This document shows positions 1 through 46,817 of a stretch of 46,817 nt of DNA, in pieces; within the stretch, counting starts at the first letter, position 1, and every line of letters begins with the position of its first letter. A program made the position numbers and the translations under genes. Source of the stretch: an uncultured Victivallaceae bacterium. GTDB lineage: Bacteria; Verrucomicrobiota; Lentisphaeria; Victivallales; Victivallaceae. Location: NCBI GenBank assembly GCA_944389925.1, contig CALXOD010000031.1, positions 1 to 46,817 on the forward strand, in the 5' to 3' direction. The notes below the pieces were generated by a model. That model was given only the letters and a program-made list of their open reading frames with translations, searched no databases and was not told the DNA's origin.

Positions 1-96
1 GCTTTGGGTTCCACAAACACCAAAAACTTCAATACTTTTTTCCGAGACATCAAATCCCAGGTAAAGTTTTTGTTGACTGCTGCTCTCTTTGTCCAT
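1..96 (-). CDS. IS110-family transposase, N-terminal part (runs off the left edge)
   Basis: Only the first 32 codons lie in the window, read on the minus strand from an ATG at 94-96. A good ribosome binding site (AGGAGGTT) lies just upstream of it at about 101-108. The peptide contains YLGFDVSEKSIEVFGV, the typical opening of IS110-type DEDD transposases, whose first catalytic Asp lies in the G-[IF]-D-V-S-x-K/E motif (here Asp16). The rest of the gene and the element end lie outside the window. The space to the next gene is only 37 bp. That is very short for an IS110-group left end that should carry a bridge RNA, so this may be an IS1111-like element or an edge remnant. The family call rests on this short motif alone. 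Confidence 0.6.
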   Translation of the reverse strand, partial: MDKESSSQQKLYLGFDVSEKSIEVFGVCGTQS

Positions 97-133
97 GTTC
101 AACCTCCTGAATATGTTTTATTCTTAAACATGT

Positions 134-532
134 GTGAGAGTGAAGCCGAGAACGATTGTGATGGATTGCCCGGATGCGGCTTCTCTGGCTGAATTCTACT
201 CCAAACTGCTGGGATGGACAATCACCGTCAGGCAGCCGGACTGGGTTTTGATGCGGAATCCGGATGGCGGAACGGGATTTTCCTTTCAGAGCGAGCCGGG
301 GTACACGCCGCCTCGCTGGCCGGAAGATTCCATCGGACAGCAAAAGATGCTGCATGTGGATTTTGTCGTGGAGAATCTGCAGCAGGCAGTCGCCCATGCG
401 CTGACCTGCGGGGCTGTGCCGGCTCCGCAGCAGTTTCTGGAGGGCGTCGTGGTCTTTTTTGATCCGGCGGGACACCCGTTCTGCTTTTTCTGCGATCCGG
501 AATATCTTTGGAACGAGGACATGGAAAAATGA
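134..532 (+). CDS. VOC (glyoxalase/bleomycin-resistance fold) family protein
   Basis: A 132-residue protein with the single-domain vicinal-oxygen-chelate layout: an opening TIVMDCPDAASLAEFYSKLL (8-27) and a second half with HVDFVV (74-79) and a closing DPAGHPFCF (110-118). Such proteins are cytoplasmic metal-dependent or metal-free lyases, isomerases or binding proteins. The substrate cannot be told from sequence. The longest frame starts at GTG 134. A second in-frame GTG at 140 gives MKPRTIVMD, closer to the usual family start, and neither has a clear ribosome binding site. Its stop overlaps the start of the following nitrilase-type gene by 4 bp (ATGA), so the two are probably co-translated. 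It starts 37 bp from a divergent transposase start, so its native promoter may have been displaced. Confidence 0.85.
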   Translation: MRVKPRTIVMDCPDAASLAEFYSKLLGWTITVRQPDWVLMRNPDGGTGFSFQSEPGYTPPRWPEDSIGQQKMLHVDFVVENLQQAVAHALTCGAVPAPQQFLEGVVVFFDPAGHPFCFFCDPEYLWNEDMEK

Positions 533-1404
533 ATTTGAAAGTATCTCTGCTGCAGATTCTTCCGACCGCCACGGTTGCGGGAAATTTATCGAAAGGGGTT
601 CATTTCTGCCGGATGGCGAAAGCGCAGGGAGCCGATGTTGCTCTTTTCCCGTAAATGTGGAGCATCGGATACCGCATTTACGACCGTCCCCCTGAAGTAT
701 GGATCCGGGAAGCCATCCCGGAAAACGACAGATTCATAACAACATTCGGCGAACTCGCCGGAGAGCTTGAAATGGTAATCGGAATCACATTTCTGGAAGC
801 CGCGTCCGCCGAACCAAGAAATACGCTGCTCATGTTTGACCGGCATGGCGGAAAAGCCTTCTATTCCAAAGTGCACACCTGCGATTTTGATGTGGAACGG
901 CATCTGGTCCCCGGCAGCGATTTTCCGGTGGCGGAACTTGACACGGCAGCCGGCAAAGTCAAAACCGGAGCGATGATCTGTTACGACCGGGAATTTCCGG
1001 AAAGCGCAAGAATACTGATGCTGAAAGGCGCGGAGATCATTCTGGTTCCGAATGCCTGTCCCATGGAGATCAACCGGATTTTCCAGCTGAGAGTCAGGGC
1101 CTTTGAAAATATGGTCGGGATTGCAACCTGCAACTACCCCCACGGGCAGCCGGACTGCAACGGACACTCCACAGCCTTCGATGGCATTGCCTGGCGGGAA
1201 AGCGATCCCGTCTCAAGAGATATGCTGCTCGTTGAAGCAAGAGAAGCGGAAGGCATTTACACGGCGGTGTTTCCGATTGACGAACTCAGGAAATACCGCA
1301 GTACCGAATTCCATGGAAACGCCTACCGCCATCCAGGAAAATATCATGCGCTCATCTCACGGGAAATCCATGAACCGTTCCTGCGCAGGGACTACCGGGA
1401 ATGA
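529..1404 (+). pseudogene. Nitrilase/carbon-nitrogen hydrolase family gene with a stop codon at the catalytic Glu
   Basis: Reading from ATG 529 (4-bp overlap with the VOC stop) gives 41 residues ending GADVALFP, then TAA at 652-654. The same frame continues at once with ATG 655 and MWSIGY for another 249 residues. Across the stop this is the family signature A-D-x-x-x-F-P-E-x-x-x-x-G-Y with the catalytic Glu42 codon changed to TAA (GAA to TAA is one substitution). The other two catalytic residues are intact: Lys in FYSKVHTCDF (about residue 114) and Cys in GAMICYDREFPESAR (about residue 151). The whole reading is about 291 codons, normal for an amidase of this superfamily. Because ATG follows the stop directly, the second part (655-1404) could be translated by reinitiation, but it would lack the catalytic Glu. 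A nonsense pseudogene is the simplest reading. A sequencing error is possible. Confidence 0.8.
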
Positions 1405-1428
1405 CCCGCTCCGAATAAGACGGTCTTC

Positions 1429-1605
1429 TCAGCGGCAGGAAATGCGGCGGACGGCTTCGACCAGATGTTCCACATCCGCATCGGTATGTGCCGCATTCAA
1501 TGACAGCCGGATGCGGGCAGTTCCGCGCGGAACCGTCGGCGGACGGATCGCCACGCCGAGAAGGCTTTCCTCCAGAAGGCGCATGGTAAACTCCGTAGTT
1601 TGTTC
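1429..1605 (-). pseudogene. C-terminal remnant of bioF (8-amino-7-oxononanoate synthase)
   Basis: The minus strand, ending at TGA 1429-1431, encodes [16 protein letters not shown] followed by [20 protein letters not shown] and [10 protein letters not shown]. This matches the extreme C-terminus of BioF-type alpha-oxoamine synthases, where the run I-R-P-P-T-V-P-x-G-T-A-R-[IL]-R-[IL]-[ST]-L is characteristic. Only about 55 codons remain. An in-frame TGA at 1606-1608 and an unrelated Fic remnant lie upstream in the same frame, so the PLP-binding body of the enzyme is gone. No other biotin gene is in the window. It is a dead fragment, probably left by a deletion that joined two truncated genes. 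Confidence 0.7.
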
Positions 1606-1810
1606 TCAAACGTTGCCGATAGATTCCAGCCACAGGCTCGGTGGAATGATCGTGATCGGATATCCGAAGTGAAGCAGAACCAGATTCATCAACAGCAGGG
1701 CAACTCGTCCGTTACCATTTACAAATTGGATGGATAAAGACAAACTTCTGATGCGTCAGTGCTGCCAGTTCGAGAGGATGCATTCCGTTGATATTACACA
1801 AGGGAAATTG
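1606..1810 (-). pseudogene. Fic-domain protein remnant with a frameshift in the catalytic motif
   Basis: On the minus strand, NGMHPLELAALTHQKFVFIHP (about 1792-1730) is followed one frame away by VNGNGRVALLLMNLVLLHFG and YPITIIPP, then a stop at 1606-1608. Together they make the core of a Fic AMP-transferase domain, whose signature is H-P-F-x-x-G-N-G-R-x-x-R-L-L-M-N. One extra A near 1724-1727 splits HP from VNGNGR; removing it restores HPFVNGNGR. The Arg expected after the GNGR loop (GNGRxxR) reads Leu here. Both ends of the gene are missing. Fic proteins modify target proteins with AMP and often act in toxin-antitoxin pairs, but this copy is clearly not functional. Confidence 0.75.
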
Positions 1811-1894
1811 TTGCTTCGAATACAAAAAAAATAGATATAATTTGAATTTAATATAAAGCAATGATATATTATTTTTATCGAGTCAAATGTATAT

Positions 1895-1954
1895 TTAACA
1901 AGTAATCCTTACCAGCAGTTCGATCAGCGTGAATTGCTTTTGCATATTGAGCAT
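1895..1954 (-). pseudogene. Truncated type II/IV prepilin-like leader (19 codons)
   Basis: The minus strand reads MLNMQKQFTLIELLVRITC and then TAA. FTLIELLV is the canonical prepilin cleavage and methylation region (cleavage before Phe, Glu at +5). In intact genes it continues V-I-A-I-I-A-I-L-A to form the hydrophobic stalk. Here the homology breaks straight after LLV and a stop follows four codons later, so only the leader survives. An AGGA-like ribosome binding site precedes the start. Prepilins of the DUF1559/H-X9-DG type are greatly expanded in Lentisphaerota and Planctomycetes, which is one of the few lineage clues here. The flanking sequence at 1800-2100 is AT-rich with no other gene seen. 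Confidence 0.55.
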
Positions 1955-2168
1955 CCTTTCTGCCGTTACATGGGTTAAGGGCGATGACACCGTTGATCGA
2001 ATTCGCCCGGGTTCTGCCGTTTATTATAAGCGACTTTCTGAGGGGTAAAAATGGATTTTTTAAATCTTTTTTGAATTTTTGAAATATTTTTTATGCAGAC
2101 AGTAATGCATTTTTTCGTTTTCGGAGCTATGGTAAAACAAACCACAGCATTCAAACCGCCAGGCAGTC

Positions 2169-3131
2169 ATGAAGATTACCCATGCTTTCTTGAACATCCG
2201 GCACCGAGATCGGGACTATCATCTGCAGTTGGATGATTTTGGTCGGATTTCCTACGAACAATATGATCCGCAGATGCATTGCCATGCGGTCTACCATCTG
2301 ATTCTGATCAGTCGCGGCAGCTGCTATCTGGAGATCGGCTCCCGCAGCCCCATGTTGCTGGAAAGAGGGACGTTGATTTTCCTGAACCCTCTGACACCGC
2401 ACCGTTTCACTTGCCTGCCGGGGATTCCGGTAGAACATACGGCCATGCTCTGGCGTCTGGTGGATCGGCACGGCCATTCTGCAATCTTTCCCTTGCAGGA
2501 ATTGTATGGGGAAGCTCCGGCGCCGTATTTATTGCAGAAACTGCCCCGGGATTTTCTACTGAAGGTCCTGGCTTCTCATCAGGAAGTTTTGAACCATCTG
2601 CGGGGGCGGGGAACGCCGGCACGGTTGCCGATGATGCTGTATCGCTTTTGGACGGAATTATTTGAACGGCTGCTTTTTTCCGGTGAAAAGCAACCGCAGT
2701 CTCCTTATGGAGAACTGGTGGATCGGATATTGAAGCTGTTGACGGATGCCGTCGGTGATGCCGGATTCGGAAATCGGCAGCTGGCCCGGAAACTCGGATT
2801 GCATCCCAATTATCTGAATCGGCGTTTCCGGGAAGCTACCGGCAGCTCTCTGCAGGAAACCCTGCTGCAGCTGCGTTTTCGCAAAGCGCGGGAGCTGCTG
2901 ACGGACACCCGGATGCAGGTGGGGGAGATTGCGGAACAATGCGGATTTCGTGACCGTTGTTATTTTTCCCGCAGTTTTGCCGCCCGCTATGGGGTTTCTC
3001 CGCTGAAATTCAGAAAAAACACCAACTCCATGCCCGGATTTCTGAAACCCGATGATCCTTCTGATATCGGGACTCCCTACGAAGCGCAGGAATACGGCAA
3101 CAACAAAGTTTCCTGGAAGGATTTTTCCTGA
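2169..3131 (+). CDS. AraC/XylS-family transcriptional regulator
   Basis: A 320-residue protein with an N-terminal cupin-like sensor half (about 1-170; Pro/His-rich turn FLNPLTPHRF typical of AraC-type ligand pockets) and a C-terminal pair of helix-turn-helix motifs. The first HTH is NRQLARKLGLHPNYLNRRF and the second VGEIAEQCGFRDRCYFSRSF, followed by the family ending YGVSPLKFRK. About 30 residues trail the DNA-binding domain. Such proteins usually switch on nearby sugar or glycan genes on binding a metabolite. The nearest gene is the convergent secreted hydrolase, and the two share a terminator. The ligand and targets are unknown. The start ATG has only a weak AGGCAG upstream. Confidence 0.9.
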   Translation: MKITHAFLNIRHRDRDYHLQLDDFGRISYEQYDPQMHCHAVYHLILISRGSCYLEIGSRSPMLLERGTLIFLNPLTPHRFTCLPGIPVEHTAMLWRLVDRHGHSAIFPLQELYGEAPAPYLLQKLPRDFLLKVLASHQEVLNHLRGRGTPARLPMMLYRFWTELFERLLFSGEKQPQSPYGELVDRILKLLTDAVGDAGFGNRQLARKLGLHPNYLNRRFREATGSSLQETLLQLRFRKARELLTDTRMQVGEIAEQCGFRDRCYFSRSFAARYGVSPLKFRKNTNSMPGFLKPDDPSDIGTPYEAQEYGNNKVSWKDFS

Positions 3132-3174
3132 AACGGCAGCAGTGGCTTTCGCATATTGTCATTCCCTAAAAAAA

Positions 3175-3207
3175 ACGGGGAGAAAAGCGCCTGTCTTTTC
3201 TCCCCGT
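3175..3207. terminator. Bidirectional rho-independent terminator
   Basis: A 13-bp perfect stem, ACGGGGAGAAAAG pairing with CTTTTCTCCCCGT around a 7-base loop. An A-run precedes it on the plus strand (a T-run for minus transcripts) and ATTGTTT follows. It lies between the convergent AraC gene and the hydrolase and can end both transcripts. Confidence 0.85.
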
Positions 3208-3263
3208 ATTGTTTGACTATACCATCCACTCCGCTGTTGCGGGGCAAACGGAATCAGCTTCTT

Positions 3264-4133
3264 TTAGTCCTGCTGAGCCTCCGGCGTCAATTTCAAATCA
3301 CGCAGAAACTTTTCCACCGATGGCTGGCTGTCGGTATAATATTTCCCCTGATAAAAGGCCGCATGTTTGGCTCCGGGGAAGATGACCAGGTCACAACGGC
3401 AACCTTTCTCTTCCACCTGTTTTTTATACTCCTCGGCATGCTTGACGCTGAGGACGCTGTCCTTGTCGCCCAGCAGAATCAGTTGCGGCGGCATCTTTTC
3501 GTGCAGGTTATGGATCGGGGAGAATTCCTTGTAACGGTCCGGAATACGCTTGTAAATATGACGATATCCCGGAGGCGGACCGGCATCGACCACCGGACAC
3601 ATCAGAATCACTGCGGCCGGAGAAGGATCAATGGAGAGGTCGTCGTCCGCTGCATCCAGCTTCAAAACCGAAGTGGCGATCGCCAGATGCGCCCCGGCGG
3701 AACTTCCGGCAGTGATGATTCGTTTGGGATCGATGCCGAAGCGTGCGGCGTTCTTTTTAATATACCGGATGGCGCTGCGGGCATCTTCCACCGCATGGAA
3801 AACGGTATTCTGCGGTTTTTCCTTGGGACTGAGCCGGTAGGAGGCGGAAATGGCCACGTATCCCCGATCAGCGTAATCCCGGCACTGGTTGAAGAACTGG
3901 GTCGGGGCTCCACCACGCCAGCCGCCGCCATGATACATCAGCATCAGGGGGCGGGGAGCATCCGTTTTCTGATACCCCGGGGGATAAAAGACAAAGAGTT
4001 TCAATTCTTCCCCATCCGGAGCTTTTTTGTAAACGACCGTTTCATTCGGCTGGGCGATGTTTTTCGGGGGGGCCGCCATGAGCGTCCACGATAACGCTGC
4101 GGCGCAGAGAATGCAGAGAGTTTTCCACATCAT
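3264..4133 (-). CDS. Secreted alpha/beta-hydrolase (carboxylesterase/BD-FAE-like)
   Basis: A 289-residue protein with an N-terminal signal peptide (about 1-20, hydrophobic LCILCAAALSWTLMA). The body is an alpha/beta-hydrolase of the hormone-sensitive-lipase/BD-FAE type: oxyanion motif HGGG at 68-71, nucleophile elbow GSSAG at 143-147 (Ser145), acid Asp225 in LLGDKDSV and catalytic His257 in PGAKHAAF. The complete triad suggests an active esterase exported to periplasm or surface, perhaps removing acyl groups from plant or algal polysaccharides. The substrate is inferred from family only. An AGGAAG ribosome binding site precedes two tandem ATG codons, the first being used here. It is transcribed alone and convergent with the AraC gene, whose product may control it. 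Confidence 0.88.
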   Translation of the reverse strand: MMWKTLCILCAAALSWTLMAAPPKNIAQPNETVVYKKAPDGEELKLFVFYPPGYQKTDAPRPLMLMYHGGGWRGGAPTQFFNQCRDYADRGYVAISASYRLSPKEKPQNTVFHAVEDARSAIRYIKKNAARFGIDPKRIITAGSSAGAHLAIATSVLKLDAADDDLSIDPSPAAVILMCPVVDAGPPPGYRHIYKRIPDRYKEFSPIHNLHEKMPPQLILLGDKDSVLSVKHAEEYKKQVEEKGCRCDLVIFPGAKHAAFYQGKYYTDSQPSVEKFLRDLKLTPEAQQD

Positions 4134-4407
4134 GCTGTTGCTTCCTTAGATTTTATTGACAGGGGTTTTCATAACTGATCATCTTTCTGCCGTTCCGGCC
4201 GGCATCCAGCTTATCAGTTTTCCGCGATTTCGCCCCCTGAGCGAATCCTGTATGGCCGAGGTCACCACCCAGCGGAGAAATCACAGAAGATAGCGGTAAT
4301 ATGGCGCTTGCACATTTTTTTTGCAAGAGAAAAAGGCGCATTTTTCAACAAATATTGATCCATCTGTGATAAACTGTTTCAAAGTGAGCAATTTTGATCC
4401 ACCCGGC
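4134..4407. other. Intergenic region between the hydrolase and the rnf promoter
   Basis: No gene is supported here; the small open frames on the minus strand have no recognisable content or ribosome binding site. The region holds one 21-bp inverted repeat (listed separately) and the upstream sequences of two divergent units. Confidence 0.5.
4307..4327. promoter_or_regulatory. Palindrome CTTGCA-N9-TGCAAG, possible operator
   Basis: A perfect 6-bp inverted repeat with a 9-bp T-rich spacer lies about 175 bp upstream of the minus-strand hydrolase and about 100 bp upstream of the rnf -35 box. The symmetry fits a dimeric regulator binding site (LacI-type sites often contain TTGCAA-like halves). 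No regulator can be assigned. Confidence 0.35.
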
Positions 4408-4436
4408 TTGACAAGTGCAGCCGTGCTGATTATATT
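4408..4436 (+). promoter_or_regulatory. Sigma-70-type promoter of the rnf operon
   Basis: TTGACA at 4408-4413, a 17-bp spacer and TATATT at 4431-4436. The predicted start is near 4443, leaving a leader of about 60 nt before rnfA. This is close to the consensus, suggesting strong constitutive expression. Confidence 0.75.
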
Positions 4437-4505
4437 AAGTGTTTTATAGTGATTTTTAGACAACGGGTCTGAAGGGAGCTCCTGAAACTAAAGAAAGGGT
4501 GATGG

Positions 4506-5099
4506 ATGAGGTATCTGGAGTTGACGGTGGGCGCGGTGCTGGTATATAATTTTGTGCTGTCGCGGTTTCTGGGGATTTGTCCGTTTCTCGGTGTGTCCAA
4601 GCGGTTGGAAACCGCCATGGGGATGTCCGGAGCGGTTATTTTTGTCATGACGCTGGCTTCGGCGTTGACGGCATTGATTTATAATTATCTGCTGGTGATT
4701 CCGTTGCCCGGGGGAGTCACGGTACATCTGGAATTTCTCCAGATCATTCTTTTCATTCTGGTCATTGCGGCATTGGTGCAGGTTGTGGAGATCATGTTGC
4801 AGAAGCTCAGTCCGCCGCTGTACAAGGCGCTCGGCATCTACCTGCCGCTCATTACCACCAACTGTGCCGTACTCGGGGTCGCCGCGCTGAATGCGAAATC
4901 CGGAAACAGTGTGCTGGACGCTACGATTTTCGGTGCCTTTTCCGGGGTCGGATTCGCGTTGGCGCTGCTGCTGTTCTCGAGCCTGCGGGAACGACTGGAG
5001 CTGGCGGATATCCCCCGGCCGTTTCAGGGAACGTCGATTGCATTGATCACCGCCGGCATTCTGGCGATGGCATTCATCGGGTTCTCCGGGTTGTGCTGA
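4506..5099 (+). CDS. rnfA: Rnf electron transport complex subunit A
   Basis: A 197-residue integral membrane protein with about six transmembrane segments. The two conserved Cys regions of the RnfA/NqrE family are present: LGICPFLGVSK (Cys25) and LITTNCAVLG (Cys120). In the family these face Cys residues of the partner RnfE/NqrD and hold an intramembrane [2Fe-2S] cluster. Rnf couples ferredoxin:NAD+ electron transfer to Na+ or H+ movement across the membrane. The start at 4506 follows AAAGGG; an ATG at 4502 is out of frame. It is the first gene of a complete rnfABCDGE set with a strong promoter upstream. Confidence 0.95.
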   Translation: MRYLELTVGAVLVYNFVLSRFLGICPFLGVSKRLETAMGMSGAVIFVMTLASALTALIYNYLLVIPLPGGVTVHLEFLQIILFILVIAALVQVVEIMLQKLSPPLYKALGIYLPLITTNCAVLGVAALNAKSGNSVLDATIFGAFSGVGFALALLLFSSLRERLELADIPRPFQGTSIALITAGILAMAFIGFSGLC

Positions 5100-5138
5100 A
5101 GTTGAAATGACGTTTTTTCCATAGAGAAAGGGTAAAAC

Positions 5139-5975
5139 ATGGCACTTTTCATCGTGGCGGCGCTGGCGATGACGGTGGTGGGGCTTCTGCTCGGCTGCGT
5201 AATCGGATTGTTCGCCAAAATCTTCCGGGTCGAAACCGACCAGCGGATCGAACTTGTTACCGAACTGCTGCCGAATGCCAACTGCGGGGGGTGCGGCAAA
5301 GCCGGTTGCGCCGACTTCGCAAAATCCGTCGTCGAAGGTGAAAATCCTCCCGGCAAATGTCCGGTCAGCTCGCGGGAAGCGATCAGCGCCATCGCCAGAG
5401 CGCTCGGAATTGAGGCGGGCGGTGAATTTAAGCAGGTGGCGGTGGTCACCTGCAGCGGGGATCATTCCAAAATGAAGACGGAAGTCCGTTATAACGGCGT
5501 AACCGACTGCGTGTCCGCCTCATTGATCGCGGGCGGTCCCAAGGGATGCGCCTACGGGTGTCTGGGGATGTCCAGTTGCTCCCGTGCCTGTCCGTTCGGA
5601 GCGATTGAAATCCGTAATGGTCTGGCAGTGGTTCACTCCGACCTCTGTGTGGGATGCGGAAAGTGTGTGGCCACTTGTCCGCGCGGACTGATCAAACTGG
5701 TCCCTGCGGATGCTCCTTATCATGTATTCTGTAATTCGCCGGAAAAAGGCCCGGCCAAGAAAAAAGTCTGTGACTCCCCCTGCATCGGTTGCCGCAAATG
5801 CCTCAAGGCGATGCCGGAAAAGATGACTGTCACCGGCTTCCTCGCCAAAGTCAATTATTCCGCACCCGCTCCCACTGCCGAAGAAATTGCCGCTGCCGCC
5901 TGTCCGACTGGGTGTCTGCGCGCCGCACTTCCGGTCAAGAAGGAGCAAGAAGTTTCGGAGGTAGTCAATGGATGA
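5139..5975 (+). CDS. rnfB: Rnf electron transport complex subunit B (iron-sulfur protein)
   Basis: A 278-residue protein with one N-terminal membrane anchor (about 3-25). The 4Fe-4S domain follows with Cys49, Cys52, Cys57 and Cys74 (NCGGCGKAGCADF). Two ferredoxin-type clusters come next: Cys141/147/151 with Cys137, and Cys170/173/176/180 (CVGCGKCVATCP). A further Cys group at 211/215/218/221 is imperfect: the position of its last Cys is Met225 (CLKAMP), with later Cys255 and Cys259 in CPTGC. RnfB takes electrons from reduced ferredoxin and passes them into the membrane part. It is longer than the enterobacterial form (about 190 residues) because of the extra cluster region. GAGAAAGGG precedes the ATG, and the 3' end overlaps rnfC by 8 bp. 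Confidence 0.94.
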   Translation: MALFIVAALAMTVVGLLLGCVIGLFAKIFRVETDQRIELVTELLPNANCGGCGKAGCADFAKSVVEGENPPGKCPVSSREAISAIARALGIEAGGEFKQVAVVTCSGDHSKMKTEVRYNGVTDCVSASLIAGGPKGCAYGCLGMSSCSRACPFGAIEIRNGLAVVHSDLCVGCGKCVATCPRGLIKLVPADAPYHVFCNSPEKGPAKKKVCDSPCIGCRKCLKAMPEKMTVTGFLAKVNYSAPAPTAEEIAAAACPTGCLRAALPVKKEQEVSEVVNG

Positions 5976-7302
5976 GATGGAATTCAAGGTTGCCACATTC
6001 AAAGGCGGAGTGCATCCGTCCGGCGACGGCAAGAACCTTTCCAGTGGAGCTGCTGTCCAGACCGCACCGCTCCAGAGTGAATATCGGGTAATTATTCCCC
6101 AGAATATCGGCGCGCCCCCCAAGGTGATTGTCACGCCCGGGCAGCTGGTGAAAAAAGGCGAAAAAATCGCGGAGCCGGGCGGATTTGTTTCCGTGCCGCT
6201 GCATGCGCCGACCAGCGGTAAAGTGGAAGCGCTGGAAGACGTTCCCGGCCCGATGGGGGTATCGGTTCCGGCGGTGCGGATTTCCGCTGACGGTGAAGAC
6301 GCATGGGGAGAACTGCCGCCGCCGATGGACTGGAAGACTGCGGCGCCGGACGAACTCAAAAAACGGATTGCCGATTCCGGGATCGTCGGTATGGGAGGTG
6401 CGGCATTCCCCACGCATGTCAAGCTTTCGCCGCCCCCGGATAAGAAGATTGATTATCTGATCCTGAACGGTGCGGAGTGCGAACCCTACCTGACTGCCGA
6501 CCACCGGTTGATGCTGGAAGATCCGGAATCCGTTCTGGCCGGAGCCGCAATCTGCGGCCGGATTCTCGGAGTGAAGAACATCTATATTGGCGTTGAGGTC
6601 AACAAGACCGATGCCATTCAGGCGTTGCTGGCCAAGGCGGGAGCTTACGGAGTTCAGATCGTCGGTCTGAAGGTACGTTATCCGCAGGGGGCGGAAAAGC
6701 AGTTGATTTATGCAATCACCCGGCGGAAAGTTCCGGCAGGCGGACTGCCGATGGATGCCGGCTGTGTGGTGCAGAACGTCGGTACCGCCGCCGCCTGCGC
6801 TGCTGCCGTATTGCGCGGAGAACCGTTGATTGAGCGGATCACCACGGTTACCGGCGAGGCCATTCGTCATCCGGGCAACTGGCGTTTCCGGCTGGGGACA
6901 CCGGTTCGAACCGCGATCGAACTGGCTGGGGGCGTGACCTGCGAACCGGGCAAAGCGATTCTCGGTGGCCCCATGATGGGATTTGCGCAGAAGTCTTTTG
7001 ATGTAACGATCATGAAGAACACCTCCGGTATTTTGCTGTTGCCGCCGGAAATGGTTCGCCAGTACGAATCGACCGGTTGCATCCGCTGCGGTCGTTGTCT
7101 GTCGGCCTGCGCCATGAATCTCAATCCCGGCGCACTGGCAACTGCCATCGAAAGCGAAAAGTTCGATATCGCCGCCAACAACCACCTGATGGACTGTATT
7201 GAGTGCGGTTCCTGCGCGTATATTTGTCCGGCGCATCGTCCGCTGGTACAACACTTCCGTCGCGGCAAGGCGGAAATCCGCAAACGTGCGAAGAAAAATT
7301 AA
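5968..7302 (+). CDS. rnfC: Rnf electron transport complex subunit C (NADH/FMN and iron-sulfur protein)
   Basis: A 444-residue peripheral subunit. The N-terminal RnfC barrel-sandwich region (about 10-110) precedes the NADH/FMN-binding domain with GMGGAAFPTHVKL (141-153) and LILNGAECEPYL (165-175). An SLBB-like part follows, then two 4Fe-4S motifs: Cys371/374/377/381 (CIRCGRCLSAC) and Cys410/413/416/420 (CIECGSCAYICP). RnfC exchanges electrons with NAD(H) at the cytoplasmic face. The length is normal for the family. It overlaps rnfB by 8 bp and ends 28 bp before rnfD. Confidence 0.95.
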   Translation: MDEMEFKVATFKGGVHPSGDGKNLSSGAAVQTAPLQSEYRVIIPQNIGAPPKVIVTPGQLVKKGEKIAEPGGFVSVPLHAPTSGKVEALEDVPGPMGVSVPAVRISADGEDAWGELPPPMDWKTAAPDELKKRIADSGIVGMGGAAFPTHVKLSPPPDKKIDYLILNGAECEPYLTADHRLMLEDPESVLAGAAICGRILGVKNIYIGVEVNKTDAIQALLAKAGAYGVQIVGLKVRYPQGAEKQLIYAITRRKVPAGGLPMDAGCVVQNVGTAAACAAAVLRGEPLIERITTVTGEAIRHPGNWRFRLGTPVRTAIELAGGVTCEPGKAILGGPMMGFAQKSFDVTIMKNTSGILLLPPEMVRQYESTGCIRCGRCLSACAMNLNPGALATAIESEKFDIAANNHLMDCIECGSCAYICPAHRPLVQHFRRGKAEIRKRAKKN

Positions 7303-7330
7303 TCCCACACCAACGGAATAAAATACAAAA

Positions 7331-8455
7331 ATGAGTGAAGAAACTATCAAATCCGAACTCCAGATGCCGAAGGGCGATGAACTGGTTTTGAGCAGCTCTC
7401 CGCATGTCAGAACCAAGGAAAGCGTCCCGGCGATCATGGGGAAAGTCATGCTGGCGCTGGTGCCGGCGGTCGTGGCCGGGATTCTTTTCTTCGGCATGGA
7501 TGCGGTACGGGTCATCGTGTACTGCATCGTCTTCTGCGTCGGCGCCGAGGCGCTGTGGTGCAAACTGGCGAAGAAACCGGTATGGGGCACCATCCGGGAC
7601 TGCAGTGCGGCATTGACCGGATTGCTGCTGGCGTTGAACCTGTCGGCGGGGGTTCCATTCTACGTTTGTCTGATCGGTGCTTTCCTCGCAATCTGGCTTG
7701 GCAAACAGGTATATGGCGGTCTTGGACATAACCCCTTTAACCCCGCACTGGTGGCGCGCGTCGGCTTGCTGATCGCGCTTCCGGCGGCAATGACTACCTG
7801 GGTGCCGACCGGCAAAATGGGGGTGACGAACGCGGAATATGCAAAAGGATTTTATAACCAGAATGAATGGCAGCAGCTGGAAGCGGGAGCGGAACCGGAT
7901 GCTCTGACCTGTGCCACGCCGCTTGGTATTGTCAAAACGACCCCGAAAGTGCTGGGCAATACTCCGGAAGCGCAGAACAATTACGCGGCAGTGGACAACC
8001 CCACAATGCTGCGGGAGTATTTCCTCGGTAACCGCGGTGGCTGTCTCGGCGAAACCTCCGGGCTGGCGCTGCTGATCGGAGCGGTCATGCTGATCTGCTG
8101 GCGTCTGATCAACTGGCGTGTACCGCTGTGCTATGTGGGAACGGTGGCGCTGTTTACCGGGATTGTGCATTATTTCATGCCTGGGGTAACGCCGACGCCG
8201 CTGTTTCACGTGCTGACCGGGGGATTGCTGCTGGGGGCGATTTTCATGGCGACAGACATGGTGACATCGCCGATGACCTGTGCCGGATGCGTGGTTTTTG
8301 CCATCGGCTGCGGGATAATCACCAGCGTGATTCGCATCTGGGGGAATTATCCGGAAGGGGTCAGCTTTTCCATTCTCTTCATGAACGCGCTGGTGCCGTT
8401 GATCGACCGCTGGTGCGTCAAACGGCCGTTCGGTTACATCAGAAAGCGGGGGTGA
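7331..8455 (+). CDS. rnfD: Rnf electron transport complex subunit D
   Basis: A 374-residue polytopic membrane protein of the RnfD/NqrB family. A cytoplasmic N-terminal stretch (VLSSSPHVRTKES) leads into about eight to ten transmembrane segments, with the conserved KQVYGGLGHNPFNPALVARV (125-144). The covalent FMN-attachment motif [ST]-x-A-T-P-L is present as TCATPL (193-198), with Thr196 as the expected phosphoester site. RnfD and RnfG relay electrons across the membrane and take part in ion translocation. In many homologues the residue before the Ala-Thr is Gly; here it is Cys (TCAT). It is followed after 7 bp by rnfG. Confidence 0.95.
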   Translation: MSEETIKSELQMPKGDELVLSSSPHVRTKESVPAIMGKVMLALVPAVVAGILFFGMDAVRVIVYCIVFCVGAEALWCKLAKKPVWGTIRDCSAALTGLLLALNLSAGVPFYVCLIGAFLAIWLGKQVYGGLGHNPFNPALVARVGLLIALPAAMTTWVPTGKMGVTNAEYAKGFYNQNEWQQLEAGAEPDALTCATPLGIVKTTPKVLGNTPEAQNNYAAVDNPTMLREYFLGNRGGCLGETSGLALLIGAVMLICWRLINWRVPLCYVGTVALFTGIVHYFMPGVTPTPLFHVLTGGLLLGAIFMATDMVTSPMTCAGCVVFAIGCGIITSVIRIWGNYPEGVSFSILFMNALVPLIDRWCVKRPFGYIRKRG

Positions 8456-8462
8456 GCAGATC

Positions 8463-9137
8463 ATGAAACTCAAGGAAACCGAAAATACCGTTGTGCTCGG
8501 CGTTTTTCTGGCCGTCATCGGTCTCGTTGCCGCTCTGGCGCTGGCTTATATTTCCCAGTTGACCGCAGCACCGATCGCTGCCGCCGAGCAGAACGCCACC
8601 AATCAGGCACTGCAGAAAGTGCTGCCTCCCTTTGATAATCAGCCTTCTGCCAATACGATTACCGTCAAGGACCCCGATGGGCGTGACGTAACTTTCTACG
8701 GTGCGCTTCGGGACGGCAAGCTGGTCGGTTTTGCAGGCAAAGGCAGCAATCCGCAGGGATATGCCGGTGCCATCGAAGGACTGGTCGGGCTGGAAGCGGA
8801 CGGTTCGGTGCGTACCGTGCTGATTACCCGGCAGAGCGAAACACCGGGACTTGGTACGGTGGTCTGCGACCGCAAGGAAGTCAAGACGATCTTCACGCTG
8901 TTCAAACCTTCTGACAAAAAAGACGGAGCCGTGCCGGCCAACCGGATTCTGGATCAGTTTGCCGGACGCAAGGCGATGGAATCGCCATGGCGGGTGAGCA
9001 AGGACGGCGGAGAGTTTGAATTTCAGACCGGCGCCACGGTCACCAGCCGGGCGGTTACCGCGCTGGTATGGTCGATCGCCCGCGCTTTCGAACAGAACCG
9101 CGCCGCAGTGGAAGCGGCCCTGGGAGGAAACAAATGA
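8463..9137 (+). CDS. rnfG: Rnf electron transport complex subunit G (FMN-binding)
   Basis: A 224-residue protein with one N-terminal transmembrane helix (about 9-32) and an FMN-binding domain. The covalent flavin motif TGATVT is at 189-194, with Thr192 as the expected attachment residue. QSETPGLG (124-131) is the conserved loop preceding it in the family. The soluble domain faces the outside of the cytoplasmic membrane. The stop overlaps the rnfE start by 4 bp (ATGA). Confidence 0.95.
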   Translation: MKLKETENTVVLGVFLAVIGLVAALALAYISQLTAAPIAAAEQNATNQALQKVLPPFDNQPSANTITVKDPDGRDVTFYGALRDGKLVGFAGKGSNPQGYAGAIEGLVGLEADGSVRTVLITRQSETPGLGTVVCDRKEVKTIFTLFKPSDKKDGAVPANRILDQFAGRKAMESPWRVSKDGGEFEFQTGATVTSRAVTALVWSIARAFEQNRAAVEAALGGNK

Positions 9138-9823
9138 GCTTGCTGAAAGATTTCACCAAAGGCCTGTGGAAAGAAAACCCGGTGCTGGTACTGGTGCTTG
9201 GCACCTGTCCCACACTGGCGGTCACCTCCAGTGCCACCAACGGGCTCGGCATGGGGCTGGCCACTACTTTCGTGCTGGTATGCAGCAATGTGGTGATCTC
9301 CATCATCGCCGGCATCGTGCCGAAGAAGATCCGTATCCCGGTCTATATCGTAGTGATTGCCACCTTCGTAACGATCATCGACCTTCTGATGAAGGCCTAT
9401 TCACCGCCGGAACTCTACAATGCACTCGGGATTTTCATTTCGCTGATTGTCGTGAACTGCATTGTGCTCGGTCGTGCTGAAGCCTTTGCCTCGAAAAACA
9501 ATCCGGTCCGCTCCTTTCTGGACGGCCTCGGCATGGGACTCGGCTTCACTCTGACCCTGACCATGACGGGTATCATCCGGGAGTTTCTCAGTACCGGATC
9601 GATGTTTGAAGTGAAGGTTATCACCGGCTGGACAGTGGATTTTCTGCTGCCGTCGAGTGCCCCGGGAGCATTCATCATTGTCGGTGTGCTGCTGGCCGGG
9701 ATGAATTATCTCAATCTCCGGCGCGCGGTCAAGCAGGGCAAGGTTTATGTGCCGCCGCAGGGAATGGACTGCCGGCATTGCCATATCTGCGATTTCGGCG
9801 ACAAGACGGATGGAAGAAATTGA
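9134..9823 (+). CDS. rnfE: Rnf electron transport complex subunit E
   Basis: The chosen start is ATG 9134 (MSLLKDFT): it is preceded by GGGAGGAAACAA, overlaps the rnfG stop by 4 bp and gives the usual 229-residue length. A longer frame upstream only re-reads the rnfG end. The protein has about six transmembrane segments with the family Cys motifs LGTCPTLAVT (Cys25) and IVVNCIVLG (Cys109), partners of RnfA Cys25 and Cys120 for the intramembrane [2Fe-2S] cluster. Unusually, the cytosolic tail ends in MDCRHCHIC, a C-x2-C-x2-C group at 213/216/219, which could bind a metal. It is the last gene of the operon. Confidence 0.94.
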   Translation: MSLLKDFTKGLWKENPVLVLVLGTCPTLAVTSSATNGLGMGLATTFVLVCSNVVISIIAGIVPKKIRIPVYIVVIATFVTIIDLLMKAYSPPELYNALGIFISLIVVNCIVLGRAEAFASKNNPVRSFLDGLGMGLGFTLTLTMTGIIREFLSTGSMFEVKVITGWTVDFLLPSSAPGAFIIVGVLLAGMNYLNLRRAVKQGKVYVPPQGMDCRHCHICDFGDKTDGRN

Positions 9824-9847
9824 CACAAGTCAATCCGTTCCAAGATG

Positions 9848-9881
9848 AAAGATGTCCGGTGCAAGCCGGACATCTTTTTTT
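9848..9881 (+). terminator. Rho-independent terminator of the rnf operon
   Basis: A 9-bp perfect GC-rich stem (GATGTCCGG with CCGGACATC, loop TGCAAG) is flanked by AAA on the left and followed by seven T residues. It lies 25 bp after rnfE. Confidence 0.93.
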
Positions 9882-9949
9882 ATAAAACGAAGAGGGCAGG
9901 GGGATTTTTGCTGAAGCATCCGTGACCTTACCCCATGAAAGGAGAAAAG

Positions 9950-10531
9950 ATGAAAGCTCTGGCTGTGAACGGCAGTCCGCGGCAGAACGGCAATACGGCG
10001 CTGTTACTGCAAACCGTTTTGAACGAATTAAGTGCTCGCGGAATAGAGACGGAACTGTTTCAGCTGGGGGGGCATCCCGTTTCAGGCTGCCGGGCCTGCA
10101 TGGGATGTCGCCAGCGGCAGAACCGTCGCTGTGTGATAGAACAGGACATCATCAATGAATGTATCGCCAAAATGGTCGCAGCGGATGCGATCATTATCGG
10201 ATCGCCGACCTATTTTGCCAATGTAACCACGGAGATAAAGGCACTGATGGATCGGGCCGGTTATGTGGCAATGGCTAATGGCAGAATGTTGGCACGGAAA
10301 ATCGGTGCGGCAGTCGTGGTGCACCGGCGTGGTGGCGCAGTCCCGGTGTTTGATGCACTGAATCGTTTTTTTCTCATCAGCGGCATGATTGTGCCGGGGG
10401 CCACATACTGGAATTTCGCTGTCGGCCGCAATCCGGGAGAAGTGGCGGAGGATGTAGAAGGCCTGGCGAATATGCGGCACCTGGCGGAAACGGTGGCCTG
10501 GCTGCTGGAATGCACCCGGAATCAACGGTAA
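9950..10531 (+). CDS. NAD(P)H-dependent flavodoxin-fold reductase (iron-sulfur flavoprotein-like)
   Basis: The start at ATG 9950 is preferred over ATG 9935 because GGAG at 9941-9944 then sits at correct spacing; the product is 193 residues. It opens with the flavodoxin-like FMN phosphate loop NGSPRQNGNT (7-16). A Cys group GCRACMGC with a later Cys61 follows (47/50/53/61), as in iron-sulfur flavoproteins that bind a 4Fe-4S cluster near FMN. GSPTYFANVT and FDALNRFF are also typical of this family. It probably moves electrons between a ferredoxin-like donor and a small acceptor in the cytoplasm. It is separated from rnf by a terminator, so expression is independent, though an electron-carrier role beside Rnf would fit. 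Confidence 0.85.
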   Translation: MKALAVNGSPRQNGNTALLLQTVLNELSARGIETELFQLGGHPVSGCRACMGCRQRQNRRCVIEQDIINECIAKMVAADAIIIGSPTYFANVTTEIKALMDRAGYVAMANGRMLARKIGAAVVVHRRGGAVPVFDALNRFFLISGMIVPGATYWNFAVGRNPGEVAEDVEGLANMRHLAETVAWLLECTRNQR

Positions 10532-10666
10532 TTTTTTTCCGGGAACACCACCTGTTTTCCATACTCTTGCAGAAAAACCCTCCGATTTTTCCTTTCGGAA
10601 TTGGATATTTGCTGTCGGCGGCATTACAGTATGACGATACGGAATGGAAACAGGAAACAGCAAGCC

Positions 10667-11356
10667 ATGCGTGCTTTTTTTGCGAATTACATCGGAATGC
10701 CGGGGGAAACGGCGGAACTGGAGTCTCAGGAACAAGACCACCTGTTCAAAACTTTGCGCGCCCGCCCGGGAGAACAAGTGCGGTTGCTGGATGGGCACGG
10801 TACCGTCGGCACTGCAGAGATCATCGCGGGCAGACGCTTGACGGTACTGGAGCGGAATCAAGTTGCCCCCCCCGATCCCTGCTGGATTCTTTGTTGTGCC
10901 GCACCGCGTCGGCAGAAATTCGACAGCCTGCTCAAGCAGGCGGCAGAATTGGGAGTACGGGAGATTCGTGTGGTACATTGTGCCCGTTCCGTTGCACTGC
11001 CGGAAGGGACGGAGCGCTGGCAGGCATTATTGCGTGAGGGCTGTAAACAATCGGGGAACCCCTTTCTTCCGGAAATTTCAGTACACCATTCGCTGGAGCG
11101 GCTATTGCCGGAACTCGCGGATGCCCGCCTCTTCTATGGCGCAGTGACGCCGCCGCCGCGGCCTCCAATGCCGCCTCGCAGCGGAAAGATTGCATTTTTC
11201 GTCGGTCCGGAAGGCGGATTCGCTCCGGAAGAGGAGCAGTTGCTGGTACAACATGGTGTGGAAGGTCTTTCACTTGGGCCCTGGATTCTGCGCCTGGAGA
11301 CAGCGGCTGTGTGCGGGCTGGCAGCTTTACGTGCATTGGCGGAGGCACATTCATGA
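10667..11356 (+). CDS. rsmE: 16S rRNA m3U1498 methyltransferase, RsmE family
   Basis: A 229-residue SPOUT-class methyltransferase that methylates U1498 of 16S rRNA using S-adenosylmethionine. The start at 10667 (MRAFFANYIG) gives the standard length; the frame stays open further upstream (ATG 10631) but without family sequence. Visible family motifs are the N-terminal PUA-like strand HLFKTLRARPGEQVRLLDG, QAAELGVREI, the SAM loop FFVGPEGGF (177-185) and the knot SLGPWILRLETA (202-213). Pro-rich spacing at 162-170 is local variation. Its stop overlaps the next gene by 4 bp (ATGA). It heads a plus-strand series that runs to 18177. Confidence 0.93.
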   Translation: MRAFFANYIGMPGETAELESQEQDHLFKTLRARPGEQVRLLDGHGTVGTAEIIAGRRLTVLERNQVAPPDPCWILCCAAPRRQKFDSLLKQAAELGVREIRVVHCARSVALPEGTERWQALLREGCKQSGNPFLPEISVHHSLERLLPELADARLFYGAVTPPPRPPMPPRSGKIAFFVGPEGGFAPEEEQLLVQHGVEGLSLGPWILRLETAAVCGLAALRALAEAHS

Positions 11357-12081
11357 AGCATTTTACTATATGCCGCCTCCTGCTGCCGCTTCTGGGCGGA
11401 GGGCTGTTGTTCCTCTCTGGGTGCGGAGATGGAAACGCGGCTGCCCATCCTCTTTTCCGCAAGGCGGAGTTATCCCGGGAAGCCGGGAATTACAAAGCCG
11501 CGCTGGAGCAGCTCCGGCGTTTTCTGAACTCGCGACCGGATTCCCCAGAAGGGCATCTGGCCATGGCCTCGCTCTGCGATGAGAATCTCAATGACCCGCT
11601 GGGTGCCGTTTATCATTATCGGGAATTTCTGCGCCTGGCACCGGATTCACCACATGCGGAAATGGCGCGGGCGTGGATGACGGCCGCCATGGAAAAACTT
11701 CGCACCGGTGGGGATACTGCGGCCGGGAAGGACCGCCAGATGCTGGAGCAGGAGATCGCCATGTTGAAACGGCAGAATTTAAGACTGACGCGGTTGTTTC
11801 ACGCCCGGCGTGGCGACAGTGGCGGACGACAGGCGGCGGCTCCGGCAGTTCCGCCTGAAACCAGAACTGCCGGATCAGCTTCACCGGTTGCTCCGCAGAA
11901 AGAACAACGTTATCATGTGCGCCAGGGGGACACGCTGGGATTGATCGCCCGTCGTTTTTACGGGTCCTCCTCACAATTTCGTCGAATTATGGAGGCTAAC
12001 GGTCTGAAACCGGACAGTGTGCTCCGGATCGGACAGGAATTGAAAATTCCGCCGTTACCGAATGACCAACAGCAGGAGTAA
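11353..12081 (+). CDS. TPR- and LysM-containing lipoprotein
   Basis: The start is set at ATG 11353, which overlaps the rsmE stop and has GGAGG just upstream; the product is 242 residues. A lipoprotein signal ends in LFLSGC (Cys24). Residues about 34-100 form two TPR-like helical repeats (REAGNYKAALEQLRRFL and DPLGAVYHYREFLRLAP). Residues 126-150 look coiled-coil, a Pro/Ala-rich linker follows, and 187-233 is a LysM domain (YHVRQGDTLGLIARRFYG ... LRIGQELKIP). LysM binds peptidoglycan, so the protein probably links an envelope membrane to the wall and organises partners through TPR. The exact role is unknown. Confidence 0.88.
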   Translation: MKHFTICRLLLPLLGGGLLFLSGCGDGNAAAHPLFRKAELSREAGNYKAALEQLRRFLNSRPDSPEGHLAMASLCDENLNDPLGAVYHYREFLRLAPDSPHAEMARAWMTAAMEKLRTGGDTAAGKDRQMLEQEIAMLKRQNLRLTRLFHARRGDSGGRQAAAPAVPPETRTAGSASPVAPQKEQRYHVRQGDTLGLIARRFYGSSSQFRRIMEANGLKPDSVLRIGQELKIPPLPNDQQQE

Positions 12082-12089
12082 AAAATGCC

Positions 12090-12674
12090 ATGAAACAATG
12101 GTTGACAGGAGCGATTGCCGCGTTATTGTGCGGCGGATGTGTGTTTTTTACAGAGCCGTACCAGGAAACAATCCGGTATGACCTGTTGCCGCCGGCGCCG
12201 GGACAGGAAGCGGTGCCTGGAGAGATTATGGTAGAGGCCTTCCGCAATCTTTCCCCGGCAAGCAGAAAGCTGCTGTACCGGGAGGCAGACGGAAAACTGG
12301 TGGAGGAACCTTACGCCATGTGGGCACAGCCGCCGGAACTGCTGCTGCAGCGATATCTTGCCGATTATTTTTCGACCCGCTCGATCAATGGCGCGGCTGA
12401 TATGCGCTGGGTTATTGATGGGACTTTATTTAAATTCGAACTTGATCGAACCCAAAAAAAGGCGGAGTTGGGTGTAAATTTTGAAATCCGGTGCTATCTT
12501 AACGGCGTCGTTCGGGAAACTTTGCGTGGAAATCGCCGGTTCTCCACGCCGATGCCGGAGACGAATGGCGCCGGTGCAACCGCTGCCATGAGTGGCTGTG
12601 CCGCCGCTCTGGCACAGGCACTGGAACAACAGATGGCGGACGCCGCTCCTCAAATAGAGAAAAACGGGAATTGA
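12090..12674 (+). CDS. Lipoprotein resembling ABC-type transport auxiliary component (PqiC/MlaD-system type)
   Basis: A 194-residue protein with a lipoprotein signal ending LCGGC (Cys17). The mature part begins with an ETIRYDLLPPAPGQ strand, then VMVEAFRNLSPASRKLLYRE, a tyrosine/tryptophan stretch (EEPYAMWAQPPELLLQRYL) and a C-terminal helical segment. This layout fits the ABC_trans_aux lipoprotein family, outer-membrane partners of MCE lipid transporters. No MCE or ABC genes are adjacent, so the assignment is from protein layout only. AGGAG overlapping the previous stop serves as ribosome binding site. The start follows the LysM gene by 8 bp. Confidence 0.65.
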   Translation: MKQWLTGAIAALLCGGCVFFTEPYQETIRYDLLPPAPGQEAVPGEIMVEAFRNLSPASRKLLYREADGKLVEEPYAMWAQPPELLLQRYLADYFSTRSINGAADMRWVIDGTLFKFELDRTQKKAELGVNFEIRCYLNGVVRETLRGNRRFSTPMPETNGAGATAAMSGCAAALAQALEQQMADAAPQIEKNGN

Positions 12675-12681
12675 AGACTGC

Positions 12682-13377
12682 ATGGAACACTTGAACATTC
12701 CACCCGAAAATCATGTAAAAGTCCTGGGCGGGCAGGGCTGGATCGGCTTGATCGATCACCTCGGTACGGAAGCGACCATCGTGAACGCTGCGCGCGTTTC
12801 TTTCGGAAAATTGAAAAAAGAGATGGACGACCGGGACATTACACTCCTGGAATATCTGATTGCCAATCGTCATACCAGTCCGCTGGAGCATGTGGTTTTT
12901 ACCTTCAGCGTACACTGTCCGTTGTTTGTACGTGGTCAGTGGCACCGCCACCGGACGTGGAGTTATAATGAAATTTCCCGGCGGTATACGGAGATCGACC
13001 TGGAATTTTACACGCCGGTCGCCCTGCGGCGTCAGGCGGAAAGCAATCGACAGGCCTCCTATGCCGATCCTGACTTTGACGACGCCGAGCTGCGAAACCT
13101 GATCCGGCAGCATAATGCGGATTCCCTGGCACTCTATGAAAAACTGCTGGCTTCCGGCGTCTGCCGTGAACAGGCCCGCGGCGTTCTGCCGCAGAATATG
13201 ATGGTGACCTTCTGGGGAACCGTGGATCTGTCCAATCTGCTGCACTTTCTGCAACTGCGCGACAGCGATCACGCTCAGTATGAAATCAGGGAATACGCCA
13301 TCGCGATCAAACAACTGATCCGTCCCATTGTGCCGCATGTCGTCGAATATTACGAAAAGAATCTTGCAGGAAAATAA
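12682..13377 (+). CDS. thyX: Flavin-dependent thymidylate synthase
   Basis: A 231-residue enzyme that makes dTMP from dUMP with methylenetetrahydrofolate and reduced FAD. The defining ThyX motif R-H-R-x7-S is present at 89-99 (RHRTWSYNEIS). NRHTSPLEHVVFTF upstream and the C-terminal QLRDSDHAQYEIREYA substrate-binding helix are also typical. The length is normal. Its presence means the organism need not depend on ThyA. It sits 7 bp after the lipoprotein gene and 3 bp before pdxA, in a dense operon-like run. Confidence 0.96.
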   Translation: MEHLNIPPENHVKVLGGQGWIGLIDHLGTEATIVNAARVSFGKLKKEMDDRDITLLEYLIANRHTSPLEHVVFTFSVHCPLFVRGQWHRHRTWSYNEISRRYTEIDLEFYTPVALRRQAESNRQASYADPDFDDAELRNLIRQHNADSLALYEKLLASGVCREQARGVLPQNMMVTFWGTVDLSNLLHFLQLRDSDHAQYEIREYAIAIKQLIRPIVPHVVEYYEKNLAGK

Positions 13378-13380
13378 CCC

Positions 13381-14361
13381 ATGTCGGTTGCCGGACGCAA
13401 AATTCGAATTGCCATTTCCATCGGCGATCCCGCAGGTATCGGTCCGGAACTGGCGGTGCGCGCCGCCGCTTCCGACCGCTGGAAAGATCGTGCGGAGCTG
13501 CTCCTTTATGGCGACCCCGCAGTGATTGCCGAGTCCGTCAGGAAGTTCGCTCCCGGTTCCTACCCAACAGTAGTTTCCGCTGGAAAACTGGCAAGACTAC
13601 CCGCATACGGAGTGGCTTCTGCCGATTGCGGAAAGGCTGCTTATGAAACAATCGGAGCCGCGGTAAAGGATGCTTTAACCGGCCGGGTGGATGCACTGGT
13701 TACGGCTCCGGTTAATAAATATGCGGTCAATTTGGCCGGTATTGCCTTTACCGGGCATACGGAATATATTGCAGAACTTTGCGGGGTGCCGGAAGTGGCG
13801 ATGATGCAGTCGGCAGGGAGTTTGCGCATTGCCTTTGTCACTACGCACATCGGACTGGCAGAGGTGCCCCGGGCAGTCACTCGTGAACGCATCCTGCGGG
13901 TGGCGTTGCTGCTGGACGAAGCCATCCGTGCGGAACAGGAGCCATCCCCCTGTCTTGCGGTAGCAGCCCTCAATCCCCATGCCGGAGAAAACGGTTTCAT
14001 GGGCCAGGAGGACGAAACGATAGTCAAACCGGCTCTGGAAGAACTCCGGAACATCGGAGTAAATGTAACCGGTCCGTTCCCGCCGGACACGCTCTTCATT
14101 CCCGGAACAAGGGAAAAATACGATGGAATTCTTGCCATGTATCACGATCAGGGCCACATTCCTTTTAAAATGCTGGCGTTTGATCGCGGTGTCAATTCCA
14201 CGCTGGGGCTGCCGATTATCCGTACCAGCCCGGACCATGGTACCGCTTTTGAAATTGCTGGCCGGGGAATTGCCGATACCGGCAGTTTTTACGCCGCCAT
14301 TGACTTGGCCCTGTTGCGGGCTGAACGGAAATTTCGTATATGCACCTGTCTGGAAAAATAA
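13381..14361 (+). CDS. pdxA: 4-hydroxythreonine-4-phosphate dehydrogenase
   Basis: A 326-residue NAD-dependent, metal-dependent dehydrogenase of pyridoxal 5'-phosphate synthesis (DXP-dependent route). Visible motifs are SIGDPAGIGPE (13-23), the substrate stretch FTGHTEYIAEL, the metal His regions TTHIGL and AMYHDQGHIPFK, and RTSPDHGTAFEIAG near the C-terminus. The length matches the family. It overlaps the following SurA-like gene by 22 bp. The pdxA-surA neighbourhood also occurs in enterobacteria (surA-pdxA-rsmA), with the order reversed here. Other vitamin B6 genes are not in the window. Confidence 0.96.
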   Translation: MSVAGRKIRIAISIGDPAGIGPELAVRAAASDRWKDRAELLLYGDPAVIAESVRKFAPGSYPTVVSAGKLARLPAYGVASADCGKAAYETIGAAVKDALTGRVDALVTAPVNKYAVNLAGIAFTGHTEYIAELCGVPEVAMMQSAGSLRIAFVTTHIGLAEVPRAVTRERILRVALLLDEAIRAEQEPSPCLAVAALNPHAGENGFMGQEDETIVKPALEELRNIGVNVTGPFPPDTLFIPGTREKYDGILAMYHDQGHIPFKMLAFDRGVNSTLGLPIIRTSPDHGTAFEIAGRGIADTGSFYAAIDLALLRAERKFRICTCLEK

Positions 14362-15332
14362 TGGTATGTTGCCTGGCTGCGGTCGGGTTTTCTCTGGAGG
14401 CCGCAGAGCCGATGTCCGATACGGTAACGAAAGCGCCGCCCGTTACTGCGGAAATGGATTCCATTGTCGCCTCGGTCAATGGCTCTCCCATCAGTCTGAG
14501 CGATATTCTGCCGGAATCGCGGACTGAGGAGCTGGGGCTTTATGCTGCTTATTCCGGTGACGAACTGTATCGGGCGGTGCAGGCTGTCCGCCGGAAAGTT
14601 CTGGACGAACAGATCAACCGCAAACTGATTGTGGCGGATTATGAAAAAGATCCGTTCGACATCCCCGAGCAGTATTTAGAAAGTGCCATGGATATGATGG
14701 CCGTCGGGTCCGGTATTCGTTCCCGCTCTGAATTTGCCCGTCACATCCGGGCGGCCGGACTGGATATGGATCGGTTGCGACAGCAGGTGCGTGAAAGGTT
14801 GATTGTGCAGGCCATGCTGGCCCGCCGCCGCCAGGTGGCGATCCATGTGACGCCGCAGGAAGTGTTTCAATATTTTGAAAAAAATCAAGAGATGTTTTCC
14901 CGTCCGGAGCAATGGGAATTGGGCATGATTTTGATCAGTCGCGACGCGGCTGACCGGGAGGAAACGCTCAAACATCTGGAGACTGAATTGCGAGAAACAC
15001 CGGATTCTTTTGCAAAACTCGCAGGAACGCACTCTTCCGGTCCCAATGCGGCCAATGGCGGAGTTCTCGGGCTTTTGGAGAAAAAACGATTGCGTTCGGA
15101 ATTCGCCGCCGCGCTGAAAGACGCGGTGCCGGGCCAGGTGGTCGGACCGGTTTCCACAGGGGAGGGGGATTACTTTCTGCGTCTTCTCCGGATTGTTCCG
15201 GCGCAGGAGGCGGATTTTTTGAAGCTGGAGCCGGAAATCCGCGCCAGACTGGAAGACGAGGAGCGGCAGAAGGCGGTCAAGAATTATTGCGACCGGCTGC
15301 GAGCAGAGGCAGTGATTCGGATCTATCTCTGA
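14340..15332 (+). CDS. SurA-like periplasmic peptidyl-prolyl isomerase
   Basis: A 330-residue protein with a signal peptide (about 1-22). The start at 14340 keeps Lys6 before the hydrophobic stretch; a second in-frame ATG at 14361, overlapping the pdxA stop as TAATG, would lose this charge. A SurA N-terminal chaperone region (about 38-170, IVASVNGSPISLSDI then QAVRRKVLDEQINRKLIVAD) is followed by one parvulin rotamase domain at about 188-286 (FAKLAGTHSSGPNAANGGVL, GQVVGPVSTGEGDYFLRL). E. coli SurA has two parvulin domains; this one has a single copy. It probably helps outer-membrane proteins fold in the periplasm. Confidence 0.88.
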   Translation: MHLSGKIMVCCLAAVGFSLEAAEPMSDTVTKAPPVTAEMDSIVASVNGSPISLSDILPESRTEELGLYAAYSGDELYRAVQAVRRKVLDEQINRKLIVADYEKDPFDIPEQYLESAMDMMAVGSGIRSRSEFARHIRAAGLDMDRLRQQVRERLIVQAMLARRRQVAIHVTPQEVFQYFEKNQEMFSRPEQWELGMILISRDAADREETLKHLETELRETPDSFAKLAGTHSSGPNAANGGVLGLLEKKRLRSEFAAALKDAVPGQVVGPVSTGEGDYFLRLLRIVPAQEADFLKLEPEIRARLEDEERQKAVKNYCDRLRAEAVIRIYL

Positions 15333-15363
15333 CGGATGTCGCATATTTCACGGAGAGCGCTGT

Positions 15364-16638
15364 ATGCAATATGATTTTTTCCCAGACAGCCGTTTCCAAT
15401 GCCGTTGCTGTGAATTTGGTTGCTGTTCCCGCTTTGAAGTTTCGGTCACACCGGAAGAACGGGAGAAAATTGAAAAACTCGGACTTGTCGGCGTACCACC
15501 GTGGGAACAGTGTTTTTTACCAGGGCGGGAACGAGATTTTATTTTGGCCAAAGATCCCGGCAGCGGGCGCTGTGTCTTCAGCGACGGCAATCGCTGTCGG
15601 ATCCATGCCGGATTTGGCTATCAGGCTAAGCCATTGAGTTGCAGAGTATTCCCGCTTCATATCCAGCATTGGCAGGATGGGCATGTTTCCGTGGAATACC
15701 GCTATATCTGTCCTGCTGTCGGCGGCGAGGCGGGAAAAACTCTGGCGGAAAACCGTGCTGCGGTAGAACGCCTCGCCAGGGAAATGGAAACGCGCCGTCC
15801 TGCCGATAAAACCACTTATTCTCCGGAAAATCCTGCTGGCTTGAGGGCCATCCGACAGGTACACGCCGCCTTTTCCGGCATCCTGCATGATCGAAAATTG
15901 CCATTTCGTCTGCGGTGTTACGCCGTACAGAGAATTCTGGATTTTCATCGCCGGAAAGCATTGCGCCCGGCCATTGCCGCAGCCGATGCGTCTTTTTCTG
16001 CGGACGCTACGGCTTTCGTTTCCAAAGCCCGGGAGGAGCTGATCCGCGAATTGAATGCCGGTCGGGTGGATGCTTTGACCCGGACGAATTTTCGTAATAT
16101 CCTCTGCGGATATCTGCGGGACGACGACCCGAAAACAGCGCACGGAATTCGTTTCCGTCTGGAACGAACGCTACGACAGTTTCTGATCGTAACCGGGCCG
16201 GGGCTGCTCAGCGATCTCAATCCGGAAGCTCCGCACGCCCCCGGGGGACTTTTCCCGCCGCGGGAGAAGAACTGGCCCGGTGCCGAAATGGAAGCCTGGC
16301 GGGTTTTTGAAAACTATTTTTTCGGGAAACTGGATTCCATGCATTTCTGTGGCGGGATGGTACATGGATATACATATGAGGAGGGGATGCGGCATTTACT
16401 GCTGCTGCCGACTGTGGCATTTGCTCTGGCCAGTGCCTGGGCGTGGCACGATCAGAGACGGGAAACAGGAGCAGAGGATATGCTGAAAACCGTTCGATTG
16501 CTGGATTTCACCTTTGCCCGGTCGCCGTTCTTTCGACTGCGCCCGGCCCGGCGCTGGATCCGACAACTTTCCAGTCCGGAATCTTATGCTGGTTTGCTGC
16601 GGGCCACACTGCCATTGGATCCGTCCGCCGAAGGGTAA
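15364..16638 (+). CDS. YkgJ-type cysteine-cluster protein with a long C-terminal extension
   Basis: A 424-residue protein. The first 130 residues carry the YkgJ/UPF0153 Cys-cluster pattern: FQCRCCEFGCCSRFEVSVTP (Cys13/15/16/20/21), then CVFSDGNRCRIH and KPLSCRVFPL, and a later YICPA. This pattern is thought to bind zinc or an Fe-S cluster; the biochemical role is unknown. Most members are about 100-250 residues. Here almost 300 further residues of helical, Arg-rich sequence follow, with no motif that I recognise. There is no signal peptide, so it is cytoplasmic. It begins 31 bp after the SurA-like gene and ends 6 bp before the metallopeptidase gene. Confidence 0.75.
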   Translation: MQYDFFPDSRFQCRCCEFGCCSRFEVSVTPEEREKIEKLGLVGVPPWEQCFLPGRERDFILAKDPGSGRCVFSDGNRCRIHAGFGYQAKPLSCRVFPLHIQHWQDGHVSVEYRYICPAVGGEAGKTLAENRAAVERLAREMETRRPADKTTYSPENPAGLRAIRQVHAAFSGILHDRKLPFRLRCYAVQRILDFHRRKALRPAIAAADASFSADATAFVSKAREELIRELNAGRVDALTRTNFRNILCGYLRDDDPKTAHGIRFRLERTLRQFLIVTGPGLLSDLNPEAPHAPGGLFPPREKNWPGAEMEAWRVFENYFFGKLDSMHFCGGMVHGYTYEEGMRHLLLLPTVAFALASAWAWHDQRRETGAEDMLKTVRLLDFTFARSPFFRLRPARRWIRQLSSPESYAGLLRATLPLDPSAEG

Positions 16639-16644
16639 CATGTC

Positions 16645-18177
16645 ATGAAATATCAATTTTTCTTCGCATTGTTCTGTCTGGTGGCGTGCCTGTTCTCTGC
16701 TGTGACGGTTTACGGAGGACCACCCTCCCTGCGCCTGGGCAAAGCGGTCGCTATTCCGGAACTGGGCATTAAGTTTCGGGCGTTCGACGATTGTCAGGCC
16801 CGGCCGCTGCCGACGCTGAATCGTCTGTATCGGAACGGTCGGGAATGGGTACTGCCGCATGAATGGTGGATTCACGATCAACATGTTGGCGTATGGGGAT
16901 CCGAACTCGGAGAGATCATTGCTGCAAAAGTAGATCGTTCCGCTCCAAAAGACCGAAAAAAGATAACTCCCATCGAAGATTGCGAGAAAATCAAGCGAGT
17001 GAACGGGGTGTGAAAAGAGGCAGATCTGCGGAACTGGGTAGAACATTTTACTGGATGCCGGGTAACGCAAGTCACGCCGGATCCTCGTATGATGACCGAC
17101 CGAAAGATCATTCGGTTTGATCTGCTTCATCCCTCCGGGCAGGATTTAACCGCAGGATATTTTGTCATGTCCACCCGGGAGCCGGGACGTCACATTTTTC
17201 TTTTCTATCGACTGCACCCTATGCTGGAAGTCGACAAAGCCATGCGCACGGTTCTTAAGTCCGTGGACTCTCTGGAATTTCAATTCCTTGCCGCCCCCCT
17301 GCAAACCCGACAGTCCGACAAAGCATATCGGGCCAGCAACACCCGTTCTCCAGCCGGCAAAAGCAATTATACTCCGGAATACCTGAGCAGTCGCCAGCAG
17401 GTAATCGACAATATCCGTAACTATCGCGACTGGTTTTATCTGGAAACGGAACATTTCATTATCGTATCCAACATCCGTAGCCGTCGCAGCCTTAAAACAC
17501 TCGCTGAAACCATTGAAAAGAGTCGTTCCGCCTACAGTGCCTATTTTCCACTCAGACTGCCGATCCGGGCGGTAAGTACGGTCCGTCTGTTCCAGGAACG
17601 CCGGGATTACCTTCATTACGTCGGGACCGCGGGAGAACACACGATCGGCATGTGGATGCCGTTGAAGCGGGAACTGGCAGTATCGCCGCTCGATTTTCTA
17701 AGCCGAGGAGACAAACGGGAGATGATGGCAGGAACCCTGACTCACGAGGGGTTCCACCAGTATATTCATTTTGCCATCGGCGAGGTGGAGAACGCTCCCT
17801 GGTTCAACGAAGGGACTGCCGAGTACTTTGAAGGCCTTGACGTCGGAAATAGTCGATTCGAAGTAAAAGCCGTAGAGGGACGCCTGGAAGCCGTCCGGCG
17901 ACTGTTGAAACGGGGACGGCCGGACTTCGCCGCGCTTTTCCGCATGACACTACCGGAATTTTACGATGGTAATGTAGAAGAGCATTATGTACTTGCGGGA
18001 GCGCTGATGTATTACCTCTTCAAGGGCGCCGCAGTAACGGACAAGGCGGAATACACGAAGGTGCCGGAACGCTTTTACCAGGAAATCATCGAATCCGGCG
18101 ACTGGCGGAAAGCTACAGAAAATGCCTGGAAAGGAATCGACCTGCAGCAATTTACCGAGGACTTCATCACCTTCTAG
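16645..18177 (+). pseudogene. Secreted zinc metallopeptidase (HExxH, DUF1570-like) interrupted by an in-frame TGA
   Basis: ATG 16645 opens a signal-peptide protein (FFFALFCLVACLFSAV) that reads 122 codons and meets TGA at 17011-17013. The same frame then runs on without another stop to 18177. The bases after the TGA read as clear protein (KEADLRNWVEHFTG) before the next ATG at 17089, so this is one gene of 511 codons with codon 123 changed to stop. The catalytic part is intact: HEGFH (His367, Glu368, His371) and, 18 residues on, WFNEGTAEYFEG with Glu389 as probable third zinc ligand, as in gluzincin-type DUF1570 proteins. The part from 17089 could be made alone but would lack the signal peptide. 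A recent nonsense mutation or a sequencing error is most likely. Confidence 0.75.
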
Positions 18178-18235
18178 TCAGACGACTCCGGCCATGGACG
18201 GGCGGAAGCCTACAATCCGGTAGCGCCTTGATCGC

Positions 18236-19171
18236 TCACCCCCGGGTTCGGGGATCAAGCCGGTCCCGCAGCCAATCCCCCAACACATTCAGGGCCAGTA
18301 CGAGAAGGAACATGAATCCGGTCGCAGCAGCGACTTCCCACCAGATACCGCGCCATAGCCGATCCTGTCCGTCAGCGATCATGACGCCCCAGCTCGGCGC
18401 ACTCTGCACCCCGACCCCGAGGTAGCTGACGATGACTTCACTCATGATGGCGGAGGCAAATGTCAGGGTAAAGTAGATGATGACCAGATGGAACACGTTC
18501 GGTAGAAGGTGCCGAAACATGATCACGAGCGGGCGCTGTCCGGCAACCCTGGCGGCAGCGATGTAAGGCAAATTCTTTAATTTCATCGTCTCCGCTCGAA
18601 CCACTCGGCAGAGCGTGACCCAGCCGGTAAGTCCGATTGCCAGATAAATGGCCAACATGCCCGGCTCCGCGCGAAGCACGTTCCCGCAGAATTCCACCAG
18701 TCCGGCTACCGGCCCCGACATGAAATTGCGGTTCACCAGCAACGCGAAAGCCAGAATAAACAGCAGCGTCGGCATGGCGGCAAACGTGCTGTACAACCAG
18801 ACGACCGCATCATCCAGCCGTCCACCGTAGAAGCCGGCAATCAATCCCAGCACTGTACCAATCACAGCAGCGATCACGCCTGCGATCAACCCGACTTTTA
18901 CCGCGGTGGCACTCCCGGCGACGGCGCGCCAGAATACATCGCGTCCCTGGTAATCCGTTCCCATCCAATGCTCAGGGGAGGGGGGGAGATAGCGGTTTTC
19001 CAGTTCTCCTACGGCATAGATCGGAAGACGATTATGAGCATCGCACCAGCCTTCATAAATTTCCGTTCCCAGAGCCGTCAATACAAACAACAGAACCGTC
19101 GTCAGAGCGAATACCGCCGCCCAGTCGCCACGGAACCATTGGTGCATCGTCTTTCGGAACTGCCACCACAT
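18236..19171 (-). CDS. OppC/DppC-type ABC transporter permease
   Basis: A 311-residue inner-membrane permease with about six transmembrane helices. The N-terminal OppC_N segment is present and HWMGTDYQGRDVFWRAVAG matches the conserved G-T-D-x-x-G-R-D entry loop. The coupling (EAA-like) loop reads AARVAGQRPLVIMFRHLLPN and contacts an ATPase. Such permeases import peptides, nickel or oligosaccharides. No OppA, OppB or ATPase gene lies next to it: it follows mnmG by 3 bp on the same strand and converges with the metallopeptidase gene. It is therefore an orphan whose partners must be encoded elsewhere, or it is left over from a broken cluster. Confidence 0.88.
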   Translation of the reverse strand: MWWQFRKTMHQWFRGDWAAVFALTTVLLFVLTALGTEIYEGWCDAHNRLPIYAVGELENRYLPPSPEHWMGTDYQGRDVFWRAVAGSATAVKVGLIAGVIAAVIGTVLGLIAGFYGGRLDDAVVWLYSTFAAMPTLLFILAFALLVNRNFMSGPVAGLVEFCGNVLRAEPGMLAIYLAIGLTGWVTLCRVVRAETMKLKNLPYIAAARVAGQRPLVIMFRHLLPNVFHLVIIYFTLTFASAIMSEVIVSYLGVGVQSAPSWGVMIADGQDRLWRGIWWEVAAATGFMFLLVLALNVLGDWLRDRLDPRTRG

Positions 19172-19174
19172 AAA

Positions 19175-21055
19175 TTACCCCTGTCCGGCCTGATCCCGTT
19201 TTCTGGTCAGATGTACCTGAAGCAAAGCGATTTCCGCAGGAGTAACCCCGTCAATTCTGGCCGCCTGGGCCAAGGTGCTCGGACGAACTTTTTCCAATTT
19301 GATCCGAGCTTCATTGCGCAATGCATGAATAGGACTGTAATCAAAATCCGCCGGGATTTTCCAATCCTCCAGTTGATGCAACCGTCCGATGGAAGCCGCC
19401 TCACGCTGCAGATAGCCATCGTAATGTGCTTCTATCAGCAATTCATGCCAGACGCGACGTCCGGTTACCGTATCCGGCAGCGGGAGCAGCAGGTCGGCGG
19501 CGAAGGGCAGGGGGGCCGTTTCCGGAGAGGAGGAGTCCAGCAGTTCCGCATGACCTTTCAGCAATTCAAACAAGGTTTTTCCGCCGCTGCGAACCTGACG
19601 GCAGTGCTCCAGCATCCGCTCAAGCAAATCCCGATACTCGCAAAAATCCCGATATTGCGGCTCCGGTAACAGTCCATGATCATGGGCCCAGTCACACAAG
19701 CGCAGATCCGCATTGTCCTGCCGCAGATGCAGCCGACATTCCGCCCGGCTGGTGAAAAGCCGATACGGCTCTACAATATCTTTTGTCACCAGGTCATCGA
19801 TCATTACCCCGATGTAGCTGAGATCCCGCGCCAGTTCCACCGGCTCAAGTCCGGCGGCATAACGCGCTGCGTTGAGTCCGGCAACCAGCCCCTGGCCCGC
19901 CGCCTCTTCGTACCCGCTGGTGCCGTTGATCTGGCCGGCGGTGAAAAGATTCGGATGCGCCTTCTGCGCCAGCGTCCGGTGCAGCTGATCCGGGAAAATA
20001 AAATCATATTCGATGGCATAGGCATACCGGGAAATGACCGCCTGTCCCATTCCGGGAATCGTTGCAATCATTCGGCGTTGCACTTCCGGCGGCAAACTGG
20101 TGGAAATGCCATTAATGTAATACTCTCCGGTCTGTGCACCCTCCGGTTCCAGATACAGCAGATGCCGGGGATGGTGGGAGAAACGCACTACCTTGTCTTC
20201 GAAAGAAGGACAGTATCGGGCACCAATTCCTTCGATTTTTCCCTGATACAGCGGCGCCTGATCGAGGTTTTCCCTCACTACTGCCGCGGTTTCTTCGGTG
20301 GAGTACACGCAATAACATGGCAAATTACGCCGGGCGGCAGCAGGCAGGGCAGGGCGCAAGGCCGGATCAACGAAGGAGAACTCCTGTTCCACCGTTTCCG
20401 CCGGTTGGGTTTTCATGACGGAAAAATCAATGGTTTTCTCCAGAATCCGGGGAGGGGTACCGGTTTTCAGTCTACCGAGCCGCAACCTCAGCTGTTCCCG
20501 CAATGCCTGTGCAAGCAGCGTGGAGGCCGGATCTCCGGCACGTCCTCCGGGGAAATGACGCAGCCCGTAATGCAGTTTTCCAGAAAGAAACGTCCCGGTT
20601 GTCAACACCAGGGCACGCGCTTCGATTTTGTCTCCCAGCAGGGTCTCAATACCGGCAGGATGTCCCTGCTCATCCATCAGAAAAGCAACGGCTTCTCCCT
20701 GAAGAATATCCAGATTGGGAGTCTTCTCCAGCAAATATTTCATGGCTCGCTGGTAAATGACCTTATCACACTGAGAGCGGGGGGATTGCACCGCCGGCCC
20801 TTTCCCCCGGTTGAGCATGCGAAACTGGATCGCAGCAGCATCCGTTACGATGCCTTGGGCACCTCCCAGCGCGTCGATTTCACGAACGACCTGCCCCTTT
20901 CCCACGCCTCCGATGGCGGGATTACAGCTCATCTGAGCGATATGGTCCATATTAATGGTCAGCAGCAGAGTAGTGGCTCCAAGACGAGCTGCAGCGAAAG
21001 CAGCTTCGCACCCGGCATGCCCGGCGCCGACAACGATCACATCATACTTTTTCAC
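19175..21055 (-). CDS. mnmG: tRNA uridine-5-carboxymethylaminomethyl modification enzyme MnmG (GidA)
   Basis: A 626-residue FAD enzyme that, with MnmE, modifies the wobble uridine (U34) of several tRNAs. Motifs: FAD fold VVGAGHAGCEAA (8-19), MSCNPAIGGVGKGQVVREID (42-61), RTGRLKTGTPPR-type segment as LGRLKTGTPPRI, the Cys region ARYCPSFEDKV, NGISTSLPPEVQ, and a C-terminal helical tail with YDGYLQREA. The length is typical. Translation starts at GTG (21053-21055), which gives the family N-terminus MKKYDVIVVG. A promoter lies at 21102-21130. The orphan permease follows after 3 bp. Confidence 0.97.
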   Translation of the reverse strand: MKKYDVIVVGAGHAGCEAAFAAARLGATTLLLTINMDHIAQMSCNPAIGGVGKGQVVREIDALGGAQGIVTDAAAIQFRMLNRGKGPAVQSPRSQCDKVIYQRAMKYLLEKTPNLDILQGEAVAFLMDEQGHPAGIETLLGDKIEARALVLTTGTFLSGKLHYGLRHFPGGRAGDPASTLLAQALREQLRLRLGRLKTGTPPRILEKTIDFSVMKTQPAETVEQEFSFVDPALRPALPAAARRNLPCYCVYSTEETAAVVRENLDQAPLYQGKIEGIGARYCPSFEDKVVRFSHHPRHLLYLEPEGAQTGEYYINGISTSLPPEVQRRMIATIPGMGQAVISRYAYAIEYDFIFPDQLHRTLAQKAHPNLFTAGQINGTSGYEEAAGQGLVAGLNAARYAAGLEPVELARDLSYIGVMIDDLVTKDIVEPYRLFTSRAECRLHLRQDNADLRLCDWAHDHGLLPEPQYRDFCEYRDLLERMLEHCRQVRSGGKTLFELLKGHAELLDSSSPETAPLPFAADLLLPLPDTVTGRRVWHELLIEAHYDGYLQREAASIGRLHQLEDWKIPADFDYSPIHALRNEARIKLEKVRPSTLAQAARIDGVTPAEIALLQVHLTRKRDQAGQG

Positions 21056-21465
21056 CGTATTTCTTTTTTCTCCGGAATTTCAACAAAAAAAGCTGTCATA
21101 TAAAATAAATCCTTTTCTGGTTCTTCGCAAACTACTCCCGGATTTTCCTGCTGTTTTTTCCCGCTGAAAGCCGTCTTGCGGAAAGCGGAAATACAGGGTT
21201 CATGAACAGGAACTCTTAAAATATAAAATTATAAAAAGGTTATTTACAAGGAGTGTTTCTGCATTATATATCATATTCATTATAAAAATATTACCTTTTG
21301 TTGACAATCTGTTTTTTATAATACATTGTTTAACATAACATACATTATGCGACGTTATAAAACTTAAAAAATGATGCTTGATATCCCCTTGAAATATGCC
21401 AAAGAGATGATATTTTTGAATCATTACATATCCTGTTTTTCCGATAACCATCGAGGAGTTCCGGT
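21056..21465. other. AT-rich intergenic region between mnmG and the SIMPL gene
   Basis: It contains the mnmG promoter near its left end and an unusually AT-rich stretch at 21210-21440. No gene or RNA is recognised. TTGACA at 21301 and TATAAT at 21317 are only 10 bp apart, so they do not form one promoter. Confidence 0.5.
21102..21130 (-). promoter_or_regulatory. Probable mnmG promoter
   Basis: On the minus strand: TTGCGA (21130-21125), a 17-bp spacer and TATTTT (21107-21102), about 45 bp upstream of the GTG start. Confidence 0.5.
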
Positions 21466-22206
21466 ATGATGAATAAAACCCTGGGAAAAACCCTGACGAT
21501 ACTTGGCTGCGGTGTGTTTCTGGCCGGCGGTCTAGTGGGATCCGCCGCTATTCTCAGCAGATTCATGGTGAAGATTCAGAAAGAAAATACGATTTCCGTC
21601 AAAGGCGTTGCGGAGCGTCAGGTGATCGCGGACCTTGCGGCGTTCCGCTGTACTGTTTCTGTGAAATCCGAGAAACTTGCAGATGGTTATCGAAAGTTGA
21701 ATGCAGATTTTGAAAAATTGCTGGAACGGTTGCGTCTGGCCGGATTTTCCTCAGATGAGCTGGTGGACGATGCCATGAGCCATGTTACAATCAATAAGAT
21801 AGTTGACGGCAAGGATACCGGTGAATTCAGTCATTATCTTTTCTATCGCTCCATTCAGGTGCGTTCACGAAAAGTTTCAAAGATCCAGGAAGAAAGTCTG
21901 CGTCTCCATGCGCTGCTTACCGAAGGCATTGCCATTGAAGTCAGTTCGCCGAGTTACTTTATCACCAATCCGGAACAGTATAAACTTGATCTGATTACCG
22001 CCGCCACTGCCGCAGCAGTCAATCGGGCCAATACCATCGCCAGAGAATGCGGTGGCAAGGTCGGAAAACTGATTACCGCCCGGCAGGGGGTTATTCAGAT
22101 CACCCGCCCCGCCTCTAATGACACCAGCGATTACGGGGTCTATGATACGACCTCCCCCGATAAGGTGATCCGGATTGTGGTTTCTCTGGATGTGGAGATC
22201 ATTTGA
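21466..22206 (+). CDS. SIMPL-domain (DUF541) protein
   Basis: A 246-residue protein with one N-terminal membrane helix (about 8-32) and an extracytoplasmic SIMPL domain from about 40 to the end: ISVKGVAERQVIADLAAFRC, a middle helical hairpin (GYRKLNADFEKLLERLRLAG), YLFYRSIQVRS, and a C-terminal helix with TAATAAAVNRANTIARECGG followed by the closing VIRIVVSLDVEI. The family is widespread but poorly characterised; some members are linked to oxidative stress or signalling. GAGGAG lies 7 bp before the ATG. It stands alone, converging with the acetyltransferase gene 19 bp downstream. Confidence 0.85.
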   Translation: MMNKTLGKTLTILGCGVFLAGGLVGSAAILSRFMVKIQKENTISVKGVAERQVIADLAAFRCTVSVKSEKLADGYRKLNADFEKLLERLRLAGFSSDELVDDAMSHVTINKIVDGKDTGEFSHYLFYRSIQVRSRKVSKIQEESLRLHALLTEGIAIEVSSPSYFITNPEQYKLDLITAATAAAVNRANTIARECGGKVGKLITARQGVIQITRPASNDTSDYGVYDTTSPDKVIRIVVSLDVEII

Positions 22207-22225
22207 CCCCCCTTCCCTGTCTGTC

Positions 22226-22993
22226 TCAGCTGAAAACTTGCTCCGGCAGCCGGTCGTGCGTAAAAAGGAAGGGATCCTGATGCAGCAGTTTTGTAACCAG
22301 CTCGGACATCGGGGCGGCTTCCAGCAGAATACAATCGGCCTCTCCGAAGCGCCCCCGGGTGAGTATGCCCGCCCGATCGAAAACCGGCTCCATTTTTGCG
22401 TAAAAACGGGAATGATTGCCGACATGGCGGCGGGAAGGTACCGGAATCACCGTTCCGTCCGGAGCAATGACGCGTAACGCCTCGTGGTTTTCGGTCAACA
22501 TGCCCGGGACCCCGAAATGCTCTTCCACCCCGTGTAAAAAGGTATTGCAGCCAATACCGGTACCGAGAAAAAGAATCTTCGCCCTGCGATCGATCAGCCG
22601 CCCCCACGGGGATTGCCGGGCGCAGGGGGTGTCGAATCGTTCATGCCCGGCGGTAAACGCCGCGGCCCCTTCCCCGAAAGCTGCCACCGAATGCGTCGGA
22701 TGCCAGGAACGAACCACTCCGGGACGGTGCCGGAACATTTCCGTCAGAAGTCCGACAATCGAAAGCGTTTCCATTACTGAAAACACCGGATTTTCGGCAT
22801 TCAGCGAATAGGTCAGCGTCGGCAATACCAACAACCCCCCCTTCCCCGGGAAGGAGCACAGGGCATCCAGTACTGTTTCAGCGCCTCCTTCCGTTGGCCC
22901 GATTTTTTTCATGGAGGAATGCACCAGCAACGTATCGGACGATGTAATGCCAAGTGCTGCAAGATCGCGTTCCAGTGAGGCGCGGGTATTCAT
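22226..22993 (-). CDS. AAC(3)-family N-acetyltransferase
   Basis: The start is set at 22993 (MNTRASLERDLAALG), preceded by GGGAGAAATATTGT; the longer open frame upstream lies over the asnB start. The 255-residue product shows the Antibiotic_NAT family motifs: TLLVHSSMKKIG (21-32), LLVLPTLTYS (54-63), RSWHPTHSVAAFG (95-107), RQSPWGRLIDRRAKILFLG (126-144) and later ENHEALRV. Members use acetyl-CoA to acetylate the 3-amino group of 2-deoxystreptamine aminoglycosides, but many chromosomal members (YokD-like) act on other amines. Resistance should not be assumed. It is divergent from asnB. Confidence 0.87.
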   Translation of the reverse strand: MNTRASLERDLAALGITSSDTLLVHSSMKKIGPTEGGAETVLDALCSFPGKGGLLVLPTLTYSLNAENPVFSVMETLSIVGLLTEMFRHRPGVVRSWHPTHSVAAFGEGAAAFTAGHERFDTPCARQSPWGRLIDRRAKILFLGTGIGCNTFLHGVEEHFGVPGMLTENHEALRVIAPDGTVIPVPSRRHVGNHSRFYAKMEPVFDRAGILTRGRFGEADCILLEAAPMSELVTKLLHQDPFLFTHDRLPEQVFS

Positions 22994-23064
22994 ACAATAT
23001 TTCTCCCGGTTGATGTTTTTCTCATAAGATACCTGGAGAAAGAAGGTTTTCAAGCGGAGGCGCC

Positions 23065-23092
23065 TTGAAAAGACCGTTCGATGTGATATCTT
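23065..23092 (+). promoter_or_regulatory. Possible asnB promoter
   Basis: TTGAAA at 23065-23070, a 16-bp spacer and TATCTT at 23087-23092, about 36 bp before the asnB ATG. It lies in the 135-bp region between divergent genes. Confidence 0.4.
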
Positions 23093-23128
23093 GTACGAGT
23101 CAAAATATAGGGAAGGTTTTATTATTGC

Positions 23129-25012
23129 ATGTGTGGCATTGCCGGATTCGTCAATTTTGATCATCATACCGCTGCAGAAGAGCTCATCGGTGCGATGAAT
23201 CGTGTACAAGCCCATCGCGGTCCCGATGGTGCCGGTTTTTTCATTGACGACCGGGCAGCGCTCGGCCACCGGCGTCTGGCTATCATCGATCTGGAAGGGG
23301 GAATCCAGCCGATGAGTAACGAAGACGGGTCGCTGCACCTGGTATTCAATGGCGAAATTTACAATCACCGGGAATTGCGCGCCCGCCTGGAAACATCGGG
23401 ACACCGGTTCCGGACCGGAAGTGATACGGAAGTGATTCTGCACTTGTACGAGGAATGCGGAGCAGATGCGCCAGCCGCATTGTGCGGCATGTTTGCCTTC
23501 GCCCTGTGGGACAGCCGGAAACGAATGCTGCTGCTGGGACGGGACCGGGCGGGACAGAAACCGCTGGTGTATTTCCGGAAAGGGCGGACCCTGGTATTCG
23601 CCAGTGAAATCAACGCCTTACGGGAGCATCCCGATTTCCCGGAGGAGTGGGATGCGAGAGCGGTGGGAGATTTCCTGTCGCTGCAATATGTCCCCTCCCC
23701 TGATTGCATCTATCGGGAGGTGAAGAAACTCCCGCCGGCGCATACGCTGCTGTTTAACGCGGATTCTGGACAGATTCAAACGGCCTGCTACTGGCAGATG
23801 AATGTTGCCCCCAAAGGCGTCTGGTCGTTTCCTGCGGCTTCGCAGCGACTTCGGGAGTTGCTGACCGAGGCTGTGCGTAAACGCTTGATGGCAGAAGTGC
23901 CAAGCGGCGCCTTTCTCTCCGGTGGTCTGGATTCGGCGATTATTGCCACGCTGATGACCCGGCTGCGGCAACCGGAACGAACGGCGGCATTCACCATCGG
24001 TTTTGCGGACCGCGCCTATGATGAGCGGTCCGGAGCAAGGCTGGCGGCACACCATATTAACCGCTTGACCGGAAATTGCCTGGATCATCAGGAAAAAGTG
24101 GTGGATCCGGGTGATTTCGAATTATTGCGAAAACTCGTTCCCTGTTACGGAGAACCTTTTGCCGATGCCTCCATGTTGCCGACGGCTCTGCTGTCCGCAT
24201 TTGCCCGGGAGCAGGTAACGGTGATTCTGAGCGGCGACGGCGCCGATGAGATTTTCGCGGGATACGAACGGTATCTGGCGATGCGCCTCGCCTCCCGTTT
24301 CAACCGCCTGCCGGAACCGGTGCGGCGGATGTTCTTCCGTTTGCCGGCCCGTTTTTTTCCGGATTCAGGGGAGCGTACCTTTTCCGGTCGCCTGCGGCGA
24401 CTTCTGCGGATGCTGGGCGCGCCCCAATGTGGTCAGTACTTTGCGCTGCTGGATCGCTGCCCCCCTGCCCTCCGTGCCCGGATCGCGGGGGAACGACTGC
24501 TTCAGGAGGAAGCGGAAACAAGGCGACTTTTCCGCGCCCGGACAGCGTTCGATGTGGTGGAACAATGCATGGAGATCGACTTTCACACCTATCTGCCGGG
24601 CGATATTTTGCCGAAAGTGGACATTGCCTCCATGGCTTCGTCGCTGGAGGTGCGTAACCCATTTCTGGATCACGAGCTTATCGAATTTGCCGCAACGTTG
24701 CCGTCGGAATTCAAGCTCTGCGGCCGTTCCCGGAAACATCTTCTCAAACACGCTTTTGCCGATCTGCTGCCGCAGGAGACGATCGCGGTGCGCAAACGGG
24801 GATTCGGCGTTCCGCTGGCGAGCTGGCTGCGCGGTCGTTGGCAGGAGCCGGCCCTTGCTGCCCTGTGGGACAGTCCTCTGCCTGATTCCGGCTGGATCGA
24901 TCCAAAGGGATTGCAGACACTATGGAATGAACATCAGCAGGGACGACGCGATCACAGTTATCTGCTCTGGAGTTTGCTGATATTGGCACTTTTTATGCAA
25001 AAACGGTCCTGA
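23129..25012 (+). CDS. asnB: Asparagine synthase (glutamine-hydrolysing)
   Basis: A 627-residue two-domain amidotransferase. The class II glutaminase domain (1 to about 200) starts MCGIAGFV with Cys2 as the nucleophile, followed by HRGPDGAG (29-36), LGHRRLAIID and FNGEIYNH (73-80). The synthetase domain carries the ATP pyrophosphatase loop SGGLDS (264-269), a later SGDGADEIFAGYERY, and the C-terminal catalytic stretch DILPKVDIASMASSLEVRNP with RKRGFGVP. It makes asparagine from aspartate, ATP and glutamine. Homologues in glycan or exopolysaccharide clusters amidate other acids, but no such context is seen. GGGAAGG precedes the ATG. Confidence 0.95.
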   Translation: MCGIAGFVNFDHHTAAEELIGAMNRVQAHRGPDGAGFFIDDRAALGHRRLAIIDLEGGIQPMSNEDGSLHLVFNGEIYNHRELRARLETSGHRFRTGSDTEVILHLYEECGADAPAALCGMFAFALWDSRKRMLLLGRDRAGQKPLVYFRKGRTLVFASEINALREHPDFPEEWDARAVGDFLSLQYVPSPDCIYREVKKLPPAHTLLFNADSGQIQTACYWQMNVAPKGVWSFPAASQRLRELLTEAVRKRLMAEVPSGAFLSGGLDSAIIATLMTRLRQPERTAAFTIGFADRAYDERSGARLAAHHINRLTGNCLDHQEKVVDPGDFELLRKLVPCYGEPFADASMLPTALLSAFAREQVTVILSGDGADEIFAGYERYLAMRLASRFNRLPEPVRRMFFRLPARFFPDSGERTFSGRLRRLLRMLGAPQCGQYFALLDRCPPALRARIAGERLLQEEAETRRLFRARTAFDVVEQCMEIDFHTYLPGDILPKVDIASMASSLEVRNPFLDHELIEFAATLPSEFKLCGRSRKHLLKHAFADLLPQETIAVRKRGFGVPLASWLRGRWQEPALAALWDSPLPDSGWIDPKGLQTLWNEHQQGRRDHSYLLWSLLILALFMQKRS

Positions 25013-25036
25013 TCCCCACTCCGGGTACCAGGACCG
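25004..25036. terminator. Inverted repeat at the asnB 3' end, possible terminator
   Basis: CGGTCCTG at 25004-25011 pairs with CAGGACCG at 25029-25036 and overlaps the asnB stop. No T-run follows on either strand, so termination activity is uncertain. It lies between convergent genes. Confidence 0.4.
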
Positions 25037-25060
25037 CTCTACGCCGGTATGCAGAAAGTC

Positions 25061-25654
25061 TTATTCCGCTTCAACCAGCGCCTTCAGCTGCGCATCCGTC
25101 GGCGCCTTTTCCGGATAGCCCTTTAATGCCTCCAGGGCCTGCGTAAACTTCTGGGGGTTCTGCAAGCGGCCCAATTCGAACAAATAATCCATCCGGGCCT
25201 GATTTTCCGCCAATTTTGCCAGCAGAACGTTTCTCTCTCCAGCAGTACCGGCCTGTTTTTTCGCTTCCAAACTTTTGACCAGAGCCCGGCAGTTCAGCCA
25301 GCACAGGGCACTTTCCGCAGCCTGCGGCCCTACCTGTTTCCAGGCATCCAGACGAATCATGCCAACCCGGGCAAGATCCAGCTCAAGACGGGCCTTGCGA
25401 TAATCCTCAAGAGCCAATCCGCCTGCCTTGAATTCCGCAGCCGCTTCCTTCCAGTTCTGCTCCGCCAGTTTGACGCGGGCTTTCTGCGCCTGCAGGTAGT
25501 CTGCAGCAACTCGGGGCGACATCATCTTGATACCGGTGCCCGTCGCCGATCGGACGGTACTGACATTGCTTTCCGACATATTAATGCAACCGCCGCCGCA
25601 CAATACCACTGCTGCACCGATTACCAACGCCCTGGTCTTGATGGATGCTTTCAT
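25061..25654 (-). CDS. Small lipoprotein of unknown function
   Basis: A 197-residue protein with a lipoprotein signal ending VLCGGGC (Cys23). The mature part is strongly helical and Ala/Leu/Lys-rich (DYLQAQKARVKLAEQNWKEA, AKLAENQARMDYLFELG), like a coiled-coil or helical-bundle envelope protein; I recognise no named domain. Its start overlaps the stop of the lyase-family gene by 4 bp (ATGA), so it is translated with it. It could be a surface partner of that protein, but this is inference from the coupling only. Confidence 0.65.
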   Translation of the reverse strand: MKASIKTRALVIGAAVVLCGGGCINMSESNVSTVRSATGTGIKMMSPRVAADYLQAQKARVKLAEQNWKEAAAEFKAGGLALEDYRKARLELDLARVGMIRLDAWKQVGPQAAESALCWLNCRALVKSLEAKKQAGTAGERNVLLAKLAENQARMDYLFELGRLQNPQKFTQALEALKGYPEKAPTDAQLKALVEAE

Positions 25655-26856
25655 TTTCTTGCTCCTTTTGTGTCGGTTGACGTTTTCTGCCGGATGTTCT
25701 TCACGGCATCTTCCAGAAAAATCTGGTAGAAATCACTGTTCGCCTGCGGCGTATTCAGTCGGTCTAACCGGCTGGCTAAACCGGATTCAGGAACCTGAAT
25801 TGCCAGAATGGAGACCGCCTCCCGGAACATGACATGATTGCTCGGCGCCTGAAATTGCGGATGCGGCCATTTCTGAGCATTGCTTCCCATATAGGGCAGC
25901 AGAAACTCAGCAGCCTGAAGCAGACGTCCCCGGAAAAGGTCTTCACCGCAGTGCCGCGCATAAGACGCACCTTTGACAAAAATGGAAAAGGCATACGTTG
26001 AATAATCCAGACTTCTGGTCCGAGTCAATTCATGCGGCATGGCACCGTCCTGACGGATCTGGCTGTCGATGGCTTCCCGCAACAGCCGGACGCCGTCCGC
26101 GGCAATCTCCTTTTCCCCGGAGAAAAAGCCAAACGCGATCAATTGCCCGCGGTAAGCCGCACCGATGTTGTTCGGCATTTTTTCGGCGGCGGCGCGCACT
26201 TCCGGCAAACGCAAATATGCCAGAAATTCCCGAAACCACTGGCGTAGTGCCGCCCGATCCTCCGCCGTCAGCTCCGGCGCATCTCCCAACATGTAGATGG
26301 CGTCCAGTACCGACATCAGAGCATAGGAATCAATCAGCCCGGTATCGATCCGCCCTTCACAGACACCGGGGATTTCCTGAGAATAGCGCATATTCGGATT
26401 CATTCTTGTGGCGGGATCAATGAACCAGCAGCGCAACATGGCTACCGCTTTGGCAGCGATTTCCGGATCACGGGTACAGTAATAATACTGTCCCAATTCC
26501 GTCAGGCTGCGGCGCAGCCGGGCCAGTTTCGGATTGTCGCCCAGCGCCACTTCCGGATTGCTGTGCCCGTCCCGGCGGATGTAAGGAAGCCCATTGGGCG
26601 TATCCGGATTGGGCCACCAGTACCGTCCCCGGCTGATATAATCATGAATATCTCCACTGGGGGGCATGAGTTTCTTGTTGAACGTGACACTTTCCAGCGG
26701 CAGGGCCAGCAGTTCTTTTTTCCGTTGGTCCGCCTGCTGTACCAATTCCGGAGGCAACTGATGCGCCGGCGCGGCTCCCGGTGGAAGAAAAGGCAACAGT
26801 TCCGTTCCTGCGGCGGTCAACGCCGCCAGCATAACTCCGGTCATCCATCGTTTCAT
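25651..26856 (-). CDS. Secreted alginate-lyase-family protein (PF05426-like)
   Basis: The start at 26856 (MKRWMTGVMLAALTAAG) gives a good signal peptide and has GGGAG 8 bp upstream; the frame stays open 15 codons further without one. The 401-residue product has the alginate lyase-type helical toroid motifs: RGRYWWPNPDTPNGLPYIRR (76-95), a PNNIGAAY segment (228-235) and HELTRTRSLDYSTY (275-288), which in the family hold catalytic Asn/His and Tyr residues. It probably cleaves uronate-rich polysaccharide by beta-elimination outside the cytoplasm; the exact polymer cannot be read from sequence. It is coupled to the downstream lipoprotein gene and lies 77 bp after yjbQ. Confidence 0.78.
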   Translation of the reverse strand: MKRWMTGVMLAALTAAGTELLPFLPPGAAPAHQLPPELVQQADQRKKELLALPLESVTFNKKLMPPSGDIHDYISRGRYWWPNPDTPNGLPYIRRDGHSNPEVALGDNPKLARLRRSLTELGQYYYCTRDPEIAAKAVAMLRCWFIDPATRMNPNMRYSQEIPGVCEGRIDTGLIDSYALMSVLDAIYMLGDAPELTAEDRAALRQWFREFLAYLRLPEVRAAAEKMPNNIGAAYRGQLIAFGFFSGEKEIAADGVRLLREAIDSQIRQDGAMPHELTRTRSLDYSTYAFSIFVKGASYARHCGEDLFRGRLLQAAEFLLPYMGSNAQKWPHPQFQAPSNHVMFREAVSILAIQVPESGLASRLDRLNTPQANSDFYQIFLEDAVKNIRQKTSTDTKGARK

Positions 26857-26933
26857 GAGACACGCTCCCGACTGATTGATGTACATAACAACAAAAATCA
26901 AAATCAGAGTTCGAAGCGCCCCCCTTCCCTGCG

Positions 26934-27353
26934 TTATTCGCCGATAATTTTTATCAGCAACCGCTTGGGACGCATTCCGTCAAACTCACCGTAAAAAACC
27001 TGTTCCCACGGACCGAAATCTAATTTCCCGGCAGTAACGGCAATCACCACTTCTCTGCCCATGATCTGCCGCTTAAGATGGGCGTCCGCATTATCTTCGA
27101 ATCCGTTATGCCGATATTGTTCATGCGGAAACTCCGGTGCCAGGTGTTCCAGCCATTGCTCAAAGTCCGCATGCAGACCGCTTTCGTCATCGTTGATGAA
27201 GACACTGGCCGTAATGTGCATGGCATTGCACAGCAGCAGGCCTTCACGAATACCCGACTCGGCCAGCGCCTCCTCCAGTTGCGGCGTGATATTGACGAAC
27301 ATCCGCCGCCGGGGCAGATTCAAGACCAGTTCCCGGCGCCAGGACTTCATCAT
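26934..27353 (-). CDS. YjbQ/UPF0047 family protein
   Basis: A 139-residue protein, the full usual length. Family marks are [36 protein letters not shown] and a closing [16 protein letters not shown] with KRLLIKIIG. YjbQ proteins have weak thiamine-phosphate-synthase-like activity in E. coli; their main role is unclear. His in MHITAS and the metal-binding ring are conserved. The ATG overlaps the secA stop by 4 bp (ATGA), so translation is coupled to secA. Confidence 0.88.
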
Positions 27354-30300
27354 TCATTCCTTCCGCAGCATTTCTTGTACTTCTTTCCACTGCCGCATGG
27401 ACATTTGTCATTGCGACCGATTTTTGCCTCATGGCGCCGGAAGGTGATGGGAATTTCCGGGGGCGGCGCCGCCTGTACCGACACCTCCTCCGGCGGGGCG
27501 GCATCCACTGTAATAACCGGTGAATTGTCGAACTGATCCAGCGTCTGGTGAATCAATTCCTGCGGCAGGGACCGCAACAGTTCCTCAAAGCTGAGCAGCG
27601 TAGTAAGGGTTGCCCGGAACAGATTGGCTGCCACTTCGTGATAGATGCGATCCATCAGCAGTTGGAAAATGCGGTAAGCTTCATTCTTGTATTCAACCAG
27701 CGGATCCTTCTGCGCATAAACCCGCAGCGAAATGTTCGAACGCAAGCCGTCCATGGCATAGAGATGCTCCTGCCACAAACGGTCAATACCATCAAGCACC
27801 GTATGCCGTTCGAGATACTGCACCTGCTCCGGCGGCATTTCCCGGTTGCGTTCCGCATAGGCTGCTTCGATTCGATCCACTATCTGCAAAGTCAATGCGG
27901 CAGGATCCTTAAGGAATCCATTTTCCAGTCCGTCCGTCAACTGGCTTTCCTGAAATGCCACCGGAAATGTCGTGTTCAAATACGCACAGAGTTTTTCCGT
28001 CCGGAACGTTGAAGCCGCGCTCTTATCGGCATTCGGATCCGGCTCTGCGGCTTTCATTACTTCGGACTCCACTACCTGTTCAATCAGGGAGAAGAGCAGA
28101 TCATGGGGATTGTCCGTCAACAGTGCATCCTTGCGCAGAGCATAGATGATCTCCCGTTGCTTATTCATCACATCGTCGTATTCCAACGTGCGTTTGCGGA
28201 TCGAAAAATGCTGCTGTTCCACCCGCCGCTGTGCTGTCTCAATCGATTTGTTGAGCCAAGGATGCTGCAGTTCCTCCCCTTCTTCCAGTCCGAACCGTTC
28301 GAAAATTTTGACAATCCGGTCCGACCCGAACAACCGCATCAAATTATCTTCCAGCGACACATAGAACTTGGACGATCCCGGGTCCCCCTGACGGGAACAG
28401 CGACCGCGCAGCTGGCGGTCAATCCGGCGGGAGTCATGGCGGGAACTGCCGATGACATGCAATCCTCCGAGTTCCGCAACGCCGGGCCCGAGTTTAATGT
28501 CGGTTCCGCGACCGGCCATGTTGGTGGCGACGGTTACAGCACCGCGCTGACCGGCCATTGCAACGATTTCTGCTTCCCGCTGGTGGTTTTTGGCATTGAG
28601 CACATTGTGAGGAATGTTCCGGCGCTTGAGCATACGGCTCAGAATTTCCGAATCTTCCACCGAAATCGTGCCGAGCAGCACCGGTTGTCCCAAATCATGG
28701 CGCCGGGCAACTTCTTCCACGATCGCGTTGAATTTTTCCCGTTTGGTCTTGAAGATGGAATCGTTTTCATCCTTGCGGATACAGGGCCGGTTGGTCGGCA
28801 CAACGGTCACATCCAGTTTGTAAATCTGGTGAAATTCCGATGCCTCCGTTTCCGCCGTCCCGGTCATCCCGGAAAGCTTGTCGTACATCCGGAAGTAATT
28901 CTGGATGGTGATCGTCGCCATGGTCTGCGTTTCCTGCTCGATGGTGACGTTTTCCTTGGCCTCGAGCGCCTGGTGCAGACCGTCGCTGAAGCGGCGTCCC
29001 GGCATCAGACGGCCGGTGTGTTCGTCCACGATCAGAACCTTGCCATTCTGAACGACGTAGTGCACGTCTTTTTCAAAAAGGCAGTAGGCCTTGAGCAGCT
29101 GGGAAAGATCATGCAGGCGTTCGCTTTTGCGCATAAACTCCTGCTGGAAGGCATCCCGCTTCTGGCGCCGTTCGTCTTCCGTGAGTGCAGGATCATTTTC
29201 AATACGGTGAATTTCCTGCAGCAGATCCGGAACAATAAAGGCTTCCGGATCCCCCGGAGAAAGGGCCTCACGCCCCTTCTCCGTCAAATCAGCTTCGTGA
29301 GAACGCTCGTCTATGGCAAAATAAAGGATGCTTTGCACTTCCTGCAGCATGCCGCGGTTGTTGTCACTGCGGACCGTCATCTCCAGTTTTTCCAGTTCCC
29401 GAAGCGTTTCGCCGTCTTCCAGCACATGCAGGAGCTGCTTGTGAGTCGGCATGCCGTACTTGACCTGCAACAGTTTAGTCAGAGCCTCTTCCCGCTCATC
29501 CGGGGAAGCGTTGTCGCGTTCCAGCACAGTACGCGCTTCGCGCACCAGCCGGGAACAGAGCAGATTTTGTTTCGAATACAGTTCTCCCACCGGCCCGCGC
29601 AAATCATCAAACTGATGCGTGGCCATCGGCACCGGTCCGGAAATAATCAGCGGCGTCCGGGCCTCGTCGATGAGGATACTGTCGATTTCGTCCACGATGG
29701 CGTAATAATGATCCCGCTGCACGAGCTGATCGGCTTCCACAGCCATGCCCATGTCGCGCAGATAATCGAATCCGAATTCACTGTTGGTCCCATAGGTAAT
29801 GTCGCACTGGTACTGTTCGCGGCGTATCCGTGGCGGCATCTGATTCTGCAGGCAGCCGACGGTCAGCCCGAGAAAACGATAAATATTGCCCATCCATTCC
29901 GAGTCACGCAACGCCAGATAATCATTGACGGTCACCAGCTGGCAGTTGCGTCCGGTCAGCGCATTGAGATAGAGTGGCAGAGTCGCCACCAGGGTTTTCC
30001 CCTCCCCTGTGGCCATTTCCGCAATACCACCGCGATGCAGGGCGATCCCCCCCATCAGCTGCACGTCAAAGGGGACCATATCCCATACCAGAGACTGCCC
30101 ACAAACGGTTACTTCGCGCCCTACCAGGCGGCGACAGGCATTTTTGACTGTGGCAAAAGCTTCGCACATCAAGTCATCCAACGTTTCTCCGGCGGCCAGC
30201 CGCGCCTTGAATTCGTTGGTTTTTGCCTGAAGCTCCTCATCGGTCAAAGACTGATAAGAGGCTTCAATTTCATTGATGCGAGCCACCAGCGGACGCATCC

Positions 30301-30358
30301 GCCGCAGGTCCCGTTGCGATTTGGTACCGAAAACTTTTTTCAGAATCGAAACAATCAT
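27350..30358 (-). CDS. secA: Preprotein translocase ATPase SecA
   Basis: A 1002-residue motor protein that drives Sec-dependent export through SecYEG. Walker A MATGEGKT (115-122) and Walker B DEID (223-226, in [19 protein letters not shown]) mark nucleotide-binding domain 1. The second domain has [25 protein letters not shown] and [20 protein letters not shown]. The C-terminus carries the zinc-binding SECA tail [13 protein letters not shown] (986-998) that binds SecB or ribosomes. There is an extra charged stretch between the preprotein-crosslinking part and the second nucleotide domain (about 370-400), as in some long SecA proteins. pyrE lies upstream and yjbQ overlaps downstream. Confidence 0.97.
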
Positions 30359-30385
30359 CTATGCTCCCTCAGCAACGTGCAAAAT

Positions 30386-30414
30386 ATCCGACATCGCGGG
30401 TGGCGACATCGGAT
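30386..30414 (-). terminator. Hairpin between pyrE and secA
   Basis: ATCCGA-CA-TCGC pairs with GCGA-CA-TCGGAT around GGGTG, leaving a 2x2 internal loop. A T-containing stretch follows on the minus strand (ATATTTTG). It could be a weak terminator or attenuator between pyrE and secA. Confidence 0.4.
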
Positions 30415-30480
30415 GTGTTTGTTTTTCCGGGAGTTACAGCTCCCATATCCAATCTGGAAACAAAGCTCTTGAATCCGCTG

Positions 30481-31047
30481 TTACTTCGACCCCGGCCGTT
30501 CCAGCGGAAGTCCTTCCCGGCAACACGGGCAATCTTCCGGTTCAAACGTCGGCAAATTCAGCTTCAACGCGCTGTGCAGCGGTACGTCGAACGTCGCCTT
30601 GCCGCCGGAACGATCCACCACCACCGCAATCCCGACCACTTCACCGCCATGGGCACGCACGAGATCAATAGTCTGCTGTACCCGCCCCCCTTTAGTAACT
30701 ACGTCTTCCGCCACCAGCACCCGTTCTCCCGGGTGAATGGCAAAGCCGCGTTTCAGGATCAGTTCTCCATTTTCCTTATCTGCGAAAATGGCCCGGCATC
30801 CAAGGGCGCGGGCCACTTCCTGGCCGACAATCAGTCCGCCAACGGCGGGAGAAATCACGGTCTCCACCCCGCAACCGGCAAAACCGGCGGCGATATGGCG
30901 ACAGACCTGTTCCGCCTTGTCCGGATACTGCAACAACAACGCTGCCTGAAAAAAACGATTGCTATGCAGTCCACTGCGCAACTGAAAATGTCCGCTCAGC
31001 AGGGCACCGGAATTTTCGCAGATAGCAATGACTTCCTGTTCCGTCAT
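30481..31047 (-). CDS. pyrE: Orotate phosphoribosyltransferase
   Basis: A 188-residue enzyme forming orotidine 5'-phosphate from orotate and PRPP in pyrimidine synthesis. The PRPP-binding motif VLVAEDVVTKGG is at 110-121. HFQLRSGLHSNRFFQ (20-34) and ISPAVGGLIVGQEVA (65-79) match the family. It ends with CPCCREGLPLERPGSK, a Cys-rich tail found in one PyrE subgroup and possibly structural zinc. AAGGTG lies before the ATG. It follows the zinc-ribbon gene by 43 bp. Confidence 0.95.
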   Translation of the reverse strand: MTEQEVIAICENSGALLSGHFQLRSGLHSNRFFQAALLLQYPDKAEQVCRHIAAGFAGCGVETVISPAVGGLIVGQEVARALGCRAIFADKENGELILKRGFAIHPGERVLVAEDVVTKGGRVQQTIDLVRAHGGEVVGIAVVVDRSGGKATFDVPLHSALKLNLPTFEPEDCPCCREGLPLERPGSK

Positions 31048-31090
31048 GATTTCACCTTATGTCTTTTTACAGAATATTGCATTCTGTTGT

Positions 31091-31483
31091 TCAGCGGAAC
31101 GTTTCCGGCGACGAAGGCTCAATCCACAAGTGGAAATCCACCTTGCTGCCACCGAAATCCAGCGTAATCAGGGTATTCAACCGGGTCAACAACAGTGCAT
31201 ACGGAATTTTTACCTCTCCACCGGCCACATTGACCGATACATTACTGTCTCCAAGAATATCTTCCGCTTCGCGAATGGCCAGAACCAGTTTCAGCATCCG
31301 GGCAAGTTTTTCCTTGAGTTCCCGATCCAGAACATAGGTCCGGTGGCATTTGGGACACACGGCCTGGAAGTCCCGTCCGGCGACATCTGCCAGATTGAAC
31401 TTGACAATTCCGTCACAGTCGGTGTCGAGACAGTGAAAATCGATCTGGGCTTTCGCCCCGAGATCGGAAGCGGCGTTATTCAT
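31091..31483 (-). CDS. Zinc-ribbon-like protein of unknown function
   Basis: A 130-residue protein. The N-terminal half has Cys18/Cys23 (CLDTDC) and CPKC (Cys43/46, AVCPKCHRTYVLD), which fits a small zinc ribbon. The second half is a helical plus strand region (RELKEKLARMLKLVLAIREA, then IPYALLLTRLNTLITLD). I recognise no named family. It lies between the PTS IIA-like gene and pyrE on the same strand. A hairpin separates it from the former, and it is probably expressed with pyrE. Confidence 0.7.
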   Translation of the reverse strand: MNNAASDLGAKAQIDFHCLDTDCDGIVKFNLADVAGRDFQAVCPKCHRTYVLDRELKEKLARMLKLVLAIREAEDILGDSNVSVNVAGGEVKIPYALLLTRLNTLITLDFGGSKVDFHLWIEPSSPETFR

Positions 31484-31510
31484 CTTTCAGTTTTTTCCTT
31501 CGATCAGAAA

Positions 31511-31530
31511 CGCCGGCACTGGCGCCGGCG
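31511..31530 (-). terminator. Hairpin after the PTS IIA-like gene
   Basis: CGCCGGC pairs with GCCGGCG around ACTGGC; TTTCTG follows on the minus strand. A GC-rich stem with a short T-run, so probably partial termination before the zinc-ribbon gene. Confidence 0.5.
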
Positions 31531-31568
31531 CCATGCTTCATTTCATTCCTGGAATTCAGGAAAAAGGC

Positions 31569-32030
31569 TTAATCAGCGTTTTCGAACAGCACCTTGAGAA
31601 TATTGGCTTCGGAAGGATCGCCGGCGGTCAGTTTTGCCAGCAGATCAGGATTGCGCAGTTTCCGGGAAACGCTGCCGAGCAGCTGGAGGTAGGCTTCCGG
31701 ATTTTCATCAGGAGCGACGGTGAAAACGACTACTCGCACCGGCTGGTCATCCTGACTCTGGTAGTCGGCGATCGGCTTTTCGGTGACACCGACGATCACG
31801 ATCGGCTGGGGGATATCATTGACCCGGATATGCGGAAGTGCCAGTCCATTGCCGACTCCGGTGGTCATCATCTGTTCGCGCTTCCAGGTCATCCGGTAAA
31901 TCATGTCGCGGCTCAGTTTGGTCAATTCAGCGGCCTTGGTAATGAGTTCGTCCATGATTTCCAGTTTGGTGGCGCCGCGAAGGATCATCACGGAGTCTTC
32001 ATTGATGTAACTGGTGAATTCATACTTCAT
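31569..32030 (-). CDS. PTS IIA (fructose/nitrogen type) domain protein
   Basis: A 153-residue single EIIA domain of the mannitol/fructose/Ntr family. The phosphorylated His lies in TGVGNGLALPHIR (His67). The downstream GVTEKPIADYQSQDDQPVRVVVFTVAPDE matches the family core. No HPr, enzyme I or membrane IIB/IIC gene is in the window. It could therefore be a regulatory PtsN-type protein rather than part of a sugar transporter. GAGG precedes the ATG, and a TATAAT -10 element lies at 32071-32076. It is divergent from glxK. Confidence 0.85.
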   Translation of the reverse strand: MKYEFTSYINEDSVMILRGATKLEIMDELITKAAELTKLSRDMIYRMTWKREQMMTTGVGNGLALPHIRVNDIPQPIVIVGVTEKPIADYQSQDDQPVRVVVFTVAPDENPEAYLQLLGSVSRKLRNPDLLAKLTAGDPSEANILKVLFENAD

Positions 32031-32070
32031 TTTAAACCTCGTTCCTTATTGGGATAGACTCTTTGTGGAT

Positions 32071-32076
32071 ATTATA
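32071..32076 (-). promoter_or_regulatory. -10 element upstream of the PTS IIA-like gene
   Basis: A perfect TATAAT on the minus strand, about 40 bp before the ATG at 32030. The -35 region is weak (TGGAAA at about 16-bp spacing). Confidence 0.4.
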
Positions 32077-32207
32077 ACGCTACATCGAATTTTTTCCAGC
32101 AGTGTAAACATTTTTTTGCCGCATTTTACCATGGTTCCGGCAACCACGTCCGCCGGAGATGCAGCGGAATCCATGAAAAGGCGCCGGAAACGACATCTTT
32201 GCATGGA

Positions 32208-32235
32208 TTGATTTTCCGCATTCTGCCGCTATAGT
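32208..32235 (+). promoter_or_regulatory. Possible glxK promoter
   Basis: TTGATT at 32208-32213, a 16-bp spacer and TATAGT at 32230-32235. The -10 element ends only 8 bp before the glxK ATG, so a transcript from it would be almost leaderless. Confidence 0.35.
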
Positions 32236-32243
32236 TAAAGGAT

Positions 32244-33350
32244 ATGAAAATTCTTCTGGCCCCGGATTCCTTCAAAAACTGTCTACGCAGCCGCGACGTC
32301 TGCCGTTTCATGGCAGACGGCGTACGTCAGGTCTGTCCGGAGGCAAAGATCATCCATTTCCCTCTGGCGGATGGTGGAGAAGGAACTCTGGATGCGGTGG
32401 AAAGTGCCCGCGGGGGGATCCGGCAGCGTTTCCCCGTTACCGGCCCCCTGGGAATCCCCGGTGAAAGCGAAGCCCTGTTGCTGGATCACGGACAGCGCGC
32501 GGTCATTGAATGCGCCGGTGCCTGCGGCATTGAGGCTGTGCCACGAAAACTGCTTTCGCCCCTTCGGACCACCAGTTTCGGCGTAGGAGAACTCCTGCGA
32601 CAACTGGAAACACACGGCGTGGAGGAAACCTGGCTCGGGCTGGGAGGCAGTGCGACGGTGGATGGCGGACTCGGTATGCTGCAAGCACTGGGGGCAAAGC
32701 TTCTGGATCATGCAGGAGAGGAACTGCCCGCTCCGGCGACCGGGACAGAACTGTTGCGGCTGAATCGGTTGCTCCCACCTCCGCCGTTGCGGATGCGCCT
32801 GCGGCTGGTGGTGGATGTCCGTAATCCATTGTGCGGCCCGGCCGGAGCGGCACAAGTTTTCGGACCGCAGAAAGGCATGACGCCGGAGGACATTCCCCGT
32901 TTTGATGCGGCGCTCCGACATTATGCGCAACAGGCGGAGGATCCCGGAGAAATGCCGGGAGATGGTGCCGCGGGAGGATTGGGATTCGCCTGTCGCCGTT
33001 TCCTCGGCGGCGTCGGCGGTTCCGGTGCGGAACTGCTGCTGAAACTCACGGGATTTGATGCCGAATTGTCCGGCGCGACACTGGTGATTACCGGAGAGGG
33101 CCGTTCCGATGCCCAGACGGCGCAGGGCAAACTACCTGCGGTGGTGGCGGCCCATGCCGCAGCGGCCGGAGTGCCGGTGCTTCTGATTTCCGGGGCACTG
33201 GCGGAGGACGCGGCAGAGCTGCAGTCCCGGTTCGCACTTCTCGCGGAAACGCGCGTCGCGGCCTGGTCGCTTGAGGAAAATATCCTCCGGGCTTCGGAAC
33301 TGCTGCAACAGACCGTCGCCCGGATTTTGGATGGGTACTTCCGGAAGTAA
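32244..33350 (+). CDS. glxK: Glycerate kinase
   Basis: A 368-residue kinase of the GarK/GlxK family that phosphorylates D-glycerate. Motifs: APDSFKNCLRSRDVC (6-20), FPLADGGEGTLDA (39-51), TTSFGVGELLRQL, GLGGSATVDGGLGMLQALGA, VDVRNPLCGPAGAAQVFGPQ, DGAAGGLGF and VITGEGRSDAQTAQGKLP. The full length is conserved. AAAGGA sits directly before the ATG. It feeds glycerate from sugar-acid breakdown into central metabolism. It converges with the SIS-domain gene 6 bp downstream. Confidence 0.94.
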   Translation: MKILLAPDSFKNCLRSRDVCRFMADGVRQVCPEAKIIHFPLADGGEGTLDAVESARGGIRQRFPVTGPLGIPGESEALLLDHGQRAVIECAGACGIEAVPRKLLSPLRTTSFGVGELLRQLETHGVEETWLGLGGSATVDGGLGMLQALGAKLLDHAGEELPAPATGTELLRLNRLLPPPPLRMRLRLVVDVRNPLCGPAGAAQVFGPQKGMTPEDIPRFDAALRHYAQQAEDPGEMPGDGAAGGLGFACRRFLGGVGGSGAELLLKLTGFDAELSGATLVITGEGRSDAQTAQGKLPAVVAAHAAAAGVPVLLISGALAEDAAELQSRFALLAETRVAAWSLEENILRASELLQQTVARILDGYFRK

Positions 33351-33356
33351 TGGCCG

Positions 33357-35042
33357 TCAATCGGCGGTGTTGCGTAATTTCCGGAGTGTATATTGCACGG
33401 CGGAGGGCCGCTCGGCGCCGGGCGGTAACGTTTCCAACTCGGCCATGGAACGGAAAAGTGCCCGGCAGGCTTCCGGATATTTCACGCCCCCCAGTTCCGC
33501 AATGAGGCGGATGGCGCGGTCGATCAGTTTTTTGTTGGAAACCGCCACATGGCTCATCCAGTTACCGCTGACCCGGCCGAACTTCACCATGGTACCGGTG
33601 GAAATCGTATTCAACGCCAGCTTGACACCGAGATGCTCAAAAACCCGCATGCGAGTCGGCACCGGCAGCATCGGCACCAGACAGCCGTCACCGCGACACA
33701 GTCCGAATTCCAATCCTACCGCCAGCGCGAAAGCGGAAGAGGCCTGGTGAAAGGCAGACTTCAGGTTTTCATCCGGCGTCCCATAGCTGACCAGTACGGC
33801 GGCATCTCCGCCGGTGGCGGAGCGTTCGGGCAGCGGTTCGTTGCCGACGGGAAATTTCAGCAGTTCCGTCGCTCCGATCCGGGGGGGCTGTTCCTCCAGG
33901 CGTCGCCCTGCTCCCATGGCGCGGTAATCCGCAGGAGTCCATTCAAGACAACGCGGTTCCCGCTCCAGTGCGCGTCGGAACGCTTCCGGCGTGGAGTACA
34001 GCGGATTGCGGACAAACGCCCAGGGTACGGGAGAGACGGTATCGTCGTTTTTCCGGAACCCCGGCAGCATAAACGTCGGGCTGCGTTCAGTGGTGTCGGT
34101 GAAAATATCCAGCATAAAGTCGTCGGCGAAATAAGTAACCCTTCCGCCGGCCTGATATATACCGTTTTCGAAATCGATGAATTCCGCAATGCCGGCAAGC
34201 GCCGCATCGCTCTCCAAATCATAAAGCAGTCGGGCGAAAGCCTCCGCAAAATCAGGCGCGGGCTCCTTATCTCCGGTAAGACGGCGAAAAATCAATTCCA
34301 ATGCCGCCGAGGCAATGAGTTGTTCCGAGGTGGTCGCCTGCATCCGGGTGGATCCGGCCAGAGCCATCGGGCCGCAGGAAAGATCCAGGACCGTGACCGC
34401 CGGATTGGTGATGGCCTCCCGACAGCGCTCCAGATGCTGTACCAGCAAATCAGCCGGGTTGTTGAACAGCAGAAACGCCCGGGCACCGCGTCGTGTCGCC
34501 TCAGCCACCGTTCCCAGCACGGAGCTGGTTTCGCCGCCCTCGGTGATCGCCACCAGCAAATCGGCGGCGGACACCTGCCGCTCCGCCACCTGCCGCGCAC
34601 CGAAAACAGCATAGTCCTCAAACGATTCCACGGATTTAACCAATGCAAAATCGCCGCCGGTCATGATACTTTCCACGCTGCCGGCCAGCGCTTCCACTCC
34701 GTGCGTCCGGCAGCAGCTTTTCCACATCGCTTCCAGCAAAATGCTGAGCCGACCGGTTGCCCCGCAGCCGGAAAAAATGATTCTGCCTCCGCCGCGGATC
34801 GTTTTTTCTCCTGCCTCCGCCAGCGAACTGAATTGCGGTGAGGCTAGTACTTTCCTGGCCATTTGCAAAACATTATGATCCACGCGTTGCAGGGTGCGCA
34901 CCCCTTCCCGGGTGGAAGTTTTAAAGTCCTGTTCCAGCGTCCGAGTCAGCGGACTGGATTGTTCTGTCGGCAGAAAGCCCAGGTGAAACGGCGTTTCTTC
35001 GGTCAGGAAGCGCTCCGCATTTTCGGCGTAATCAGTAGCCAT
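33357..35042 (-). CDS. MurQ/GCKR-like SIS-domain protein
   Basis: The start at 35042 (MATDYAENAERFL) follows GGGGATTTTTTC and gives 561 residues. The first SIS domain has the MurQ/glucokinase-regulator pattern: GRIIFSGCGATGRLSIL, a TGGDFALVKSVESFEDYA segment and GSTRMQATTSEQLIASA. A second part returns to MurQ-like sequence near the end (NTISTGTMVKFGRVSGNWMS). Simple MurQ etherases are about 300 residues, so this is a long, two-domain relative. On hand alignment with E. coli MurQ, the Glu114 position is kept (SVESFED), but the Glu83 position reads Met. It may be an N-acetylmuramic acid 6-phosphate etherase relative or a sugar-phosphate sensor; the function is not settled. It is divergent from the RNase R gene. 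Confidence 0.7.
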   Translation of the reverse strand: MATDYAENAERFLTEETPFHLGFLPTEQSSPLTRTLEQDFKTSTREGVRTLQRVDHNVLQMARKVLASPQFSSLAEAGEKTIRGGGRIIFSGCGATGRLSILLEAMWKSCCRTHGVEALAGSVESIMTGGDFALVKSVESFEDYAVFGARQVAERQVSAADLLVAITEGGETSSVLGTVAEATRRGARAFLLFNNPADLLVQHLERCREAITNPAVTVLDLSCGPMALAGSTRMQATTSEQLIASAALELIFRRLTGDKEPAPDFAEAFARLLYDLESDAALAGIAEFIDFENGIYQAGGRVTYFADDFMLDIFTDTTERSPTFMLPGFRKNDDTVSPVPWAFVRNPLYSTPEAFRRALEREPRCLEWTPADYRAMGAGRRLEEQPPRIGATELLKFPVGNEPLPERSATGGDAAVLVSYGTPDENLKSAFHQASSAFALAVGLEFGLCRGDGCLVPMLPVPTRMRVFEHLGVKLALNTISTGTMVKFGRVSGNWMSHVAVSNKKLIDRAIRLIAELGGVKYPEACRALFRSMAELETLPPGAERPSAVQYTLRKLRNTAD

Positions 35043-35260
35043 GAAAAAATCCCCTTTGTGTTCCATAACAGATGACAGAAAATAATAAAACGCCGTTTCC
35101 CCGTATTGCAAGTCAGTTCCAGGCGAAAAAATGCGCTTGTCACCGCTGCTGTGTTTTAAAATTATTTGATTCCTCTGCTGTGGACTTGCAATGTCCCGCG
35201 GTTCCAGTATATTCGTCAGTAGAATTGCTAAAAACGATTTTCGGAGAAAGGGGGTTCTTT

Positions 35261-37252
35261 ATGAAAAAAGAAAAGAAGAAACGTCTCCGTCGGCTTGCCG
35301 AACGCAAAGACCGCCGCCACAGTATCCGCGACGCACGTCGTCCGACATTTACCGGTCGTATTACCGTAACCGCTTCCGGGGTCGGCTTTGTCACTCCGGA
35401 GCCGGGAGAAAACGGTGAAACATCTCCCGATATTTTCATTCCGCCGCAGTTCCTGCATGGTGCGCTTGATGGCGATAAAGTTCTCGTCCGGCTGTTGCCG
35501 GAACGCCCGGAAGATGCCGGAGAAGAACGCGGACCTGCCGGACGGGTGGAGGAAATTCTGGAAGAAAAACGCCAGACCGTTGTCGGTGAACTGCTCGCCG
35601 GACGGGTTGTCCGCCCGCTCAGCAAGCGCCTGCACGGGGATCTGGAATTAACCGGCCCCCTGCGCGGCGCCCAACGCGGCGACTGGGTGAAATTGAAATT
35701 GATTCGGGGCGAAGAGGAGGAAGGCCATCGCGGAAAAATTCTTTCCACCCTCGGTCGGGCCGGCTCCGTCAAAGGCGATCTGGATGCGGTCTGCGCCGAA
35801 TTCGACCTTCAGCCGCCCTACACGCCGGAAGAGGAAGAGGCCGCCATGCAGCTGGAAATTCGCCCCATGGAGCGGGAAGATCTGCGGCGACGGTTTACCG
35901 TAACGATTGATCCCATTGACGCCAAAGATTTCGATGATGCGGTTTCCGTCGCACCGGGCAAGGAGACAGGCTGGGTGGAAATCGGGGTACATATCGCCGA
36001 CGTTGCGGCGTTTATCGCGCCGCGGAGTCCTTTTGACAAGGCGGCGGCGAAACGTGCTTTCACGGCTTATTTGCCGGGACGGACATTGCCCATGCTGCCG
36101 CGGGCCTTGACTGCGAAACTCAGTTTACACACCGGCGAAGACTGTCCGGCGCACTCGGTCCTGCTGCAAGTGGATAAAAAGACCGGACAGGTTATGGAAT
36201 TCCGCCGCTGCCACTCTCTGGTGCGCATCAACCGTCGTCTGGATTATGAGGTTGTGCAGCGAGTCCTTGACGGAGAGCCGGCGCCGGAAGATTGGCCGAA
36301 GACGTTGTTGACCGGCGTCCGGAAACTGGCCGCCGTCACCGGCGCCATGCGCCGTTACCGGATGAAGACCGAAGAGTTCATTGATCTTGCCATGCCGGAA
36401 ATCCGGGTACTCTGTGACGAAAATGCCGATGAAGTCAAGGGATTGGCCCGTAAAATCCAGCGGGAATCAGAATTTCTGGTGGAGGAATGCATGCTTGCCG
36501 CCAACTCCGCGGTCGGTGCGGAATTAGGGCAGATCGGCGTAGCCGGTCTGTACCGGGTGCATCCCGAGCCTGATCCGGAAAAACTCGAGGAGTTCAACCA
36601 GACCGTTTCTGAGTCGTTTGGACTTCATCCCGGTGATCTCTCCAACCGTCGCCTCTGCCGGCAGTTCATCGAGAGTCTGCCGGACGATCCGCGCCGGCCG
36701 GTGATTTTAAGCCAGCTGCTGCGCTCCATGCCCCGGGCGTATTATTCAGAAAAACCGGAACTGCATTTCGGGCTGGGGAAAAACCGGTACTGTCATTTCA
36801 CCAGTCCGATTCGCCGTTATCCTGATTTGCTGGTACATCAGCAGTTGTGGAATTACGACTTGAAGCAGCGTACTCGCTCCGGTGCGGCACTGGCCGCCGT
36901 CGCCGCGGACTGTTCGGCTCGGGAGGAAAACAACGATAACGCCTATTTCGCCGCCACCGACCGGCTCAAACTTCGGTATCTGGCGGAGCAGCTGGAAAAA
37001 ACCGGAGAAAATTTCTACGAGGGAGTCATCGCCAAAGTGACCTCTGGTGGACTTCTTGCCGATATTCCGGCTATCGGTATTTACGGCTTCATTCCCCGGG
37101 AAAACCTTGGGGGCAACTTCTCCCGGCGGGACGGCAAGCTGACCGATCCGCAGGGAAGACGCCAGTACCGGTGTGGAGATTTCGTCTATCTGAAACTCTC
37201 GCAGATCGATCCCGTGCGCGGAGCGGCGGAATTCAAACCGGTTTCCCGGTAA
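35261..37252 (+). CDS. rnr: Ribonuclease R (RNase II family)
   Basis: The start at ATG 35261 follows AGAAAGGGGG and gives 663 residues, beginning with the basic stretch KKEKKKRLRRLAERKDRRH. An upstream extension of the frame has no family sequence. Cold-shock-like domains (about 28-165, ITVTASGVGFVTP, DIFIPPQFLHGALDGDKVLV) precede the RNB catalytic domain with DPIDAKDFDDA (217-227; Asp217, 223, 225, 226 as metal ligands). YCHFTSPIRRYPDLLVHQQL and a C-terminal S1 domain (FYEGVIAKVTSGGLLADIP) follow. The enzyme degrades structured RNA 3' to 5'. The protein is shorter than E. coli RNase R because the N- and C-terminal tails are small. Confidence 0.93.
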   Translation: MKKEKKKRLRRLAERKDRRHSIRDARRPTFTGRITVTASGVGFVTPEPGENGETSPDIFIPPQFLHGALDGDKVLVRLLPERPEDAGEERGPAGRVEEILEEKRQTVVGELLAGRVVRPLSKRLHGDLELTGPLRGAQRGDWVKLKLIRGEEEEGHRGKILSTLGRAGSVKGDLDAVCAEFDLQPPYTPEEEEAAMQLEIRPMEREDLRRRFTVTIDPIDAKDFDDAVSVAPGKETGWVEIGVHIADVAAFIAPRSPFDKAAAKRAFTAYLPGRTLPMLPRALTAKLSLHTGEDCPAHSVLLQVDKKTGQVMEFRRCHSLVRINRRLDYEVVQRVLDGEPAPEDWPKTLLTGVRKLAAVTGAMRRYRMKTEEFIDLAMPEIRVLCDENADEVKGLARKIQRESEFLVEECMLAANSAVGAELGQIGVAGLYRVHPEPDPEKLEEFNQTVSESFGLHPGDLSNRRLCRQFIESLPDDPRRPVILSQLLRSMPRAYYSEKPELHFGLGKNRYCHFTSPIRRYPDLLVHQQLWNYDLKQRTRSGAALAAVAADCSAREENNDNAYFAATDRLKLRYLAEQLEKTGENFYEGVIAKVTSGGLLADIPAIGIYGFIPRENLGGNFSRRDGKLTDPQGRRQYRCGDFVYLKLSQIDPVRGAAEFKPVSR

Positions 37253-37258
37253 AAAAAA

Positions 37259-37285
37259 ACGGCGCCGGGAAACCGGCGCCGTTTT
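37259..37285. terminator. Bidirectional terminator between rnr and pheA
   Basis: A 10-bp perfect stem (ACGGCGCCGG with CCGGCGCCGT) closed by a GAAA tetraloop, with nine A residues before it and TTT after. It serves rnr (+) and pheA (-). Confidence 0.9.
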
Positions 37286-37301
37286 CAGCTACAATCCCGT
37301 A

Positions 37302-38369
37302 TCAGAGCTGCTTGGCACGTGGATAGCTGCCGAAAACCTTGAACAAGGCGCAGCGTTTTTCCAGCGAAGCAAAAGCTTTCCGAACGATTTCGTCTTCGCA
37401 ATGGCCGAACACATCGACGAAGAAACAGTATTCCCAACGTGCCTGCAGCAGCGGACGGCTTTCGATCATCGACATGGAAAGCCCCGCATCGCGCAACGGC
37501 TCCAAGGCGTCAAACAATGCTCCGGAACGATCTTTAAGCACAAAACAGCAGCTGGTCTTGTCGTCTCCTGTCGGCCGCGTTTCCTGATCCGCCACCACCA
37601 GAAAACGCGTGGTGTTACCGGAACAATCCTCCACATTTTCCGCCACCACCGGCAGCGAGTAGAGTTCCGCAGCCGCCAATCCGGCCAATGCCGCAGCCCC
37701 CGGCTCCCTTGCCGCCAGTTCCGCCGCACGGATGGTACTGGCAACTTCGATCAGAGACACCGTACTGAAATTCGCCGCCAGAAACCGGCGACACTGTCCC
37801 AATACCTGCGGGTGGCTGTAAATACAGCGAATCTCGCCGATGGGACTGAGGCTGAGCAGCTGATGCCGGATCGGCAGATAGTGTTCTGCAATGACATGAA
37901 GCCGGGTCTCCCGCAACGTATCCAGCGTGGGATTGACCACTCCTTCCGTGGAATTCTCCACCGGGACACACCCGTAATCCGCCCGTCCAGCTTCCACTTC
38001 CCGAAATACGTCAGGAATGCTGTTGACCGCGATGTAGACAGCGCCGTGTCCAAATTTTTCCCGGGCAGCCTGGCTGGAAAAAGTACCGTCCGGTCCGAGG
38101 CAGGCAACCCGCAGCGGTCGCTCCAACAGCCGGGCACCGGAAATAATCTGGGCGTAAATCGCCAGCAGAGTCTCGGTACGCATCGGGCCGGGATTGACTG
38201 AGATCAATTTGTCCAGCAATGCCTTTTCGCGTTCCGGCACATAAATCGGAGCATCGTGATCCCGTTTCCATTCACCGACCTCTTTTACCAGGCGGTAACG
38301 GGCATTCAATGCGTTGACAATTTCCAGATCGATCCGGTCGATCTCCCGCCGTAATTCCTGTAAATCCAT
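37302..38369 (-). CDS. pheA: Bifunctional chorismate mutase / prephenate dehydratase
   Basis: The start at 38369 (MDLQELRREIDRID) gives 355 residues and the standard AroQ N-terminus; GAGG lies about 12 bp upstream, and an upstream extension has no family sequence. The chorismate mutase domain (1 to about 85) has LRREIDRIDLEIVNALNARY and YVPEREKALLDKL. The dehydratase domain follows with VACLGPDGTFSSQAAREKFG, YGCVPVENSTEGVVNPTLD and GNTTRFLVV. A C-terminal ACT domain (KTSCCFVLKDRSGALFDALE, MSMIESRPLLQARWEYCFFV) binds phenylalanine for feedback control. It makes phenylpyruvate for phenylalanine synthesis. Confidence 0.96.
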   Translation of the reverse strand: MDLQELRREIDRIDLEIVNALNARYRLVKEVGEWKRDHDAPIYVPEREKALLDKLISVNPGPMRTETLLAIYAQIISGARLLERPLRVACLGPDGTFSSQAAREKFGHGAVYIAVNSIPDVFREVEAGRADYGCVPVENSTEGVVNPTLDTLRETRLHVIAEHYLPIRHQLLSLSPIGEIRCIYSHPQVLGQCRRFLAANFSTVSLIEVASTIRAAELAAREPGAAALAGLAAAELYSLPVVAENVEDCSGNTTRFLVVADQETRPTGDDKTSCCFVLKDRSGALFDALEPLRDAGLSMSMIESRPLLQARWEYCFFVDVFGHCEDEIVRKAFASLEKRCALFKVFGSYPRAKQL

Positions 38370-38457
38370 GCTAGTTACAACCCTCGGATAAATAGGACAA
38401 TATTGTTTCCGGTCCCTCTCCGGCTGGGAGGACACGGGGGTAACTTCTTATTTTATT

Positions 38458-38486
38458 AGTATACGTTCGCTTTCCGGTTCCGTCAA
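38458..38486 (-). promoter_or_regulatory. pheA promoter
   Basis: On the minus strand: TTGACG (38486-38481), a 17-bp spacer and TATACT (38463-38458). The leader to the pheA ATG is about 80 nt; no attenuator peptide was recognised in it. Confidence 0.7.
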
Positions 38487-38565
38487 GCGGAAAAGTCATC
38501 ATTGGCGCGTAATTTCAACTGAGCCGCTGAATTATTTACCATGAGAAAGCTCCCGGTTGGAACAC

Positions 38566-38594
38566 TTGACAAAATCCGCTTGACCATTTATTGT
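38566..38594 (+). promoter_or_regulatory. Promoter of the duplicated secreted-protein pair
   Basis: TTGACA at 38566-38571, a 17-bp spacer and TATTGT at 38589-38594. The leader is about 70 nt and ends in a strong AAGGAGG before ATG 38673. The whole 38370-38672 interval holds this, the pheA promoter and no gene. Confidence 0.75.
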
Positions 38595-38672
38595 CTATGC
38601 CGGAGATGGGAATTCTATTTGAATTCTCCGCCCGGGAAATAATACACCCCAAATGAATGAAGGAGGTTTTGT

Positions 38673-39710
38673 ATGAAAGTCAAAGCAGTAAGCATGGCCG
38701 CCATCGGCGTTCTGCTGGCAGGCGGCGTTTCTGCGGAAGTCATGTTGCGGGATGATTTTTCCGCCAACGCCCCCGGCGAAGCGGTTCCCTCCGGCTGGCA
38801 GCTCTATAAGCAGGGGCCGAACACCGGCAAAATCTCCATCCGGGACCTTGGAGACGGAAAGCGGGAACTTCTCATTGATGATGAATGCGACCAGAGTGAA
38901 ATCGGCGTAACCCGGCAATTTCCCGCCACTGCCGGCAATTATTACCGGATCGCCCTCAAGGCACGTCAGCTGAATGAATTAAAAAAAGACCCAGCTTATT
39001 TTCAACTGCGTTTCCTGCCTTCCCAGAAATTACTCCAGCGGCCGATTACCGTACTGGATGCAGAACGTTACAATCCCAATATGATTACATTGCAGGCGCC
39101 TGCCGGCACTACCGGACTGCAGATTTTCATCTACACGCATAAAGCTCCCAAACCGGCAGTCGCAATCAGTGAATTTCAGCTGGACGAATCTGCCACTCCC
39201 TTTACCACGTTTTCGCCCTGGCCGAATGAACAGCTGCTGCTCAAGCAGGATCCCATGACCGAACTGAAGCTGGATGAAAAATCCGGTGCTCCTGTTTCCT
39301 GGGGGCGCTACACGCAGGGGCCGAACCCCGGCACCATCGAAGTGACCTCGCTGCCGGACGGTAAGACTGCGCTCAAAATGGTGGACAACGACAATCAGAG
39401 TGAAATCGGCGTCCAGTACAGCTTTAGCGTAACGCCCGGCCTCTATTATCAGGCTACGGTGGATGCCAAAAATCCGACAGAAGGACAGTGTTTCCTGCTC
39501 CAGCTTTCCATGTTTCCGGGAAAACAGCATAAGCAGGTGTTTTTCACCCGCAGCGATGACTTCAAAACTTATACGGTGACAGTCCAGGCACCGGAAGATG
39601 CCACAAAAGGCGTCGTATATATTTATTCCCACAAAGCTCCGACCGGCAGCATTGAACTGCGTAACTTCCGATTGGAACAGAGTGAACGGCCGTTTACCGA
39701 AACCAGGTGA
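38673..39710 (+). CDS. Secreted protein with two tandem carbohydrate-binding-like domains (paralogue 1)
   Basis: A 345-residue protein with a signal peptide (about 1-21, AAIGVLLAGGVSA). The mature part is two copies of one roughly 150-residue beta-rich domain (about 22-180 and 193-345). Both share the order QGPNxGxI, DGKxxLxxxDxxxQSEIGV, GxYYxxxxxAK, a 'YxHKAP' strand and a closing ESxxPFT. The layout is like galactose-binding/CBM-type jelly rolls at the surface of glycan-degrading bacteria. No catalytic residues are evident, so it is probably a binding or scaffold protein; the ligand is unknown. A strong promoter and AAGGAGG precede it. The next gene is a diverged copy. Confidence 0.75.
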   Translation: MKVKAVSMAAIGVLLAGGVSAEVMLRDDFSANAPGEAVPSGWQLYKQGPNTGKISIRDLGDGKRELLIDDECDQSEIGVTRQFPATAGNYYRIALKARQLNELKKDPAYFQLRFLPSQKLLQRPITVLDAERYNPNMITLQAPAGTTGLQIFIYTHKAPKPAVAISEFQLDESATPFTTFSPWPNEQLLLKQDPMTELKLDEKSGAPVSWGRYTQGPNPGTIEVTSLPDGKTALKMVDNDNQSEIGVQYSFSVTPGLYYQATVDAKNPTEGQCFLLQLSMFPGKQHKQVFFTRSDDFKTYTVTVQAPEDATKGVVYIYSHKAPTGSIELRNFRLEQSERPFTETR

Positions 39711-39718
39711 GGATTCTT

Positions 39719-40774
39719 ATGAAACATCTGATTTTTTCCGCTTTTCTGGCCTGCGGCTGCGTGGCGATGGGCGTGGAGCCGGAAGTCATGCTGCGGGACA
39801 ATTTTGAATTCTGCGAACCGGGACCGGGGGTGCCGGCCGGGCATGATCTCTTTTTCGGCACGAAACTGACGGGAGATGCAGCCAAAAACACTAAAACTTC
39901 TGTCTCCGTGGCGGCCAAAGAGAACGGCAGGGAAGTGATCGTCGATGACCAGTGCGAACAAACTGGCCTCGGCATCTGCAAAACCTTTGCCGCCGCCGGT
40001 GGCAAGACCTATCGCGCCACCATCAAGGCCCGTCCACTGGACGGGCGCAGTCTTGATGGTTTTTTCATTCAACTGACCGGTGTGCCATCCAATCAGAGCC
40101 GGTCGGCTCAAGTCGTTGCTCCGGCTGAAGGAGAAGAATATGGCCAGACACAAGTGATATTCAAATTGCCGGAAGGAGACAAGCAGGTCCGGTATTACGC
40201 TTATTCGAACTATGGTGGCCTGCCTCGCGTGGCCATCGGAGAAATCACTGTCGAAGAGTTGGATCCCTCTGTGCCTGTCAAACTCATGGAAGAAAAGTTT
40301 GCGGAAAAGCCCGTCAAGGAAGGACCTCCGAGCGGCCATGCCCTTTTCTTCTCCACGAAACTCACCGGAGACGCAGCGAAAAATACCGCCACCCGTCTTG
40401 GTGTGGCCAAGGGACTGGATGGGAATGAACTCTTTCTCGAAGATCATTGTGATATGACCGGTCTCGGCACCCATCGTATCTTTCCGGGCACCCCCGGCAA
40501 GTATTATCGGGCTACGGTGACGTTGCGCCCGCTGGAAGGCGAAACCGTAAACGGCGTTTTTCTGCAGTTGCGCGGTCTTCCCTCGAACGAGCTCAATCAG
40601 GTTCAGGTGAAGGCACCGGCCGAAGGCGAAACCTGGAGTACGACCGCCATTACCTTCCAGTTGCCGGAAGGCGATCAAAATGTGCAGTATTATGTTTACT
40701 CCAACTACGAGCTGAAACCGGCGGTTGCCGTCCGTGAAATCACGGTTGAAGAGTGCGAGTCGCCTTTCAAATGA
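39719..40774 (+). CDS. Secreted protein with two tandem carbohydrate-binding-like domains (paralogue 2)
   Basis: The start at ATG 39719 (MKHLIFSAFLACGCVAMG) has AGGTGAGGA upstream, which overlaps the stop of the previous gene; a GTG four codons earlier is less likely. The 351-residue product has a signal peptide and two copies of the same domain as its neighbour. They match each other more closely: FGTKLTGDAAKNTKT against FSTKLTGDAAKNTAT, CEQTGLG against CDMTGLG, and LPEGDKQVRYYAYSNY against LPEGDQNVQYYVYSNY. Both copies begin with an acidic D/E-x-F and end in a VEE/VEEC strand. It is probably co-transcribed with paralogue 1. The ligand and role are unknown. Confidence 0.75.
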   Translation: MKHLIFSAFLACGCVAMGVEPEVMLRDNFEFCEPGPGVPAGHDLFFGTKLTGDAAKNTKTSVSVAAKENGREVIVDDQCEQTGLGICKTFAAAGGKTYRATIKARPLDGRSLDGFFIQLTGVPSNQSRSAQVVAPAEGEEYGQTQVIFKLPEGDKQVRYYAYSNYGGLPRVAIGEITVEELDPSVPVKLMEEKFAEKPVKEGPPSGHALFFSTKLTGDAAKNTATRLGVAKGLDGNELFLEDHCDMTGLGTHRIFPGTPGKYYRATVTLRPLEGETVNGVFLQLRGLPSNELNQVQVKAPAEGETWSTTAITFQLPEGDQNVQYYVYSNYELKPAVAVREITVEECESPFK

Positions 40775-40780
40775 GAAGAC

Positions 40781-40803
40781 CGATCCGCATTAGTTGCGGA
40801 TCG
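40781..40803 (+). terminator. Inverted repeat after paralogue 2
   Basis: CGATCCGCA pairs with TGCGGATCG around TTAGT, 6 bp after the stop. Only CCCTTT follows, so it may act with the stronger terminator downstream. Confidence 0.45.
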
Positions 40804-40844
40804 CCCTTTCCGGGATGAGTATCTCAGCAGAAGCTCATAAAAAA

Positions 40845-40883
40845 AACTCCCTTTCTGCAATCCTGCGGAAAGGGAGTTTTTTT
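40845..40883. terminator. Bidirectional rho-independent terminator
   Basis: An 11-bp stem, AACTCCCTTTC with GAAAGGGAGTT, extendable by TGCA/TGCG in the loop. A-rich sequence precedes it and seven T residues follow. It ends the secreted pair (+) and the Gfo/Idh/MocA gene (-). Confidence 0.88.
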
Positions 40884-40896
40884 ATTGAGAAAACGG

Positions 40897-41973
40897 TTAA
40901 TCTCCCAGTTGAACAGGCCGTTTTTCCGCGGCGGAACGGTAAATGGCGTCCAGCAACCGCATGACCGTAACCCCCTGCTCCGGTGCCACCAGAAACGGTT
41001 CGTTCTTCAATACTGCGTCGGCAAAGAGATAATACCCGCTGCGACATTCCGGCATCGGCGGATGCAGCTTCATATCGAACTGCGCCCCGTGACACTCATG
41101 GCAATACTCCACATCAAATTCATACCCTTCATGCAGATTAAACTGCCGGATACCGCCCCGGGTGCCAAGCAGCTGCGTGGACATGAGTTCATTTTCCCGA
41201 ATATTGGCCGCCCAGGAGGCTTCCAGCTCCAGCATGGCGCCGTTTTTGAAGCGGATCATTGCACAGGCCAGATCCTCAACGCTGTATGCAAACCCCTTCG
41301 CCGCGGCAATGCCCGGTCCGAAGGGTGCGTAGGTATTGGCCATCACCCATTCCGGCTCCGGATAGTTCATGATCCAGAGCGCCAGATCCAGACGGTGTAC
41401 GCCAAGATCAATCAACGGCCCGCCGCCGGAACGCTGCTTGTCAAAGAACCAGTTCCCGGAGGCTCCGCCGGAATTAAACCCGCTTCTGCCCAAGCCCGGT
41501 ACTCCGCGCCGACGGTGCCAGATGGTACGAGCGAAATAAACATCGCCCAGGGCTCCGCTTTCGGCCAGATTTTTCATCGCCCGTGACTGGGGATGAAAAC
41601 GATAGGAGAAGTTAATGCCGAGTTTCCGATTGCATTCTTTCGCCGTCCGGAGCATGATTTCCGCCTGCTCGGCGTTAAGCGCCATCGGTTTTTCGCACAG
41701 TACATTGGCTCCGGACCGGAGCGCCGCTACTGTAAGCGCCATGTGGTCGATGTTGGGTACGGCAATGGACACCAAGTCCAGTTTTTCGGCATCAAACATT
41801 TCCTGGGCTGTGGCATATGCCCGGGGAATCGCCAGTTCTTTCTGATAATAATGCAACTTCGGCACATCGATATCCGCGATCGCCACCACTTCTACTTCGG
41901 GGTGTTCCCGATATCCGGCGATATGATTGCGGCCCATGCCGAGGCCGACCACGCCCGCTTTGAGTTTTTTCAT
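40897..41973 (-). CDS. Gfo/Idh/MocA-family oxidoreductase
   Basis: The start at 41973 (MKKLKAGVVGLGMGRNH) follows GGAAAG and gives 358 residues; an ATG five codons upstream overlaps that site. An NAD(P)-binding Rossmann fold with GLGMG (10-14) and the catalytic/cofactor motif CEKPMAL (93-99) precede the substrate domain with RRGVPGLGRSGFNSGG and DLGVHRLDLALW, whose Asp and His are the usual catalytic pair. The family oxidises or epimerises sugars and cyclitols. It lies 24 bp after the ThuA-like gene on the same strand, a pairing common in sugar-derivative pathways. The substrate is not known. Confidence 0.9.
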   Translation of the reverse strand: MKKLKAGVVGLGMGRNHIAGYREHPEVEVVAIADIDVPKLHYYQKELAIPRAYATAQEMFDAEKLDLVSIAVPNIDHMALTVAALRSGANVLCEKPMALNAEQAEIMLRTAKECNRKLGINFSYRFHPQSRAMKNLAESGALGDVYFARTIWHRRRGVPGLGRSGFNSGGASGNWFFDKQRSGGGPLIDLGVHRLDLALWIMNYPEPEWVMANTYAPFGPGIAAAKGFAYSVEDLACAMIRFKNGAMLELEASWAANIRENELMSTQLLGTRGGIRQFNLHEGYEFDVEYCHECHGAQFDMKLHPPMPECRSGYYLFADAVLKNEPFLVAPEQGVTVMRLLDAIYRSAAEKRPVQLGD

Positions 41974-41997
41974 GATTTTTCTTTCCATATAAAAATG

Positions 41998-42771
41998 TCA
42001 GAGACTCTGTACAACGCCTGCCCTGGCAGTGGCGGCGGGGTCTTCAGAACGGATTTCTTCCAACGCTTCGACCTTCGGACAGATATGTTCGCGCCGAATC
42101 AGAGGACGTGCCCAGCGAACGGCGTTTCCGAGGACACGCAATACATTGGCATCGCGGTAAATCGGATAAGTTTCATGACCGGGACTGAAATAAAAAATCT
42201 TCCCGTATCCGCGTTCGAAGGTCACTCCGCTGCGGAATACCTCTCCGCCTTCGTACCAGGAAATAAACACCACATGACCGTCAGAAGGAATATCAAACCG
42301 CTCGCCATACATCTCCACATGCGGCAATTCAAAGTAATCTCCGATTCCCTGGGTAATCGGATGGGCGGGATCGATGTTCCAGACCCGTTCACGTTCTCCC
42401 GCCTCCCGCCAGCGCAGCGAACAGTTGGTTCCCATAAGCGACTTGAAAATCTTGGAAAAATGTCCGGAATGCAGGACCAGAAGCCCCATCCCCTCCAACA
42501 CCTTCCGGTGTACCTTGCGAACGATTTCGTCAGGCACATCGGCATGACGGCAATGCCCCCACCAAATCAATACGTCAGTCTGCTCCAGGACGGCATCGGT
42601 CAAACCGCATTCCGGCTCGTCCAGGGAGGCCAGACGGATATCCAGATCATCGGCGGCAATGCCGTCTGCAATGGCTTTGTGCAGGCCGTCCGGATACAGA
42701 GAGGCCACACGGGCGTTGTTCTTTTCGTGATAGAACTCATTCCAGATCGTGACGTGAATTTTCTGACACAT
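41998..42771 (-). CDS. ThuA-like (trehalose utilisation) family protein
   Basis: A 257-residue protein with the class-I-glutaminase-like ThuA fold: TDVLIWWGHCRHADVPDEI, EGMGLLVLHSGHFSKIF, WNIDPAHPITQGIG, VFISWYEGG and YFSPGHETYPIY. ThuA in rhizobia is linked to conversion of trehalose or 3-keto-sugars. Here it is paired with a Gfo/Idh/MocA dehydrogenase, which supports a role in 3-keto-sugar or related catabolism (inference). It is divergent from the AraC-type gene at 42914, whose operators probably lie between them. Confidence 0.88.
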   Translation of the reverse strand: MCQKIHVTIWNEFYHEKNNARVASLYPDGLHKAIADGIAADDLDIRLASLDEPECGLTDAVLEQTDVLIWWGHCRHADVPDEIVRKVHRKVLEGMGLLVLHSGHFSKIFKSLMGTNCSLRWREAGERERVWNIDPAHPITQGIGDYFELPHVEMYGERFDIPSDGHVVFISWYEGGEVFRSGVTFERGYGKIFYFSPGHETYPIYRDANVLRVLGNAVRWARPLIRREHICPKVEALEEIRSEDPAATARAGVVQSL

Positions 42772-42805
42772 ACGTACCTCTTTTTTTACAGGAACCGGTT
42801 GATTT

Positions 42806-42848
42806 TCCGGGAAACACTCCTCATATTATAGTCGCTGCTCCGGGAAAC
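42806..42848. repeat. Direct repeat TCCGGGAAAC, 33 bp apart
   Basis: Two exact 10-bp copies at 42806-42815 and 42839-42848, three helical turns apart, in the intergenic region between the divergent thuA and araC-type genes. Same-face spacing suits an AraC-family dimer or loop. Confidence 0.5.
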
Positions 42849-42870
42849 TGCAATCGTTCCGGAGATTGCA
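42849..42870. promoter_or_regulatory. Inverted repeat TGCAATC-N8-GATTGCA
   Basis: A perfect 7-bp inverted repeat adjoining the direct repeats. It may be an extra operator or a hairpin in the leader of the AraC-type gene. Confidence 0.4.
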
Positions 42871-42898
42871 TTTTGTGATATTGCTTTTCCTTTTGTGA
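42871..42898. promoter_or_regulatory. Direct repeat TTTTGTGA, 20 bp apart (candidate AraC operator)
   Basis: Copies at 42871-42878 and 42891-42898 are repeated in the same orientation two helical turns apart, the geometry of AraC-type half-sites. The second copy ends just before GGGAGGAG, the ribosome binding site of the AraC gene, so binding would also repress it. Confidence 0.5.
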
Positions 42899-42913
42899 CA
42901 GGGAGGAGCTTTT

Positions 42914-43786
42914 ATGACCGCTCTGGAAAAAATTCGTGTCTGGCAGGTGAACTTCGCCATCCGCCGCCCCCTGCCCGGGGTGCCTCTGCCGTTGTTGCTG
43001 GTCGAGGAAATTCAATCCCATGCCGGCTACCGCATCGGCAGTCGAGATCTGCCGGGCAGTCAGTTATCCATTACGATCGGCGGCACAGGAGGCCTGCGCA
43101 TCGGCAGTCGGGAAATGCGGCTGCAGCCGGGAATGGCGTTTCTGCATAATCATAACGATCCGGAGATCACATATTTCTTTCCCCCCGAAGCGACGGAACC
43201 ATGGCGTTTCCTCTGGATTGCCTTTGCGGGGGCGGAATCACTGACGGCCGAAGTCAATGCCCGTTACGGTTACAGCTTCCAGCTTTCCCTGGAGCGGGAT
43301 ATCGTCCCGCAACTGAGCACATTGCGTCCGAAAAACGGCAGAATCGGCGTAGAGCCGCTGACCGCCCTCGGAGGAGGCCGTCTGATTTATGAACTGCTGG
43401 AGCGACTGGGAGAAACTGTGGATCGTCCTCTGCTGGATCATCCGGCCGGCCGCCTGGCTACCCGGGCGCAGGAGCTGGTTCTGGCACACCTTGATCGGGA
43501 ATTTCCGGGAGCGGAACTGGCGCACACGCTGTCGCTTTCCCGGGAACACCTGCTGCGGATTTTCCGGGAACAGACCGGTGAAACGCTGCACGCTTATCAG
43601 ATGAACTGCCGCCTGGAACTGGCTCTGCGCCTGCTCGCACAGCAGCAGTTATCCTGCAAGGAAGTGGCGCTGCGCTGTGGCTTCCGACATTATTCGAGCT
43701 TCGTGCGCGCCGTTCGCCGTCGCACCGGCAGGACACCGGAAGAACTCCGGACAAGCCCGCCGATGCTGCTGCATCCTCTCACCTGA
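42914..43786 (+). CDS. AraC-family transcriptional regulator
   Basis: A 290-residue regulator. The N-terminal cupin-type sensor (about 20-150) has GSREMRLQPGMAFLHNHNDP and ITYFFPPEATEPWRFLWIAF, the Trp/His-rich strand pair usual in this group. The C-terminal DNA-binding domain carries two helix-turn-helix motifs, LAHTLSLSREHLLRIFREQTG and CKEVALRCGFRHYSSFVRAV, and ends TGRTPEELR. GGGAGGAG precedes the ATG. It is divergent from thuA-Gfo/Idh/MocA and probably controls these and perhaps the secreted pair, using the direct repeats at 42806-42898. The inducer is unknown. Confidence 0.92.
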   Translation: MTALEKIRVWQVNFAIRRPLPGVPLPLLLVEEIQSHAGYRIGSRDLPGSQLSITIGGTGGLRIGSREMRLQPGMAFLHNHNDPEITYFFPPEATEPWRFLWIAFAGAESLTAEVNARYGYSFQLSLERDIVPQLSTLRPKNGRIGVEPLTALGGGRLIYELLERLGETVDRPLLDHPAGRLATRAQELVLAHLDREFPGAELAHTLSLSREHLLRIFREQTGETLHAYQMNCRLELALRLLAQQQLSCKEVALRCGFRHYSSFVRAVRRRTGRTPEELRTSPPMLLHPLT

Positions 43787-43858
43787 ACCGTCTCCGCCCC
43801 CCTCCCCTCCGACCGCCTCGTAATGTCCGACGTAGACGGTAGGAAGAACGTCTGCAGG

Positions 43859-45397
43859 TCAGCGCCCCTGCATCATTTCCCGCACATCCTCTTCAGCGTT
43901 GCCGATTGATCGAATACCGAAATTTTTGACCAGCACATCGGTCACACCCGGCGATAGAAAGGCTGGCAACGTCGGCCCGAGACGGATATTCCGGAATCCC
44001 AGCGCCAGCAACGCCAGCAACACAGCGACCGCTTTCTGCTCATACCAGGCAATGTCGAACGACAACGGCAGGGCGTTGACGTCTTCCAGCGAGAATACCT
44101 CCTTCAGTTTCAATGCGATCAACGCCAGACTGTAACTGTCGTTGCACTGCCCGGCATCCAACACCCGCGGAATACCGCCGATTTCGCCGAGGGGCAGTTT
44201 ATTGTAGCGATATTTAGCGCAGCCCGCGGTCAGAATAACGGTATCCTTCGGCAGCTTTTCCGCAACCTCGGTAAAATACGAGCGGTTGCGCTGTCGGCCG
44301 TCGCAGCCCGCCATCACCACAAAACGGCGGATGGCTCCGGATCGCACCGCTGCCACCACCCGGTCGGCCAGTGCCAGCACCTGATCATGGGCAAATCCGC
44401 CGACGATCACACCGTCCTCCAGCGGAGTGGGGGGCAAACAAGTTCGAGCCAGTTCGATGAGGCGGGAAAAATCCTTCGGCTGTCCATTCTGACGGTCGGG
44501 AATATGCGGTACGCCGGGATATCCAGCCATACCGGTGGTGAAAATCCGATTGCGATAACTTTCCTGCACTGGCGTAATGCAGTTCGTTGTCATCAGAATC
44601 GGACCGTTGAAGGCGGCAAACTCCTCATTCTGACGATACCACGCATTGCCGTAATTCCCATACAAGTGCGGATATTTCTTCAGTTCCGGATAATAATGCG
44701 CCGGCAACATTTCGCTGTGCGTGTAGATGTCAATTCCGGTATCTGCGGTCTGTTCCAACAGCTCCTGCAAATCGCGTAAATCATGTCCTGATATGAGGAT
44801 ACCCGGACGATTTCCGACACCGGTTCTGACCTCAGTCATACAGGGCTGTCCAAAGGCCTCCGTATTGGCGGCATCCAGGAGGGCCATCGTTTTTACAGCC
44901 ATGTGCCCGCATTCGATCACCAGCGCGATCAGTTCCTCGGCGGCAAGGTCTTTCGTCGTCGCTGCCAGGGCCTTGAAAAGGAACGCATAAATTTCATCAT
45001 CCTCCCGTCCCAGCATGGCAGCATGATCCGCATAGGCGGCAATCCCTTTGAGCCCATAGGTCAGCAACTCCCGCAACGACCGGATATCCTCGTTTTCACA
45101 GGACAACACGCCGAGCGGCGCAGTCGCATCGGCAGCTCCGGTCAAAACTCGCGCCCGTTCCAGCTGAGCCGTGATGGCTGCCTCATCAAAATTCGCATTA
45201 GTAATGGTCATGAACAGGGATTGTATCATGAACAATCCCCGTTCCCGGTCCGGGGAACAGGTGAGAGCCATAACTTTCAACTGTTGCAGCAGTTCATCCA
45301 TTTTCCGGGCAGTTTCCGGCGTTTTGCCACAGACCCCGCGGACGGTGCAACCGACATTACGGGCTGTTTCCTGACATTGAAAACAAAACATGCTCAT
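43859..45397 (-). CDS. hcp: Hydroxylamine reductase / hybrid-cluster protein
   Basis: The start is set at 45397 ([12 protein letters not shown]): the ATG at 45403 lies 1 bp from GGGGG and is too close, while 45397 has proper spacing and sits 2 bp after the ferredoxin gene stop. The 512-residue product has the N-terminal Fe-S Cys group (Cys5/8/17/23, [13 protein letters not shown]), as in Hcp with a simple cluster. Hybrid-cluster ligand regions follow: [26 protein letters not shown] and [15 protein letters not shown], with [14 protein letters not shown]. It reduces hydroxylamine and, more likely in vivo, handles NO. It is translated with the ferredoxin protein just upstream. Confidence 0.95.
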
Positions 45398-45399
45398 TT

Positions 45400-46230
45400 T
45401 CATTCCCCCTTTGGTGTAAGCCCGGAGAAGATTTCGCCGTTGATACCGACGATAATCTCCCGCGGATCCAGTTGTTTTCCAGATTGTTCCAGCGCCCGCT
45501 TCACCAGCATGGTGGTTCCACTGCAACAGGGAACCTCCATGCGGGCGATGGTGATCGACCGGATGGTGTGACACCGGAAAATTTCTGTGAGTTTTTCCAC
45601 ATAATCATTCAAATCCTCATCGAGCTTCGGACAGAACACCACCAGAACCCTTCCGGCCAGCAAATCGCGGTGAAATCCGCCGCAAGCGTGTGCTACGCAA
45701 TCCGCCGAGACCAGGAGATCCGCCCCGTCGAACCAGGCTGCAGTCGGATTCACCAGCTTCAGCTGAATCGGCCACTGCCGCAATGCGGAGCCTGTACCGG
45801 CAACCGGTCCCGGCACCGCCGCCGGCACGCACTGCCGGAAACCGGGACAGCCGCCGGCATTACGCCCCTCCTCGTGCCAGTCCGAAATCGCCAGATGATG
45901 TTCCCTCAGGTACGTTAGTGCCTGTTGCAGCAGCTGCTGTTCCCCGTGTGCCTCCAGGTGCCGCAGGTGTGCTTTGATGGTATTGGTTCCCTGTCGGACG
46001 ATTTGATCCATGACTTTATGTTCGTCATACGGCTCCGCCTCCCGTTCGATCACCCGCAGGGCTCCCCGGGGACACTCTCCGGCACAAGCACCGAGTCCGT
46101 CGCAAAAGAGGTCGCTGACCAGCCGCGCCTTGCCGTCAATCAGTTGCAGGGCCCCTTCCGGACAATTGGGAATGCAGCGGCCACAGCCATCACATTTCGT
46201 CTCGTCGATTTCCATGATTTTCCGTTTCAA
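45400..46230 (-). CDS. 4Fe-4S ferredoxin-domain protein paired with Hcp
   Basis: The start at TTG 46230 (read [13 protein letters not shown]) has AAGGAGG at good spacing; the ATG at 46215 is too far from it. The 276-residue product has two ferredoxin-type 4Fe-4S motifs: [12 protein letters not shown] and, with an altered spacing, [13 protein letters not shown] larger C-terminal region holds Cys-rich segments ([27 protein letters not shown]) that could bind further clusters. It probably supplies electrons to Hcp, as in many anaerobes. hcp starts 2 bp after its stop. A promoter is at 46266-46294. Confidence 0.88.
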
Positions 46231-46265
46231 GAGCGACCTCCTTCGTTTTTTTCGGATCTGATTCA

Positions 46266-46294
46266 TTAATAGAACCGTTTGTTTAAAAATTCAA
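46266..46294 (-). promoter_or_regulatory. Promoter of the ferredoxin-hcp operon
   Basis: On the minus strand: TTGAAT (46294-46289), a 17-bp spacer and TATTAA (46271-46266). The predicted start is about 30 nt upstream of the TTG start codon. No clear FNR/HcpR-type palindrome was found at the right distance. Confidence 0.6.
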
Positions 46295-46398
46295 GTCGCT
46301 ACGCAGCATGGCAATGGGAAAACTTCTGCCAGCTCATAAGACGGCCATGACGAGAGCGCTGAAAATGCTGAAAAATACTCCGGGCTGCACGAATGAAT

Positions 46399-46426
46399 TT
46401 GCTTTTCCAGCCTTGCGGTGTATTGT
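46399..46426 (+). promoter_or_regulatory. Probable tRNA-Arg promoter
   Basis: TTGCTT at 46399-46404, a 16-bp spacer and TATTGT at 46421-46426, about 40 bp before the tRNA. Confidence 0.45.
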
Positions 46427-46465
46427 AATCAGGGCTGACGCGAAATGCGGGCTGACGCTTTTTTT

Positions 46466-46541
<76 letters not shown>

Positions 46542-46562
46542 TTTTTACCTCAGAATATAAAA

Positions 46563-46582
46563 TTTTGTGCCGTTTTGTGCCG
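46563..46582. repeat. Tandem 10-bp repeat TTTTGTGCCG x2
   Basis: Two exact adjoining copies of TTTTGTGCCG between the tRNA and the integrase gene. Short GTGCC-type direct repeats next to a tRNA attachment site are a common form of integrase arm-binding site. Confidence 0.6.
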
Positions 46583-46651
46583 TCCTTTCCTTTCAATCCT
46601 CGAAATCAGTGTTATTTTAGCTCACAAGGATAGTTATGAGGAAAGAGGGCA

Positions 46652-46817
46652 ATGGCGAGGAAAGTCATGAAGCAGGAAGTCGGCACCATTTACCAGAAAC
46701 CGAACGGGACATATCATTATCGTTATCAGATCAACGGTGAACGCAAGTCGATCAGCCTGAAAACCAAAAATCAGGAAGAAGCGAAGCGGAAAGTCAAAGA
46801 GCTGCTTCCGGTCCTGA
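46652..46817 (+). CDS. Tyrosine-type integrase, N-terminal part (runs off the right edge)
   Basis: Starting at ATG 46652, with AAAGAGGGC just before it, 55 codons are visible: MARKVMKQEVGTIYQKPNGT, then YHYRYQINGERKSISLKTKN and QEEAKRKVKELLPVL. This is the arm-type DNA-binding start of phage or island tyrosine recombinases, with the G-x-Y-x-Y-R-Y-x-[IV]-[ND]-G-[KE]-R layout followed by an EEA-K helix. The catalytic domain lies beyond the window. Its position 110 bp after a tRNA-Arg suggests an element integrated at the tRNA 3' end and extending to the right. Confidence 0.75.
   Translation, partial: MARKVMKQEVGTIYQKPNGTYHYRYQINGERKSISLKTKNQEEAKRKVKELLPVL

Follow-up and report, generated by a model that had tools for sequence, protein, structure and literature searches.

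The window analysed here is the whole 46,817-nucleotide stretch of contig CALXOD010000031.1, from an uncultured Victivallaceae bacterium. It carries two genes on the + strand, P1 and P2, with 8 bases between the stop of the first and the start of the second. P1 (38673..39710) encodes a secreted protein of 345 aa that begins with the signal peptide MKVKAVSMAAIGVLLAGGVSA, and P2 (39719..40774) encodes a secreted protein of 351 aa, counted from the ATG at 39719; an in-frame GTG also lies upstream, at 39707. A signal-peptide-like stretch, recognised by eye, opens both proteins, and each is otherwise made of two copies of a domain of about 157 residues, with no further parts. The copies, all on the + strand, are P1a (38733..39209), supported by repeat alignment, an AlphaFold model with pLDDT 95.9 and Foldseek; P1b (39231..39701) and P2a (39779..40279), both supported by repeat alignment and profile search; and P2b (40274..40771), supported by alignment, profile and the domain tree. 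Every pairwise alignment of the four exceeded its shuffled controls (z 8.7 to 75), with observed scores of 75-419 where the best of 300 shuffles reached at most 56. An earlier note on this DNA, which described two adjacent secreted proteins built from four copies of one domain, was therefore right about both the coordinates and the repeats.

It was also right that the copies in P2 are the closest to each other: P2a and P2b are 50-54% identical, P1a and P1b 34%, and a P1 copy against a P2 copy 21-33%, with 21-35% as the overall range outside P2a/P2b. The shared motifs it listed stood with small exceptions. QSEIG occurs in both P1 copies, TGLG in both P2 copies and TKLTGDAAKNT in P2a and P2b, but only P1a and P2b have an exact YYR (the other two copies read YYQ and TYR), and the PF end is found in three of the four, P2a ending in DPSV instead. 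Each of the four modules is acidic overall (-1 to -5). The candidate groove positions (aromatic/His 22, Y/F25, R61, R72, Q91, Y132 and Y134, numbered as in the P1a module) are widely conserved.

A putative sigma-70-type promoter, TTGACA-17-TATTGT, lies at 38566..38594 (+ strand). The earlier note called it strong; matches to the consensus are not above chance in a scan (2 found, 1.6 expected), but another species keeps the -35/-10 block at the orthologous locus. The perfect ribosome-binding site described before P1, AAGGAGG (38660..38666, + strand), is present and kept in that same locus. The terminator held up as well: a probable bidirectional intrinsic terminator at 40843..40884, common to P2 and the convergent oxidoreductase gene, forms a hairpin whose pairing is kept through base changes in three genomes, one stem position reading T-A, A-T and C-G (by eye). 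This hairpin was not among the listed results of the terminator scan. An oxidoreductase-like gene, a ThuA-family gene and a divergent AraC-type regulator adjoin P1 and P2 at 40897-43786, and together they possibly form a small sugar-catabolism cluster. Elsewhere in the window, on the - strand at 25654-26901, lies a gene for an alginate-lyase-family protein (PF05426, E 4e-62).

In Pfam, no family passed its cut-off for P1 or P2 (CBM_4_9 reached 13 bits for P1 against a cut-off of 25.9 and was absent for P2), and NCBIfam likewise gave nothing over cut-off for either protein. GTA_spike_fiber was rejected because it scored 19 bits where the cut-off is 36, the weak Pfam matches of P2 to PET, FlgA and Usg were taken as chance, and a comparison of P1 with phages gave no match. 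PDB sequence searches with P2 alone and with a profile of the 16 own-genome copies found nothing significant. The AlphaFold model of a single repeat, P1a, made from an alignment of 71 copies, is a confident all-beta sandwich (pLDDT 95.9, pTM 0.90), the type of fold that the earlier note had anticipated. Foldseek matched it in the PDB to CBM16, CBM22, CBM4, CBM27 and CBM70 (4D0Q) at E 4e-7 to 2e-5, and also to beta-sandwich domains of phage tailspikes and Cry toxins. A PDB search with the 71-copy profile, which includes distant copies that match PF02018 themselves (7 of the 71), returned the CBM4 laminarinase module 1GUI (2.8e-5) and CBM4-2 1K42 (1.5e-4). The intermediate sequence L037 matches both the A1 profile (1.4e-26) and CBM_4_9, the latter at 28.3 bits and over the cut-off. 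Because such intermediates connect it to Pfam CBM_4_9, the module belongs to the CBM4/9/16/22 clan as a divergent branch; in its own genome Pfam misses it, as no copy there exceeds the CBM_4_9 cut-off and only some distant relatives do. The earlier note called the domain uncharacterised; it has no significant Pfam match of its own, but it does not stand alone, since it belongs to the CBM_4_9 clan and has at least 12 more copies in this genome. It is possible that an existing CAZy family outside Pfam matches the module, which was not found in the open-access literature on Lentisphaeria CBMs or PL21-CBM pairs.

A profile search of the 2.8-Mb genome found 16 strong copies and one weak place. Beyond P1 and P2, at least 12 copies lie in nine large secreted proteins (900-1800 aa), all at the N-terminus. 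Two of these proteins, L010 and L012, are homologues of heparinase II (PL21; E 2e-92 and 1e-87). In the alignment L012 keeps the heparinase II residues H202, E205, Y257 and H406 (PDB 2FUQ), and it also has HepII_C, Cu-amine-oxidase-N and F5/8C domains; L010 matches the NCBIfam HepB model below its cut-off (389.5 against 600). L015 is a right-handed beta-helix protein with the module at its N-terminus. The other six (L009:2254-7635, L011:2382-6992, L013:6228-10463, L014:3539-8527, L016:1159-5985 and L017:6590-11158) have one core in common that belongs to no Pfam family. For the core of L013, a toroid plus beta-sandwich is predicted (pLDDT 85.4), and the best PDB matches of this model are heparinase III (PL12), PL17 alginate lyases, PL33 hyaluronan lyase and other glycosaminoglycan lyases (E 1e-14 to 1e-11, TM 0.42-0.48, 11-13% identity). 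Judged by this model, the six proteins may be a new polysaccharide lyase family. Their predicted architecture further includes an alpha/beta part at the N-terminus and, at the C-terminus, a propeller-like part with PQQ or FG-GAP matches. Directly after one of the module-bearing lyase genes, a 529-aa protein (L017:11155-12744) contains a weak CBM_4_9-like stretch. P1 and P2 themselves do not adjoin any module-bearing lyase gene. The genome as a whole has 23 Hepar_II_III_C places, 20 of them over cut-off, and only three sulfatases; neither GH88/GH105 uronyl hydrolase nor SusD was found in it. Such an enzyme set is unusual for a degrader of uronate polysaccharides.

The P1-P2 locus is collinear in two more genomes of the genus (L028 and L029, from uncultured Lentisphaeria bacteria). 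Between P1 and its L028 orthologue dN is 0.09 and dS 1.1 (dN/dS about 0.08), and between P2 and its orthologues dN is 0.03-0.04 and dS about 0.7 (dN/dS 0.04-0.06). These low ratios indicate purifying selection on both proteins. Strong copies of the module occur in 8 of 137 genomes of the order and in 17 of 388 genomes of the phylum sample. In other families of the class it is again paired with these two types of enzyme (L078-L081, L086), and more distant members of the phylum have two-module proteins with a PF14099 polysaccharide lyase domain. For the PF14099 domain of L083, a PDB search returned no match. In another genus of the same family, genome G011 has a one-module gene beside a two-module gene (L032), as well as one-module secreted proteins (L033:4734-5207, L077:5663-6127 and L038:3094-3588) directly upstream of enzymes with an N-terminal module. 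The suggestion that the proteins are lineage-specific therefore fits the P1-P2 pair, which occurs in one genus, with this related cluster of one-module and two-module genes in another, but not the domain, which is sporadic across the class and phylum.

The history of the four copies is less simple than two rounds of duplication, as proposed earlier. In the domain tree each copy clusters with its own orthologues, so the P1/P2 arrangement is older than the genus. The two P2 copies are sisters (support 88), and this internal duplication of P2 likewise took place before the genus arose. However, constraining P1a and P1b as a clade was 20 log units worse (p-AU 0.04) and constraining all four copies as a clade was 43 log units worse (p-AU 0.0009), so both constraints were rejected, and with them the reading of two clean rounds. 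P1a and P1b are thus probably not sisters, and P1 and P2 were probably put together from a wider module family. In the tree P1a falls close to the lyase module L009a and P1b close to the PL21 modules, neither with strong support; the deep branches are long and weakly supported.

That the domain is a glycan-binding beta-sandwich, as the earlier note had guessed, is supported through homology by its fold, by the profile matches and by its fusion partners. Since the same module is the usual targeting piece at the N-terminus of this genome's heparinase-like lyases, P1 and P2 likely bind a polysaccharide of the kind that these lyases attack. We lean towards the view that they are tandem CBMs without an enzyme of their own, holding the polysaccharide on which the module-bearing lyases act. 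Under this model P1 and P2 would be co-transcribed, exported and non-catalytic, with two divergent CBM4-like modules in tandem in each, and two modules per protein would give higher avidity. They would bind polysaccharide of the same uronic-acid-containing class as the lyases and would hold or present its chains to those enzymes, either in the periplasm or extracellularly; the organism lacks a SusD-type binding protein. As to the ligand, the heparinase-like partners suggest polymers that contain uronic acid. With only three sulfatases and no GH88/GH105, classical glycosaminoglycan catabolism in this organism is doubtful; for these same reasons, and because the modules are acidic, a glycosaminoglycan ligand should not be assumed and is one option among others. 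A broader proposal, that this is a new Lentisphaeria CBM family serving heparinase-like uronate lyases and that P1 and P2 form a soluble, SusD-independent capture system feeding them, is possible, though less likely than not. In kind the module is ordinary, a CBM, but it is divergent, has multiplied in this genome, is associated with lyases and occurs in free tandem proteins too. Sixteen copies in a 2.8-Mb genome, none of which the Pfam model picks up, are thereby given a fold, a clan and a likely role. The analysis also brings to light a group of large Lentisphaeria enzymes resembling lyases, whose substrates could be revealed by the ligands of P1 and P2.

Some observations weigh against sugar capture: similar beta-sandwiches play other roles too, as the Cry toxins and phage tail proteins among the Foldseek matches illustrate, the P1 and P2 genes do not lie beside a module-bearing lyase gene, and the acidic window modules differ from the basic groove of CBM70. 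The acidity would also suit a protein-protein or assembly domain that joins the lyases to one another and to P1 and P2, which would then be scaffolds or stabilising subunits instead of sugar binders. The module nearly always sits at the N-terminus of lyases from two sequence families, and in G011 the three single-module proteins sit directly upstream of module-bearing enzymes, as partner subunits might. However, the nearest folds and profile matches are mostly carbohydrate-binding modules, and the conserved candidate positions are of a kind often seen in sugar grooves. An assembly role is unlikely.

A role as surface adhesins or matrix proteins, a location that the earlier note had suggested, by which the cell would attach to the mucus of a host or to other cells of its kind, appears less probable still. 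Stand-alone tandem modules of glycan-binding type with signal peptides and no catalytic part would fit it, and P1 and P2 are possibly well expressed, but no surface anchor or sorting signal was recognised in their sequences and in their own genome the same module serves degradative enzymes. It is very improbable that P1 and P2 are functionless N-termini left over from lyase genes that lost their catalytic parts. The placement of P1a near L009a and of P1b near the PL21 modules would fit such an origin, though that placement is not strongly supported; a dN/dS of about 0.04-0.08 speaks against a pseudogene, the gene pair, promoter and terminator are conserved in relatives, and a related cluster of one-module and two-module genes exists in another genus.

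Capture by free tandem CBMs can be set beside several known systems. The module and PF02018 CBM_4_9 (1GUI, 1K42, 2ZEY and 4XUP) are alike in their beta-sandwich (TM about 0.55-0.65) and in being attached to carbohydrate-active enzymes; the 71-copy profile matches CBM4 significantly and several intermediate copies pass the Pfam cut-off, whereas all own-genome copies fall below it and identity in structure alignments is 10-15%. The SusE/SGBP-type surface proteins of Bacteroidetes would do the same job if P1 and P2 are non-catalytic, secreted, multi-module proteins for glycan capture. However, P1 and P2 have no clear lipobox and no PUL-like neighbourhood, and since the genome has no SusD, they are not explained by a capture system of the Bacteroidetes type. 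Compared with heparinase II (PL21, PDB 2FUQ), whose homologues L010 and L012 carry the module N-terminally in this same genome, P1 and P2 lack the catalytic part. CBM70 (4D0Q) has a similar fold (E 4e-7, TM 0.61), although P1a is only 14% identical to it in the structure alignment and CBM70 is absent from the profile matches; members of the SpCBM70 family themselves reach down to 30% identity (PMC4175358). The ligand groove of CBM70 is basic, with W82, R112, R145 and K185 (PMC4175358), in contrast to the net acidic window modules, though R61 and R72 are conserved in the latter. P1 and P2 further differ in being two-module proteins without any enzyme. Nevertheless, CBM70 and the module described here both occur N-terminally on a polysaccharide lyase, and CBM70, on the hyaluronate lyase of Streptococcus pneumoniae, binds the substrate of that lyase, hyaluronan (PMC4175358). 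This is a precedent for the binding of a lyase's substrate by a module at the enzyme's N-terminus.
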